From assembly GCF_020731355.1 (NCBI RefSeq), contig NZ_JAJFZK010000015.1, positions 1-64,000 on the forward strand: 64,000 bases of DNA, read 5' to 3'. Within the stretch, counting starts at the first letter, position 1. Each line of letters starts with the position of its first letter. The notes beneath the pieces were generated by a model. That model was not told the DNA's origin. It worked only from the letters and a program-made list of their open reading frames with translations, and did no database searches. The translations under genes and the position numbers were made by a program. This DNA comes from Bacillus sp. REN16. GTDB taxonomy: Bacteria > Bacillota > Bacilli > Bacillales > Bacillaceae_L. Below are positions 1-64,000 of the stretch, in pieces.

Positions 1-62
1 AGCTCTTCAGCGCCGATGGTAGTTGGGACTTTGTCCCTGTGAGAGTAGGACGTCGCTAGGCA
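1..62 (+). rRNA. rrf: 5S ribosomal RNA, 3' part
   Basis: The first 62 bases match the 3' half of Bacillus 5S rRNA from memory: the GCGCCGATGGTAGT segment, the loop with CCCTGTGAGAGTAGGACG, and the closing helix I strand. The 5' half lies before the window. In B. subtilis rRNA operons also precede ctsR, so the position fits. The exact 3' end is uncertain by one or two bases. Confidence 0.93.
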
Positions 63-70
63 CCCAAGAA

Positions 71-98
71 GATCAGCCATTATGGTTGGTCTTTTTTT
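71..98 (+). terminator. Intrinsic terminator of the rRNA operon
   Basis: An 8-bp stem, GATCAGCC pairing with GGTTGGTC through a 5-base loop, is followed by seven T residues. It starts about 9 bases after the 5S rRNA and closes the rRNA transcription unit. No tRNA genes follow the 5S here. Confidence 0.85.
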
Positions 99-171
99 GT
101 TATTAAAGATCTGAGCCGGAAAATAAAAGGAAAAAGTTTCGCCTATAAAGTAATTATTATTAAAAAACTCT

Positions 172-305
172 TAAATTGACGGAGAAATTCCTCCTATTGA
201 GTCGAAAAACACGAAAATAGGGGATTTTGCTTTTAATAGTCGGAAAACCTCCCCTTATTCACTCCGAAATGGGTTCCGTTCCGTATTTATTCGGAAAACC
301 CCCGC
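172..305. repeat. Degenerate CGGA/TCCG palindromic repeat cluster (family R3, copy A)
   Basis: This non-coding stretch carries several short imperfect palindromes built on CGGA...TCC units, such as ACGGAGAAATTCCTCC and TAATAGTCGGAAAACCTCC. A related cluster lies at about 54205-54450, where TAATAGTCGGACTATCTCC recurs. The rest of the gap between the 5S terminator and the next gene (99-604) holds no supported gene. A TATAAT hexamer at 501-506 has no convincing -35 partner. The repeat assignment rests on visual similarity of two copies. Confidence 0.45.
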
Positions 306-604
306 ATACTATCTCTTTTTATAAAATCAATGAAAATGCAATACGACTGCTACTCCCATATATCCTGTTAAATTTTACACCCCACAAATACTCAATATTT
401 TAAATCAAATTGCTTATGATAAAAATGTCTAAGTTCCTAAGACTGAAATACTATTCTAAAAAAAGGAGTCAGGACAATCATAAACTTTTTAAGGGAATCG
501 TATAATGATAAAACACTTATTTTTTCTCTTTTTAATAAAGGGGATTTTGAATACCTATCGAATACTTTAAGGTACAGGATTTATGAACAGGAGGGGATGT
601 GACA

Positions 605-1306
605 ATGGCAGATTTTTTTGCATCGTTCCAGACGCACGAATTTATAACGATGGCGATACGTATTTTTATGGCAGCGTTATTATGTGGATTAGTTGGATTG
701 GAGAGAGAGGTTCATAAACATCCTGCTGGATTCCGTACACATTTACTGGTCGGAGTCGGTTCTTGTTTAATGATGCTCATGTCCATCTTTGGGTTTCAGC
801 CTTACTTGGAGATGAGTACAAATGTCCGCTTTGACCCGGCACGAATTCCTTCATATGTGATTAGCGGGATTGGATTTTTGGGTGCGGGGACCATTTTAGT
901 AAGGGATGCAACGGTTCGTGGATTAACGACGGCAGCATCAATTTGGGTGGTTGCAGGCCTTGGGTTAATCATAGGGCTAGGGATGTATGCTCCGGCTATA
1001 TTAACAACCATTGTGGTTTTATTGAGCTTGATTTTTCTAAACCGGTTTGAAGAATTCTTTTTTAAATCTCGAAAGCGTAGGGTTGTTCATATCATTATCA
1101 ATGAGGATATTTCTTCATTTTCAGCCATCTTAAAGTTATTTAAGGATAATGGTTTTAAGGTAAGGGATTTTAATATTAAGTATTCGAAGGATAAATCGGA
1201 TAATAATTGCCAGTACACGGTTGAGGTGGAAGTGGCAAGTAAAAATGAGCGCTTACGTTTATATGAAGAAATGTCAAAACAGGAAATCGTACAAAAAATT
1301 TTTTAA
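605..1306 (+). CDS. MgtC/SapB family membrane protein
   Basis: This encodes a 233-residue inner-membrane protein of the MgtC/SapB family. About four hydrophobic segments fill the first 150 residues, and the family signature GLEREVHKHPAGFRTH is at residues 31-46. A soluble C-terminal domain of about 80 residues follows, as in MgtC-type proteins with an ACT-like tail. The ATG at 605 is preferred over the in-frame GTG at 599 because AGGAGGGG ends at 596, which suits only the ATG. Family members are linked to magnesium limitation, acid stress or F-type ATPase modulation; the actual role here is unknown. The gene stands alone between the rRNA operon and ctsR, a position where B. subtilis has no such gene. 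Confidence 0.8.
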   Translation: MADFFASFQTHEFITMAIRIFMAALLCGLVGLEREVHKHPAGFRTHLLVGVGSCLMMLMSIFGFQPYLEMSTNVRFDPARIPSYVISGIGFLGAGTILVRDATVRGLTTAASIWVVAGLGLIIGLGMYAPAILTTIVVLLSLIFLNRFEEFFFKSRKRRVVHIIINEDISSFSAILKLFKDNGFKVRDFNIKYSKDKSDNNCQYTVEVEVASKNERLRLYEEMSKQEIVQKIF

Positions 1307-1410
1307 TTTGGTGTTTAGATATATACTGGATTTGGAAAGTATAGGATAGTAAAGCCTTGTGAACGGTAAATGATTGCCAATTTCTGCTTTCAATTATAAA
1401 TGCGAAATAG

Positions 1411-1439
1411 TTGAAAAATGAGTGCAATCATTTTATATT
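1411..1439 (+). promoter_or_regulatory. SigA-type promoter of the ctsR operon
   Basis: TTGAAA (1411-1416), a 17-base spacer and TATATT (1434-1439) form a good housekeeping promoter. It lies just before the CtsR operator, so the repressor would cover the start site. A second overlapping hexamer, TATAAT at 1439-1444, has no suitably spaced -35. Confidence 0.65.
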
Positions 1440-1447
1440 ATAATTAT

Positions 1448-1464
1448 AGTCAAATATAGTCAAA
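1448..1464 (+). promoter_or_regulatory. CtsR operator (heptad direct repeat)
   Basis: AGTCAAA-TAT-AGTCAAA matches the CtsR consensus of two RGTCAAA heptads separated by NAN exactly. It sits between the -10 box and the ctsR ribosome binding site, as expected for an autoregulated class III heat-shock operon. Confidence 0.92.
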
Positions 1465-1486
1465 GTCAAGGTGAGGTGTGGTCATA

Positions 1487-1948
1487 ATGAGGAATATATC
1501 TGATATCATAGAACATTATTTAAAAAGTGTTCTTGATACAAGTGATCGAGCTATAGTTGAGATTAAAAGAAGTGAGATTGCCGATAAATTTGAATGTGTC
1601 CCATCTCAAATCAACTATGTGATAAATACAAGGTTTACCTTAGAACGAGGCTACCTGGTGGAAAGTAAAAGAGGTGGCGGGGGTTACATTCGGATTATGA
1701 GAGTAAAATCAAATGACGACTCTCATTTAATTAATCAGCTTGTACGTCTTATTGATAAACGGGTCTCTCAAACAAGTGCGGAGGATGTCATTTTGCGTTT
1801 GATTGAAGAGGAAGTCATCTCGAAAAGAGAGGCAAAGATCATGCTGAGTGTAATTGACCGTTCTGTCTTGTTTATAGAGCTTCCACATCGGGATGAATTA
1901 AGGGCCAGAATGCTAAAGGCAATGCTTACATCCCTTATGTACAGATAA
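1487..1948 (+). CDS. ctsR: CtsR, transcriptional repressor of class III stress genes
   Basis: CtsR is a dimeric winged-helix repressor of clpC, clpP, clpE and its own operon, inactivated by heat and controlled by McsB and ClpC. The 153-residue product has the N-terminal DNA-binding helix-turn-helix (CVPSQINYVINTRF), the tetraglycine wing loop KRGGGGYIRI that acts as thermosensor, and the C-terminal dimerisation domain ending in MLKAMLTSL. The ATG at 1487 is chosen because AAGGTGAGGTG is well spaced for it and B. subtilis CtsR starts at the equivalent residue; a GTG at 1478 overlaps that site. It is first in the operon and directly downstream of its own operator. Confidence 0.97.
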   Translation: MRNISDIIEHYLKSVLDTSDRAIVEIKRSEIADKFECVPSQINYVINTRFTLERGYLVESKRGGGGYIRIMRVKSNDDSHLINQLVRLIDKRVSQTSAEDVILRLIEEEVISKREAKIMLSVIDRSVLFIELPHRDELRARMLKAMLTSLMYR

Positions 1949-1950
1949 AA

Positions 1951-2143
1951 AGTTAATTAATCAGCAGGGTAAAACCCATGCTGAATTAAGTTAAAGCCCC
2001 CGGCGGATGCCACGATTTTTTAAAGGGAATCTTCGAGCTTAAGATCAAAGACTAAGAACCGCTACATCCTGATGTCTTCGTCTTTGTGACTCACATCGTG
2101 TGGGCCTAAAAAATCGGGCGCAAATACGCCAAGGTGCATTTGA
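1951..2143. repeat. Dispersed structured intergenic repeat R1, copy 1 (full length)
   Basis: This element of about 190 bp fills the ctsR-mcsA gap, which is only a few bases long in B. subtilis. It begins with a hairpin (TTAATCAGCA pairing with TGCTGAATTAA, with an inner GGG/CCC stem) and continues with GTTAAAGCC and CGGCGGATGCC. A central part carries GATGTCTTCGTCTTTGTGAC. It ends with the hairpin arms CAAATACGCC and GGTGCATTTG. The mcsA ribosome binding site starts about 8 bases later. It closely resembles the copy at 6293-6480. Confidence 0.85.
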
Positions 2144-2163
2144 TAAAGTAGGAAGGTGTTATC

Positions 2164-2709
2164 ATGATATGCCAAGAATGTAATCAACGCCCTGCGACTT
2201 TTCATTTTACAAAGGTTATTAATGGTGAAAAAACAGAAATTCATATTTGTGAACATTGTGTTCAAGAAAAAAGTGAGATGTTCATGTTTCCGGGAACATC
2301 TGGGTTTTCAATAGATAACTTATTAGCGGGGCTACTTCAGTTTGAGCCACTTGCAGGTTCAAATCAAAATGCATTTCAAAAAAATGAAGTATTACAATGT
2401 GAGAATTGTAAAATGACTTTTCAACAATTTGCAAAGATAGGACGGTTTGGATGTTCACATTGCTATCCAACCTTTGAAAAACAACTTACCCCAATCTTAA
2501 AACGTCTGCATAGTGGCAATACACATCACACAGGGAAAATTCCAAAACGAATCGGCGGCTCCTTCCATATTCGGAAAGAGATTGAACAACTAAAGCAAAA
2601 AATGCAGGAATATATTTCTTTAGAGGAATTTGAAAAAGCTGCTGATGTTCGTGACCACGTTAGAGCACTCGAAAAAAGGCTGAGTGGTTACACAGAGGGG
2701 GAGGTTTAA
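2164..2709 (+). CDS. mcsA: McsA, zinc-finger activator of McsB arginine kinase
   Basis: McsA binds and stimulates the protein-arginine kinase McsB and takes part in ClpC-dependent CtsR control and metal or redox stress sensing. The 181-residue product has four CxxC pairs: CQEC at the N-terminus, CEHC near residue 31, CENC near residue 80, and CSHC about 17 residues further on. A UVR-like coiled-coil motif follows at about residues 140-175 (LEEFEKAADVRDHVRALE). It is preceded by GGAAGGTG and followed 3 bases later by mcsB. An R1 repeat separates it from ctsR, so its translation cannot be coupled to ctsR here. Confidence 0.95.
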   Translation: MICQECNQRPATFHFTKVINGEKTEIHICEHCVQEKSEMFMFPGTSGFSIDNLLAGLLQFEPLAGSNQNAFQKNEVLQCENCKMTFQQFAKIGRFGCSHCYPTFEKQLTPILKRLHSGNTHHTGKIPKRIGGSFHIRKEIEQLKQKMQEYISLEEFEKAADVRDHVRALEKRLSGYTEGEV

Positions 2710-2712
2710 TCA

Positions 2713-3810
2713 ATGTCACTTGAGCATTTTATCAATCAAGCCTTAAGTGCTTGGATGAGTCAAGAAGGTCCTGATTCAGATATTGTCTTGAGTTCACGGA
2801 TTAGGCTTGCTCGGAATTTGAAAAACGTACCATTTTCAACCGTTAATTCAAATGAGGAGGCCGAGCAAATTGTAGATGTCTTTCAAAAAGGATTTGCGGG
2901 GAAGAGTTTCCCCTCAATAGGGGAACTTGAATTATTAAAAATGATGGAACTTCAGCCCAATGAAAAAAGGGTACTTGTTGAAAAGCATTTAATAAGCCCG
3001 CATTTAGCCGAAAACTCTACATTTGGAGCTTGTCTATTATCCGAAAATGAAGAAATTAGCATCATGATTAATGAAGAGGACCATATCCGAATACAATGTT
3101 TATTCCCAGGGTTGCAATTATCCGAAAGCTTGAAGGTTGCAAATAACTTGGATGACTGGATCGAAGAGCATGTTGATTATGCATTTGATGAAACAAGAGG
3201 ATATTTAACTAGCTGTCCAACAAATGTGGGAACAGGATTAAGAGCATCTGTAATGATGCATCTCCCAGCACTTATCCTTACCCATCAAATGAGTCGCATA
3301 ATACCGGCGATTAATCAACTAGGTCTAGTTGTTAGAGGAATTTATGGTGAAGGCAGTGAGGCGTTAGGAAATATTTTTCAAATCTCCAACCAAATCACAC
3401 TGGGCAAGACAGAAGAAGATATTGTGGAAGATTTAGAGAGTGTAGTTGCGCAATTGATTGCACAAGAGCGCTCTGCACGAGAAGCACTTGTGAAAACTTC
3501 CAACATTCAGCTGGAGGACCGTGTTTTTCGTTCCTATGGGGTTTTAGCTAATAGCAGAATCATTGAATCGAAGGAAGCAGCAAAGTGTTTATCAGATGTT
3601 CGATTAGGCATTGATCTCGGACTTATAAAAGATATATCGAGAACGATCCTTAATGAACTCATGACATTAACTCAACCGGGATTCTTACAGGTCTATGCAG
3701 GTGGGGTATTAAGGCCAAATGAAAGGGATGTCAGAAGGGCGTCTATGATTCGAGAAAGGTTGAAGCTAGAAAAAAATAAGACTACCAACACGGAGGGTGA
3801 TGGGTTATGA
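2713..3810 (+). CDS. mcsB: McsB, protein arginine kinase
   Basis: McsB phosphorylates arginines on CtsR and other proteins, marking them for degradation by ClpC-ClpP. The 365-residue product has the guanido-phosphotransferase fold: the nucleotide-binding [10 protein letters not shown] near residue 28, the catalytic [18 protein letters not shown] around residues 168-185, and a C-terminal arginine-rich stretch [11 protein letters not shown] resembling the phosphoarginine-binding RDxxRA motif. The stop codon overlaps the clpC start as ATGA, indicating translational coupling. All catalytic blocks look intact. Confidence 0.96.
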
Positions 3811-6251
3811 TGTTTGGCAGATTTACTGAGCGTGCTCAAAAGGTGTTAGCGTTAGCTCAAGAGGAAGCTGTTCGATTGGGACATAACAATATAGGTACTG
3901 AACATGTATTATTAGGTCTTATACGTGAAGGCGAAGGAATCGCTGCAAAGGCCCTTCTTGCACTTGGATTAGGTCCAGAAAAAATTCAAAAAGAGGTAGA
4001 AGCTTTAATTGGCCGTGGCCAGGAAGGTTCACAGACCATACATTATACACCGCGTGCTAAAAAAGTCATTGAACTATCAATGGATGAGGCCCGTAAACTT
4101 GGTCATTCTTATGTTGGAACTGAGCACATCTTACTTGGATTAATTCGTGAAGGTGAGGGTGTTGCTGCAAGAGTATTAAATAATCTTGGAGTGAGCCTTA
4201 ATAAAGCTCGTCAACAGGTTCTACAACTGTTGGGAAGCAATGAGTCATCATCAGGGCATCATGGCGGAGGTTCAGCAAATGCAAATACGCCAACACTTGA
4301 TAGCCTAGCACGAGATCTTACAGCGATTGCTAGAGAAGGCAGCCTTGATCCAGTGATTGGGCGCAGCAAAGAGATTCAACGTGTAATCGAGGTGCTTAGC
4401 CGCCGAACAAAAAATAACCCTGTTTTAATTGGGGAACCGGGTGTCGGTAAGACCGCAATCGCTGAAGGATTAGCCCAACAGATCGTCAACAATGAAGTTC
4501 CTGAAACGCTTCGTGATAAACGTGTAATGACCCTTGATATGGGGACCGTTGTTGCGGGTACAAAATACCGCGGTGAATTTGAGGATCGTTTGAAAAAGGT
4601 AATGGATGAGATTCGCCAAGCAGGCAATATTATTCTATTCATTGATGAACTTCATACATTAATTGGAGCAGGTGGTGCTGAAGGGGCGATAGATGCATCA
4701 AATATTTTAAAGCCATCTCTTGCTCGCGGCGAACTGCAATGTATCGGTGCAACCACATTAGATGAGTATAGAAAATACATTGAAAAAGATGCTGCTCTAG
4801 AGCGTCGTTTCCAACCAATTCAGGTGGATGAACCGTCTGTTGACGAATCCATTTTAATTTTAAAAGGATTGCGTGACCGTTATGAGGCGCACCATAGAGT
4901 ATCCATTTCTGATGAATCGATTATACAAGCAGTTAAACTTTCAGACCGGTATATTTCAGACCGCTTTTTACCAGATAAGGCAATTGATTTGATTGATGAG
5001 GCAGGTTCAAAGGTTCGTCTTCGTTCATATACGGCTCCACCGAATTTAAAGGAGCTTGAACTAAAGCTTGAAGAGGTTCGCAAGGAAAAGGATGCGGCTG
5101 TTCAAAGTCAGGAATTTGAAAAAGCAGCTTCATTACGAGATTCAGAGCAACGCCTTCGTGAACAGTTAGAAGAAACAAAGAAAAACTGGAAGGAAAAACA
5201 GGGCCAAGAGAATTCTGAGGTTACGGTTGATGATATCGCAATGGTTGTATCTAGCTGGACTGGGGTGCCAGTATCTAAATTAGCCCAAACAGAAGCAGAT
5301 AAGCTACTTAACATGGAGGAAATCCTTCATTCACGCGTAATTGGTCAAGAAGAAGCTGTAAAGGCTGTTTCTAAGGCTGTAAGACGTTCACGTGCGGGTT
5401 TAAAGGATCCGAAGCGCCCAACAGGCTCATTCATATTCCTAGGGCCAACAGGGGTCGGGAAAACAGAATTAGCACGTGCTTTAGCGGAATCCATTTTTGG
5501 TGATGAGGATGCAATGATCCGTGTCGATATGTCGGAGTACATGGAGAAGCACTCCACATCAAGATTAGTCGGTTCACCTCCTGGATATGTTGGCTATGAA
5601 GAAGGTGGCCAATTAACCGAAAAGGTTCGCCGTAAGCCATATTCTGTTGTCCTTCTGGATGAAATTGAAAAAGCACACCCTGATGTGTTTAATATTTTAC
5701 TTCAGGTACTAGAGGATGGACGTTTGACAGACTCTAAGGGTCGTACGGTTGATTTTAGAAATACAATCCTAATCATGACGTCGAACGTTGGAGCTAGTAC
5801 ACTGAAACGAAACAAATATGTCGGCTTTGCGCTTGACGATGAGAAACAAGATTATCGAAACATGAGGGATAAGGTAATGGAAGAGCTAAAGAAAGCATTC
5901 CGCCCAGAGTTCCTTAACCGTATTGATGAGACCATCGTCTTCCACTCACTCGAGAAGAAGCATTTAAGAGAAATCGTTACCCTTATGGGAGATCAGTTAA
6001 CAAAACGTCTGCAAGAGCAAGAATTTGAGCTTGAATTAACAGAAAGCGCGAAAGATCGAATTGCTGAAGAAGGGTATGATCCAGAATACGGGGCACGTCC
6101 TTTACGCCGTGCGATTCAGAAGCAAATCGAAGACCGTTTGTCTGAAGAACTATTACGCGGTAATATAGAAAAAGGAAAGAAAATCGTAATGGACTTTAAT
6201 AACGGTGAATTCGTCATTCACACGGAAGAAACAAAAGAAACAGTGAAATAA
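3807..6251 (+). CDS. clpC: ClpC, AAA+ unfoldase of the ClpCP protease
   Basis: ClpC unfolds substrates and feeds them to ClpP in general and heat-shock proteolysis. The 814-residue protein has the duplicated Clp N domain (residues 1-145), a first AAA+ module with GEPGVGKT and Walker B LFIDELHT, and a middle domain carrying a UVR-like stretch ([11 protein letters not shown] near residue 436). A second AAA+ module follows with GPTGVGKT and [11 protein letters not shown], and a VGF loop (KYVGF) for docking to ClpP. It is colinear with B. subtilis ClpC and starts [11 protein letters not shown] in the same way. It is the last gene of the CtsR operon before a terminator-like hairpin. Confidence 0.98.
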
Positions 6252-6277
6252 AAAAGCATGTAAATGCACATTGTAAG

Positions 6278-6502
6278 AGAGGTATACATCAATAGTTAAC
6301 TTTATTCAGGCTTTTGCTGAATAAAGTTAAAGCCTCCGGCGGATGCCACAGATTTTCAAAGGAAACTTTTCGAGCAAAGGATCAAAGACTAAGAACGCCA
6401 TGTCCTGATGTCTTCGTCTTTGTGACCCACCTCGTGTGGGCCTAAAAAATCTGGGCGCAAATACGCCTTGGCGTATTTGATTTGGTGTATACCTCTTTTT
6501 TT
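6278..6502 (+). terminator. Probable clpC terminator split by repeat R1
   Basis: The left arm 6278-6292 (AGAGGTATACATCAA) pairs over 15 bp, with one G·T, to the right arm 6481-6496 (TTTGGTGTATACCTCT). A run of T residues reaches 6502. Without the intervening 188 bp this would be a normal intrinsic terminator with a tiny loop. The whole of R1 copy 2 occupies the loop. Whether the distant arms still terminate transcription is unknown. radA follows with its own ribosome binding site 4 bases after the T run. Confidence 0.6.
6293..6480. repeat. Dispersed structured intergenic repeat R1, copy 2 (full length)
   Basis: This has the same architecture as copy 1. The left hairpin has a perfect 14-bp stem (TTAACTTTATTCAG with CTGAATAAAGTTAA), followed by AGCCTCCGGCGGATGCC. 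The central block contains AAAGACTAAGAACGCC and TGTGACCCACCTCGTGTGGG. The right hairpin is a perfect 10-bp stem, CAAATACGCC with GGCGTATTTG. Loop and stem bases differ from copy 1 but pairing is kept, which argues that the structure matters. Confidence 0.85.
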
Positions 6503-6523
6503 ATAAAGAAAGGATTAATGACG

Positions 6524-7894
6524 ATGGCAAAAACAAAGACAAAATTCACCTGCCAATCCTGTGGCTATGAATCGCCAAAATGGATGGGAAAATGCCCTGG
6601 ATGTAGTGCATGGAATTCATTAGTCGAGGAGACTTTGCATAAACCAGCAAGAAAAGGCGCTTTTGCTCATTCAAGTCCCACAGTTCAGCGCAAGCCTTCA
6701 CCCATCACTTCAATTGAGTCAGAAAATGAACCTAGAATGTTTACAACAAATAAGGAATTTAATCGTGTACTTGGCGGTGGAATCGTTAATGGTTCACTTG
6801 TTTTAATTGGTGGCGACCCAGGTATAGGGAAGTCTACGTTATTACTGCAAGTATCCTCACAAATAGCCAAACAAAGCAAAGTTCTATATATTTCCGGGGA
6901 AGAATCAGTCAAACAAACAAAACTAAGATCCGATCGTTTAGGGGTTTCTTCTGATCAGTTGTATGTTTTAGCGGAGACTGACCTTGAATTTATTTCCCAG
7001 ACAATTACCGAGTTAAATCCATCCTTTGTTGTAATTGATTCCATTCAAACGATTTATCACTCTGAAATCACTTCTGCTCCTGGCAGTGTTTCTCAGGTAC
7101 GAGAATGTACTGCGGAGCTAATGCGAATTGCAAAGACAAACGGGATCGCTATCTTTATTGTGGGCCATGTGACAAAAGAGGGTAATATTGCTGGTCCGCG
7201 TTTACTCGAGCATATGGTGGATACCGTTCTGTACTTTGAGGGAGAACGTCATCATACATATCGTATATTACGTGCAGTCAAGAACCGATTTGGTTCAACG
7301 AATGAAATGGGTATTTTTGAGATGAAGGAAAGCGGCCTTGAAGAAGTGGCGAACCCTTCGGAGATCTTTCTGGAGGAGCGTTCCGCGGGTGCTGCGGGGT
7401 CAACAGTTGTTGCTTCGATGGAAGGTACACGACCCGTTTTAGTCGAAATTCAGGCACTTATATCACCAACTAGTTTTGGTAATCCACGTCGTATGGCAAC
7501 AGGGATTGACCATAACAGGGTTTCATTATTAATGGCCGTATTGGAAAAAAGGGCAGGCTTCCTTTTGCAAAATCAAGATGCCTATTTGAAGGTCGCAGGT
7601 GGAGTAAAACTAGATGAACCCGCGGTTGATTTAGCAGTTGCCTTGAGTATCGCTTCCAGTTTTAAAGATCAATCGACAAATCCAGCAGATATCATTATTG
7701 GTGAAGTTGGTTTAACCGGAGAGGTAAGGCGTGTTTCGCGGATTGAGCAGCGAGTCCAGGAAGCAGCAAAACTTGGCTTCAAAAGAGTGATTCTTCCAGA
7801 ACGAAATTTAGGTGGGTGGACAATTCCAAAGGGAATCGAAGTCATCGGTGTGAGTGATATTAGACAGGCGATTCAACATACATTAGGAAAATAA
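6524..7894 (+). CDS. radA: RadA, DNA branch-migration ATPase
   Basis: RadA (Sms) is a RecA-like helicase that extends heteroduplex during recombination and repair. The 456-residue product has an N-terminal C4 zinc finger (C10, C13, C24, C27), Walker [11 protein letters not shown] with K103, the RadA-specific KNRFG motif around residue 255, and a C-terminal Lon-protease-like domain. The start at 6524 gives MAKTKTKF as in B. subtilis and is about 9 bases from AAGAAAGGA; an in-frame ATG at 6518 is too close to that site. In B. subtilis radA is followed by disA, but no disA is found here. Confidence 0.97.
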
Positions 7895-8170
7895 CCAATA
7901 ATTGCGCGTTAAAAAATCTGGAAAAAATGAAACATTTTTGTTTCTTAATTCGTATAGTATGTGTGAAATAGGTGGGACATCCGTTTTTCTCATACCAATT
8001 GAGTAAATAATTATTTTTAAAGAAGCAGTAATAATTTTATAAGCTTTTAAAAATAATATATGAGTAGCGTTTTACACATCTATGTCATTTGCTTTACATT
8101 TTTAAAAAGCTATTTATTGCAGGTTTCAATTGTTATAAAGTGTTAATAATGAATAGGAGGAGGTGAAGGA
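7895..8170. other. AT-rich gap radA-yacL; disA missing
   Basis: This is where disA (diadenylate cyclase, about 360 codons) lies in B. subtilis. Neither strand shows an open frame or fragment reminiscent of DisA. A small AT-rich hairpin (GAAACA with TGTTTC near 7930) is too weak to call a terminator. No promoter with well-spaced boxes was convincing, although yacL presumably needs one. Confidence 0.6.
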
Positions 8171-9262
8171 ATGTTAAAACGTATTGTGCAGCTCTTTTTT
8201 CTAATTGTCGGAGGTATGCTTGGAATTGTCTATCTGCCAGATTTATTAGGGCTGTTAAATATCGACAATATTCCATATCTAAATAATTCTTATACGCTTG
8301 CGATCTTAGGTGCTATTATATTATTTATTGTTACTTTTTGGTTAGTAGATTATATCGTAGGTTTAATTAAATGGCTTGAAGAGTCATTGATCAAAGCTCC
8401 TGTTACAGATGTTTTATTTGGAAGCTTAGGTTTGATTTCGGGATTAATTGTTGCGTTTTTAATTGTGATTCCATTAGACCGTATTTCATTTTCAGTTGTA
8501 AATACAGTGCTTCCTATTTTCATTACCCTGCTTTTAGGATACTTAGGTTTCCAAGTTGGTTTTAAAAAGCGGGATGAGCTTGTGAACTTATTCTCTATTA
8601 ACCGCGCTGGTAAGAAAAAGAGCTTGGAGGAAGAAGAAGTAAACCAACAAGCGAAAAAACTGAAAATCTTAGATACAAGTGTTATTATTGATGGACGTAT
8701 TGCGGATATATGCCAAACCGGGTTTCTTGAAGGAATCATTGTCATTCCTCGGTTTGTGCTAGAGGAGCTTCAGCATATAGCTGATTCTTCAGATGTGTTA
8801 AAGCGAAACCGCGGTAGAAGAGGTCTAGATATTTTAAATCGAATTCAAAAAGAACTGTCAATCAAGGTTGAAATCTACGAAGGTGATTTTGACGATATTC
8901 AAGAGGTTGATAGTAAGTTAGTAAAACTTGCAAAATTAACGATGGGTGTAGTTGTGACAAATGACTTTAACCTGAACAAAGTGTGTGAGCTGCAAAATGT
9001 GCCAGTGTTGAATATTAATGATCTTGCAAATGCAGTAAAACCGGTGGTATTACCTGGTGAAGAGTTAAGCGTTCAAGTCATTAAGGATGGAAAAGAGCAT
9101 AATCAAGGTGTCGCATATTTAGATGATGGTACGATGATTGTTGTCGAAGAAGGTCGTGACTATATTGGAAAACACATTGATGTTCTTGTAACGAGTGTTT
9201 TACAAACATCGGCGGGCCGAATGATATTTGCGAAGCCAAAATTACTTGAGAAAGCATTATAA
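8171..9262 (+). CDS. yacL: YacL, PIN and TRAM domain membrane protein
   Basis: The 363-residue protein has about four transmembrane segments in the first 130 residues. A PIN nuclease-like domain follows ([14 protein letters not shown] near residue 160, then further acidic residues and [11 protein letters not shown]), with a C-terminal TRAM domain (about residues 290-350) suggesting RNA binding. The combination is typical of YacL. Its exact function is not established; a membrane-anchored ribonuclease is a reasonable inference from the domains. The ATG follows GGAGGAGGTG. It lies 12 bases before ispD, with which it is probably co-transcribed. Confidence 0.9.
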
Positions 9263-9961
<699 letters not shown>

Positions 9962-9965
9962 AAAA

Positions 9966-10080
9966 GTGCAAGGTGCCTGTTTATAGGCGACAAGCATAAG
10001 ACGAGCGCTGACAGAAGGTGCCTTTTACCTTCCGAAGCGATTGGCTTATGACCTCGAGCCTATGGCACCTGGAACTAGAC
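9966..10080. repeat. Long imperfect hairpin repeat R2
   Basis: The ispD-ispF gap carries a roughly 115-bp imperfect palindrome. The outer arms are AGGTGCC and GGCACCT, then ATAGGC and GCCTAT, then inner arms around AAGCATAAG/GGCTTATG and GAAGG/CCTTC, closed by a small TTTTA loop. Its ends (AGTGCAAGGTGCC and GGCACCTGGAACTAGAC) reappear fused together at 12440-12465. No T run follows, so it is not a typical terminator. Confidence 0.7.
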
Positions 10081-10109
10081 AATAAAAACTATTTAAAAGG
10101 GGGAAAACC

Positions 10110-10592
10110 ATGTTTCGTATTGGACAGGGCTTTGATGTTCACCAATTGGTTGAAGGGCGCCCGTTAATTATAGGCGGAATTACGATTCCGTATGAAAAAG
10201 GATTACTAGGACATTCAGATGCAGATGTGTTGCTTCACACAGTTTCTGATGCCTGTCTTGGAGCAATTGGCGAAGGAGATATCGGCAAGCATTTTCCGGA
10301 TACGGACCCAAACTACAAAGATGCTGATTCCGCTAAACTTCAACAGCATGTATGGAATTTAGTGAAAGAAAAGGGCTATAAACTTGGGAATATCGACTGC
10401 ACGATTATCGCTCAAAAACCTAAAATGGCTCCATATATTGAGCAAATTAGGGAGCGGATTGCCCAATTGCTTGAAGCCGATCCTGCACAGGTAAATGTGA
10501 AAGCAACAACAACTGAAAAGCTCGGCTTTACTGGACGCGGTGAGGGAATAGCCGCACAAGTTGCAGTTTTGCTGCAAAAGGCAGATAGCTAA
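10110..10592 (+). CDS. ispF: IspF, 2-C-methyl-D-erythritol 2,4-cyclodiphosphate synthase
   Basis: IspF cyclises CDP-methylerythritol phosphate, releasing CMP, in the MEP pathway. The 160-residue length is normal. Zinc ligands D8 and H10 are in GFDVHQL and a third histidine is in [12 protein letters not shown] around residue 42. The C-terminal [16 protein letters not shown] is the CDP-binding block. The ATG follows AAAGGGGGAAAA. It forms the usual pair with ispD and precedes gltX. Confidence 0.97.
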
Positions 10593-10635
10593 TATTATTA
10601 AAATATCATTAAGCGTTGTAACGGAGGGTACATTA

Positions 10636-12093
10636 ATGGCAAATAACGTACGTGTGCGCTATGCACCAAGTCCAACAGGACATTTACATATAGGAAATGC
10701 AAGAACAGCCCTATTTAATTATTTATATGCAAGAAATCAAAATGGAAAATTCATCATTCGTATTGAAGATACAGACAAAAAACGAAATATTGAAGGCGGC
10801 GAAGAAAGCCAACTTAAATATTTAAAATGGCTTGGAATAGATTGGGATGAAGGTCCGGATGTTGGTGGCGAATACGGGCCATACCGTCAATCAGAACGTA
10901 ATGAGATATATGAAATGCATTATACAGAGCTTCTTGAAAAAGGACTTGCTTATAAATGCTATTGTACGGAAGAAGAGATTTTAAATGAGCGTGAAGAGCA
11001 GATGGCACGTGGTGAGACTCCTCATTATTCTGGAAAATGCCGTCACTTAACAAAGGAGCAGCAAGAGGCTTTAGAAGCTGAAGGAAGACAGCCAAGTATT
11101 CGGATCATTATTCCTGAAGGAAAAACCTACACGTTTCATGATATGGTAAAAGGCGAAATTTCTTTTGAATCTGAAGGTATGGGCGATTATGTAATCGTGA
11201 AAAAGGATGGTACTCCAACTTATAATTTTGCAGTAGCTATTGATGACCATCTAATGGGAATTTCACATGTGCTACGCGGAGAAGATCATATTTCTAATAC
11301 ACCTAAGCAAATGGTCGTGTATGAGGCATTCGGTTGGAAAATTCCAACATTTGGACATATGACACTAATCGTTAGTGAAAACCATAAAAAACTCAGTAAA
11401 CGTGATGAATCGATTATTCAATTTATTGAACAATATAAAGAGCTTGGTTATTTGCCTGAAACCTTATTTAACTTCATTACGCTATTAGGCTGGTCACCGG
11501 TCGGGGAAGAAGAGCTCCATACAAAAGAGGAGTTTATTCAAATTTTTGATTCGGCACGACTATCGAAATCACCGGCTGTATTTGATACCCAAAAACTGAC
11601 TTGGATGAACAATCAATATATAAAAAATATTGATCTTGATCGCCTAATTGAGCTATCATTGCCACATTTAATTAAAGCAGGTAAATTAAATGAGTCATTA
11701 AGCGAAGCTGATAAAGAATGGGCACGCGACTTAATTGCCTTACATCAAGAAAAAATGAGCTATGGAGCGGAAATCGTTGAGCTTACAGACCTTTTCTTTA
11801 GGGATGAAGTAACCCTTGAGGACGATGCGAAGGAAGTCTTGGCGGGTGAAACAGTTCCTGAAGTATTGGCAGCCTTTTTACAAGAGGTTGAAAGTCTTGA
11901 TACTTTCGGTGCGGATGAAATTAAGGCAGCCATTAAAGCTGTTCAAAAAGGTACTGGTCAAAAAGGAAAGAACCTTTTCATGCCAATTCGTGCAGCTGCA
12001 ACTGGTCAGCTTCATGGTCCTGATCTGCCGCAAGCGATTCACCTTTTAGGAAAAGAAAAAATTATTTCTCGCTTAAAGAGTTTAATTAGTTAA
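10636..12093 (+). CDS. gltX: GltX, glutamyl-tRNA synthetase
   Basis: This class I aminoacyl-tRNA synthetase charges tRNA-Glu and, in Bacillus, also mischarges tRNA-Gln for amidation by GatCAB. The 485-residue protein has the HIGH-type motif [12 protein letters not shown] near residue 10 and the KMSKS-type KLSKRDESI near residue 255, plus the C-terminal anticodon-binding domain. The start at 10636 ([15 protein letters not shown]) follows GGAGGG. An upstream frame extension overlaps ispF and is not used. The T-box for cysES lies in the downstream gap, as in B. subtilis. Confidence 0.97.
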
Positions 12094-12157
12094 CATCTGG
12101 CTGAAAATGTAATATAGTATAGTTAATAAAAACGATTATGTTAAAGTGTTGATAAGG

Positions 12158-12420
12158 AGAGTAAATAAGTGATAGACCTTAAAGTATTTGTGTGTGTCGC
12201 AAATACGAGCAGAGAGAACCATCACCGGCTGAAAGTGGTTTAAGGGAAATACTTATTGAAATGCACCTTTGAGCCTTTTATCGAACCAATTAATGAAGTA
12301 GATAAAAGCGGCGTCTCACCGTTAAGAGATTAAGTTGAGGTAACGGACTTTTCATTACCTAAACAGAGTGGAACCGCGCGAACGAAGCGTCTCTGTGTTT
12401 ATACACAGGGGCGCTTTTTG
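12158..12420 (+). promoter_or_regulatory. Cysteine T-box riboswitch controlling cysE-cysS
   Basis: Stem I features are present: AGAGAG, then GGCTGAAAGTGG, then the specifier segment GAAATGCACCTTTGAG, in which TGC (12262-12264) reads as a cysteine codon. The T-box core AGTGGAACCGCG is at 12367-12378. The terminator is a 12-bp stem, AGCGTCTCTGTG with CACAGGGGCGCT (12386-12415), followed by T residues to 12419. Uncharged tRNA-Cys should stabilise the antiterminator. The A after TGG is consistent with the U73 discriminator of tRNA-Cys. Confidence 0.95.
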
Positions 12421-12439
12421 ATTTGGCAAAAAGGTAATA

Positions 12440-12465
12440 TCTAGCTTCAGGCGCCTGCGCTTTTC
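12440..12465. repeat. Internally deleted remnant of repeat R2, inverted
   Basis: TCTAGCTTCAGGCGCC followed by TGCGCTTTTC corresponds to the two ends of the element at 9966-10080 in reverse complement, with the long hairpin removed. It lies between the T-box terminator and the cysE ribosome binding site. Confidence 0.5.
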
Positions 12466-12483
12466 TTATAAGGAGGGTTGATC

Positions 12484-13152
12484 GTGTTTAGACGAATGAA
12501 AGAGGATATCGAGGTTGTATTTGAACAGGACCCAGCAGCAAGAACTCATTTTGAAGTAATGCTGACTTATTCCGGAATACATGCAATTTGGGCCCATCGT
12601 GTGGCACATTTTCTTTTTAACCGAAAAATGTTTTTCTTAGCTAGAACAGTCTCGCAAATAAGTCGCTTTTTCACAGGAATTGAAATTCACCCAGGAGCCA
12701 AAATTGGTCGCCGTTTCTTTATCGACCATGGGATGGGTGTGGTGATTGGCGAAACATGTGAAATTGGTGATAATGTGACTGTTTTCCAAGGCGTAACACT
12801 TGGCGGTACGGGGAAAGAAAAAGGAAAGCGACACCCAACAATTAAGGACAATGCCCTTATTGCAACCGGTGCAAAAGTATTAGGATCGATTACAATTGGA
12901 GAAAATTCAAAGGTAGGTGCGGGTTCGGTTGTTCTGCAAGATGTTCCTCCGAATTCGACGGTTGTCGGAATACCAGGTAGAGTAGTGATTCAAGATGGTG
13001 TCAAAATAAAAAATAGCAAGGATTTAAATCATCGGGACTTACCAGATCCGGTTTTAGATAAAATCAGAGAACTAGAAAATGAAATAAAAAGCCTAAGAGA
13101 AGAAATGCAGCAAAAGGAAGGAGTAAGGGACAATGCCCATTCACATCTATAA
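12484..13152 (+). CDS. cysE: CysE, serine O-acetyltransferase
   Basis: CysE acetylates L-serine to O-acetylserine, the first step of cysteine synthesis. The 222-residue product has an N-terminal helical domain and the left-handed beta-helix of hexapeptide repeats with the active-site block [18 protein letters not shown] and the loop [15 protein letters not shown] at 12484 is chosen because AGGAGGG ends 6 bases upstream and B. subtilis CysE starts at the matching residue; a TTG at 12478 is too close. The 3' end overlaps cysS by 20 bases. Expression is controlled by the preceding T-box. Confidence 0.96.
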
Positions 13153-14530
13153 TACGCTAACACGCAAAAAGGAAGAATTTAAACCTCTTGAAGAAAACAA
13201 GGTAAAAATGTATGTGTGCGGTCCAACTGTCTATAACTATATCCATATAGGGAATGCACGCCCTGCTATCGTTTTTGATACGGTTCGTCGCTATTTTGAA
13301 TTTAGAGGCTATGACGTCCATTATGTATCCAACTTCACGGATGTAGACGACAAATTAATAAAAGCAGCAAACGAATTAGGGGAAGAGGTGCCAGCCATTG
13401 CGGAACGTTTTATCCATGCATACCATGAGGACGTGTCTGCGTTAGGCTGCAAAAAGGCAGATGTTCACCCAAGGGTTACCGAAAACATGGATATTATCGT
13501 TGAATTTATCCAAGCTTTAATTGATAAAGGATTTGCCTATGAATCAGAAGGTGATGTGTACTATCGTACAAGGGAATTCAAGGAATATGGTAAGCTTTCA
13601 CACCAATCCATTGATGAGCTTCGCGTTGGTGCAAGAATTGAAGTTGGGGATAAGAAACAGGATGCCCTTGATTTCGTGCTTTGGAAAAGTGCAAAGCCAG
13701 GGGAAATTTATTGGGAAAGCCCATGGGGCCAAGGTCGACCAGGCTGGCATATCGAGTGCTCGGCGATGGCTAAAAAATACTTGGGTGAAACAATTGATAT
13801 TCACGCAGGTGGTCAGGACTTGGCATTCCCGCACCATGAAAATGAAATCGCACAATCAGAAGCCGTAAGCGGAAAAACCTTCGCAAACTATTGGATGCAC
13901 AATGGCTATATTAATATTGACAATGAAAAAATGTCTAAGTCCCTTGGGAACTTTGTATTGGTTCACGATATTATCAAAGACATTGACCCGCAGGTATTAC
14001 GCTTTTTCATGCTGTCAGTTCATTATCGACATCCAATTAACTACAGCCTTGATTTACTGGAAAGCACTAAAAATGCGTTGGAACGATTACGTACCTCCTA
14101 TGCAAATTTGAAGCATCGTATGGAAAGCAGCACTAATCTAACAGATAATGATGCAGAATGGTTAGAAAAAATTACAGGATTTCGCAATGATTTTATCGTT
14201 GCGATGGATGATGATTTTAATACAGCGAATGGAATTTCTGTCTTGTTCGAGCTTTCAAAACAAGCGAATTACTATTTGCAGGAAAAAAATACGTCGGAAA
14301 AAGTCATTAATGCCTTTCTGCAAGAGTTCGAGGTATTGTTTGATACACTAGGGCTTAGATTAGAGGATGAACAATTACTTGATGAGGAAATCGAAGAACT
14401 AATCGAAAAGCGAAACCAAGCACGTAAAGATCGCGACTTTGCTTTATCTGATCAAATCCGAGATCAATTAAAAGCAATGAACATAATTCTCGAAGACACG
14501 CCTCAAGGGACAAGATGGAAAAGAGGATAA
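13133..14530 (+). CDS. cysS: CysS, cysteinyl-tRNA synthetase
   Basis: This class I synthetase charges tRNA-Cys. The 465-residue protein shows the zinc-site cysteine in [13 protein letters not shown]-type [14 protein letters not shown]-like [16 protein letters not shown], and KMSKSLGNF near residue 270. The C-terminal anticodon-binding region ends [10 protein letters not shown] as in B. subtilis. Its start lies inside cysE, so the two are translationally coupled and share T-box control: lack of charged tRNA-Cys raises both cysteine synthesis and the synthetase. Confidence 0.98.
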
Positions 14531-14533
14531 TCA

Positions 14534-14941
14534 ATGACGTTATTATCAGACAATCAAATAGATAGCCATCAATTAAATAGTCTTGCTCTTGCCTATATGG
14601 GTGATGCCGTATACGAAATGTATGTGCGGCATTACCTATTACAAAAGGGAGGCGTAAGACCGAACCAGCTTCATAATCAGGCAAAGTATTATGTTTCCGC
14701 CAAAGCTCAATCTGCTGTTATTCATAGAATGCTGGATGAAGAGTATTTTTCAGAAGAGGAACGAGCGGTAGTGAGAAGAGGACGCAATGCGAAGAGTGGA
14801 ACTGTTCCTAAAAATACAGATGTCCAAACATATCGATACAGTACAGCGTTCGAAGCTTTAATCGGTTATCATTTTTTACAGAATAACACAGATAGAATTC
14901 ATTCTATTATTGAAGAAGCATTTCGTATTATCGAATCTTAA
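14534..14941 (+). CDS. mrnC: MrnC, Mini-ribonuclease III
   Basis: MrnC matures 23S rRNA in Bacillus. It has only the RNase III catalytic domain and no double-stranded-RNA-binding domain, which fits the 135-residue length. The active-site block is [16 protein letters not shown] near residue 17, with conserved [26 protein letters not shown] further on. It starts 3 bases after cysS and is followed by rlmB, the usual Bacillus order. Confidence 0.95.
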
Positions 14942-14958
14942 GAAAGGAGGAAAAAGTA

Positions 14959-15702
14959 ATGGCGAGTGATTATATTATTGGGAAAAACCCTGTTATTGAA
15001 GCATTAAAATCAGAGCGGGATATTAATAAAATTTGGATAGCAGAGGGCTCGAATCGAGGGCAAATGAACCAGATCACATCTCTTGCAAAAGAAGGAAATG
15101 TATTGGTCCAATTTGTTCCGAAAAAGAAGATTGACCAAATGGTTGAAGGGAATCACCAAGGAGTTGTCGCACAGGTAGCGGCGTATGAGTATGCTGAAGT
15201 TGATGATATTTTGGCATTAGCCAAAAACCGAGATGAAGCGCCGTTTATCATTCTGTTGGATGAATTAGAGGATCCCCATAATCTCGGTTCAATTCTCCGT
15301 ACTGCAGACGCAGTTGGGGCACATGGGGTTATCATTCCGAAAAGAAGAGCGGTTGGTTTAACTGCGACTGTTGCAAAGGCTTCAACGGGAGCAATTGAAT
15401 ATATACCAGTTGCCCGTGTAACAAATCTAGCAAGAACGATTGATGAATTAAAGGACCGTGGTGTATGGATTGTTGGAACAGATGCAAAGGGAAAAGAGGA
15501 TTATCGAAACGTTGATGGTAAAATGCCGATTGGCTTAATCATTGGCAGTGAAGGTAAAGGCATGGGACGTCTTGTGAAAGAAAAATGCGATTTTCTTCTG
15601 CGGCTGCCGATGCAAGGTAAAGTTACCTCTTTAAATGCTTCTGTAGCTGCAAGTCTACTTATGTATGAGGTATATCGTAAGCGGAATCCGTTAGGGGAAT
15701 AA
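14959..15702 (+). CDS. rlmB: RlmB, 23S rRNA ribose methyltransferase (SPOUT family)
   Basis: This 247-residue TrmH-type SPOUT enzyme is the Bacillus YacO/RlmB protein, expected to 2'-O-methylate a guanosine of 23S rRNA. The N-terminal substrate-binding domain (IIGKNPVIEALKS) precedes the SAM knot with motifs NLGSILRTADAVGAHG, LIIGSEGKGM and SLNASVAASLLMYE. GAAAGGAGG precedes the ATG. It is 5 bases upstream of rae1. Confidence 0.93.
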   Translation: MASDYIIGKNPVIEALKSERDINKIWIAEGSNRGQMNQITSLAKEGNVLVQFVPKKKIDQMVEGNHQGVVAQVAAYEYAEVDDILALAKNRDEAPFIILLDELEDPHNLGSILRTADAVGAHGVIIPKRRAVGLTATVAKASTGAIEYIPVARVTNLARTIDELKDRGVWIVGTDAKGKEDYRNVDGKMPIGLIIGSEGKGMGRLVKEKCDFLLRLPMQGKVTSLNASVAASLLMYEVYRKRNPLGE

Positions 15703-15707
15703 AATAA

Positions 15708-16217
15708 ATGGATATCCTGCTGGTGGATGGCTACAACATAATTGGTGCATGGCCAGAACTACGTCTTCTTAAAACAAAGGACTTTTCGGCAGCGCGTGAT
15801 TTATTAATCGAAAAGATGGCTGAATATCAGGCGTATACAGGATATAAGGTGATTGTCGTATTTGATGCACACCTCGTACCAGGAATTGAAACAAAAACGA
15901 AAAGCCGAAAGATCGAAGTTATTTTTACCCGTGAAAATGAGACGGCTGATGAACGAATCGAAAAGCTTGCCCAACAATTAAGTAATATCAAAACACAAAT
16001 CCATGTAGCGACCTCCGATTTTACGGAACAATGGCAGATATTTGGACAAGGGGCTTTACGAAAATCTGCGAGGGAATTATTAACCGAGATGGAAGTTGTC
16101 GAGTCTGGAATTCAAAAGGATGTCAAGAAAACGTATCAAGAAAAAAGTGTTTCAAAAATTCCACTTTCTGATGAAATTGCTGAAATATTTGAAAAATGGC
16201 GCCGCGGACAGCGATGA
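15708..16217 (+). CDS. rae1: Rae1 (YacP), NYN-domain ribosome-associated endoribonuclease
   Basis: This is a 169-residue NYN/PIN-like nuclease. The first acidic motif is LLVDGYNIIGAWPEL, VIVVFDAH comes near residue 46, and a further acidic cluster ETADERIEKL near residue 80. B. subtilis Rae1 cleaves mRNA in the ribosomal A site in a translation-dependent manner; by homology the same is expected here. No strong ribosome binding site precedes the ATG, and only 5 bases separate it from rlmB, so coupling is likely. Confidence 0.9.
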   Translation: MDILLVDGYNIIGAWPELRLLKTKDFSAARDLLIEKMAEYQAYTGYKVIVVFDAHLVPGIETKTKSRKIEVIFTRENETADERIEKLAQQLSNIKTQIHVATSDFTEQWQIFGQGALRKSARELLTEMEVVESGIQKDVKKTYQEKSVSKIPLSDEIAEIFEKWRRGQR

Positions 16218-16221
16218 CCGG

Positions 16222-16251
16222 TTGACGCTTGGAAAAGCACTCCTGTATAAT
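16222..16251 (+). promoter_or_regulatory. SigA-type promoter of sigH
   Basis: TTGACG (16222-16227), an 18-base spacer and TATAAT (16246-16251) lie just after the rae1 stop and about 95 bases before the sigH start. In B. subtilis sigH also has its own vegetative promoter, repressed by AbrB. Confidence 0.75.
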
Positions 16252-16344
16252 ATTCCTAGATAAAGAATTTTATGAACATTACAGATTTCATCGTAATAGT
16301 AATTTTGTAGGAAACAACTTCTAAGGTAGGTCGGAGGGATCGGC

Positions 16345-16998
16345 GTGAGTTCAAGCTTCGATGATTATGGCAACAGGTTATATTATGACCGACTAGAGGA
16401 TGAGGAAGTCGTGGAATTGGTCCATGCTGGGGAAAGCGAGGCATTGGACTTTCTAATCAATAAGTATAAAAACTTTGTGCGTGCAAAAGCCAGATCATAC
16501 TTTCTTATTGGGGCAGATCGTGAAGATATTGTACAAGAAGGGATGATTGGTTTATACAAAGCGATTCGTGATTTTAAAGAGGACAAGCTGTCTTCATTTA
16601 AAGCGTTTGCGGAACTTTGTATTACACGCCAAATTATTACTGCGATTAAGACGGCAACAAGACAAAAACATATTCCTCTCAACTCTTATGTTTCGTTGGA
16701 CAAGCCGATATATGATGAAGAATCTGACCGTACATTAATGGATGTGATATCAGGAGCGAAGATTTTGGATCCTGAGGAATTAATCATCAATAGAGAAAAG
16801 TTTGATGACATTGAATTAAAAATGGCAGAGCTTTTAAGTGATTTAGAACGGAAGGTATTGTCCTTATATCTAGACGGAAGGTCCTATCAGGAGATATCAG
16901 AGGATCTAAACCGACATGTAAAGTCGATTGATAATGCACTTCAGCGGGTAAAACGAAAATTAGAACGGTATTTGGAAATTCAGGAAATCAAATTATAA
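16345..16998 (+). CDS. sigH: SigH, RNA polymerase sigma-H factor
   Basis: SigH directs transition-phase, competence and early sporulation transcription. The 217-residue protein has sigma region 2 (INKYKNFVRAKARSYFL, then ADREDIVQEGMIGLYKAIRD, the -10 recognition helix) and region 4 with RSYQEISEDLNRHVKSIDNA, the -35 recognition helix-turn-helix. GTG at 16345 follows GGAGGG. The first 15 or so residues differ from B. subtilis SigH, while the rest is nearly colinear. Its presence implies a spore-forming lineage. Confidence 0.97.
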   Translation: MSSSFDDYGNRLYYDRLEDEEVVELVHAGESEALDFLINKYKNFVRAKARSYFLIGADREDIVQEGMIGLYKAIRDFKEDKLSSFKAFAELCITRQIITAIKTATRQKHIPLNSYVSLDKPIYDEESDRTLMDVISGAKILDPEELIINREKFDDIELKMAELLSDLERKVLSLYLDGRSYQEISEDLNRHVKSIDNALQRVKRKLERYLEIQEIKL

Positions 16999-17036
16999 AA
17001 CCGAATTTACCCATTATTTACAGATAAGGGCTAGTA

Positions 17037-17066
17037 TTGACATATAAATCAAGCCTGTGTTACATT
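17037..17066 (+). promoter_or_regulatory. Probable promoter of rpmG-secE
   Basis: TTGACA (17037-17042), an 18-base spacer ending in TGT (an extended -10 element) and TACATT (17061-17066) lie in the sigH-rpmG gap. The -10 box is only a fair match. Confidence 0.5.
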
Positions 17067-17125
17067 TTTAAGGAAATTGAGACATTTTTCATAAAATAGT
17101 ATTCGTAGCATTTGAAGGTGATAAA

Positions 17126-17272
17126 ATGCGAAAAAAGGTAATTTTAGCCTGTGTGGAATGTGGCAGTAGAAATTATTCCACCATGAAGAATAGCACTTCA
17201 GCTGAACGACTTGAAATGAAGAAGTTTTGTAAGACTTGCAATTCCCACACGAATCATCGTGAAACGAAATAG
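17126..17272 (+). CDS. rpmG: Ribosomal protein L33 (bL33), zinc-binding form
   Basis: This 48-residue protein has two CxxC pairs, C9/C12 (ACVECGS) and C35/C38 (FCKTCNS), so it is the zinc-binding C+ form. L33 sits near the E site of the 50S subunit. GAAGGTG precedes the ATG by about 6 bases. It corresponds to rpmGB, which lies before secE in B. subtilis. Other L33 copies may exist elsewhere in the genome. Confidence 0.95.
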
Positions 17273-17309
17273 ATCGCAGACTGTGTTGATAAAGTTGGAG
17301 GTTACTTGG

Positions 17310-17492
17310 ATGAAGCGCATAACTAAGTTTTTTCGTGAAGTAGTTCGAGAAATGAAGAAGACAAGCTGGCCAAAGAGAAAGGAACTTACACGTTATACAA
17401 TTGTTACATTAACAACAGTAATCTTTGTATCTGTGTTTTTTGCCGTGATTGACCTAGGAATTTCCGAATTAATTCGTTTAGTACTTGAATAA
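17310..17492 (+). CDS. secE: SecE, preprotein translocase subunit
   Basis: SecE clamps SecY in the Sec channel. This is the short Gram-positive form of 60 residues: an amphipathic helix (FFREVVREMKKTSWPKRKEL) followed by one transmembrane segment (about residues 28-55). The start at 17310 follows GGAGG; the longer upstream frame overlaps rpmG and is not used. It is next to nusG as in most bacteria. A promoter-like sequence for downstream transcription overlaps the last codons. Confidence 0.95.
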   Translation: MKRITKFFREVVREMKKTSWPKRKELTRYTIVTLTTVIFVSVFFAVIDLGISELIRLVLE

Positions 17493-17515
17493 ACACTGTA
17501 CAGTCATGGTATAAT
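17485..17515 (+). promoter_or_regulatory. Candidate extended -10 promoter before nusG
   Basis: TTGAAT (17485-17490) and TATAAT (17510-17515) are 19 bases apart, and TGG directly precedes the -10 box, giving an extended -10 promoter. It overlaps the end of secE, and its transcript would meet the terminator at 17544 within about 30-50 bases. Confidence 0.5.
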
Positions 17516-17543
17516 GATGGATAGAGAATAAAGAATGTTTTCG

Positions 17544-17568
17544 AAAAAGCCCGGGTACGGGTTTTTTT
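17544..17568 (+). terminator. Short intrinsic terminator between secE and nusG
   Basis: AAAAAGCCCG pairs with CGGGTTTTTTT around the loop GGTA; the stem combines a CCCG/CGGG core, one G·T and A-T pairs. It separates secE from nusG and could also attenuate the promoter just upstream. Confidence 0.65.
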
Positions 17569-17647
17569 AATTGCAAAAAAATAGACTGTCAAAATGATAT
17601 TTAGTTTAAACCCAGTAAAGGGAGGGAAGGACAAGCAGTCCTAACAT

Positions 17648-18181
17648 ATGGAAAAGAATTGGTATGTTGTTCATACGTATTCAGGGTATGAAAATAAAGT
17701 AAAAACAAATTTAGAAAAACGTGTCGAAACAATGGGCATGCAAGATAAAATCTTCCGCGTTGTTGTACCAGAAGATGAAGAAACTGAAATAAAAAATGGG
17801 AAAACAAAGACCGTCAAAAAGAAGGTATTCCCGGGTTATGTGTTAGTTGAGTTAATTATGACGGATGATTCTTGGTATGTTGTCCGTAATACCCCAGGTG
17901 TTACAGGTTTCGTAGGCTCAGCGGGTTCAGGTTCAAAACCAACACCGCTTCTGCCGGATGAAGTAACGTTCATACTTAAGAGAATGGGAATGGATGAAAG
18001 ACCGAAGGAAGTTGATTTTGAACTTAAGGAAACAGTTCGTGTGAAGGAAGGTCCATTTATGAACTTCACTGGTGCAATTGAAGATCTTGATGTTGATAAG
18101 CAAAAAGTAAAAGTTCTTGTTAACATGTTCGGCCGTGAAACCCCGGTTGAATTAGACTTTACACAAATTGAAAAAATCTAA
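17648..18181 (+). CDS. nusG: NusG, transcription elongation and pausing factor
   Basis: NusG binds RNA polymerase and, in Bacillus, promotes sequence-specific pausing and affects termination. The 177-residue protein has the NGN domain (NWYVVHTYSGYENKVK at the start, FPGYVLVEL, WYVVRNTPGVTGFVG) and a C-terminal KOW domain (VKEGPFMNFTGAIEDLD). It is almost identical to B. subtilis NusG. The only good ribosome binding site, GGAGGG at 17621-17626, is 21 bases from the ATG, with a small hairpin in between. Confidence 0.97.
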   Translation: MEKNWYVVHTYSGYENKVKTNLEKRVETMGMQDKIFRVVVPEDEETEIKNGKTKTVKKKVFPGYVLVELIMTDDSWYVVRNTPGVTGFVGSAGSGSKPTPLLPDEVTFILKRMGMDERPKEVDFELKETVRVKEGPFMNFTGAIEDLDVDKQKVKVLVNMFGRETPVELDFTQIEKI

Positions 18182-18193
18182 TTTAGAAAAAAC

Positions 18194-18222
18194 TTGATAT
18201 TGGAAGCCGAAAGTGGTAATAT
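18194..18222 (+). promoter_or_regulatory. SigA-type promoter of rplK-rplA
   Basis: TTGATA (18194-18199), a 17-base spacer and TAATAT (18217-18222) form a strong promoter just after nusG. The roughly 130-base leader that follows contains GGGTATACCCC, a small palindrome just before the rplK ribosome binding site; its role is not known to me. Confidence 0.7.
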
Positions 18223-18351
18223 TGCATAGGTCAGTATGTCTCAAAAGACTAAGACTAGCTATGCTAACGTTCTTTATTGATAGGTAAAGAATAGATGAGT
18301 GGGAGGGTATACCCCTATTACCACATCACGGACTTTAAGGAGGTGTGTCTC

Positions 18352-18777
18352 GTGGCTAAAAAAGTAATTAAAGAGGTTAAATTACAAATTCCAGCGGGTA
18401 AAGCAAACCCAGCACCACCAGTTGGACCGGCATTAGGTCAAGCAGGTGTTAACATTATGGGATTCTGTAAAGAGTTCAATGCTCGTACAGCAGAACAAGC
18501 TGGTTTAATTATTCCTGTTGTAATCACAGTTTATGAAGATCGTTCATTTACATTTATTACTAAAACTCCTCCTGCTGCAGTTCTTTTAAAGAAAGCGGCT
18601 GGTATTGAGTCTGGTTCAGGTGAACCTAACCGTAATAAAGTTGCAACAGTTAAGCGTGATAAAGTACGCGAGATTGCAGAAACAAAAATGCCTGATTTAA
18701 ATGCGGCAAGCGTTGAATCTGCAATGCGTATGGTAGAAGGTACTGCTCGTAGCATGGGAATTGTTATCGAAGACTAA
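18352..18777 (+). CDS. rplK: Ribosomal protein L11 (uL11)
   Basis: L11 forms the base of the GTPase-associated stalk region, binds 23S rRNA helix 43/44, and is needed for RelA-type stringent signalling and thiostrepton action. The 141-residue product has the proline-rich N-terminal domain ([20 protein letters not shown]) and the RNA-binding C-terminal domain. The start is the GTG at 18352, preceded by AAGGAGGTG; the frame upstream is open but unlike L11. It is followed by rplA. Confidence 0.98.
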
Positions 18778-18802
18778 TTCCTGTTTGTTACATGTTTTTA
18801 GG

Positions 18803-18840
18803 GGTTGCGGATGGAACAATCTTTTCGTTCGTTCGCAACC
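18803..18840 (+). promoter_or_regulatory. Hairpin in the rplK-rplA gap
   Basis: GGTTGCG pairs with CGCAACC, and inner GGAAC/GTTC can extend the helix. No T run follows, so it is probably not a terminator. It may be a processing or regulatory structure between the L11 and L1 genes. Confidence 0.4.
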
Positions 18841-18933
18841 TTTGTTCTGTCCAGCATCAGTATGAATATATTATGCTGCTTGCTTGGCGTGGGAGGTTAT
18901 TCCGTTAAAACCACAATTGAGGAGGAAATGATA

Positions 18934-19623
18934 ATGGCAAAAAGAGGTAAAAAGTACGTAGAAGCTGCTAAATTAGTAGACCGTACAAAAGCTTACTCGG
19001 TTGCAGAAGCAATTGAATTAGTAAAGAAAACAAACACAGCTAAATTTGATGCGACTGTTGAAGTTGCATTCCGTTTAGGAGTTGACCCTAAGAAAGCTGA
19101 CCAACAAATTCGTGGTGCAGTTGTTCTGCCGAACGGTACTGGTAAAACTCAACGTGTATTAGTTTTCGCTAAAGGCGAAAAAGCAAAAGAAGCTGAAGCT
19201 GCTGGTGCTGACTACGTTGGAGATAGCGAATACATCAACAAAATCACACAAGGCTGGTTTGACTTTGATGTAATCGTAGCTACACCTGACATGATGGGTG
19301 AAGTTGGTAAGCTTGGTCGTGTTTTAGGACCTAAAGGCTTAATGCCAAACCCTAAAACAGGAACTGTTACATTTGATGTAACAAAAGCAATCAACGAAAT
19401 CAAAGCAGGTAAAGTTGAATACCGCATTGATAAATCTTCAAACATCCATGTTCCAATTGGTAAAATCTCATTTGACGATCAAAAACTAATTGAGAACTTC
19501 GCTACAATTTATGAAACTATGCTTAAGGTTAAACCATCTGCAGCAAAAGGTACTTACATGAAGAACGTTGCTGTATCATCTACAATGGGACCTGGCGTAA
19601 AAGTTGACGGCTCTACTTTCTAA
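18934..19623 (+). CDS. rplA: Ribosomal protein L1 (uL1)
   Basis: L1 forms the mobile stalk beside the E site and can act as a translational repressor of its own operon in other bacteria. The 229-residue protein has the RNA-binding sequence blocks [20 protein letters not shown] and the hallmark [19 protein letters not shown]. The ATG at 18934 follows GGAGGAAA and gives [13 protein letters not shown] as in B. subtilis. A longer frame beginning at 18805 runs through the intergenic hairpin and is not used. Confidence 0.97.
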
Positions 19624-19640
19624 TTAGAAAATAGTGGATA

Positions 19641-19669
19641 TTGACTTTTACGAAAGCATTTCATATAAT
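19641..19669 (+). promoter_or_regulatory. SigA-type promoter of rplJ-rplL
   Basis: TTGACT (19641-19646), a 17-base spacer and TATAAT (19664-19669) lie upstream of the L10 leader and would start its transcription. Confidence 0.75.
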
Positions 19670-19699
19670 AAATTTTGTTGTTAACAAATGAATAGCATT

Positions 19700-19806
19700 T
19701 GTACCGTAGACAGTAGGTGCTTTTTAAAAGCTTAATTTCCTGCCGAGGTGTAGTATATAAACTAAGATCTTACTACCTCTATGTCTGCAAGGCATAGAGG
19801 TTTTTT
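19700..19806 (+). promoter_or_regulatory. L10 leader with transcription attenuator
   Basis: The non-coding leader between rplA and rplJ matches the position and form of the Firmicutes L10 leader, an RNA bound by the L10(L7/L12)4 complex. Its end is an intrinsic terminator, ACCTCTATG with CATAGAGGT (19775-19801), plus a T run to 19806. Binding of excess L10 complex is expected to favour termination. The 5' boundary is approximate. Confidence 0.8.
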
Positions 19807-19888
19807 AATCTAGAGTTGTCCATTATGGACAACGACAAACACCGAACGGTTTCAAGTGTCTGAAATTACTCACAGGAGGTGTAGAAGA

Positions 19889-20389
19889 ATGAGTCATGCA
19901 GTAGAACAAAAGAAACAAATCGTAACTGAAATTGCAGACAAATTCCGTGCAAGTAAATCGACAGTAGTTGTAGACTACCGCGGACTATCTGTTGCTGAAG
20001 TAACAGAACTCCGTAAGCAACTTCGTGAGGCAGGCATTGATTTCAAAGTGTACAAAAACACATTAACTCGCCGTGCTGCAGAACAAGCTGAGCTTGCTGG
20101 TTTAAATGATGCATTAACAGGACCGAACGCAATTGCATTCAGTAACGATGATGTAGTTGCTCCTGCTAAAATTCTTAATGACTTTGCGAAAAAGCATGAA
20201 GCATTAGAAATTAAAGCAGGTGTTATCGAAGGAAACATCGCAACTCTTGAGGAAGTTAAAGCTCTTGCTGATCTACCATCACGCGAAGGTTTACTTTCTA
20301 TGTTGCTTAGCGTACTTCAAGCTCCAATCCGTAACCTTGCACTTGCTACTAAGGCAGTTGCAGAGCAAAAGGAAGAGCAAGGCGCTTAA
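19889..20389 (+). CDS. rplJ: Ribosomal protein L10 (uL10)
   Basis: L10 anchors the L7/L12 dimers to the 50S stalk base. The 166-residue product closely matches B. subtilis L10, including [20 protein letters not shown] and TGPNAIAFS, with a C-terminal helix ([18 protein letters not shown]) that binds L7/L12. The ATG at 19889 follows AGGAGGTG; the upstream in-frame start at 19856 has no ribosome binding site. It is controlled by the preceding L10 leader. Confidence 0.97.
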
Positions 20390-20450
20390 TCGCAATACAG
20401 ACTTACAATTCGAATTACAAATAGGATAATTATTTAAGGAGGATTTTCTA

Positions 20451-20813
20451 ATGACTAAAGAACAAATCATTGAAGCAGTTAAATCTATGACTGTTTTAGA
20501 ACTTAACGACCTAGTAAAAGCAATTGAAGAAGAATTTGGTGTAACTGCTGCTGCTCCTGTAGCTGTAGCTGCTGGTGGCGCTGCTGAAGCTGCTGCTGAA
20601 CAAACTGAATTTGATGTTGTATTAGCTGACGCTGGTGCACAAAAAATCAAAGTTATCAAAGTTGTTCGTGAAATCACTGGTCTTGGCTTAAAAGAAGCTA
20701 AAGAACTTGTTGACAACACTCCAAAGGCTGTTAAAGAAGGCGTTTCTAAAGAAGAAGCTGAAGAAGTTAAAGCTAAACTTGAAGAAGTTGGAGCTGGCGT
20801 AGAAGTTAAGTAA
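20451..20813 (+). CDS. rplL: Ribosomal protein L7/L12 (bL12)
   Basis: L7/L12 recruits and stimulates translational GTPases. The 120-residue acidic protein has the N-terminal dimerisation helices, an alanine-rich hinge ([19 protein letters not shown]) and the C-terminal factor-binding domain with [21 protein letters not shown] strong terminator follows 20 bases after the stop, so rplJ-rplL forms a discrete unit. Confidence 0.98.
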
Positions 20814-20833
20814 TAACGAATGAACGTAAGAAA

Positions 20834-20861
20834 AAGCTCGCTATGAAAGCGAGCTTTTTTT
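20834..20861 (+). terminator. Intrinsic terminator after rplL
   Basis: AAGCTCGCT pairs with AGCGAGCTT around a 5-base loop, and T residues run to 20861. It closes the rplJ-rplL operon. Confidence 0.9.
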
Positions 20862-20920
20862 ATCAATTGTGAATGATATGGGTATACTGTTCATATACTC
20901 TTATGTTGGGAGATACATAA

Positions 20921-21526
20921 ATGGCTGAACATTACTACACTAGCAAACCCACGGTAGCCAGTAATCAAAAAACATGGACCTTTGTTTTAAAAGGGAATTC
21001 GCTTTCTTTTACAAGCGACAGCGGTGTTTTTTCAAAAAACGAGGTCGACTTTGGATCAAGATTACTAGTAGAAGAATTTCGTGCTCCTGAAGTTACAGGT
21101 CCATTTTTAGATGTTGGGTGTGGGTATGGTCCAATTGGCCTTGCGCTAGCGAAAGTATATAATGATCGTTCTATTGAAATGATTGATGTCAACGAGCGTG
21201 CGATTGAGCTTTCCAAGAAAAACGCAGAAGTGAATAAAATCAGTAATGTAGACATTCATCAAAGTGATTTGTTTTCAAATGTAGAAAATCGAGGTTTTGC
21301 TGCGATTATCTCTAATCCGCCAATTCGTGCAGGGAAGAAGGTAGTCCACCAGATTTTAGAAGAGAGTTATCGGTATTTAGTGCCTGGGGGAGAGCTTTGG
21401 GTTGTGATCCAAAAGAAACAAGGGGCTCCATCTGCAATTGAGAAGCTAGAATCGGTTTTTGAAAAAGTGGAAATTGTCGAAAGAAAAAAAGGCTATCATA
21501 TTATTAAAGCCGTAAGAACTTTATAA
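20921..21526 (+). CDS. RsmC-like class I SAM-dependent methyltransferase (YbxB)
   Basis: This 201-residue protein is the YbxB-type methyltransferase found between rplL and rpoB in Bacillus. It has the SAM motif LDVGCGYGPIG near residue 63 and the catalytic NPPIRAGK near residue 128, typical of RsmC-like enzymes that methylate the N2 of guanine in RNA. The exact target has not been inferred from sequence. The stop codon is fused to a fragment of repeat R1. Confidence 0.88.
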   Translation: MAEHYYTSKPTVASNQKTWTFVLKGNSLSFTSDSGVFSKNEVDFGSRLLVEEFRAPEVTGPFLDVGCGYGPIGLALAKVYNDRSIEMIDVNERAIELSKKNAEVNKISNVDIHQSDLFSNVENRGFAAIISNPPIRAGKKVVHQILEESYRYLVPGGELWVVIQKKQGAPSAIEKLESVFEKVEIVERKKGYHIIKAVRTL

Positions 21527-21580
21527 GAACGACACGGCCTGATGTCTTGTTTTTGTGACCCGCATCGTGTGATCCAAAAA
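21523..21580. repeat. Repeat R1, central fragment
   Basis: AAGAACGACACGGCCTGATG, TTTTTGTGACC and CATCGTGTGATCC correspond to the central block of R1 copies 1 and 2. Both terminal hairpins are missing. The first bases include the stop codon of the upstream methyltransferase gene. Confidence 0.7.
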
Positions 21581-22015
21581 ATTTCCTTGACAAAAAGAAT
21601 AAGCTGTTGACTGGCCAATTCTCGTGTGGTAGCATTATATAATGCCGATATGTAATTTTTCCATGTATAACTAAAAAATTAAATATATGTATAAATATAG
21701 TATGTATGGAAAAACTAATAAAATCAATAGTTCGTTTTTGAAAGTGTGGTTTTCTTAGTAGAAACCCTTTTTCTTTTTGTCTATAAAAATGGGTGTTTTG
21801 TGGTCATAAAGCATCTCCGAAAGACGAAAAAACGAGTTCATGTAGGCTAGAAAAGTCGAAGTAATTTAAGAATTGATAGGCTGCGTTATGTGTCCTATCA
21901 TTTTGATTTGTGGTTTACAATCTTACTAATTATAAGGTATAAATTAGACTTTCATAACTAGTAAGTGTTTATAAAATAGCAAGATTAATAACGCTTGATA
22001 TGAGGGGTGAATGGG
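21581..22015 (+). promoter_or_regulatory. Long rpoB upstream leader region with hairpins
   Basis: No gene is seen in these 435 bases. A weak promoter, TTGACT (21607-21612) with TAGCAT (21630-21635), lies at the 5' side. Further in are a long-range stem TTTTTCCAT/ATGGAAAAA (about 21656-21716) and an ACCC/GGGT stem near 21764-21794. Near 21880-21905 TGATAGG pairs with CCTATCA, followed by TTTTG like a weak terminator. The last would precede the rpoB-proximal promoter at 21914. The region may hold attenuation control of the RNA polymerase genes, but this is inference. Confidence 0.4.
21914..21943 (+). promoter_or_regulatory. rpoB-proximal promoter
   Basis: TTTACA (21914-21919), an 18-base spacer and TATAAA (21938-21943) lie about 70 bases before the rpoB start. 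Confidence 0.5.
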
Positions 22016-25000
22016 TTGATAGGTCAACTAGTTCAGTATGGACGACACCGAGAGCGGAGGAGTTATGCTCGTATTAGTGAGGTTTTAGAATTACCAAATC
22101 TTATTGAGATTCAAACCTCTTCTTATCAATGGTTTCTTGATGAGGGTCTTAGGGAGATGTTCCAGGATATTTCCCCGATTGAAGATTTTACAGGTAATCT
22201 ATCTCTAGATTTCATTGATTACAGTTTAAGTGAACCAAAATATTCTGTAGAAGAATCAAAGGAAAGAGATGTTACTTATTCAGCGCCACTTCGAGTTAAG
22301 GTGCGTTTGATCAATAAAGAAACAGGTGAAGTAAAAGATCAAGATGTATTCATGGGTGATTTCCCACTCATGACAGAAACAGGTACATTCGTAATCAATG
22401 GTGCAGAACGTGTAATTGTTTCTCAATTGGTTCGTTCACCGAGTGTTTATTTCAGTGGTAAAGTTGATAAGAATGGTAAACGCGGCTTTACTGCAACGGT
22501 AATACCAAACCGTGGTGCATGGTTAGAGTATGAAACAGATGCGAAGGATGTTGTGTACGTTCGTATTGACCGTACTCGTAAATTGCCTGTTACGGTTCTT
22601 TTACGCGCGCTTGGGTTTGGCTCTGATCAAGAAATCATCGATTTATTTGGTGAGAATGAATATTTACGTAACACACTTGAAAAAGACAACACAGAAAGCA
22701 CAGAAAAAGCATTACTAGAAATATATGAGCGTCTTCGTCCGGGAGAACCACCGACGGTAGATAATGCGAAAAGTTTATTAGAATCACGCTTTTTCGATCC
22801 GAAGCGTTACGATCTGGCAAGTGTAGGACGCTACAAGATTAATAAAAAACTCCATATTAAAAACCGTTTGTTTAATCAACGTTTAGCGGAAACACTTGTT
22901 GATCCAGAAACAGGTGAAATAATCGTAGAGAAGGACACTCTTCTCGATCGAAGAACGCTAGATCGTATCATTCCATATTTAGAGAATGGTATTGGTTTTA
23001 AATCACTTCAACCATCAGGTGGCGTAATTGATGAAGAAATTACTCTTCAATCTATTAAAATTTACGCACCAAATGATCCGGATGGCGAACAAGTCATTAA
23101 TGTCATTGGGAATGCCTATATTGAAGAAGGCGTTAAGAATATTACACAAGCGGATATTCTTTCTTCTATAAGCTATTTCTTTAACCTATTACATCAGGTT
23201 GGAGATACAGATGATATTGACCATTTAGGTAATCGTCGTTTACGTTCTGTTGGTGAGCTTCTGCAAAACCAATTCCGTATCGGATTATCAAGAATGGAAC
23301 GTGTTGTTCGTGAGAGAATGTCAATTCAAGATACAAATACTATTACTCCACAGCAACTAATCAATATTCGTCCAGTGATTGCGTCTATTAAAGAGTTCTT
23401 TGGAAGTTCACAGCTTTCACAGTTCATGGACCAAACTAATCCATTGGCAGAATTAACACATAAACGAAGACTTTCAGCATTAGGACCTGGTGGACTTACA
23501 CGTGAACGTGCGGGATTTGAAGTGCGTGACGTTCACTATTCTCACTATGGACGTATGTGTCCGATTGAAACACCGGAAGGTCCAAATATTGGACTAATCA
23601 ACTCGTTATCATCCTATGCAAAAGTGAATCGATTTGGGTTTATTGAAACTCCATATCGAAGAGTCGACCCGGAAACAGGTAAAGTTACTAACCGTATTGA
23701 TTACTTAACTGCAGACGAAGAGGATAACTATGTTACCGCTCAGGCGAACTCTCGTTTAAATGATGATGGTGAATTTGTTGATGAAGATATAGTTGCTCGT
23801 TTCAAAGGTGAAAACACAGTTGTTCACCGTGATCGAATTGACTACATGGACGTATCGCCAAAACAGGTTGTATCAGCAGCAACGGCTTGTATTCCGTTCT
23901 TGGAAAATGACGACTCAAACCGTGCGCTAATGGGTGCGAACATGCAACGTCAAGCTGTTCCACTAATGAACCCTGAAGCTCCGCTTGTTGGTACTGGTAT
24001 GGAATATGTATCTGGTAAAGACTCAGGAGCCGCTGTTATCTGTAAACACCCTGGTGTTGTTGAGCGGGTTGAAGCAAAACAAATTTGGGTACGCCGCTAT
24101 GCCGAAGTAGATGGGCAAAAGGTAAAAGGTGATCTTGATAAATACCGTCTTCTTAAATTCATTCGATCTAACCAAGGTACATGTTATAACCAACGTCCGA
24201 TTGTGACAGAAGGGGACGAAGTTGTAAAAGGAGAGATCCTTGCCGACGGTCCTTCAATGGAACAGGGTGAACTAGCCCTTGGACGTAACGTTCTAGTTGG
24301 TTTCATGACTTGGGACGGATACAACTATGAAGATGCCATTATTATGAGTGAAAGACTTGTAAAAGATGATGTGTATACTTCTATTCATATTGAAGAATAT
24401 GAATCTGAATCCCGTGATACAAAATTAGGACCTGAAGAAATCACACGTGATATTCCGAACGTTGGGGAAGATGCATTACGTAATCTTGACGAGCGTGGAA
24501 TCATCCGCATTGGTGCAGAAGTAAAAGACGGGGATTTACTTGTAGGTAAGGTTACACCTAAAGGGGTGACGGAGCTCACAGCAGAAGAACGGCTTTTACA
24601 TGCAATCTTCGGTGAAAAAGCACGTGAAGTTCGTGATACCTCTCTTCGTGTACCACATGGTGGAGAAGGGATTATCCTGGACGTGAAAGTATTCAACCGT
24701 GAAGACGGGGATGAATTACCACCAGGTGTCAACCAGCTTGTTCGTGTCTACATCGTTCAAAAACGTAAAATTCACGAAGGTGATAAGATGGCTGGTCGTC
24801 ACGGAAACAAAGGGGTAATTTCAAGAATTCTTCCTGAAGAGGATATGCCATTCCTTCCAGATGGAACACCGATTGATATCATGTTAAACCCATTAGGGGT
24901 TCCTTCACGTATGAACATCGGTCAGGTGCTAGAGCTACACTTAGGTATGGCTGCAAGACAACTTGGCATACATGTTGCATCACCAGTATTTGACGGTGCA

Positions 25001-25585
25001 ACTGAAGAAGATGTATGGGATACATTAGAGGAAGCTGGAATGTCCCGAGATGCGAAGACGGTTTTATACGATGGAAGAACGGGTGAACCGTTTGACAACC
25101 GTGTATCTGTCGGAGTGATGTACATGATCAAATTGGCGCACATGGTTGACGACAAACTTCACGCTCGTTCAACTGGACCTTATTCTCTTGTTACACAGCA
25201 ACCACTTGGTGGTAAAGCTCAGTTCGGAGGACAACGTTTCGGTGAGATGGAAGTTTGGGCGCTTGAAGCCTATGGTGCTGCATATACACTACAAGAAATC
25301 CTGACGGTTAAATCAGACGATGTTGTCGGTCGTGTGAAGACATATGAAGCGATTGTTAAGGGTGAAAATGTACCAGAACCTGGTATCCCTGAATCGTTCA
25401 AAGTATTGATTAAAGAACTTCAATCACTAGGATTAGATGTGAAGATGCTTTCCAGTGATGAAAAAGAGATTGAATTGCGTGATACAGATGATGATGAAGA
25501 AGCGAGTCAGTCAGAGGGAATCTCCCTTGATTCTGACAAGCAAATCGATTCAGAACTAGAAAAGAACGCAGTTGTTAAAGAATAG
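22016..25585 (+). CDS. rpoB: RpoB, RNA polymerase beta subunit
   Basis: This 1189-residue catalytic subunit is nearly colinear with B. subtilis RpoB. The rifampicin region [20 protein letters not shown] keeps its usual residues, including the histidine and, shortly after, the serine of RRLSALG, as in sensitive strains. The C-terminus has [13 protein letters not shown] and the acidic tail common in Bacillus. TTG at 22016 is chosen because GAGGGGTG lies 7 bases upstream and B. subtilis also uses TTG here; the GTG at 22007 overlaps that site. An R1 element now separates it from rpoC. Confidence 0.99.
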
Positions 25586-25596
25586 ATAACATAACA

Positions 25597-25672
25597 TAAA
25601 TCAGCAGAAGTCGATACTCCTGCTGATTTACGTTAAAGCCTTTGGCGCAAATACGCCAAGGCGCATTTGATT
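25597..25672. repeat. Repeat R1, short form with internal deletion
   Basis: This rpoB-rpoC spacer element keeps both ends of R1 but lacks the middle. The left hairpin is a perfect 10-bp stem, AAATCAGCAG with CTGCTGATTT, then GTTAAAGCC, then directly the right end with arms CAAATACGCC and GGCGCATTTG. Its size and structure resemble a miniature derivative of the full element. Confidence 0.8.
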
Positions 25673-25727
25673 GTAAATGCAAAGGTCAAGTAGGATAATC
25701 CTGTAGATCAAAAGGGAGGTAGGCCCC

Positions 25728-28700
25728 TTGCTAGATGTTAATAATTTTGAATACATGAGCATTGGTCTTGCTTCACCCGATAAGATCCGTTCATGGTCTT
25801 TCGGTGAAGTGAAAAAGCCAGAAACAATCAACTATCGTACATTAAAACCAGAAAAAGATGGGTTATTCTGTGAACGAATTTTTGGTCCGCAAAAGGACTG
25901 GGAATGTCACTGTGGTAAATACAAGCGTGTTCGCTACAAAGGTGTCGTTTGTGACCGATGCGGCGTCGAAGTAACTCGTGCAAAAGTTCGTCGTGAACGT
26001 ATGGGGCATATCGAACTTGCTGCACCTGTATCACATATCTGGTACTTTAAAGGAATTCCAAGCAGAATGGGACTTGTCCTAGACATGTCTCCTCGGGCTC
26101 TTGAAGAAGTAATTTATTTTGCATCCTATGTTGTAACAGAAACTGGAGATACTCCTTTAGACAAAAAGCAATTGCTTTCTGAAAAGGAATATCGTGCATA
26201 CCGTGAAAAATACGGAAACACATTCCATGCAGCAATGGGAGCTGAAGCAATTAAAAAGCTTCTCTTTGACATTGATCTCGAAAAAGAAGTCGATGGCCTT
26301 AAAGAAGAATTAAAAACTTCTCAAGGACAAAGAAGAACTCGTGCAATTAAGCGACTAGAAGTATTAGAGGCATTCCGTAATTCAGGTAACGAGCCTTCAT
26401 GGATGATCCTTGATGTGCTGCCAGTTATCCCGCCTGAACTACGACCAATGGTTCAGCTTGATGGCGGTCGTTTTGCGACTTCTGACTTAAACGATTTATA
26501 TCGTCGTGTAATTAACCGTAACAACCGCTTAAAACGTCTTTTAGATTTAGGCGCTCCAAGCATCATCGTTCAGAACGAAAAACGTATGCTTCAAGAAGCA
26601 GTTGATGCTCTGATTGACAATGGTCGTCGTGGTAGACCAGTTACAGGTCCTGGTAACCGTCCGTTAAAATCTCTTTCACATATGCTAAAAGGAAAACAAG
26701 GTCGCTTCCGTCAAAACCTATTAGGAAAACGTGTTGACTACTCTGGTCGTTCCGTTATCGTTGTAGGTCCGAACCTAAAGATGTACCAATGTGGTTTACC
26801 AAAGGAAATGGCATTGGAATTATTCAAACCATTTGTAATGAAAGAGCTAGTTGAAAAAGGGCTTGCTCATAATATAAAGAGTGCGAAACGTAAAATTGAA
26901 CGGGTGCAGCCAGAAGTTTGGGATGTACTTGAATCAGTTATTAAGGAACATCCAGTTCTCTTAAACCGTGCCCCTACATTGCACCGATTAGGGATCCAAG
27001 CATTCGAACCAACATTAGTTGAAGGACGTGCAATTCGTCTGCATCCACTTGTATGTACTGCCTACAACGCAGACTTCGATGGTGACCAAATGGCGGTCCA
27101 CGTACCACTTTCTGCTGAAGCACAAGCTGAAGCAAGACTATTAATGTTGGCGGCACAAAACATTCTTAACCCGAAAGACGGAAAACCAGTTGTTACGCCA
27201 TCACAAGATATGGTTTTAGGTAACTATTACTTAACAATGGAACGTCCTGGAGCAGTCGGTGAAGGAATGGTCTTTAAGGATACAAACGAAGCTATTCTTG
27301 CATACCAAAATGGTTATGTTCACTACCATACAAGGGTTGCAGTACATGCCGGTTCATTAAATAACGAAACATTTACAGAAGAACAAAATAATATGTTGCT
27401 CATAACAACAGTTGGTAAGTTAATTTTTAACGAAATTCTTCCTAAATCGTTCCCGTATATTAACGAACCTACAGGAACGAACTTAGAAGTGAAGACACCT
27501 GATAAATACTTCGTACCTAAAGGTGCAAATGTTAAAGAACTTATTCAAAATCAAGAACAGATTGATCCGTTTAAGAAGAAAATTCTCGGTAATATTATTG
27601 CTGAAGTCTTCAAACGTTTTAAAATTACAGAAACCTCAAAAATGCTTGATCGCATGAAGGATCTTGGATTTAAGCATTCAACAAAAGCAGGAATTACCGT
27701 TGGTGTAGCTGACATTGTTGTATTAGCTGAAAAAGAAGAAATCCTAGCACAAGCACAAGCGAAGGTTGATAATGTATTAAAACAATTTAGACGTGGTCTA
27801 ATTACGGAAGATGAGCGTTATGATCGTGTCATCTCGATCTGGAGTGCTGCGAAAGACATTATTCAAGGTAAACTAATGGCTTCACTTGATAAGCGCAACC
27901 CAATCTTCATGATGAGTGACTCTGGTGCCCGTGGTAACGCATCTAACTTCACACAGTTAGCTGGTATGCGTGGACTAATGGCGAACCCGGCTGGACGTAT
28001 CATTGAACTTCCAATTAAATCAAGCTTCCGTGAAGGATTAACGGTATTAGAATACTTTATTTCGACACACGGTGCGCGTAAAGGACTTGCGGATACAGCC
28101 CTAAAGACAGCTGACTCCGGTTACCTAACAAGACGTTTAGTTGATGTTGCCCAAGACGTAATCGTACGAGAAGACGACTGTGGCACAGATCGCGGCCTGC
28201 TTGTTTCAGCGTTAAGAGAAGGATCAGAAATTATCGAGCCTTTAGAAGAGCGTCTGGAAGGTCGTTATGCAAGAAAGAAAATTGTTAACCCGAAAACCAA
28301 TGAAGTGTTAGTTGCAGAAAACGAATTAATTACAGAAGATCTTGCAAAAACAATTGTGGATGCTGGAGTTGAAGAAGTAACCATTCGTTCTGCCTTTACA
28401 TGTAACACACGCCATGGCGTATGTAAAAAATGTTATGGACGAAATCTTGCAACTGGATCAGAGGTTGAAGTTGGGGAAGCAGTTGGAATTATTGCCGCTC
28501 AATCAATCGGAGAGCCAGGAACACAGCTTACAATGCGTACATTCCACACCGGTGGGGTTGCAGGAGACGACATCACACAAGGTCTACCTCGTATTCAAGA
28601 GCTTTTTGAAGCGAGAAATCCGAAAGGTCAGGCTGTTATTACCGAAATTAATGGTGTAGTAACATCCATTAATGAAGTAAAAGATAGACAGCAGGAAATC

Positions 28701-29324
28701 GTGATCCAAGGTGATGTTGAATCTCGTTCTTACACCGCGCCATACAGTGCTCGTCTGAAAGTTGCAGAAGGGCAAGAGGTTGAAAGTGGTCAGGTATTAA
28801 CAGAAGGTTCAGTTGATCCGAAGGAATTATTGAAGGTAACAAGTACAAACGAGGTTCAAGAATACCTCCTAAAAGAAGTTCAAAAAGTATATCGTATGCA
28901 GGGTGTTGAAATCGGTGATAAACACGTCGAAGTAATGGTTAGACAAATGCTTCGTAAAGTTAGAGTCACTGATGCAGGAGACACAGATGTGTTGCCAGGT
29001 TCACTACTTGATATACATCAGTTCACTGATGCAAACACGAAAGTTTTACTGGAAGGTAAAGCTCCTGCTACTGGTAGACCAGTACTTCTAGGTATTACAA
29101 AAGCATCACTAGAAACTGATTCATTCCTGTCTGCTGCATCATTCCAAGAAACAACACGAGTGCTAACAGATGCTGCAATTAAAGGAAAACGTGATGAGTT
29201 ACTAGGATTAAAAGAGAATGTAATTATTGGTAAACTTGTTCCGGCAGGTACTGGTATGAATCGCTATCGTCGAGCAGAAGCGGTAGTTGTTGAGCAACAA
29301 GAAGATCCAGTAGGTGTTGAATAA
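25728..29324 (+). CDS. rpoC: RpoC, RNA polymerase beta' subunit
   Basis: This 1198-residue subunit carries the active-site NADFDGDQM that binds catalytic magnesium. The N-terminal zinc site is CHCGKYKRV then CDRCG, and the second zinc site is [17 protein letters not shown]. Trigger-loop and bridge-helix blocks ([28 protein letters not shown]) are intact. It starts at TTG after GGGAGGTAGG, as in B. subtilis. The C-terminus ends a little differently ([10 protein letters not shown]). Confidence 0.99.
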
Positions 29325-29392
29325 AGGTTAGAAGAGCATATCTAAGATGTTGGATGTCTGCTGCGGGCCGAAATAATTTTATTTACTTGTAG

Positions 29393-29421
29393 TTGACATC
29401 CTTCTCTTAGGGTGTTAATAT
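29393..29421 (+). promoter_or_regulatory. SigA-type promoter of the str operon
   Basis: TTGACA (29393-29398), a 17-base spacer and TAATAT (29416-29421) are close to consensus and lie 45 bases before rplGB. Confidence 0.82.
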
Positions 29422-29465
29422 ATCTAAGGTGCTCCTTAAACCTGTTGCTTTGGAGGATATTTTAC

Positions 29466-29714
29466 ATGTCTTATGAAAAAGTATCACAGGCAAAGAAGAT
29501 TATCATTGGTACAAAGCAAGCAGTAAAAGCTATACAAACTGAAAAGGTAGTGGAAATTGTTGTGGCAGAAGATGCTGATCGCCGTGTAATCAATAAAGTA
29601 TTACAACTGGCAGATGAACAACAAATTCCAATATCAAAGGTAGACTCGATGAAGAAGCTAGGAAAGGCTTGTGGAATCGAAGTAGGGGCTTCTACTGTGG
29701 CAATTATTAATTAA
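29466..29714 (+). CDS. rplGB: L7Ae-family K-turn-binding protein (YbxF/RplGB)
   Basis: This 82-residue protein belongs to the L7Ae/L30e/S12e family that binds kink-turn RNA. The conserved [13 protein letters not shown] near the C-terminus and [12 protein letters not shown] at the N-terminus match B. subtilis YbxF. It is the first gene of the str operon. The ATG at 29466 follows GGAGG; an upstream extension from 29412 lies over the promoter -10 region and is not used. Confidence 0.93.
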
Positions 29715-29770
29715 AAACTGTTTTTGTGGATCATAGATTCTACAAAGACTTTGTTTTTGTAAAAAAATGA

Positions 29771-30241
<471 letters not shown>

Positions 30242-30279
30242 TAGACTAACATATTTAAGACTGAAAGGAGGAAATATCA

Positions 30280-30750
30280 ATGCCTCGTAAAGGACCTGTC
30301 GCTAAGAGAGATGTATTACCGGATCCAATATATAATTCAAAGCTTGTAACTCGTTTAATCAACAAAATGATGGTTGATGGAAAAAGAGGTAAATCTCAAG
30401 CGATTTTATATAATGCGTTTGAATTAGTTCAACAACGTTCAGGTAAAGATGCTATGGAAGTGTTTGAACAAGCACTTAAAAACATCATGCCTGTTCTAGA
30501 AGTAAAAGCACGTCGTGTAGGTGGTGCAAACTATCAAGTTCCTATTGAAGTTCGCCCAGACCGTCGTACTACATTAGGTTTACGTTGGTTAGTAAACTAT
30601 GCTCGCCTTCGTGGAGAAAAAACGATGGAAGAGCGTTTAGCTAACGAAATTCTTGATGCAGCTAACAACTCTGGTGCATCTGTTAAGAAACGTGAAGATA
30701 CTCACAAAATGGCAGAAGCAAACAAAGCGTTTGCTCACTACCGTTGGTAA
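30280..30750 (+). CDS. rpsG: Ribosomal protein S7 (uS7)
   Basis: S7 is a primary 16S rRNA binder that nucleates assembly of the 30S head and contacts the E-site tRNA. The 156-residue length is the family norm, with [19 protein letters not shown] at the start, the beta-hairpin [18 protein letters not shown], and the end [17 protein letters not shown] precedes the ATG. Confidence 0.98.
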
Positions 30751-30752
30751 TA

Positions 30753-30805
30753 ATATAATTCAGCAACTGCTGAATTATATTATCGCCCTCGGCGATTGCC
30801 TTAGA
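30753..30805. repeat. Diverged left end of repeat R1
   Basis: AATATAATTCAG pairs with CTGAATTATATT over 12 bp around a short loop, followed by GCCCTCGGCGATTGCC. This matches the R1 left hairpin and its downstream GCCTCCGGCGGATGCC with several changes. The right end is absent. It lies in the rpsG-fusA gap, where a further 8-bp hairpin (GCTCTGTT/AACAGAGC, 30813-30837) has no T run. Confidence 0.5.
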
Positions 30806-30887
30806 TTTATTAGCTCTGTTAAGTAGATTAACAGAGCATTTACTACAATAAAAATTATACTTACTCATAGGAAGGAGAAAGACCCAA

Positions 30888-32966
30888 ATGGCAAGAGAGT
30901 TCTCCTTAGAAAACACTCGTAATATCGGTATCATGGCACACATCGATGCTGGTAAAACAACGACCACTGAGCGTATCCTTTATTACACTGGTAAAATTCA
31001 CAAACTTGGTGAAACCCACGAAGGTGCGTCTCAAATGGACTGGATGGAGCAAGAACAGGAACGCGGTATTACAATTACATCTGCTGCAACTACTGCATCA
31101 TGGAAGGGTCACCGCGTTAACATCATCGACACTCCAGGACACGTAGACTTCACAGTAGAGGTTGAACGTTCACTTCGTGTACTTGATGGTGCGGTAACTG
31201 TTCTTGATGCACAATCCGGTGTTGAGCCGCAAACTGAAACAGTTTGGCGTCAAGCTACAACATACGGAGTTCCAAGAGCTGTATTCGTAAATAAAATGGA
31301 CAAGATCGGTGCTGACTTTCTATATTCTGTTGGTACACTTCATGACCGTTTACAAGCGAATGCACACCCAATCCAATTACCGATTGGTGCAGAAGATCAA
31401 TTCAGAGGTATTATTGACCTAGTTGAAATGACTGCAACATTCTATGGTAATGACCTTGGTACTGAAATTGAAGAAGGAGAAATTCCTGAAGAATATTTAG
31501 ACCAAGCAAACGAATACCGTGAAAAGCTTGTAGAAGCAGTAGCGGAATTGGATGAAGATTTAATGGAAAGATACCTTGGTGGAGAAGAAATCTCTAACGA
31601 GGAATTGAAAAAGGCTATTCGTACTGCAACACTAAAGGTAGAGTTCTACCCTGTAATGTGTGGTACTGCATTCAAGAACAAAGGTGTTCAAAAAATGCTA
31701 GATGCTGTAATCGATTATCTTCCAGCTCCTACAGATGTTGCATCAATTGAAGGTCATGATGCAGACACTGGAGAAGAAATTGCGCGTCATTCAGACGACA
31801 GTGAGCCGTTCTCAGCTCTTGCGTTTAAAGTAATGACAGATCCTTATGTTGGTAAGTTAACATTCTTCCGTGTATATTCAGGTACTTTAAATTCTGGATC
31901 ATACGTGAAGAACTCAACTAAAGGGAAGCGTGAGCGTGTTGGACGTATCCTTCAAATGCACGCGAACCACCGTGAGGAAATATCAACTGTATATGCAGGT
32001 GATATCGCTGCAGCTGTTGGATTAAAAGATACAACAACTGGTGATACATTGTGTGATGAAAAGGATAATGTAATCCTTGAATCAATGACATTCCCAGAAC
32101 CAGTTATTCAACTATCTGTTGAACCAAAATCAAAAGCTGACCAAGACAAGATGTCTACAGCTTTACAAAAGCTTCAAGAAGAAGATCCAACATTTAGAGC
32201 ACACACTGACCAAGAAACAGGTCAAACAATCATCGCTGGTATGGGTGAGTTACACTTAGACGTACTAGTAGATCGTATGAAACGTGAGTTCAAAGTAGAA
32301 GCAAACGTTGGTGCTCCACAAGTTGCATACCGCGAAACATTCCGTCAATCTGCACAGGTTGAAGGTAAATTCGCTCGTCAATCTGGTGGACGCGGACAAT
32401 ACGGACACGTTTGGATTGAATTCTCACCAAACGAAGAAGGAAAAGGCTTCGAATTTGAAAACGGAATTGTTGGTGGGGTAGTTCCACGTGAATACATCCC
32501 TGCTGTACAAGCTGGTCTAGAAGACGCTCTTGATAGAGGGGTTCTAGCAGGTTATCCGTTAGTTGACATTAAAGCTAGACTTTATGATGGTTCATACCAT
32601 GATGTTGACTCTAGTGAAATGGCGTTTAAGATTGCTGCATCAATGGCACTTAAAAACGCTGCTTCAAAATGTCAACCAGTTATCCTTGAGCCTGTTATGA
32701 GAGTTGAAGTTGTTATTCCTGAAGAATACATGGGCGACATTATGGGAGGTATTACTTCTCGTCGTGGACGTGTTGAAGGAATGGAAGCTCGCGGTAACGC
32801 TCAAGTAGTACGTGCTATGGTTCCACTTTCTGAAATGTTTGGTTACGCTACTTCATTACGTTCTAATACACAAGGTCGTGGAGTATTCACAATGCACTTC
32901 GATCACTATGAAGAAGTACCAAAATCAATTTCTGAAGAAATTATCAAAAAAAATAAAGGTGAATAA
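30888..32966 (+). CDS. fusA: FusA, translation elongation factor G
   Basis: EF-G catalyses GTP-dependent translocation on the ribosome. The 692-residue protein has the G1 motif AHIDAGKTT near residue 17, the switch I block [11 protein letters not shown], the G3 motif DTPGHVDF and the G4 motif NKMD. Domain IV has the conserved GGRGQYGHV. Length and sequence match the single-copy bacterial EF-G type. AAGGAGAAA precedes the ATG. Confidence 0.99.
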
Positions 32967-33011
32967 TTGATTTTCATCTTTACATCAAGTATAACTACTT
33001 ATGTAGACTCT

Positions 33012-33033
33012 GAAAGTGGGATAACCCACTTTC
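33012..33033 (+). other. Perfect hairpin in the fusA-tuf gap
   Basis: GAAAGTGGG pairs perfectly with CCCACTTTC around ATAA. No T run follows, so it is not an intrinsic terminator. It may stabilise the tuf mRNA or mark a processing site. Confidence 0.55.
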
Positions 33034-33086
33034 GGGATATCATACTTTAAAATATAAAATAACAAATACTTAAGGAGGCTTTTCAA

Positions 33087-34277
33087 ATGGGAAAAGAGAA
33101 ATTTGACCGTTCGAAACCACATGCTAATATTGGTACAATTGGACACGTTGACCATGGTAAAACTACTTTAACAGCTGCTATCACTTCTGTTCTTGCTAAA
33201 AGAAGCGGAAAAGGTACTGCAATGGGGTATGATCAAATCGATGGTGCTCCTGAAGAGAGAGAACGTGGAATCACAATCTCAACTTCTCACGTTGAGTACG
33301 AAACTGACAACCGTCACTACGCACACGTTGACTGCCCAGGACACGCTGACTACGTTAAGAACATGATTACTGGTGCTGCTCAAATGGACGGCGGTATCCT
33401 AGTTGTATCTGCTGCTGATGGCCCAATGCCACAAACTCGTGAGCACATCCTTCTTTCTCGTCAAGTAGGTGTTCCTTACCTAGTTGTATTCATGAACAAA
33501 TGTGACATGGTAGATGACGAAGAATTATTAGAATTAGTAGAAATGGAAGTTCGTGACCTTCTTTCTGAATACGAATTCCCTGGTGACGATGTACCAGTAA
33601 TTAAAGGTTCTGCTCTTAAGGCTCTTGAAGGTGAAGCTGAGTGGGAAGACAAAATTATTGAATTAATGGCTGCTGTTGATGAGTACGTTCCAACTCCAGT
33701 ACGTGACACTGAAAAACCATTCATGATGCCAGTTGAGGATGTATTCTCAATCACTGGTCGTGGAACTGTTGCTACAGGTCGTGTTGAGCGTGGACAAGTT
33801 AAAGTTGGTGAAGTAGTTGAAATCATCGGTTTAACTGAAGAGCCAAAAACAACTACTGTAACAGGTGTTGAAATGTTCCGTAAGCTTCTTGATTTTGCTG
33901 AAGCTGGTGACAACATTGGTGCACTTCTTCGTGGGGTTGCTCGTGAAGACATCCAACGTGGTCAAGTACTTGCTAAACCAGGTACAATCAAGCCACACAC
34001 AAAGTTCAAAGCTGAAGTTTACGTTTTATCAAAAGAAGAAGGTGGACGTCACACTCCATTCTTCTCAAATTATCGCCCGCAGTTCTACTTCCGTACAACT
34101 GATGTAACTGGAATTTGTAACCTTCCAGAAGGCGTAGAAATGGTAATGCCTGGTGACAACATCGAAATGACTGTTGAACTAATCGCTTCAGTTGCAATCG
34201 AAGAAGGAACTAAGTTCTCAATTCGTGAAGGTGGACGTACAGTAGGCGCTGGCGTTGTTGCTTCTATTCAAGAGTAA
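33087..34277 (+). CDS. tuf: Tuf, translation elongation factor Tu
   Basis: EF-Tu delivers aminoacyl-tRNA to the ribosomal A site. The 396-residue protein has GHVDHGKTT near residue 18, the switch region [27 protein letters not shown], and [10 protein letters not shown]. Codon use is heavily biased to a small set, as expected for a very highly expressed gene. The ATG follows AAGGAGGC. A strong terminator follows, closing the str operon. Confidence 0.99.
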
Positions 34278-34295
34278 TAACAATACGTTTTCAAA

Positions 34296-34325
34296 AACAG
34301 GCGGATCATCCGCCTGTTTTTTTTT
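34296..34325 (+). terminator. Intrinsic terminator of the str operon
   Basis: AACAGGCGG pairs with CCGCCTGTT around ATCAT and is followed by a long T run to 34325, about 20 bases after tuf. Confidence 0.93.
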
Positions 34326-34429
34326 GCACAGTTTCTTCTATATATATTGAAAAAAATATGTGATCGAATAAGGAAAACAAAACGAACGCAATTTCCATTA
34401 TCTTACGCAAAAATATATTGGGACTTTTG

Positions 34430-34458
34430 TTGAAATGTCTACTGATGGTGTGTATAAT
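34430..34458 (+). promoter_or_regulatory. S10 operon promoter P1
   Basis: TTGAAA (34430-34435), a 17-base spacer and TATAAT (34453-34458). This is the stronger looking of two tandem promoters before rpsJ. Confidence 0.75.
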
Positions 34459-34498
34459 TGAAAAAGTGCGAAAGACATGCATAAAACGAAGAATAATG

Positions 34499-34527
34499 TT
34501 GCATTTCGTATTTGGTTTCTATATAAT
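34499..34527 (+). promoter_or_regulatory. S10 operon promoter P2
   Basis: TTGCAT (34499-34504), a 17-base spacer and TATAAT (34522-34527), 69 bases downstream of P1. Both would produce leaders containing the structured element at 34557-34615. Confidence 0.6.
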
Positions 34528-34556
34528 AGACAATGTTGGTCTTTGACTGCGATGAT

Positions 34557-34615
34557 GTGGAAGGTTGCTGATACACCCGGCCGCTTTGCCATGGCGAGTG
34601 TAAGGAAATTTCCAC
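34557..34615 (+). promoter_or_regulatory. Structured S10 operon leader element
   Basis: An outer stem of GTGGAA with TTCCAC encloses an inner ACAC/GTGT stem and a GCCGCTTTGCC segment. From memory, similar sequence occurs before rpsJ in other Bacillus, which suggests a conserved leader. There is no T run. The rest of the 34326-34660 gap holds the two promoters and the rpsJ ribosome binding site AAGGAGGG. Confidence 0.45.
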
Positions 34616-34639
34616 GGAGAAGGTCTATTTTAAAAATAG

Positions 34640-34969
<330 letters not shown>

Positions 34970-35013
34970 TTTTAAAATGAAATATAACGTAAATATTATA
35001 GGAGGTGTGACTA

Positions 35014-35643
35014 ATGACCAAAGGAATCTTAGGAAGAAAAGTTGGTATGACTCAAGTGTTCGTAGGTAATGGTGAGCTTATCCCTGTAACTGTAATCGAA
35101 GCTGCTGCAAACGTAGTTCTTCAAAAGAAATCAGTTGAAACTGACGGCTATGAGGCTGTACAAATCGGTTTCGAAGACAAAAGAGAAAAGCTTTCAAACA
35201 AACCAGAAAAGGGTCATGCATCAAAAGCAAACACTGCACCTAAGCGCTTCGTTCGCGAATTACGCGGAGTTAACTTAGATGAGTATGAAGTTGGTCAGGA
35301 AGTCAAAGTTGATATCTTCGCTGAAGGAGATATTGTAGATGTAACAGGAATTTCAAAAGGTAAAGGATTCCAAGGTGCAATCAAGCGCCACGGACAATCT
35401 CGCGGACCTATGTCTCACGGTTCTCGTTATCACCGTCGTCCTGGTTCAATGGGACCTGTAGCTCCGAACCGTGTGTTCAAAAACAAACTTCTACCTGGTC
35501 GTATGGGTGGAGAACGTATCACAGTACAAAACTTAGAGATCGTGAAAGTAGATACAGAACGTAATCTTCTTCTAGTAAAAGGTAATGTACCTGGTCCGAG
35601 AAAATCTGTTATTACAGTAAAAAGTGCTGTTAAAGCAAAGTAA
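35014..35643 (+). CDS. rplC: Ribosomal protein L3 (uL3)
   Basis: L3 is an early 50S assembly protein whose long loop reaches the peptidyl transferase centre. The 209-residue product starts [15 protein letters not shown] and has the central extension [15 protein letters not shown] and [22 protein letters not shown] precedes the ATG. It is 25 bases from rplD. Confidence 0.98.
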
Positions 35644-35668
35644 CTTACTAGGAAAGGAGGACATTTGA

Positions 35669-36292
35669 ATGCCTAAAGTATCATTGTATAACCAAACTGG
35701 TTCAGCTGTTGGAGAAATCGAATTAAACGATTCTGTATTCGGTATTGAGCCAAATCAACAAGTATTGTTCGATGCAGTAATCATGCAAAGAGCTTCCTTA
35801 CGTCAAGGAACTCACAAAACTAAAATCCGCTCAGAAGTAGCTGGCGGAGGACGTAAACCATGGCGTCAAAAGGGTACTGGTCGTGCTCGTCAAGGTTCAA
35901 TCCGTTCACCACAATGGCGTGGCGGTGGAACTGTATTTGGTCCAACTCCAAGAAGCTATTCTTTCAAATTACCTAAAAAAGTACGCCGTTTAGCAATCAA
36001 ATCTGCTTTATCTACTAAGGTATTAGAGGAAAACATCCTAGTATTAGAAAATCTAGTATTTGATGCTCCTAAAACAAAAGACATGGTTGCGGTACTGAAA
36101 GGATTAAACGTAGATCGTAAGGCGTTAATCGTAACTGCGGACGTAAATGAAGCAGTAGAACTTTCAGCACGTAATATTCCTGGAGTAACTGTTGTTGCTG
36201 CAAATGGAGTAAGTGTTCTTGATGTTCTAAACCATGATAAGCTTGTGATTACTAAAGCTGCGGTGCAAAAAGTAGAGGAGGTGCTCGCATAA
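35669..36292 (+). CDS. rplD: Ribosomal protein L4 (uL4)
   Basis: The tunnel-wall loop of this 207-residue 50S protein ([20 protein letters not shown] around residue 65-90) is unaltered compared with macrolide-sensitive Bacillus sequences as I remember them. In E. coli L4 represses its own operon; no E. coli-type leader is recognisable here. The stop overlaps the rplW start by one base (TAATG). Confidence 0.98.
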
Positions 36293-36579
36293 TGAAAGAT
36301 CCTCGTGATATTATTAAGAGCCCTGTTATTACTGAACGTTCATCAGACCTAATGGCTGAAAAGAAATACACATTTGATGTTGACGTGAAATCTAACAAAA
36401 CTGAAGTTAAAGTTGCTATTGAGCAAATTTTCGGTGTGAAGATTGAAAAAGTAAACATCATGAACTACAAAGGTAAGTTCAAACGTGTAGGACGTCACAG
36501 TGGATATACAAATCGTCGCAGAAAAGCAATCGTTAAATTAACTGCTGATAGCAAAGAAATCGAATTCTTTGAAGTTTAA
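36292..36579 (+). CDS. rplW: Ribosomal protein L23 (uL23)
   Basis: L23 lies at the polypeptide exit and docks trigger factor and SRP. The 95-residue protein has the N-terminal [20 protein letters not shown] and the RNA-binding loop [20 protein letters not shown]. Its start overlaps the rplD stop, so translation is coupled. Confidence 0.97.
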
Positions 36580-36605
36580 TTTTATAGAGAAGGAGGGAAA
36601 TAGAG

Positions 36606-37436
36606 ATGGCGATTAAACATTACAAACCAACCTCTAATGGTCGTCGTGGAATGACAACTTTAGATTTTTCTGTCATTACTACTGACAAACCGGAAAAATC
36701 ATTACTAGCGCCTATTCATAGAAAAGGCGGACGTAATAACCAAGGTAAAATTACAGTACGTCATCAAGCTGGCGGACACAAGCGTCAATACCGTGTAATC
36801 GACTTTAAACGCGATAAAGATGGTATACCAGGACGCGTTGCTACGATCGAATATGATCCAAACCGTTCAGCTAACATTGCATTAATCAACTATGCAGATG
36901 GAGAAAAACGTTACATTCTTGCTCCAAAAAACCTAGAAGTAGGTGTGGAGGTATTTTCAGGTCCTGAAGCTGACATTAAAGTAGGTAACGCTCTTCCGTT
37001 AGCAAATATCCCAGTAGGTACAGTTGTTCACAATATCGAATTAAAGCCTGGTAAAGGCGGTCAATTAATTCGTTCTGCTGGTACTTCTGCACAAGTACTT
37101 GGTAAAGAAGGTAAATATGTTCTTGTTCGTTTAAATTCAGGCGAAGTTCGTATGATCCTTGCTACTTGCCGCGCTACTGTTGGTCAAGTGGGTAACGAAC
37201 AACATGAACTAGTTAACATTGGTAAAGCAGGTCGTAACCGTTGGTTAGGTAAACGCCCAACTGTACGTGGATCTGTAATGAACCCTAACGATCACCCACA
37301 TGGTGGTGGTGAAGGTAAAGCACCTATCGGACGTAAGTCACCAATGACTCCGTGGGGTAAACCAACTCTTGGTGCGAAAACTCGTAAGAAGAAAAACAAA
37401 TCAGATAAATTTATCGTACGTCGTCGTAAAAAATAA
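36606..37436 (+). CDS. rplB: Ribosomal protein L2 (uL2)
   Basis: L2 contacts the peptidyl transferase centre and bridges to the 30S. The 276-residue protein has the conserved histidine block [18 protein letters not shown] near residue 225 and a basic C-terminal tail. GAAGGAGGG lies upstream. A hairpin separates it from rpsS. Confidence 0.98.
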
Positions 37437-37439
37437 CGG

Positions 37440-37475
37440 GATTGTGCTACGGTTCACCGGAACCGTAGGTCAATC
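37440..37475 (+). other. Hairpin in the rplB-rpsS gap
   Basis: CTACGGTT pairs perfectly with AACCGTAG around CACCGG, and GATTG/CAATC extends the helix after a small internal loop. There is no T run. The rpsS ribosome binding site follows at once, so the structure could affect S19 synthesis. Confidence 0.55.
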
Positions 37476-37493
37476 ACGAAGGGAGGTTCACTT

Positions 37494-37772
37494 ATGGGAC
37501 GCAGTTTGAAAAAAGGACCTTTTGTAGATGATCATTTATTGAAAAAGGTTGAAAATCTAAACGGATCTGAAAAGAAACAAGTTATTAAGACTTGGTCACG
37601 CCGTTCAACGATTTTCCCTCAATTCATCGGTAATACAATTGCGGTATATGATGGTCGTAAACATGTGCCAGTCTATGTTACTGAAGATATGGTAGGTCAC
37701 AAACTTGGTGAATTCGCACCAACTCGTACTTACAAAGGTCACGCAAATGACGATAAGAAAACAAGACGCTAA
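37494..37772 (+). CDS. rpsS: Ribosomal protein S19 (uS19)
   Basis: This 92-residue 30S head protein contacts S13 and the A-site finger. It starts [19 protein letters not shown] and has the conserved [26 protein letters not shown] precedes the ATG. It is followed closely by rplV. Confidence 0.98.
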
Positions 37773-37789
37773 TGAGAGGAGGATTATCT

Positions 37790-38131
37790 ATGCAAGCTAA
37801 AGCTGTTGCGAGAACAGTTCGTATTGCTCCTCGTAAAGTTCGTTTAGTAGCAGATTTAATTCGAGGCAAGCAAGTAGGTGAAGCAGTTGCAATCCTACGT
37901 CATACACCAAAAGCTGCTTCTCCTATTGTAGAAAAAGTATTAAATTCTGCGATTGCGAATGCAGAGCATAACTACGAAATGGACGCTAATAACCTAGTTA
38001 TTACTGAAGCATATGTAAATGAAGGTCCAACATTAAAAAGATTCCGTCCAAGAGCTATGGGACGTGCAAGCCAAATAAACAAGCGCACTAGCCACATTAC
38101 AATCGTGGTATCAGAAAAGAAGGAGGGATAA
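37790..38131 (+). CDS. rplV: Ribosomal protein L22 (uL22)
   Basis: The beta-hairpin of this 113-residue protein ([20 protein letters not shown]) lines the exit tunnel and shows no insertion or deletion of the macrolide-resistance kind. The start at 37790 ([16 protein letters not shown]) follows GAGAGGAGG; the in-frame ATG at 37772 overlaps the end of rpsS and lacks a binding site. Confidence 0.97.
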
Positions 38132-38134
38132 GTA

Positions 38135-39414
<1,280 letters not shown>

Positions 39415-39442
39415 TCGATAACCAGGAAGGAGGTCTACGATA

Positions 39443-39706
39443 GTGAGTGAACGTAACCAACGCAAAGTCTACACAGGACGTGTTGTATCTGACAAAATGG
39501 ATAAAACAGTCACTGTTCTTGTAGAAACTTATAAGAAACATTCACTTTACGGGAAACGCGTAAAGTATTCAAAGAAATTTAAAGCTCATGATGAAAACAA
39601 TGTTGCAAAAGCTGGCGACATCGTTAGAATTATGGAGACTCGCCCATTATCTGCTACTAAACGCTTCCGTCTTGTTGAAGTAGTAGAAAAAGCAGTTATT
39701 ATCTAA
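39443..39706 (+). CDS. rpsQ: Ribosomal protein S17 (uS17)
   Basis: This 87-residue OB-fold protein binds helix 11 of 16S rRNA early in 30S assembly. It starts with GTG after AAGGAGG and has the hallmark [17 protein letters not shown] and [15 protein letters not shown] small hairpin, TTCGGAT with ATCCGAA (39717-39739), lies between its stop and the rplN binding site. Confidence 0.97.
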
Positions 39707-39753
39707 TTAAATTTTGTTCGGATCAATCAATAATCCGAAGGGAGGTTTCATGA

Positions 39754-40122
<369 letters not shown>

Positions 40123-40159
40123 TTCGAAATTGATTGGCCTTTAAGGAGGTGCGAAATAG

Positions 40160-40471
40160 ATGCATGTAAAAAAGGGTGACAAGGTACAGGTTATTTCAGG
40201 GAAAGATAAAGGTAAACAAGGTGTGATCCTTGAAAGCTACCCAAAGAAAGACCGTGTTCTTGTTGAAGGCGTTAATATCGTAAAAAAACACTCAAAACCG
40301 TCTCAAGTGAATCCACAAGGTGGAATCATTAGCCAAGAGGCACCTATTCATGTATCAAATGTAATGCCATTAGATCCTAAATCTGGTAACCCAACACGTG
40401 TTGGTTACAAAGAAGTTAATGGCAAAAAGGTACGTGTAGCAAACAAATCTGGTGAAGTTTTAGATAAATAG
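40160..40471 (+). CDS. rplX: Ribosomal protein L24 (uL24)
   Basis: L24 is an assembly initiator of the 50S near the exit tunnel. The 103-residue product has an N-terminal KOW motif ([20 protein letters not shown]) and a C-terminal extension typical of bacteria. AAGGAGGTG precedes the ATG. Confidence 0.97.
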
Positions 40472-40495
40472 TAAACGAAGAAAGGAGGTATTTAC

Positions 40496-41663
<1,168 letters not shown>

Positions 41664-41691
41664 TAGCTTGATAAGAATGGAGGTGTAGTAC

Positions 41692-42228
41692 ATGTCACGT
41701 ATTGGTAAAAAACCAATTGAAATTCCATCTGGTGTTACTGTAACTTTTAACGGTAATACTGTTACTGTAAAAGGACCAAAAGGCGAGTTAACTCGTGCTT
41801 TCCATCCTGATATGCAAATCAATGTTGAAGACAACGTGATCAGCGTTGCTCGTCCAACTGAAAATAAAGAACACCGTGCTCTTCACGGAACAACTCGCAG
41901 TCTTTTAGGAAACATGGTTGAAGGTGTATCCAAAGGGTTTGAAAGAGGCTTAGAGCTAATCGGGGTCGGATACCGTGCTCAAAAAGCTGGAAATAAGCTT
42001 GTACTAAACGTTGGATATTCTCACCCAGTAGAAATCGTTCCAGAGACTGGCGTTGAAATCGATGTTCCTTCTAACACTAAAATTATTGTTAAAGGTATCG
42101 ACAAAGAACGTGTTGGCGCGTTAGCTGCTAATATTCGTGGTGTACGTCCGCCTGAGCCTTATAAAGGAAAAGGTATTCGTTACGAAGGTGAATTTGTTCG
42201 TCGTAAGGAAGGTAAAACTGCGAAGTAA
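41692..42228 (+). CDS. rplF: Ribosomal protein L6 (uL6)
   Basis: L6 lies near the sarcin-ricin loop and the factor-binding site. The 178-residue protein has two related domains and the C-terminal signature [21 protein letters not shown] precedes the ATG. Confidence 0.98.
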
Positions 42229-42260
42229 GCCTTTTTAGGTAAAAGAAAGGAGAGACGTAA

Positions 42261-42623
42261 ATGATTACGAAAAAGGATAAAAATGCAGTTCGCAGAAAAA
42301 GACATGCTCGTGTTCGTTCTCGTGTTTCAGGAACTGCTGCTCGTCCTCGCTTAAATGTGTTCCGTTCAAATAAACACATTTACGCTCAATTAATCGATGA
42401 TGTTAACTCAGTAACAATCGTAAGTGCCTCTACATTAGATAAAGAGCTTTCTGTTGAAGGTGCTGGTAACGTAGATGCAGCAACAAAGGTTGGCGAACTA
42501 GTTGCTAAGCGTGGAATTGAAAAAGGAATCAAAGAGGTTGTTTTCGACCGCGGAGGTTACCTATATCACGGCCGTGTTAAAGCATTAGCTGAGGCTGCTC
42601 GTGAAGCTGGATTACAATTTTAA
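42261..42623 (+). CDS. rplR: Ribosomal protein L18 (uL18)
   Basis: L18 binds 5S rRNA and brings it to the central protuberance. The 120-residue product has the basic N-terminus [20 protein letters not shown] and the end [28 protein letters not shown] precedes the ATG. Confidence 0.98.
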
Positions 42624-42645
42624 CAAAAAAGGAGGGACATTATAG

Positions 42646-43146
42646 ATGCGTCGCATTGATCCAAATAAATTAGAACTTGAAGAACGCGTAGTTACCGTTA
42701 ACCGTGTTGCTAAGGTTGTAAAAGGTGGACGTCGATTCCGCTTTGCAGCATTAGTAGTAGTTGGTGATAGAAACGGACATGTTGGTTTTGGAACTGGTAA
42801 AGCACAAGAAGTTCCAGATGCAATTCGTAAAGCAATTGAAGATGCTAAAAAGAACCTAATCTCTGTACCGATGGTTGGAACAACAGTTCCTCACCAAGTA
42901 ATTGGTCAATTCGGAGCAGGTGAAGTATTATTAAAGCCTGCATCTGAAGGTACTGGAGTTATCGCTGGTGGACCAGTTCGTGCGGTATTAGAACTTGCTG
43001 GTATCGGTGATATCCTTTCTAAATCATTAGGAACAAACACTCCAGTAAATATGATTCGTGCTACTATTGAAGGCTTAAGTCAATTAAAGCGTGCTGAAGA
43101 AGTAGCTAAGTTACGTGGTAAATCAGTAGAAGAACTGTTAGGATAG
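42646..43146 (+). CDS. rpsE: Ribosomal protein S5 (uS5)
   Basis: S5 contributes to decoding accuracy and mRNA unwinding. The 166-residue protein has the spectinomycin-region loop [18 protein letters not shown] with no deletion, followed by [19 protein letters not shown] precedes the ATG. rpmD follows 13 bases later. Confidence 0.98.
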
Positions 43147-43159
43147 GAGGGAAAACACA

Positions 43160-43342
43160 ATGTCAAACAAATTATCAATTACCCTCACTCGCAGTGTCAT
43201 CGGACGTCCTGAAGACCAACGTGTAACTGTTCGTACTCTTGGATTGAAAAAATTACATCAAACTGTTGTTCATGATGATAATGCTGCGATTCGCGGTATG
43301 ATTAACAAAGTTGCTCACCTAGTTACGGTTAAAGAACAATAA
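43160..43342 (+). CDS. rpmD: Ribosomal protein L30 (uL30)
   Basis: This 60-residue 50S protein has [20 protein letters not shown] and [18 protein letters not shown], as in other Bacillus. AGGAGGG, overlapping the rpsE stop, precedes the ATG. Confidence 0.96.
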
Positions 43343-43375
43343 TTAGATTTTTTTTTGAAATAAGGAGGTGCCCAA

Positions 43376-43816
43376 ATGAAACTTCATGAATTACAAGCAA
43401 CTGAAGGATCCCGTAAAACTCGTAATCGTGTAGGACGCGGAACTGGTTCAGGTAATGGTAAAACTGCTGGTAGAGGTCATAAAGGTCAAAACTCTCGTTC
43501 TGGTGGCGGTGTTCGTCCAGGATTTGAAGGTGGTCAAATGCCTCTATTCCAACGTTTGCCAAAACGTGGTTTTACAAACATCAATCGCAAAGACTTTGCT
43601 ATTGTTAACCTTGAAACACTAAATCGTTTTGAAGACGGAACAGAAGTAACACCTGAACTTCTAATTGAAACTGGTGTTGTAAGTAAACTTAATGCTGGAA
43701 TTAAGATCCTTGGAAAAGGTACTCTTGATAAAAAGCTAACAGTTAGAGCTCACAAATTCTCCTCTACTGCACAAGAAGCGATTGAAGCTGCTGGCGGAAA
43801 AACAGAGGTGATCTAA
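43376..43816 (+). CDS. rplO: Ribosomal protein L15 (uL15)
   Basis: This 146-residue late-assembly 50S protein has a glycine- and arginine-rich extended N-terminus ([20 protein letters not shown]) and a globular C-terminal domain. AAGGAGGTG precedes the ATG. Its stop overlaps the secY start by one base (TAATG). Confidence 0.97.
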
Positions 43817-45108
43817 TGTTTCAAACAATCTCCAATTTTATGCGCGTTGGTGATATAAGAAACAAAGTTATATTCACCTTACTTATGCTAGTAGTATTTC
43901 GAATCGGCACCTTTATTCCAGTGCCAAATGTCAATGCAGACGTTTTAAAAGCAACTGACAGCAATACAGCGTTCGGCCTCTTAAATACATTTGGTGGTGG
44001 AGCATTGTTTAACTTCTCAATCCTTGCGATGGGAATCATGCCTTACATTACTGCTTCAATTATCATTCAATTGTTGCAAATGGACGTTGTTCCAAAATTT
44101 ACGGAATGGTCCAAGCAAGGGGAAGTTGGACGTCGTAAATTAGCGCAGTTTACTCGCTACGGAACGATCGTGCTAGGATTTATCCAAGCAATAGGTATGT
44201 CAATTGGTTTTAACAATATGTCTAACGGGATGTTAATTGAAAACCCAAATATCGCAACGTATTTATTAATCGCTGTTGTGCTGACTGCTGGTACTGCATT
44301 TTTAATGTGGTTAGGTGAACAAATTACAGCGAAAGGCGTTGGGAACGGGATTTCGATTCTCATTTTCGCGGGTATTGTTGCCGCAATTCCTACAGCTGTA
44401 AATCAAATCTATATTCAACAATTTGAGGATGCAGGGGATCGATTATTCCTAAGCATCATTACTGTTGTTTTACTGCTAGTTGCTGTTGTAGCTGTTGTCA
44501 TAGGTGTAATATTTGTACAACAAGCTTTACGTAAAATTCCAATTCAATATGCAAAGCGGTTAGCTGCTAATAGCCCGGTTGGAGGACACTCCACACATTT
44601 ACCGTTAAAAGTAAATGCGGCTGGAGTTATTCCTGTAATTTTTGCAGTTTCCTTCATTATTACGCCACCAACGATTGCATCGTTCTTTGGTCCTAATGCA
44701 GTAACTGAATGGATTACAAAGTATTTTGATTATACTCAACCTGTTGGGATGATCATATATATCGCGCTAATCATTGCGTTCACATATTTCTATACGTTTG
44801 TTCAAGTTAATCCTGAGCAAATGGCAGATAATTTGAAAAAGCAAGGCGGCTATATTCCAGGGATTCGCCCAGGAAGAAATACGCAAGAATATGTAACAAA
44901 AATTCTGTATCGCTTAACTTTTGTTGGTTCTATTTTCTTAGCAGCTATTTCAGTTCTTCCTGTATTCTTTATAACTTTTGCGAATTTACCGCAGTCTGCA
45001 CAAATTGGTGGAACCAGCTTGCTTATCGTTGTCGGTGTTGCACTAGAAACAATGAAGCAGCTTGAAAGTCAGCTTGTAAAACGTCATTATAAAGGATTTA
45101 TCAAATAA
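43816..45108 (+). CDS. secY: SecY, preprotein translocase channel
   Basis: SecY forms the protein-conducting channel with SecE (17310) and SecG. The 430-residue protein has ten predicted transmembrane segments and starts [18 protein letters not shown]. Conserved cytoplasmic loops include GEVGRRKLAQFTRYG and the RPGRNTQEY region, which interacts with SecA and ribosomes. A 7-bp hairpin (CTGGGAA/TTCCCAG, 45113-45131) without a T run follows. Confidence 0.98.
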   Translation: MFQTISNFMRVGDIRNKVIFTLLMLVVFRIGTFIPVPNVNADVLKATDSNTAFGLLNTFGGGALFNFSILAMGIMPYITASIIIQLLQMDVVPKFTEWSKQGEVGRRKLAQFTRYGTIVLGFIQAIGMSIGFNNMSNGMLIENPNIATYLLIAVVLTAGTAFLMWLGEQITAKGVGNGISILIFAGIVAAIPTAVNQIYIQQFEDAGDRLFLSIITVVLLLVAVVAVVIGVIFVQQALRKIPIQYAKRLAANSPVGGHSTHLPLKVNAAGVIPVIFAVSFIITPPTIASFFGPNAVTEWITKYFDYTQPVGMIIYIALIIAFTYFYTFVQVNPEQMADNLKKQGGYIPGIRPGRNTQEYVTKILYRLTFVGSIFLAAISVLPVFFITFANLPQSAQIGGTSLLIVVGVALETMKQLESQLVKRHYKGFIK

Positions 45109-45145
45109 GGTTCTGGGAATGTTTTTCCCAGCACCTCCAAGATAA

Positions 45146-45817
<672 letters not shown>

Positions 45818-46564
45818 TTGATTATTTGTAAGTCACCAAGAGAAATTGAAATAATGCGCGAAGCAGGTAAAATCGTTGCATTGACTCACCAAGAATTACA
45901 AAAGTATATTACTCCGGGGATTTCAACGAAAGAACTGGATACAATTGCTGAAAAGTTTATACGTGGATATAATGCAATTCCTTCCTTTAAAGGGTATAAT
46001 GGTTTTCGCGGCAGTATCTGTACATCTGTTAGTGAAGAGCTGGTACACGGTATACCGGGTGATCGCATCTTACAAGATGGAGATATAATTAGTATTGATA
46101 TCGGTGCTGAGTATAATGGTTATCATGGTGATTCAGCTTGGACTTATCCGGTAGGCAAAATACATGCGGAAAATCAGAAACTTCTAGAAGTAACGGAAGA
46201 ATCCCTTTATCGAGGATTAGAAGAAGCAAAGCCTGGTGAGCGTCTTTCAAACATTTCTCATGCAATCCAAGTATATGTCGAGGCTCACGGTTTTTCGATT
46301 GTTCGAGAATATGTTGGTCACGGTGTAGGCAAAGAATTACATGAGGAACCGCAAATTCCACATTATGGTCCTCCTAATAAGGGACCACGTTTAAAACCAG
46401 GAATGGTACTTGCCGTTGAACCGATGGTAAATGCAGGTAGTCGATACGTGAAGACGTTAGCAGATAACTGGACTGTTGTAACAGTCGATGGCAAAACGTG
46501 TGCGCATTTTGAACATACGATTGCTATTACAGAAACAGGGTATGAGATCTTAACAAAATTGTAA
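45818..46564 (+). CDS. map: Map, methionine aminopeptidase type I
   Basis: Map removes N-terminal methionine from nascent proteins. The 248-residue enzyme has the metal ligands in [39 protein letters not shown] and FEHTIAIT. It starts with TTG directly after the adk stop, using GGGGGAT inside adk. The stop is followed in frame by the remnant of a KOW-domain gene. Confidence 0.97.
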
Positions 46565-46700
46565 GGCACAAACCCTATTCATGAGAATAACATTCATCTA
46601 ATTTTTGATTACGTATCTCCGGAAGTTCAGAGCAGTATTAAAGAAACTGGTCGATGACAAACGTAGAGTAATGTTTGTGCGTATCGAAGTTTGTCAATGA
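46565..46700 (+). pseudogene. Remnant of KOW-domain RNA-binding protein gene (YbzG-type)
   Basis: In B. subtilis a small KOW-domain protein gene lies between map and infA. Here the frame right after the map stop reads NNIHLIFDYVSPEVQSSIKE and then TGR before a TGA at 46655. The +1 frame continues DDKRRVMFV up to 46700. From memory, the C-terminal part of the intact protein has a closely similar SPEV...ETGRVTNGKLRF sequence. The N-terminal KOW half is gone and a frameshift breaks the rest. No start codon or ribosome binding site remains. Confidence 0.6.
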
Positions 46701-46735
46701 GCAAGTTACTGATTTGAAGAAGGGAGAACATTCCA

Positions 46736-46954
46736 ATGGCGAAAGACGATGTAATTGAAGTTGAAGGTACTGTTGCTGAGACATTACCTAATGCAATGTT
46801 TAAAGTTGAATTAGAGAATGGTCATACTGTTTTGGCCCATGTTTCTGGTAAAATTCGCATGCACTTTATTCGTATTTTACCCGGAGACAAGGTTACGGTT
46901 GAATTATCACCTTATGACTTGACTCGCGGTAGGATTACGTACCGTTTTAAATAA
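46736..46954 (+). CDS. infA: InfA, translation initiation factor IF-1
   Basis: This 72-residue S1/OB-fold protein blocks the A site during initiation. It starts [20 protein letters not shown] and has [28 protein letters not shown] precedes the ATG. Its usual upstream neighbour is degraded here, leaving a 171-base gap to map. Confidence 0.98.
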
Positions 46955-46983
46955 ATGCGCTCCGAACTATCAAGGAGGTTTGA

Positions 46984-47100
<117 letters not shown>

Positions 47101-47123
47101 TAAATAAGGAGGTGTACGTCTAA

Positions 47124-47489
<366 letters not shown>

Positions 47490-47508
47490 TAAGGGAGGTA
47501 ATGGATAA

Positions 47509-47898
<390 letters not shown>

Positions 47899-48184
47899 TT
47901 TATTTATACATTTGACAGGACGTATTTGATCTTTTCTGTATAAGATTTATGATCCATGGCTATAATGGATTAATGGGTTTTGGTAAACTTTTTTACTCTT
48001 ATAAGTGTAACAACGGCGTGAGTGAGGCTGATTCACGAATCGCTTTTGTTTGTTTATAAGTTCTTTACAGAATGAATCGAGTTGTTGTTGTGCACAGATA
48101 GGGAACTTAACTATTGGGAATTTCGGTTAGACGCTTTGATCATAGTCTAGCCGAGGTTTCGACGTTTTGAAGGAGGGTTTATAA
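47899..48184 (+). promoter_or_regulatory. rpoA upstream gap with hairpin
   Basis: No gene is seen here. TTGACA at 47912-47917 has no -10 box at 17 or 18 bases; the nearest candidates are TGTATA at 19 or TATAAG at 21 bases, so a promoter is only possible. A 9-bp hairpin, CGGTTAGAC with GTCTAGCCG (48124-48153), lies just before the rpoA ribosome binding site and lacks a T run. Confidence 0.35.
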
Positions 48185-49129
48185 ATGATCGAAATTGAAA
48201 AACCAAAAATCGAAACGGTTGAAATCAACGAAGATGCCAAATACGGTAAATTCGTCGTCGAGCCACTTGAGCGTGGATATGGAACTACTTTGGGTAACTC
48301 CTTACGTCGTATCCTATTATCTTCTCTTCCTGGTGCCGCTGTAACGTCTATCCAAATAGATGGGGTACTGCATGAATTCTCAACAATCGAAGGCGTCGTC
48401 GAAGATGTAACATCTATTATCTTAAATGTGAAGAAATTAGCACTCAAAATCTACTCTGATGAAGAAAAGACTCTTGAGATTGATGTTCAAGGTGAAGGTC
48501 CGGTAAAAGCTTCCGATATCACTCATGACAGTGATGTTGAAATCTTAAACCCAGATCTGCACATTGCAACTCTTGCTAAGGACGCACATTTTCGTGTGAG
48601 ATTTACTGCGAAGCGTGGACGAGGATATACTCCAGCCGATGCAAATAAGCGTGAAGATCGACCAATCGGTGTAATCCCGATTGACTCAATCTATACTCCA
48701 GTTTCACGTGTTAACTACCAAGTTGAAAAAACACGTGTTGGACAGGTCGCGAACTTTGACAAACTGACTTTTGATGTTTGGACAGACGGCAGTACTGGTC
48801 CAAAAGAAGCGATTGCACTGGGTGCGAAAATCCTTACAGAACATTTAAATATTTTTGTAGGATTAACGGATGAAGCTCAAAATGCAGAAATTATGGTTGA
48901 AAAAGAAGAGGATCAAAAAGAGAAAGTCCTCGAAATGACAATTGAAGAGTTAGATCTCTCAGTTCGTTCATATAACTGCTTAAAGAGAGCAGGAATCAAT
49001 ACGGTTCAAGAGCTTGCTCACAAAACTGAAGAAGATATGATGAAGGTACGAAACCTTGGTCGTAAATCTTTAGAAGAAGTGAAGGCTAAACTAGAAGAGC
49101 TTGGTCTAGGCTTACGTAAAGATGACTGA
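48185..49129 (+). CDS. rpoA: RpoA, RNA polymerase alpha subunit
   Basis: The 314-residue alpha subunit nucleates polymerase assembly. The N-terminal domain has [20 protein letters not shown] for dimerisation. After a short acidic linker, the C-terminal domain has the helix-hairpin-helix surface [19 protein letters not shown] and [19 protein letters not shown] that contacts UP elements and activators. GAAGGAGGG precedes the ATG. Confidence 0.99.
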
Positions 49130-49199
49130 CTCGATTTGAATTATGCGAATTAGAGGCGTCTTTCTCACACGTTCAGTCATACTTGTTACAAGAGCCTAG

Positions 49200-49607
<408 letters not shown>

Positions 49608-49618
49608 TTTTTTTCTTT

Positions 49619-49658
49619 AAGGGCGGGACAGTTTTCTAAACTGGTCTAAGCCCTTTTT
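49619..49658 (+). terminator. Intrinsic terminator after rplQ
   Basis: AAGGGC pairs with GCCCTT, enclosing an inner CAGTTT/AAACTG stem, followed by TTTTTATTTT. It ends the rpsJ-rplQ cluster. Confidence 0.75.
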
Positions 49659-49783
49659 ATTTTACGTTCATTATTTTTCGAAAAAGATAGAATTATCTAC
49701 GAATAGTATTTTACTCTCCTAATGAATGCACACAATATATGAAAACTTCTCCTGAAATATTGGAGTAACGCGTTCTTATTCCC

Positions 49784-49812
49784 TTGACAGATACGGAAGA
49801 AACGAATAATTT
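49784..49812 (+). promoter_or_regulatory. SigA-type promoter of ecfA1A2T-truA
   Basis: TTGACA (49784-49789), a 17-base spacer and TAATTT (49807-49812) lie 80 bases before ecfA1 in a gap of 269 bases that otherwise holds only the rplQ terminator. Confidence 0.7.
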
Positions 49813-49891
49813 TGAAGATAGTAAGTTGAGATGCGAAAAGTTTTATTTCTATGGAAATAATGTCGATTGTCGATAGATGGGTGGGATGAGG

Positions 49892-50731
49892 ATGAGTGAC
49901 AACCTTTTAGTTGTTGATCAGATTAGCTATAAATATGCAGATAACACGAGGTTCGCATTGGAAAATCTATCATTCTCTGTTCAAAAAGGAGAATGGCTTG
50001 CGATTGTTGGTCATAATGGCTCTGGGAAATCTACATTAGCTCGAATCCTAAATGGTCTATTGTTGCCCCAAACCGGGAGTGTAACCATTGAAGGGGTACA
50101 GCTAAATGAAGAGTCGATTTGGGATATTCGAAAGAAAATCGGAATGGTGTTTCAGAATCCGGATAACCAATTTGTTGGAACAACAGTAAAGGATGATATT
50201 GCTTTCGGGATGGAAAACAACGGAATTCCCCGCGATACGATGATGTCCCGAATAGAAAGAGTAATTGATATGGTCAAGATGCGTGAATTTCTAGAACATG
50301 AGCCACATCAACTCTCAGGCGGTCAAAAGCAAAGGGTTGCGATTGCGGGCGTTCTGGCTGTTCAGCCTGATCTCATCATCTTAGATGAAGCAACATCCAT
50401 GTTGGATCCGATTGGCCGTACAGAGGTATTAGAAACGATAAGGGAAATCAAAAATGAGAGTCAAATCACAGTTATGTCAATTACCCATGATTTAGAGGAA
50501 GCAGCTAGAGCTGATCGATTGATTGTAATGAATCAAGGACAATTATTTGCAGAGGGGAAACCCGAGGACATTTTTGCATTGGATGATAAGCTAGTCGAAA
50601 TCGGACTAGACTTGCCGTTTTCTGTAAAGGTATCTAAAAAACTGCGAGCGATCGGGGTTCCTCTTTCTAAGAATCATATTACAGAAGAAGGTTTGGTGAA
50701 TGAGTTATGGACATTACAATCGAAAAACTAG
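49892..50731 (+). CDS. ecfA1: EcfA1, energy-coupling factor ATPase
   Basis: EcfA1 is one of two ATPases in the shared ECF module that powers vitamin and metal uptake by separate S components. The 279-residue protein has Walker A GHNGSGKST near residue 42, the Q-loop MVFQNPDNQFVG, signature LSGGQKQR and Walker B LIILDEATSMLD. ATG 49892 is preferred to upstream ATGs at 49877 and 49886 because GGGTGG fits it best. It overlaps ecfA2 by 25 bases. Confidence 0.95.
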   Translation: MSDNLLVVDQISYKYADNTRFALENLSFSVQKGEWLAIVGHNGSGKSTLARILNGLLLPQTGSVTIEGVQLNEESIWDIRKKIGMVFQNPDNQFVGTTVKDDIAFGMENNGIPRDTMMSRIERVIDMVKMREFLEHEPHQLSGGQKQRVAIAGVLAVQPDLIILDEATSMLDPIGRTEVLETIREIKNESQITVMSITHDLEEAARADRLIVMNQGQLFAEGKPEDIFALDDKLVEIGLDLPFSVKVSKKLRAIGVPLSKNHITEEGLVNELWTLQSKN

Positions 50732-51582
50732 AGCATCGCTACCAGATTCGTTCACCTTTTGAAAGACTAGCTCTATATGATGTTAATGCGAATATTAAGT
50801 CAGGTTCATACACGGCTGTCATTGGTCATACAGGTTCAGGGAAGTCGACGATTCTGCAGCATTTAAATGGCCTCTTACAGCCAACTTCTGGTTCGATTGC
50901 AATAGGTGAGCGTACGATCACTTCGAAGCAAAAAGAAAAAAATCTTAAGCCTCTTCGAAAGAATGTCGGGGTCGTCTTTCAATTTCCTGAACACCAGTTG
51001 TTTGAGGAAACAGTAGAGAAGGATATTTGTTTTGGTCCACTAAATTTTGGTGTTCCATTAGATGAAGCAAAAGAAAGAGCAAAGCGGACAATCAAAATGG
51101 TCGGTCTTTCAGAAGAATATTTAACGAAATCTCCTTTTGATCTAAGTGGCGGTCAAATGAGACGGGTTGCGATTGCTGGAATTCTGGCTATGAACCCACA
51201 AGTATTAGTTTTGGACGAGCCTACTGCGGGACTAGATCCACGAGGTCGATTTGAAATCATGGAAATGTTTTATAAGCTTCATAAAGAACGGGGACTTACA
51301 ACAGTTCTTGTAACCCATAGCATGGAAGATGCTTCCCGATATGCTGATCAAATTCTTGTGATGGAAAAAGGGACAATTAAATTTCAAGGCAGTCCAGTTG
51401 AGATTTTCTCAAACCCTGAGCAAGTTCTGCATTTAGGGTTGGATGTTCCGGAAGCAGTAAGACTTAAAGGGTTGCTTGAAGAAAAATTAGGCATAGAAAT
51501 CCCAAGTTCGGCTAGTCTGTCTGTCGATGAGATAGTCTCTTATGTTGGGGCAGCGCTAAAAGGTGAGGGGGCTCGTCAATGA
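50707..51582 (+). CDS. ecfA2: EcfA2, energy-coupling factor ATPase
   Basis: This is the second ATPase of the ECF transporter module, forming a heterodimer with EcfA1. The 291-residue product has Walker A GHTGSGKST, Q-loop VVFQFPEHQLFE, signature LSGGQMRR and Walker B VLVLDEPTAGLD. Its start lies inside ecfA1 and its stop overlaps ecfT as ATGA, so all three are coupled. Confidence 0.96.
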   Translation: MDITIEKLEHRYQIRSPFERLALYDVNANIKSGSYTAVIGHTGSGKSTILQHLNGLLQPTSGSIAIGERTITSKQKEKNLKPLRKNVGVVFQFPEHQLFEETVEKDICFGPLNFGVPLDEAKERAKRTIKMVGLSEEYLTKSPFDLSGGQMRRVAIAGILAMNPQVLVLDEPTAGLDPRGRFEIMEMFYKLHKERGLTTVLVTHSMEDASRYADQILVMEKGTIKFQGSPVEIFSNPEQVLHLGLDVPEAVRLKGLLEEKLGIEIPSSASLSVDEIVSYVGAALKGEGARQ

Positions 51583-52370
51583 ACATTATTATAGGTCGCT
51601 ATATACCGGGTAACTCCCCCCTGCATCGAATGGATCCAAGGGCTAAGCTATTACTTATTTTCTTTTATGTGTTTATTGTCTTTATCGCGAATTCGGTTCT
51701 TACCTATGCTTTATTGGGAATTTATACTTTAACGATTGTTTTATTAACAAAGGTTCCTATACGCTATATTCTTTCTGGATTAAAACCGATTTTATGGGTT
51801 ATTCTTTTCACCTTCATCCTTCATATCTTTCTAACGAAAGAAGGTGACCTACTTGTTGATTTAGGTTGGCTTAAAATTTATGAGGGTGGCGTAACACAGG
51901 GGATTTTTATCTCATTACGGCTATTATATTTAATTATTATGACGACAATATTAACATTAACTAGTACACCAATCGAGATTACTGATGGCATGGAAAGTTT
52001 ATTAGCCCCATTTAAAAAAATCGGTCTGCCTACCCATGAACTTGCGCTAATGATGTCGATTTCGCTTCGTTTTATTCCGACATTAATGCAGGAGACAGAG
52101 AAGATTATGAAGGCCCAGGCTGCAAGAGGTGTCGAATTTACGAGTGGACCAATAAAGGATCGCATGAAGGCGATTGTACCATTATTAATTCCGTTGTTTA
52201 TCAGTTCATTTAAACGAGCGGAGGAACTTGCAATTGCTATGGAAGCAAGAGGCTATCGGGGTGGAGAAGGACGGACTAAGATGCGCTTATTACAGTGGAG
52301 AGGTCTCGATACACTTATGCTTGTGCTGCTACTTGTAACAGCAGCAATACTATTTTTATTACGTGGATAG
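51579..52370 (+). CDS. ecfT: EcfT, energy-coupling factor transmembrane scaffold
   Basis: EcfT couples the EcfA dimer to exchangeable S components. The 263-residue protein has about five to six transmembrane segments and the two coupling-helix motifs AARGVEF and EARGYRG in its cytoplasmic part. No S component gene lies nearby, consistent with a group II (shared) ECF system. truA follows 9 bases later. Confidence 0.95.
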   Translation: MNIIIGRYIPGNSPLHRMDPRAKLLLIFFYVFIVFIANSVLTYALLGIYTLTIVLLTKVPIRYILSGLKPILWVILFTFILHIFLTKEGDLLVDLGWLKIYEGGVTQGIFISLRLLYLIIMTTILTLTSTPIEITDGMESLLAPFKKIGLPTHELALMMSISLRFIPTLMQETEKIMKAQAARGVEFTSGPIKDRMKAIVPLLIPLFISSFKRAEELAIAMEARGYRGGEGRTKMRLLQWRGLDTLMLVLLLVTAAILFLLRG

Positions 52371-52379
52371 AGGGTTAAA

Positions 52380-53132
52380 ATGAATCGGTACAAATGCATC
52401 ATTTCGTATGATGGAACCCGGTTTTCAGGGTACCAGGTCCAACCGAATAAACGAACCGTTCAATCGGAATTTGAACAGGCTTTACAGAAAATGCATAAAG
52501 GCGAACAGATGAAAATTGTCGCATCAGGCCGTACCGATGCAACAGTGCACGCCCTGGGGCAGGTTATTCATTTTGATTCACCTTTATCGATTCCTGGTGA
52601 AGGATGGATAAAAGCCTTGAATTCGGTGCTTCCCGATGACATCCGAGTGCGTTCGGCGGAAATGGCGGCGCCAGACTTCCATGCACGGTTTGATGTGAAG
52701 GCAAAGGAATACCGGTATCGTTTATTGATCAGTAAGGAACCGGACGTTTTTAAGCGTCATTACACGTATCATTATCCATATCCACTTAATCTTCAGGCAA
52801 TGAAAGAGGCTGCTGATCTATTAGTGGGCACACATGATTTTACGAGTTTTTGTGCTTCAAAGACGGAAGTGCAGGATAAGGTTCGTACCATCTACCAGAT
52901 AAAAATTGAAAAACTTGACGATGAACTCATTTTTTCGTTTGTCGGTAATGGTTTTTTGTATAATATGGTAAGAATTCTAGTAGGGACTTTACTTGAGGTT
53001 GGAAGCAGCAAAAAAGACGTAAGGATAATTGATTCTATTCTGACTGGGAAAGACCGATCTCTTGCAGGAAAGACTGCCCCAGGCCAGGGATTATGCCTAT
53101 GGCAGGTGTTTTATGAAGAATGGAAGGAATAG
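52380..53132 (+). CDS. truA: TruA, tRNA pseudouridine(38-40) synthase
   Basis: TruA isomerises uridines 38-40 in the tRNA anticodon stem. The 250-residue protein has the catalytic aspartate in [14 protein letters not shown] near residue 53, the start [16 protein letters not shown], and the C-terminal [16 protein letters not shown]. It is probably co-transcribed with the ECF genes. Confidence 0.97.
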
Positions 53133-53177
53133 GAAAAGAAAAATTCTCATAACAACTAATCCTGGTGTAACATTTTC

Positions 53178-53206
53178 TTGACATTGCTTCTTAAAAGTTA
53201 TATTAT
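53178..53206 (+). promoter_or_regulatory. SigA-type promoter of rplM-rpsI
   Basis: TTGACA (53178-53183), a 17-base spacer and TATTAT (53201-53206) lie upstream of the L13 leader hairpin. Confidence 0.8.
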
Positions 53207-53213
53207 ATCTTAG

Positions 53214-53260
53214 GTATGATATTTAAACCCCACGTTAAAGCCCCGGAACTTTAATCGTGA
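53214..53260 (+). promoter_or_regulatory. L13 leader
   Basis: CACGTTAAAG pairs with CTTTAATCGTG around CCCCGGAA (53231-53259), with a single bulged T. Its position directly upstream of rplM and its form fit the Firmicutes L13 leader, an autoregulatory RNA. The 5' boundary is approximate. Confidence 0.65.
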
Positions 53261-53303
53261 TTAAATACAATATGAAACGTTATTGAAATTAGGAGGGAAA
53301 CTC

Positions 53304-53741
53304 ATGCGTACAACATTTATGGCTAATGCTAATAATATAGAGCGCAAATGGTATGTTGTAGATGCTGAAGGTAAAACTTTAGGTCGTTTATCAACTGAAG
53401 TTGCAACATTACTTCGTGGAAAACACAAACCAACTTTTACACCACATGTTGACACTGGTGATAATGTGATCATTATTAATGCTGAAAAAATCGAATTAAC
53501 AGGTAACAAATTACACGATAAGATTTACTACCGTCACAGCCAATTCCCTGGCGGATTAAAATCAAGAACTGCATTAGAAATGCGCACAAACTATCCAACA
53601 AAAATGCTTGAACTTGCAATTAAAGGAATGCTTCCAAAAGGTTCTCTTGGTCGTCAAATGTTCAAGAAATTGCATGTTTACGCTGGAAGCGAACATCCAC
53701 ATCAAGCACAACAACCTGAAGTATTCGAACTTCGCGGTTAA
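53304..53741 (+). CDS. rplM: Ribosomal protein L13 (uL13)
   Basis: This 145-residue early-assembly 50S protein has [19 protein letters not shown] and [19 protein letters not shown]. The ATG at 53304 follows AGGAGGG and gives [16 protein letters not shown]; the longer frame from 53283 has no binding site. It pairs with rpsI and is expected to feed back on the L13 leader. Confidence 0.97.
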
Positions 53742-53761
53742 TTATTAAGGAGGGTATTAAT

Positions 53762-54154
53762 TTGGCACAGGTACAATATTATGGCACTGGTCGTCGTAAA
53801 AGCTCTGTTGCACGTGTACGTTTAGTTCCTGGCGACGGACGCATTGTAATCAACGGTCGTGACATTGCAGAGTATATTCCATTTGAAGCTTTAAGAGAAG
53901 TTGTTAAACAACCTCTAAATGCTACTGAAACTTTAGGAAACTATGACGTTCTTGTTAACGTTAATGGTGGAGGATACACTGGTCAAGCTGGCGCAATCCG
54001 TCACGGTATCGCTCGTGCGTTACTACAAGCAGACCCTGAATTCCGTCCATCTTTAAAATCAGCTGGTCTATTAACACGTGACCCACGTATGAAAGAACGT
54101 AAAAAATACGGACTTAAAGGCGCTCGTCGTGCACCTCAGTTCTCAAAACGTTAA
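53762..54154 (+). CDS. rpsI: Ribosomal protein S9 (uS9)
   Basis: The C-terminal tail of this 130-residue protein (RRAPQFSKR) reaches the P-site tRNA. It starts at TTG after AAGGAGGG and reads [20 protein letters not shown]. It is the last ribosomal gene of the window and is followed by a terminator. Confidence 0.97.
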
Positions 54155-54171
54155 TATTTACGTTTCAAAGG

Positions 54172-54199
54172 CTCTCAATCAATTGGTTGGGGGTTTTTT
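54172..54199 (+). terminator. Intrinsic terminator after rpsI
   Basis: CTCTCAATC pairs with GGTTGGGGG (with G·T pairs) around AATT, followed by six T residues. Confidence 0.8.
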
Positions 54200-54204
54200 G
54201 TATT

Positions 54205-54450
54205 TGAAAAATTCTTTGACCACAGATGTTGACCGGGGAAACAGTAAAAGTAAAATTAACGGAGATTTTCCGTTTAAATACAGAATGGAACCTATTTTAT
54301 GGAGATTAAGGAGAGCTTTTCGTACCAAGTAAGTAAAAATCCACTATTCATGAATTTCTTGAGTTAATAGTCGGACTATCTCCGTTTAATTAAGCTTTTT
54401 TCAGTGACTTTTCCTTTTTAAGGGAAATTTCTCCGACAATTTTTCTAGGG
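54205..54450. repeat. CGGA/TCCG palindromic repeat cluster (family R3, copy B)
   Basis: Units such as AACGGAGATTTTCCGTT, TAATAGTCGGACTATCTCCG and AAGGGAAATTTCTCCGAC recall the cluster at 172-305. The rest of the 54200-54772 gap contains one further hairpin (GGGCTGTC with GATAGCCC, 54491-54521, no T run) and the promoter candidate of the next gene. A short open frame at 54129-54332 crosses the rpsI end, the terminator and this repeat and is not a credible gene. Confidence 0.45.
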
Positions 54451-54716
54451 TAAAAAAGGTTGGGTTATATTTGCACCTTCTTAGAATTATGGGCTGTCAC
54501 TCGGACAGTACGGGATAGCCCTTCGATAGACTATAAGTCCTAATCAAGCTGGCATAGCAACATTCCCAATGTGTTCAATGATCTTTTTAAATACTCTCTT
54601 TATTTACCAGTCTTTTTTTAAAATCGAAGTTTGTATAGAATTCAAACTAATTATAAAATAGTAGTGATAACTAAAAAAAGTAATTAATGTTAATCCGTTT
54701 CTTTTATAGGATTTAT

Positions 54717-54742
54717 GTATCAAATTAAGGTACGATGGGTAT
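54717..54742 (+). promoter_or_regulatory. Possible sigma-B type promoter
   Basis: GTATCA (54717-54722), a 14-base spacer and GGGTAT (54737-54742) resemble the sigma-B consensus GTTTAA-N12-15-GGGTAT, with a perfect -10 and four of six -35 positions. It lies 31 bases before the start of the squalene/phytoene-synthase-like gene. Confidence 0.35.
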
Positions 54743-54772
54743 AGACAGATTTATTTTTGGAGGTAAAGAAGA

Positions 54773-55585
54773 ATGAGTGGGTTTCCTAAGGATGCAATTC
54801 GTATTTTAAAAGAGACGAGTCGTACATTTTATATTCCGATTACGTTTTTGCAGAAGGAGTTAAAGCATTCGGTTGCATCTGCTTATTTGGTATTTCGGGC
54901 AATTGATGAAATTGAAGATCATGAAAACGTGGACAATGATGTAAAACACACGATCTTAATGCAAGTGGCTGATTTATTCAACCAACCATTTGATAGCGAA
55001 GAATATGTAAAAATACTGGGACCAACAAAGGATCAAATGCCTGAAGTGACACTTCGGCTAGGAGATTGGCTACGTGCTTGTCCAAAGGATGCCCAGCCAA
55101 TCGTTATGAGATCTGCTTATGAAATGGCATCTGGTATGGCGAAATGGTCAAAAGCAAATTGGAATATCCGTACACGTGAAGATTTGGATGACTATACATA
55201 TTACGTTGCAGGACTTGTTGGAGTCATGCTTTCGGACCTGTGGGAGCTGTATGGCGGGGAAAAAACGGATCGGGAACTTGCCATTGGTTATGGACGCGGG
55301 CTGCAGGCCGTTAATATTTTGCGCAATGAGAAGGAAGACTTGGATGAACGTGGTGTAAGCTTTGTACCTGATGGCTGGAATCGTGAGGAGCTATTTAAAT
55401 ATGCAGAAGAAAATCTCGCGAAGGCAGATGAGTATATGACACATCTCAAAAAGAGAAGCATTATCTTATTCTGTCGTCTGCCGCTTGCCCTAGCTCATAA
55501 AACGTTAAAAGCATTGAAAGAGGGAAGAGAAAAAATTACTCGTGCTGAAGTAGAACAAACGGTGGAAGAAGTGCAAACGAATTGA
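54773..55585 (+). CDS. Squalene/phytoene synthase family protein
   Basis: The 270-residue protein has the trans-isoprenyl head-to-head synthase fold. The first aspartate-rich motif is FRAIDEIEDHEN near residue 46. The second motif region is AVNILRNEKEDLDERGVSF near residue 184, where most family members have D at the position of the N in RNEKED. YYVAGLVGVML around residue 143 matches the conserved Y-V-A-G block. The product could be squalene, phytoene or a related C30/C40 chain, or a phosphatase activity as reported for B. subtilis YisP; sequence alone does not decide. GGAGG precedes the ATG. The IPP isomerase gene follows after a repeat. Confidence 0.8.
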   Translation: MSGFPKDAIRILKETSRTFYIPITFLQKELKHSVASAYLVFRAIDEIEDHENVDNDVKHTILMQVADLFNQPFDSEEYVKILGPTKDQMPEVTLRLGDWLRACPKDAQPIVMRSAYEMASGMAKWSKANWNIRTREDLDDYTYYVAGLVGVMLSDLWELYGGEKTDRELAIGYGRGLQAVNILRNEKEDLDERGVSFVPDGWNREELFKYAEENLAKADEYMTHLKKRSIILFCRLPLALAHKTLKALKEGREKITRAEVEQTVEEVQTN

Positions 55586-55700
55586 TTCTTGTTTATACAG
55601 GGATTGGTGATGCAGAATCTATCGTCCTTTTAGAATTTTAACTTTAATCATGCAGCAATTTCCTACTTCTATATGTGGGGATGAATGCAAATAGAGTATA

Positions 55701-55831
55701 CAATTCAGTCGGGGTTCAAACTTCGCCTGAATAAAGTTAAGCCTCCGGCGGATGCCACAGATTTTCAAAGGTAATTTTTCGAGCAAGCACGAAAAAATCT
55801 GGGCACAAATACGCCAAGGCGCATTTGATTA
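55701..55831. repeat. Repeat R1, form with partial central deletion
   Basis: The left hairpin ATTCAGTCGGGGTT pairs with AACTTCGCCTGAAT (13 of 14 positions including two G·T), then AAGTTAAGCCTCCGGCGG and ATGCCACAGATTTTCAAAGG as in copy 2. The central block is missing, and the right hairpin arms CAAATACGCC and GGCGCATTTG end the element just before the fni ribosome binding site. The remaining 115 bases between the synthase-like gene and this repeat hold nothing recognisable. Confidence 0.8.
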
Positions 55832-55850
55832 ATAAGGGCAGGTGTTGGTG

Positions 55851-56882
55851 ATGACCAACTCAATCGAGCAAAGAAAATCTCAACATATTCAAATTACATT
55901 GAACGAAAAGGTTACGGGAGATTCAATTTCAACAGGATTGGAGTCGTTTGCTTTCATCCACAATGCGCTCCCTGAAATTGATTTTGACGAAATTACGATT
56001 GAAACTACATTCCTTGGCTTTGCGACCAAAACCCCGTTTCTTATAAGCTCCATGACAGGAGGGACAGACCTAGCAGAGACAATTAATCGAAATTTAGCTG
56101 TGGCAGCTGAAGAGAGGGGCTGGGCACTTGCGCTGGGGTCGACCCGTGCGCTGCTTGATAGTGACACAAATCCCTCCTCTTTCTTAATGAGGAAGTATGC
56201 ACCGAGTGTCCCAATCATTGCGAACTTGGGCGCTGTTCAGTTCAATTACGGATATGGTGTGGAGGAATGCAGAAGAATTATCGGGATGACAGAGGCGGAT
56301 ATGCTCGTTCTCCATTTGAACAGCATCCAGGAAGTGATTCAGGATAATGGCGATACAAATTTTAAAGGGTTACTAAAGAAGATTGAACAAATTTGTCACA
56401 CGCTAGAGGTTCCGGTCGGAGTTAAGGAAGTTGGATGGGGAATCGATGGTCATACTGCCCAAAAATTAGTTGATGCCGGGGTTGCGTTTATTGATGTTGC
56501 TGGAGCGGGTGGCACATCTTGGAGCCAGGTAGAAAAGTTCCGTTCTAATGACCCAATCCGACGGGCAGCTGCTGAAGCATTCAGCGAATGGGGCGTTCCA
56601 ACAGCAGAATCGATCAAGATGGTTCGTGAAAGTGTTGGAGACCATCCGCTCATTGCCAGTGGGGGAATTCTAACGGGGCTGGATGGAGCCAAGTCCATTG
56701 CATTTGGGGCCGACCTAGTCGGATTCGGACGATCTATCCTGAAAGAAGCAACCCAAAGTGCGGAAGATGTTCTAGAAGTCATGGAAATCCGTGAAATGGA
56801 ACTTCGGATGTCGATGTTTGGAATCGGGGCGTCGACGATTCAAGAATTGAAGAACACCACGCGATTGAAGGAAGTAAGATAG
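55851..56882 (+). CDS. fni: Fni, type 2 isopentenyl-diphosphate isomerase
   Basis: Fni interconverts IPP and DMAPP using FMN, NADPH and magnesium. The 343-residue protein has the FMN-barrel motifs ISSMTGGTDLAETINR, LHLNSIQEVIQDNGD, PVGVKEVGWGI and ASGGILTGLDGAKSIAFGAD. ATG 55851 is preferred to GTG 55842 because AGGTG ends about 6 bases upstream of it. B. subtilis also has a type 2 enzyme, but its gene lies elsewhere; the neighbouring synthase-like gene suggests a local terpenoid function. Confidence 0.95.
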   Translation: MTNSIEQRKSQHIQITLNEKVTGDSISTGLESFAFIHNALPEIDFDEITIETTFLGFATKTPFLISSMTGGTDLAETINRNLAVAAEERGWALALGSTRALLDSDTNPSSFLMRKYAPSVPIIANLGAVQFNYGYGVEECRRIIGMTEADMLVLHLNSIQEVIQDNGDTNFKGLLKKIEQICHTLEVPVGVKEVGWGIDGHTAQKLVDAGVAFIDVAGAGGTSWSQVEKFRSNDPIRRAAAEAFSEWGVPTAESIKMVRESVGDHPLIASGGILTGLDGAKSIAFGADLVGFGRSILKEATQSAEDVLEVMEIREMELRMSMFGIGASTIQELKNTTRLKEVR

Positions 56883-56895
56883 AATTTTTAGTCGA

Positions 56896-56927
56896 GACTC
56901 TCAACTATTTGGTTGAGGTCTTTTTTT
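56896..56927 (+). terminator. Intrinsic terminator after fni
   Basis: GAC-T-CTCAAC pairs with GTTGAG-GTC with one bulged T, followed by seven T residues. Confidence 0.8.
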
Positions 56928-56986
56928 ATGATCAATTTAATATATTCCTTCATTTTTAAATTTTTGAAATCATCAAATCTTTATTG

Positions 56987-57015
56987 TTTACAAAACGGAT
57001 AGGAATAATTATAAT
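56987..57015 (+). promoter_or_regulatory. Promoter of the ABC transporter operon, possible CymR-type site
   Basis: TTTACA (56987-56992), a 17-base spacer and TATAAT (57010-57015) are close to consensus. Inside the spacer, ATAGGAAT (56999-57006) resembles the core of CymR operators of sulfur genes in B. subtilis as I remember it. No SAM riboswitch is present. Confidence 0.55.
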
Positions 57016-57053
57016 TTATATCATTATATTAGAAACGACAAGTAGGTGAGAAA

Positions 57054-57839
57054 GTGAAAAGAAACAGCAAATGGTATGACAACCAATTCATCCCTTGGGT
57101 ATTACCAATCGTCCTTGTCGTTATCTGGCAGGTATTTGGCCAATACAAAATTATTGCCTCATCGATATTACCGACCCCACTGGAGGTTATACAAGCAGCG
57201 ATTCGTTTATTTAAAAGTGGTGAATTGCAGGAACATGTTTTAATTAGTACACAACGTGCGCTACTAGGATTTTTAATTGGTGGTATTGTTGGTTTTGTTT
57301 TTGGTCTTTTAAATGGAACAATTCTATTTTTCGAAAAAACTGTTGACACCACCATCCAAATGGTCCGAACAATTCCCCATTTGGCGTTAATTCCGCTTGT
57401 CATTTTGTGGTTTGGCATCGACGAAAGTGCAAAAATATTTCTAGTCGCACTTGGGGTGATGTTCCCGATTTACATAAATACATTCAATGGCATTAAAAAT
57501 GTCGATCATAAGTTAATTGAGATGGGTTCTGTATATGGCTTATCGAGATGGAAGTTGTTTATGAATATCATCTTACCAGGAGCCTTGCCTTCCATTTTAG
57601 TTGGAATCCGTTATGCACTTGGAGTTACGTGGATATCTTTAATTGTTGCTGAAACAATTGGGGCAAATTCAGGGATTGGCTTTTTGGCAACGACGGCCCG
57701 TGAATTTATGCAAATGGATATCGTGGTCTTAACGATTGTACTATATGCTATTTTGGGTAAATTATCCGACGTGATTGCGAAGGTTTTTGAAAATCGCTTA
57801 TTAAAATGGAATCCATCCTATAACAGAAAAAATAATTGA
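57054..57839 (+). CDS. ABC transporter permease, SsuC/TauC type
   Basis: This is a 261-residue integral membrane protein of the binding-protein-dependent permease family with about six transmembrane segments. The EAA coupling loop is EMGSVYGLSRWKLFMNIILP near residue 160. Similarity is greatest to aliphatic sulfonate, taurine and nitrate permeases. It starts at GTG after TAGGTGAG. ATPase and substrate-binding genes follow, giving a complete importer. Confidence 0.88.
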   Translation: MKRNSKWYDNQFIPWVLPIVLVVIWQVFGQYKIIASSILPTPLEVIQAAIRLFKSGELQEHVLISTQRALLGFLIGGIVGFVFGLLNGTILFFEKTVDTTIQMVRTIPHLALIPLVILWFGIDESAKIFLVALGVMFPIYINTFNGIKNVDHKLIEMGSVYGLSRWKLFMNIILPGALPSILVGIRYALGVTWISLIVAETIGANSGIGFLATTAREFMQMDIVVLTIVLYAILGKLSDVIAKVFENRLLKWNPSYNRKNN

Positions 57840-57860
57840 TAGTAGATGGGGGTGGTAACA

Positions 57861-58556
57861 GTGTTCAATATTGAACTAAAGAATGTAGCTAAAAGCTATG
57901 GGGAAAATGAAGTCTTACATGATATTAATCTTTCAATTGAACAAGGAAGCTTCACCGCCATCGTGGGACGAAGTGGTTGTGGCAAAAGTACGTTGTTGCG
58001 AATTATAGCGAAGTTAGAGGAAGCATCAAGAGGAGAATTGGCGTTCTCAGGGGAGGAAGCAAAGGAACCGAAGATTCGTGTCATGTTTCAAGATGATCGG
58101 CTGATTCCGTGGAAAAGCGTTCTACATAATATTAACCTCGGTGCAGTCAATAAAGAGGTAGCAAAAGAATCGCTTGAAAAGGTTGGGTTGATTGAGAAGA
58201 AAAGTGATTGGCCTGACCAATTATCAGGTGGGCAAAAACAACGTATTGCTCTTGCGCGTGCATTGGCAAGTAATCCTGATATTCTGCTGTTTGATGAGCC
58301 ACTTGGTGCGCTTGATGCACTAACAAGGATTGAAATGCAAAATTTAATTGAAGGACTTTGGGAGCAGCAGAAATTCACATCACTTCTAGTGACTCACGAT
58401 GTAACGGAGGCTGTGCGTTTAGCGGATCGAGTCATTGTCATTGATAAGGGGGTCATTCAATTAGATCAAGAAATAGACTTGCCGAGACCTCGCGTTCGTG
58501 ATGAGAAATTTACGCATTATGAGAAAAAAATATTAGACCAAATCTTAGGGGGATAA
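57861..58556 (+). CDS. ABC transporter ATPase, SsuB/TauB type
   Basis: The 231-residue ATPase has Walker A GRSGCGKST near residue 40, Q-loop VMFQDDRLIPWK typical of the SsuB/TauB group, signature LSGGQKQR and Walker B ILLFDEPLGALD. GTG 57861 is chosen because GGGGGTGG lies 5 bases upstream; an ATG at 57846 overlaps that site. It is 4 bases from the binding-protein gene. Confidence 0.9.
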   Translation: MFNIELKNVAKSYGENEVLHDINLSIEQGSFTAIVGRSGCGKSTLLRIIAKLEEASRGELAFSGEEAKEPKIRVMFQDDRLIPWKSVLHNINLGAVNKEVAKESLEKVGLIEKKSDWPDQLSGGQKQRIALARALASNPDILLFDEPLGALDALTRIEMQNLIEGLWEQQKFTSLLVTHDVTEAVRLADRVIVIDKGVIQLDQEIDLPRPRVRDEKFTHYEKKILDQILGG

Positions 58557-58560
58557 AACG

Positions 58561-59577
58561 ATGAAAAAATCAATCTTATTTATAGCCACACTAGTATTAT
58601 TGTTTGTGTTGGCCGCATGTGGAAGTGGCTCAAGCGATGATGCTTCATCAACTGACGCAAGTTCAAATAAAGGCGATAGTGCAGAAAAAGAAACCGTTCG
58701 AATTGGTTATCAAAGAGGAAATACATTAAATATTTTAAAAGAGCATGGAAACTTAGATGAAGCATTAAGCAAAGAAGGTTATACCATCGAGTGGAAGGTA
58801 TTCCCGACTGGAACAGTCTTACTAGAAGCATTAAATACAAATAATATCGATTTTGGCCACGCGTCTGACGGTAACGCTGTATTCATGCAAGCAGGCGGAC
58901 ACCCATTACATTATATTGCATCTGAAGCCCCGTATCCAAAAGGGGTTGCACTAGTCGTCAAGGCAGATTCAGATATTAAAACAGTAGAAGACTTAAAGGG
59001 GAAAACAATTGGCGTTACAAAAGGTGGTAATCAACACTACCTATTATTAGTTGCCTTAGAGAAAGCTGGTATTTCTTTAGATGAAGTGGAAATTCGATTT
59101 TATAAAGACGCAGCTGAAGGGTTATCCGCATTTACAACCGATCAGTTTGATGTGTATGGCACATGGGATCCATATTTAGCGATCGTTGAGAATAAAGTAG
59201 AAACTCGTACCATTGTAGATGGTTCTGATTTAACTGAGAACCGTACATTTTATTTTGCATCAGAAGAGTTTTTAGCTGAAAAACAAGACGTAATCAAAAT
59301 TATTTTAGAGGAATTACAAAATTCGAACCAATGGGCAAATGAAAATAAACAAGAAGTATCTGAGATTTTGTCAGCTGAATTAGGTTTAGAAATTGAGCCA
59401 ATCCAACAAGCGAATGATCGCCGTACCTTTGGTGTTGAAAAAATAGAAGAAGTCATTATTTCGAGTCAGCAACAATTAGCGGATACGTTCTTTGAAGCGG
59501 GTCTGCTAGAAACTGAAGTGAGTGTTGAAGAAGCTACAAACGTAGATGAGGCAATGATTCCAGATAACATTAAATAG
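58561..59577 (+). CDS. Substrate-binding lipoprotein, SsuA/TauA type
   Basis: The 338-residue protein has a lipoprotein signal peptide with lipobox LAAC at C20, a serine-rich linker, and the SsuA/NMT1-type periplasmic-binding fold. RIGYQRGNTLNILKEHG starts the mature domain, with a GTVLLEALNTNNIDFGHASD block after it. GTWDPYLAIVE near residue 200 is also typical. The ligand is probably an aliphatic sulfonate or a related sulfur compound. No monooxygenase gene (ssuD or tauD) accompanies the operon here. Confidence 0.88.
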   Translation: MKKSILFIATLVLLFVLAACGSGSSDDASSTDASSNKGDSAEKETVRIGYQRGNTLNILKEHGNLDEALSKEGYTIEWKVFPTGTVLLEALNTNNIDFGHASDGNAVFMQAGGHPLHYIASEAPYPKGVALVVKADSDIKTVEDLKGKTIGVTKGGNQHYLLLVALEKAGISLDEVEIRFYKDAAEGLSAFTTDQFDVYGTWDPYLAIVENKVETRTIVDGSDLTENRTFYFASEEFLAEKQDVIKIILEELQNSNQWANENKQEVSEILSAELGLEIEPIQQANDRRTFGVEKIEEVIISSQQQLADTFFEAGLLETEVSVEEATNVDEAMIPDNIK

Positions 59578-59588
59578 GAGGGCTCCAC

Positions 59589-60104
59589 ATGACAAAGGTA
59601 GTAGAAAATGCATTTTTGAGTTATGGCAATCCAGATGCTCCTGTAAAAGTTGAAGTATTTTTGAATCTAGCATGTCCTTATTGTGCCACATTTTTTGAAG
59701 CGGCGGATGAAGTTCTTGCTCCATATATTGAAAATAATCAAGTTCAATATGTGATTAAACATTATGATAAGCCACGTGAAATGCTGTTATATGGTACTTT
59801 AGCGAATTTGTTTTTTGACTACAAAGAACCAGAACGTATTTATGAGTTAATGAAAGACTTATTTAAGAAACAAAGTGAATGGAGCGAGTCAGATAGTGAC
59901 TCGATCAAAAAAATGTTAACGGAACAGTATGGATTAAAAGAAGAACCAGATACCATTGACATTAGTTTACAAATTACGTCTGAAGCAATTAAACGAAAAG
60001 TTAAAATGGTACCAACTGTTTTTATTAACGATAAGGAATTCCAATTCCCAGTTGAGCTTGATGCGCTAGGCTTGCGGGATGAAGTTGAAAACGCGCTAGC
60101 TTAA
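59589..60104 (+). CDS. Cytosolic DsbA-family thioredoxin-like protein
   Basis: The 171-residue protein has a thioredoxin fold with active site CPYC (NLACPYCATFFE near residue 28), an inserted helical domain, and the cis-proline region VPTVFINDKEF near residue 142. It lacks a signal peptide or membrane anchor, so it is likely cytoplasmic. It follows the binding-protein gene by 11 bases, with GGAGGG as binding site, and shares its terminator, suggesting a link to thiol or sulfur metabolism. Confidence 0.88.
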   Translation: MTKVVENAFLSYGNPDAPVKVEVFLNLACPYCATFFEAADEVLAPYIENNQVQYVIKHYDKPREMLLYGTLANLFFDYKEPERIYELMKDLFKKQSEWSESDSDSIKKMLTEQYGLKEEPDTIDISLQITSEAIKRKVKMVPTVFINDKEFQFPVELDALGLRDEVENALA

Positions 60105-60125
60105 GGCTAAGAAGTACAGCTCAAA

Positions 60126-60157
60126 GACTCTCAACCAATAAGTTGGGAGTCTTTTTT
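60126..60157 (+). terminator. Intrinsic terminator of the ABC/DsbA-like operon
   Basis: GACTCTCAAC pairs with GTTGGGAGTC around CAATAA, followed by six T residues. Confidence 0.88.
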
Positions 60158-60165
60158 AGTAAGTT

Positions 60166-60201
60166 AAAAGCGGATGTAGTATCCAACCCACATCCGCTTT
60201 T
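60166..60201 (-). terminator. Intrinsic terminator of the two-component operon
   Basis: Read on the - strand, AAAAGCGGATGT pairs perfectly over 12 bp with ACATCCGCTTTT, giving a T-ended hairpin overlapping the response-regulator stop. The two convergent operons therefore have separate terminators back to back. Confidence 0.8.
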
Positions 60202-60841
60202 AGTCTGCTAATTTATTTTTTACTGCATAAAGAGCAGCTTGAGTTCGGTCACTCAATTCGAGTTTACCCAGTAGGTTCGATACATGCGTTTTGACTGTTT
60301 TTTCGGTGATAAATAGGGAGCTCGCGATTTCCTTATTACTTTTTCCTTTGGCAATTTCCTTTAATACATCTAACTCTCGATTGGTTAGTTCCTCGATTGC
60401 ACTTTTCTCCTGGTTTTTATGATTGGATAAGTTGGCCAGCAGATGTGAAGTTGCTGTTGGATGAAGCTGGTTTTCGCCGCCCATTATTTTTTTTATCGAT
60501 TTGACAAGGTCATCGGGCTCAATGTCCTTTAACTGATAACCGGAAGCACCTGCTTCTAGGGCGGGGATGACATGATCCTGATCAGAAAAGCTGGTAAGCA
60601 TCATTATTTTTATTTCAGGTAGTTCCTTTTTGATGATCTTTGTTGCCTCGACGCCATCCATTTCTGGCATCACAAGATCCATTAAGATGAGATCAGGCTT
60701 TAAGGACTTTGCTAATTCAATCGCTTCGATTCCGTTTGCTGCTTCACCGACAATTTGTAGACCTTTTTGTGTTCGAAGAAAAAAGACAAGACCACGTCTA
60801 ACGACATGATGGTCATCTACCACTACTATTTTTATACTCAC
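60200..60841 (-). CDS. NarL/LuxR-family response regulator (YhcZ-like)
   Basis: The 213-residue protein has a receiver domain with acidic D9/D10, phospho-acceptor D55 (LILMDLVMPEMDG) and a conserved lysine in YQLKD. A C-terminal LuxR-type helix-turn-helix follows (LTNRELDVLKEIAKGKSNKE and TVKTHVSNLLGKL). It starts at GTG after AGGGGGAT, 12 bases downstream of the sensor kinase. The pair resembles B. subtilis YhcYZ; target genes are unknown. Confidence 0.92.
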   Translation of the reverse strand: MSIKIVVVDDHHVVRRGLVFFLRTQKGLQIVGEAANGIEAIELAKSLKPDLILMDLVMPEMDGVEATKIIKKELPEIKIMMLTSFSDQDHVIPALEAGASGYQLKDIEPDDLVKSIKKIMGGENQLHPTATSHLLANLSNHKNQEKSAIEELTNRELDVLKEIAKGKSNKEIASSLFITEKTVKTHVSNLLGKLELSDRTQAALYAVKNKLAD

Positions 60842-60853
60842 TGTAAAATCCCC

Positions 60854-61972
60854 CTAAAACGGAATATGAATCTCTATTTCTGTCCCAGTTCCTGGTTTAC
60901 TTTTTAAAAGAAAGGTCCCGTTCAAGCTTTCCGTCCGTGTTTTCATGTTTCGTAATCCCAATGATAGAATTTCAAGTTTTTCGTCATAGTGGAAGCCGCA
61001 GCCCATATCCTTGATGATCATTTTCACTTCAGCATCAGAAGCCTGAAAGTGTAAAATGACTTCTGTGGTCTGGGAGTGCTTTTTACAATTTGCCAAAGCT
61101 TCTTGTCCAATGCGCCACAGGGCTTCCTCGACCTTTCCGGGAATCGTTGCTGCGCCTGTCACTTTTGCCTTGATTGAAAGACCAAGCATTTCGGCAAAGC
61201 TCCGTAAAGCACTGACTAATCCATTTTCCAGACCAGCGGGGCGCAGTTGCCAGATTAAGCCTCTCATTTCCCCTAGCGCCTCTTGAGCCATATCTTGTAT
61301 ATAGGTGAATGTCTGTTTGACATCGGTACTGTCCGTCATTTCCACGCCGGCCCTAGCAGTAAGACTAAGGGAAAATAGGAGTTGATTAACCGAGTCATGA
61401 AGATCCCGTGCCAAACGATTTCGTTCTGCAACAAGTGCTGTCTTTTGTTCGCGTTGAGTCAGTTTGATTCGCTTTAACGCGGTTCCGATTTGATAAGCAA
61501 CAGCTTCAAGTAAGGCAAGTTCATTTTTTTCAAAATGAGTTTTATGTGGTGCCCCCACATTCAGGATCCCAAATCGTTCCTTTCCTGCACGGAGCGGGAC
61601 AGTCGCGTGATGGGTCAAGCCACATGTATCTCCTGCATTATCATGAAGAGCATCCTCAATTCGTTTACACTCAATAATATTCGTTGCCTTATTTAGTTGT
61701 TGATTATTGTATTTATTTACACACCAGCACTTGCCCTGACACATTCGTCTTTTTTCGTTATTTGCTAATGCAGGGGGAAGTGCTTCGTCAGCTATAAGAT
61801 GGTGCTTCCCATGCCTATCGATTAAAAATATCCAGCCGGTTTGCAGTCCAGTAACCTGGAGCAGCTTATTTAAAACACATGATAAAACGGTATTTGTGTC
61901 TGTTCCTTCGTTTAACAGTTCAGCAATTTCTTTTAAAATGCTAATTTCCTCATATCGATCTTGGGCAGACAT
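60854..61972 (-). CDS. GAF-domain sensor histidine kinase with cysteine cluster (YhcY-like)
   Basis: The 372-residue cytosolic kinase has an N-terminal GAF domain with MCQGKCWCVNK, a further cysteine in NIIECKRIED and one in DTCGLTHHATVPL. A HisKA_3 dimerisation domain follows, with the phospho-histidine in RLARDLHDSVNQ, then a HATPase domain (IGQEALANCKKHSQ, DMGCGFHYD, SLGLRNMKTR). No transmembrane segment is seen. ATG 61972 follows GGAGGG by 6 bases; an upstream ATG at 62005 lacks a site. The cysteines suggest redox, oxygen or metal sensing, comparable to Fe-S GAF kinases such as staphylococcal AirS, but this is inference. Confidence 0.88.
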   Translation of the reverse strand: MSAQDRYEEISILKEIAELLNEGTDTNTVLSCVLNKLLQVTGLQTGWIFLIDRHGKHHLIADEALPPALANNEKRRMCQGKCWCVNKYNNQQLNKATNIIECKRIEDALHDNAGDTCGLTHHATVPLRAGKERFGILNVGAPHKTHFEKNELALLEAVAYQIGTALKRIKLTQREQKTALVAERNRLARDLHDSVNQLLFSLSLTARAGVEMTDSTDVKQTFTYIQDMAQEALGEMRGLIWQLRPAGLENGLVSALRSFAEMLGLSIKAKVTGAATIPGKVEEALWRIGQEALANCKKHSQTTEVILHFQASDAEVKMIIKDMGCGFHYDEKLEILSLGLRNMKTRTESLNGTFLLKSKPGTGTEIEIHIPF

Positions 61973-62050
61973 CATATTCCCTCCAGCGGTCTTTTCTGCT
62001 TTCATTATATCCTATTTATAATTTTCAGACTTTAAAAATTTGGATGGAAT

Positions 62051-62383
62051 TCAATCAGTCTGCAAAAATTCAAGAATTTCTTTAGTAGGTCCTTCGTAGA
62101 AGGCTGTCTTCCATCCATTATCGAGATGATAGGGGCCTTCGATTTTTCGCAGGCCCGTAAGCATAGTCATTGTACAATCAAGATTATTTACTTCAAAACA
62201 GATATGGGCATTTAACGTATGACCGGCTATCAACTCTAATCTAAAATCACCAAGAGTCAAAAATACAATGTCCTCTTCCATAAACCTAAATCGTTGTTCC
62301 TCCAGAAAACCTAACTGATTTTTATAAAAATCAACAGATTCATCAAGATTCCTTACTTCGAGACCATAATGATGAAGTTTCAT
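62051..62383 (-). CDS. VOC (glyoxalase/bleomycin-resistance) superfamily protein
   Basis: The 110-residue product has the paired beta-alpha-beta-beta-beta units of the vicinal-oxygen-chelate fold. Possible metal ligands are the histidine of KLHHYGLEV, the glutamate of FRLELIAG, the histidine of AHICFEV and the glutamate of KEILEFLQ. The reaction cannot be told from sequence. ATG 62383 is 7 bases after GGAGG; a TTG at 62389 is too close. It is the last gene of the SDR-queA-like-VOC operon, 15 bases after the QueA paralogue. Confidence 0.8.
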   Translation of the reverse strand: MKLHHYGLEVRNLDESVDFYKNQLGFLEEQRFRFMEEDIVFLTLGDFRLELIAGHTLNAHICFEVNNLDCTMTMLTGLRKIEGPYHLDNGWKTAFYEGPTKEILEFLQTD

Positions 62384-62398
62384 AGCCAAACCTCCAAA

Positions 62399-63427
62399 TT
62401 AGATAATGAGATTCATGTCCCCGAATTCATGCCATAAATAGTTAGATTCGATAGCCTGGTCATATGCCCTTAGTAGCAGCTTTTCAGGAATAAAAGCAGA
62501 AAGCATATCTAAATGGCTTGCTTTTGGTTCGTGTAACCCCGTAATGATCCCATCGGCTATTTTCAAAGAAAACTGGTGATTGATGTATAAATTGGTTATC
62601 CCAGAAAGATTGTTTAATTTCGCTGCACTCTCTAGTGCTCGAACTACGGTCGTTCCAACCGCAATAACCCTTTTTCCAGCTGCTTTTGTCTCGAGTATTC
62701 GTTGCATCGTTTTTTCAGAAATATGGTATTCTTCCTCGTTCTCCTCTGGTGACTGATGCCACCGATCATCGAGCAAATAGCTTAGGCCTGTATGGAGTTG
62801 AATAAAATCGACCCCGATTCCGCTTCTCATTAAGGTAAATAGAAGCTCCCAGCTGAAAGCTCTTCCTGCTGAAGGCATTTCCACTGAACCGGGATGGCTC
62901 GCAAAAACCGTTTGGTAATAGTCCAATTCCCATGGTTGATCAATATATTCATATCGAACCGGCTCACCAATTTTATAAATGATATTTAAAAGATCGGAGC
63001 CCGTTTTAGTAAACTCCAAAATGTTTAATGGTGAATTCTTTTTTACACCAACGACAGTTGCCGATAGTTCAGGCGAAAAAATGAAATGATCACCCTTTTT
63101 TACAAGATTTTCAACAATGAGTGCTTCCCATATATCGTCACCACGACGTCGGGCCAGTCGGATTTCGGTCTTTGTTCTTAATTGGACCTTGTTTCTGAAC
63201 CATTCCGCTTGTAAAACAGCGGGAATGGTCCGGCTATTATTTAAAATGATAAGATCTCCTGGCTGGAGATACTGTGGTAAATGGAAGAAGCAGTCGTGTT
63301 TGGTTTTACCGGTAGCCCGATCAAGCACCATCATTCGAACGTGATCCCTTCTTATACCACGTTTCTCAGGCGGGCGGGAAGCATTCAGTTGATCTGGAAG
63401 ATAAAAATCTATGGCTTTGGCTACCAT
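62399..63427 (-). CDS. Divergent QueA-like protein
   Basis: The 342-residue protein is colinear with QueA, the S-adenosylmethionine:tRNA ribosyltransferase-isomerase of queuosine synthesis: DYYQTVFA, VGTTVVRALES and a C-terminal EFGDMNLII correspond to QueA blocks. Several usually invariant stretches differ: NDTRVLPARL is NNSRTIPAVL, the TAGLHFT block is SAGRAFS, and FHLPKS is LHEPKA. It is therefore more likely a paralogue than the queuosine enzyme, whose gene normally lies beside tgt and ruvB. It starts at ATG after GGAGGTG, 3 bases after the SDR gene. Confidence 0.75.
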   Translation of the reverse strand: MVAKAIDFYLPDQLNASRPPEKRGIRRDHVRMMVLDRATGKTKHDCFFHLPQYLQPGDLIILNNSRTIPAVLQAEWFRNKVQLRTKTEIRLARRRGDDIWEALIVENLVKKGDHFIFSPELSATVVGVKKNSPLNILEFTKTGSDLLNIIYKIGEPVRYEYIDQPWELDYYQTVFASHPGSVEMPSAGRAFSWELLFTLMRSGIGVDFIQLHTGLSYLLDDRWHQSPEENEEEYHISEKTMQRILETKAAGKRVIAVGTTVVRALESAAKLNNLSGITNLYINHQFSLKIADGIITGLHEPKASHLDMLSAFIPEKLLLRAYDQAIESNYLWHEFGDMNLII

Positions 63428-63430
63428 TCT

Positions 63431-64000
63431 TTACACCTCCTCATGAGATTGAGCTGAAAATCGTTTGCCATTAATCTCTTTGGCTCCATCAGAGGCTAAG
63501 TATAAAAAGATATCGATTACATCCTCCGGTTTTGCTAATGGGTAATCACAATCTGGAACTGCCAATTGGTGCATCTCTGTATCCATTTCTCCGGGGTCAA
63601 CCATATTGACACGAACACCGGTCTCGCTTAATTCATCCGCCCATGTTTCGGTGAGTCCTTCAACTGCAAACTTTGATACCCCATATGCTCCCCAGCCTGC
63701 ATAACCAATGTGACCTGCTTCGGAAGTTACATTGATAATCGAACCTTGGTTGCGTTGAAGCATTCCAACAACTACTCTCCTTGTTACCAAAAATGGAGAT
63801 AGCGCATTTATCCTTAGCACCTCCATAAAGTCTTCTTCGGGGTAATCGATTAATAACGGCATTGGGCTGGGGCCTAATGCGGATGCGTTATTAATCAAAA
63901 CATCAATTTTGCCAAATGCCTCCTCGGTTAGTGCAACAAACCGTTCTACATCTCTTGATTTAGAAACATCTGCGGTTACGGCAAGCACCGATGCCCCCAA
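63431..64000 (-). CDS. SDR-family oxidoreductase, C-terminal part
   Basis: The visible 189 codons cover most of a short-chain dehydrogenase: DVLINNASALG (the NNAG-type block), the catalytic serine in INVTSEAGHIG, and YGVSK (YxxxK). The N-terminal TGxxxGIG cofactor loop lies beyond the window, so the gene is cut by the edge; the first in-window TTG codon is internal. The substrate is unknown. It leads the - strand operon with the QueA paralogue and VOC genes. Confidence 0.85.
   Translation of the reverse strand: MGASVLAVTADVSKSRDVERFVALTEEAFGKIDVLINNASALGPSPMPLLIDYPEEDFMEVLRINALSPFLVTRRVVVGMLQRNQGSIINVTSEAGHIGYAGWGAYGVSKFAVEGLTETWADELSETGVRVNMVDPGEMDTEMHQLAVPDCDYPLAKPEDVIDIFLYLASDGAKEINGKRFSAQSHEEV

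Follow-up and report, generated by a model that had tools for sequence, protein, structure and literature searches.

R1, a dispersed, hairpin-ended mobile element of Bacillales chromosomes that carries the Bacillaceae-1 RNA in its long forms

R1 copies in the clpC-radA region and the surrounding window

The intergenic region between clpC and radA in the analyzed 64-kb stretch of DNA (referred to as the window) contains a long copy of a structured repeat, R1, at positions 6296-6482 of the forward strand, on which the other R1 elements and modules of the window are also located. The left hairpin of this copy is formed by a left arm at 6296-6309 and a right arm at 6317-6331, and is followed by a core starting at 6332, which includes a Bacillaceae-1 module (RF01690; 6373-6440; 48.7 bits, gathering cut-off 35), and by a right hairpin at 6458-6479 and the bases ATT. 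The whole copy is enclosed in the loop of the clpC terminator hairpin (6278-6502), whose stem consists of AGAGGTATACA (6278-6288) and TGTATACCTCT (6486-6496) and is followed by a T-run. In G001-G006 and G008, the seven sibling genomes compared, this terminator stem-loop is unsplit and R1 is absent, so that only the genome of the window (G000) holds R1 inside the loop. The splitting of the terminator loop had been missed by the initial annotation of R1, as had the identity of the center of R1 with Bacillaceae-1 and the longer left domain of the fullest copies. In G002-G006 the clpC terminator is followed by another intergenic sequence of approximately 120 nt (around AGCTC..GGCGCCATCGGCTCGAG), which is similar in these five genomes and missing from G000, G001, and G008.

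A profile built from 29 full R1 copies was run over the window and matched two long cores (1996-2144 and 6332-6481), one short core (55741-55829), and two incomplete stretches, namely 25634-25671, where a minimal copy has its right end, and 21524-21583, which corresponds to part of the central module. The initial annotation had listed six copies of one architecture, and the observation is real but was confirmed only in part. The elements it had placed at 1951-2143 and 6293-6480 are full copies; the former is located between ctsR and mcsA (1952-2144), contains a Bacillaceae-1 module at 2036-2104 (42.9 bits), and is absent from G001, G003, G004, and G005, with a copy in G002 and a remnant in G006. 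The element at 25597-25672 is a minimal copy between rpoB and rpoC (25597-25671) that consists of the left hairpin and the right hairpin (25648-25669) and is absent from G001, G004, and G005. The one at 55701-55831 is a short copy, but it starts near 55636: its outer left arm, TTTTAACTTTAATC, which pairs with CTGAATAAAGTTAA, lies approximately 65 nt upstream of the start assigned before, and the arm recognized at that time is an inner part. This copy (55636-55829) has a full left domain (55636-55740) in front of its core (55741-55829) and is absent in the six siblings aligned. The remaining two elements had to be reassigned. The sequence at 21523-21580 is not R1, as it has neither end and resembles the central module only (21524-21583): nhmmer aligned it to the core profile with E 1.6e-8, and Rfam gave nothing at E ≤ 1. 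The sequence at 30753-30805 is a remnant of the left hairpin alone (30750-30783), which is situated between rpsG and fusA with its first base inside the rpsG stop codon and occupies the same place in five of the eight genomes compared (found in G002, G004, G005, and G006; absent from G001 and G003). The window also contains a T-box leader and a ribosomal protein L10 leader (12140-12397 and 19686-19815), which are expected for this region.

Architecture and predicted fold

R1 is composed, in this order, of a left hairpin domain (approximately 40 nt, and approximately 105 nt in the fullest copies), a GCC mini-hairpin, a long helix (P2), and the right hairpin. In 120 of the 201 copies, the left 5' arm is displaced upstream by more than 75 nt, giving a left domain of approximately 105 nt; among the 60 of these cases that were viewed individually, a few (e.g., L278 and L289) are alignment errors. 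The simple left hairpins look like deletion forms. The modular organization proposed for R1, including deletion derivatives that keep both ends, was thus borne out. The consensus fold of 30 long cores comprises the GCC mini-hairpin, P2 (GCC-A-CAG or CGA with its partner), an inner helix of AAAGAC with GTCTTT, several more short hairpins, and the hairpin of the right end. Both sides have changed in seven of the 33 predicted pairs, and covariation is seen, among others, at AU17/GC13 and GC16/AU12 of P2 and at AU25/GC5 of the inner helix. Short copies are devoid of the inner module, and their P2 is closed by a CGAGC..GCTCG tip. The fold of copy 2 (195 nt) has a predicted energy of -62.5 kcal/mol compared to a mean of -44.7 for shuffled sequences (z -4.8; none of 200 shuffles as low). 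Hairpins are present near both ends of R1, but neither stem is an inverted copy of the other (left, TTAACTTTATTCAG; right, CAAATACGCC). The foot of the right hairpin is preceded by CAAA on its 5' side and followed by TTTG. At L006 (contig C16 of G000, approximately 8897-9227), one short and one long copy are arranged in tandem with less than 100 nt between them, and left hairpins alone, without remaining R1 sequence, were observed just 5' of terminator-like sequence at L198:2117-2158 and L043.

The Bacillaceae-1 module

Long R1 copies hold the Rfam Bacillaceae-1 RNA (RF01690) in the tip of P2. Within R1, only this inner module belongs to the family, which is listed in PMC2864571; both long copies in the window exceed the gathering cut-off, and no RF01690 match was obtained for the short copies, the minimal copy, or the fragment at 21524-21583. 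RF01690 spans 67 nt, whereas R1 additionally comprises the left domain, P2, and the two ends, and has short forms without the module. In the part of PMC2864571 considered, Bacillaceae-1 is not described as mobile or as part of a bigger repeat. Bacillaceae-1, a dispersed repeat in its own right, also occurs alone, and eight such solo copies that were tested scored 61-81 bits in Rfam. With a module profile made from only 10 of 72 long copies, 49 non-redundant matches were found beyond the long R1 copies already listed. Of these matches, 36 have no left block of R1 in their vicinity; some of the 36 are R1 copies that lie at the edge of a locus or have a degraded left side (e.g., L284, L146, L311), and some are next to parts of R1 arranged in a different order (L071, L206, L253, L278). 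We infer that Bacillaceae-1 became nested in the tip of P2 and thereby gave rise to long R1; the alternative is the reverse process, in which the short forms would result from loss of the module.

Solo copies were observed inside tnpB genes of G023 (L324:1799-1865 and L337:183-249; uninterrupted relatives L325, L329, and L330) and between the 16S and 23S rRNA genes of G006 (L319:1509-1575). The outer stems of solo copies (L055, L056, L061, L072, L319, and others) vary yet remain complementary (e.g., GTCGAC, CGAAGGC, GTCGGC), which is the same pattern as in the left hairpin of R1.

Genomic distribution and orientation

The genome of the window (4.64 Mb in 73 contigs) yielded 52 BLAST pieces of R1 and at least 50 covariance-model matches at E ≤ 0.001, and its eight siblings contain 33-51 covariance-model matches each. 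Elsewhere in the order the distribution is patchy: R1 matches were detected in 20 of 60 genomes including G000, namely in all nine members of the genus and in 11 of the 51 others (1-35 matches), by a scan with stricter filters in which weak matches are lost. The 80 matching stretches listed, of at least 106 in a named scan, are from Siminovitchia, Fredinandcohnia, Lysinibacillus, Ureibacillus, Psychrobacillus, Sporosarcina, and others; among these listed matches, the single ones in Lachnospiraceae and Arthrobacter may be due to chance. The search with a covariance model through the genome and its relatives that had been suggested for R1 thus retrieved matches across the genome and the genus, with strong covariation. 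No match was obtained in plasmid or phage records and no exact-pattern match in viral contigs. A literature search with subscription papers mostly outside its scope, and hence a weak negative, revealed no published description of R1.

The location first described for R1, just downstream of a stop codon and upstream of a ribosome binding site, broadly holds. When ORFs were called by a simple procedure, the closest one downstream was co-oriented with R1 in 36 of 42 cases in G000 (43 rows, one without ORF) and in 19 of 25 copies examined in G006. In the latter genome, 19 of 25 copies are also co-directional with replication if the assumed origin is correct, a count that bears on the lagging-strand movement expected of IS200/IS605 ends-only elements but is confounded with gene direction.

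Filled and empty sites among sibling genomes

R1-containing and R1-free alleles alternate among the siblings at ctsR-mcsA, rpoB-rpoC, s9, s17 (where the left junction was viewed), s50, and s55. Eleven further sites of G000 were compared with five or six siblings each; a twelfth locus of the flank query (L003) is outside this set because its left flank is not conserved. Some empty sites are not clean, as the sibling flanks differ at L004 and L005, L026 has other sequence or a decayed copy in the siblings, and L009 contains other DNA in G005. No target duplication was seen at the compared sites, where the junctions are ambiguous by a few bases due to the AT-rich flanks and a divergence of the siblings of 7-16% at rpoB. 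Insertion takes place next to short sites rich in T and A, in many cases TTTAA or a terminator T-run, and R1 mostly lies between genes in sense direction. The same spot has been hit repeatedly at the T-run of L013 (filled in G000 and G005, empty in G004) and at L010 (filled in G000 and the G004/G005 lineage, empty in G001-G003), and L014 holds a bare left hairpin in G004 and G005. These comparisons show that R1 is a dispersed, structured mobile element that is site-selective, hairpin-ended, and modular. They also uphold two earlier expectations, since sibling alleles without R1 demonstrate its mobility and the empty sites confirm that its boundaries are conserved.

Host bases opposite the internal arm of the left hairpin

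At sites with empty alleles in siblings, the outer bases of the left 5' arm are often pre-existing host DNA. At L016, the outer bases TTTAC (internal arm GTAAA) are found in six of six siblings without R1, at L013 CTTTT (TAAAG) in five of five, at L014 CTTTTT (TTAAA) in two of three, and at L020 GCAT (TTATG) in three of five. TTTAA at L026 (TTAAA) is present in four of six siblings, two of them with decayed copies, and at L027 the outer bases are the stop codon TAA (TTAGA), which occurs in all six siblings and is preceded by C in G001 and G004. TATAA at s9 (TTATT) is shared by at least five of seven siblings, and GTATAA at s50 (TTATA) by G001 and G002. A table compiled by hand contained 18 insertions at 17 sites; it excludes the rpsG-fusA remnant, a gapped G005 copy at L013, and clpC-radA, where the loop is variable and the original target unknown. 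In this dataset, target and internal arm pair at 75 of 90 positions compared to 58.4 for shuffled arms (p 1e-5), and at 39 of 54 when only positions 3-5 are considered (27.9 for shuffled arms, p 1.4e-4).

The same pairing was apparent in 201 copies, among which some are shifted in register and some share common descent. Their outward positions pair in 853 of 1005 cases, compared to 638 after shuffling, with none of 2000 shuffles as high. Arm bases that differ from TTAAA pair with the opposite base in 135 of 197 cases, and the arm TTAAA, found in 90 copies, has exactly TTTAA opposite in 62 of them. The left stem had been said to pair in every copy; it is indeed strongly paired, but outward positions 1-5 pair in 191, 167, 183, 171, and 141 of the 201 copies, respectively, and the rpoB-rpoC copy of G003 mispairs with the flank past 3 bp. 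Mispaired outer bases also occur at rpoB-rpoC in G002, at s17 in G005, and, for the fifth base, at ctsR in G002.

Near-identical copies at different sites formed 63 pairs, which differ at 45 outer left bases. The internal arm matches the difference at eight of these, and of 30 arm differences in the same pairs, eight pair in both copies, 18 in one, and four in neither. Since, in addition, nearest copies share a variant arm in only eight of 111 cases (register shifts inflate the number of variants), a stably inherited guide does not account for the data in a simple way. R1 might write its landing site into itself, in that the internal arm would be replaced upon insertion by a sequence complementary to the host DNA beside the left hairpin. 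Each copy would then carry a brief record of where it had landed, and the next target would be set anew with every move; we consider this idea unlikely, and the small number of matched differences between near-identical copies argues against rewriting in a simple form.

Covariation of the left stem and its possible causes

The left stem could be aligned in 201 of 210 copies. Relative to the commonest pair, positions 1-15 comprise 533 double-changed Watson-Crick cells, 155 cells with a wobble or A.C pair, and 49 others, these cells being counts of copies and not of events. At the inner positions 6-15, 91.8% of the cells (1817 of 1979) are Watson-Crick pairs, compared to 60.3% when the 3' letters are shuffled among copies. 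The corresponding values for the outer positions in a local alignment, 95.3% and 69.2%, are biased because such an alignment drops mismatched ends; the count of 853 of 1005 given above is free of this bias. The covariation is thus as strong as first thought, but the conclusion that compensatory changes reveal selection on a fold does not follow from it alone: at several sites the outer left-arm bases are pre-existing host DNA matched by the internal arm, so that part of the apparent compensation is tied to insertion.

Both arms diverge faster than the cores. Among nearest pairs of copies at different sites, the values for core, right arm, and left arm (which includes the target bases) were 0.878, 0.778, and 0.776 in 15 pairs, 0.925, 0.764, and 0.751 in 37 pairs, 0.955, 0.862, and 0.821 in 77 pairs, and 0.987, 0.937, and 0.886 in 52 pairs, with six more distant ones of the 187 pairs outside these bins. 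Arms that outpace the cores and yet stay paired, as in the 37 pairs above, could result from mechanical correction, in which repair templated by the hairpin, or a template switch, transfers the sequence of one arm to its partner and no selection is involved, as in Ripley-type quasi-palindrome correction. Such a process would also be in line with the large excess of double-changed pairs over intermediates (533 versus 204 cells) and with L226 and L270, whose 89-nt cores are identical while their arms differ, each arm agreeing with the local flank at the base in question. However, mismatches persist, including TCAAA opposite TTTAA in 12 copies, C.A at position 9 in 61 of 201 copies, and the one-sided changes kept in orthologous stems of G004 and G005, and we regard arm correction as an improbable explanation. 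The orthologous stems in question are those at s17 and L014; the L010 stems of the two genomes differ by a T-A to A-T swap.

Another source of covariation would be selection on RNA, with R1 being co-transcribed and processing, stabilizing, or attenuating the transcript between genes, and mobility being incidental. The co-orientation with the downstream ORF, the strong RNA fold, and the presence of a curated RNA family in the long copies agree with such a function. So does the rpsG-fusA remnant, a single locus in five genomes, in which 94.7% of the cells pair, both sides have changed in four of 15 pairs, and one pair includes two G.U cells. Its covariation score was reached by none of 500 shuffles, which does not give a probability because the five sequences are related. 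A constraint on the fold after insertion thus also exists. As a general explanation, selection on RNA nevertheless appears unlikely: R1 is often gained and lost at the same sites among siblings, the s17 and L014 stems in the sister genomes G004 and G005 differ by one-sided changes that break pairing, and the wobble types do not favor the sense strand (54 A.C versus 39 G.T, one lineage-fixed position excluded).

Proposed mode of mobility and comparison with known elements

Our leading interpretation, held tentatively at somewhat less than even confidence, is that R1 is a non-autonomous element of Bacillales chromosomes that an enzyme provided in trans mobilizes in the form of folded single-stranded DNA. 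This enzyme would bind the end hairpins, and the flanking target (TTTAA) may pair with the short internal TTAAA on the 3' side of the left hairpin and thereby help to set the site, similar to the guide and cleavage tetranucleotides of IS200/IS605 elements. Target reprogramming has reportedly been achieved with IS608. Copies with mispaired hairpins would transpose poorly, which could keep the stems paired among the successful copies, and after insertion the folded transcript may be retained at some loci for local use. This interpretation is supported by the alternation of filled and empty sites without duplication, by a fit between target and arm that exceeds that of shuffled arms, by repeated insertion at one spot, and by the absence of R1 from the plasmid and phage records searched. 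It is weakened by the failure to find a mobilizer, by the location of the left guide 3' of the hairpin, by the low counts for inherited guides (8/45 and 8/111), by the confounding of co-orientation with replication direction, and by wobble counts that do not single out one folding strand.

Y1 transposases of the IS200/IS605 type were considered as partner and rejected. PF01797 (Y1_Tnp; REP-type and IS-type proteins counted together) is present in 52 of 60 genomes and does not track R1, occurring in 17 of the 20 R1-containing genomes and in 35 of the 40 that lack R1, and being absent in the R1-rich G003 and G008; no R1 ends were detected around Y1 genes at three loci of the genus. TnpB is absent from G000, G002, G006, and G007. 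The right ends of tnpB elements were likewise dismissed as source of the left domain, with no match there in 14 loci; one weak nhmmer match (E 0.038) was located 5' of a tnpA in G001. A search for a large autonomous R1 detected no left end with a right end at a distance of 200-6000 nt, a weak negative because the loci examined mostly extend over only 3-8 kb.

According to the sections of PMC7290912 and PMC6006769 used here, R1 resembles the ends-only elements of IS200/IS605 (PATEs) and REP sequences in that it has hairpin ends, shows no target duplication at the compared sites within a few ambiguous bases, and is non-coding, and in that the target adjoins the left end and the flank is complementary to a short internal sequence. 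Unlike the ends-only elements, R1 has a variable target and no partner transposase that could be found, and it carries a structured RNA module. The guide published for IS200/IS605 is located 5' of the hairpin foot (PMC6006769, in the part considered); the right end of R1 fits this arrangement with CAAA before and TTTG after the hairpin, whereas the complementary stretch at the left end is 3' of the hairpin and does not fit. R1 works like an IS200/IS605 ends-only element but is not classed as one, because two tested features of these elements were not found, namely a guide on the 5' side of the hairpin foot at both ends and an autonomous copy that combines a Y1 gene with R1-like ends. The R1 target varies around TTTAA, with no duplication seen and junctions ambiguous by a few bases. 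A REP element is a palindrome of 20-40 bp with a GTAG-type tag and a TnpA-REP, and R1 is longer. That R1 is a conventional MITE, moved by a DDE transposase, is highly improbable: it is small, non-coding, dispersed, highly paired, and situated at AT-rich sites, but the terminal inverted repeats and short target duplication of classical MITEs were not found, since the left and right stems are not mutual inverted copies and no duplication was seen at the compared sites within a few ambiguous bases.

If transfer as folded single-stranded DNA is the correct interpretation, an orphan Rfam family would have found its place, with Bacillaceae-1 being a mobile repeat as well as a passenger of a larger one. 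R1, with its many insertions and empty sites in siblings, would also offer a natural test system for the origin of hairpin covariation, in which selection on RNA, selection for transposition, and mechanical arm correction have to be separated. This bears on RNA searches that treat covariation as proof of a functional RNA.

Two other groups of repeats are similar to R1 in part. The bcr1 and other repeats of the Bacillus cereus group are, in the portion of PMC6542083 used here, also dispersed chromosomal repeats of 100-400 bp with TTTAT end motifs, and their mechanism is given as unknown. bcr1, which was compared by description only, is reported there on plasmids too, whereas R1 was found on no plasmid record. 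BOX of Streptococcus pneumoniae (PMC3049150) shares with R1 a modular composition, a variable middle, and a structure if transcribed, but belongs to another taxon, has other modules, and, in the part of that source considered, is not described with a target-matched hairpin arm. In the right hairpin of R1, the sixth pair (e.g., of the hairpin at 25648-25669) is most commonly A.C (130 of 205 hairpins), with A-T in 52, and this conserved mispair may be a recognition feature.
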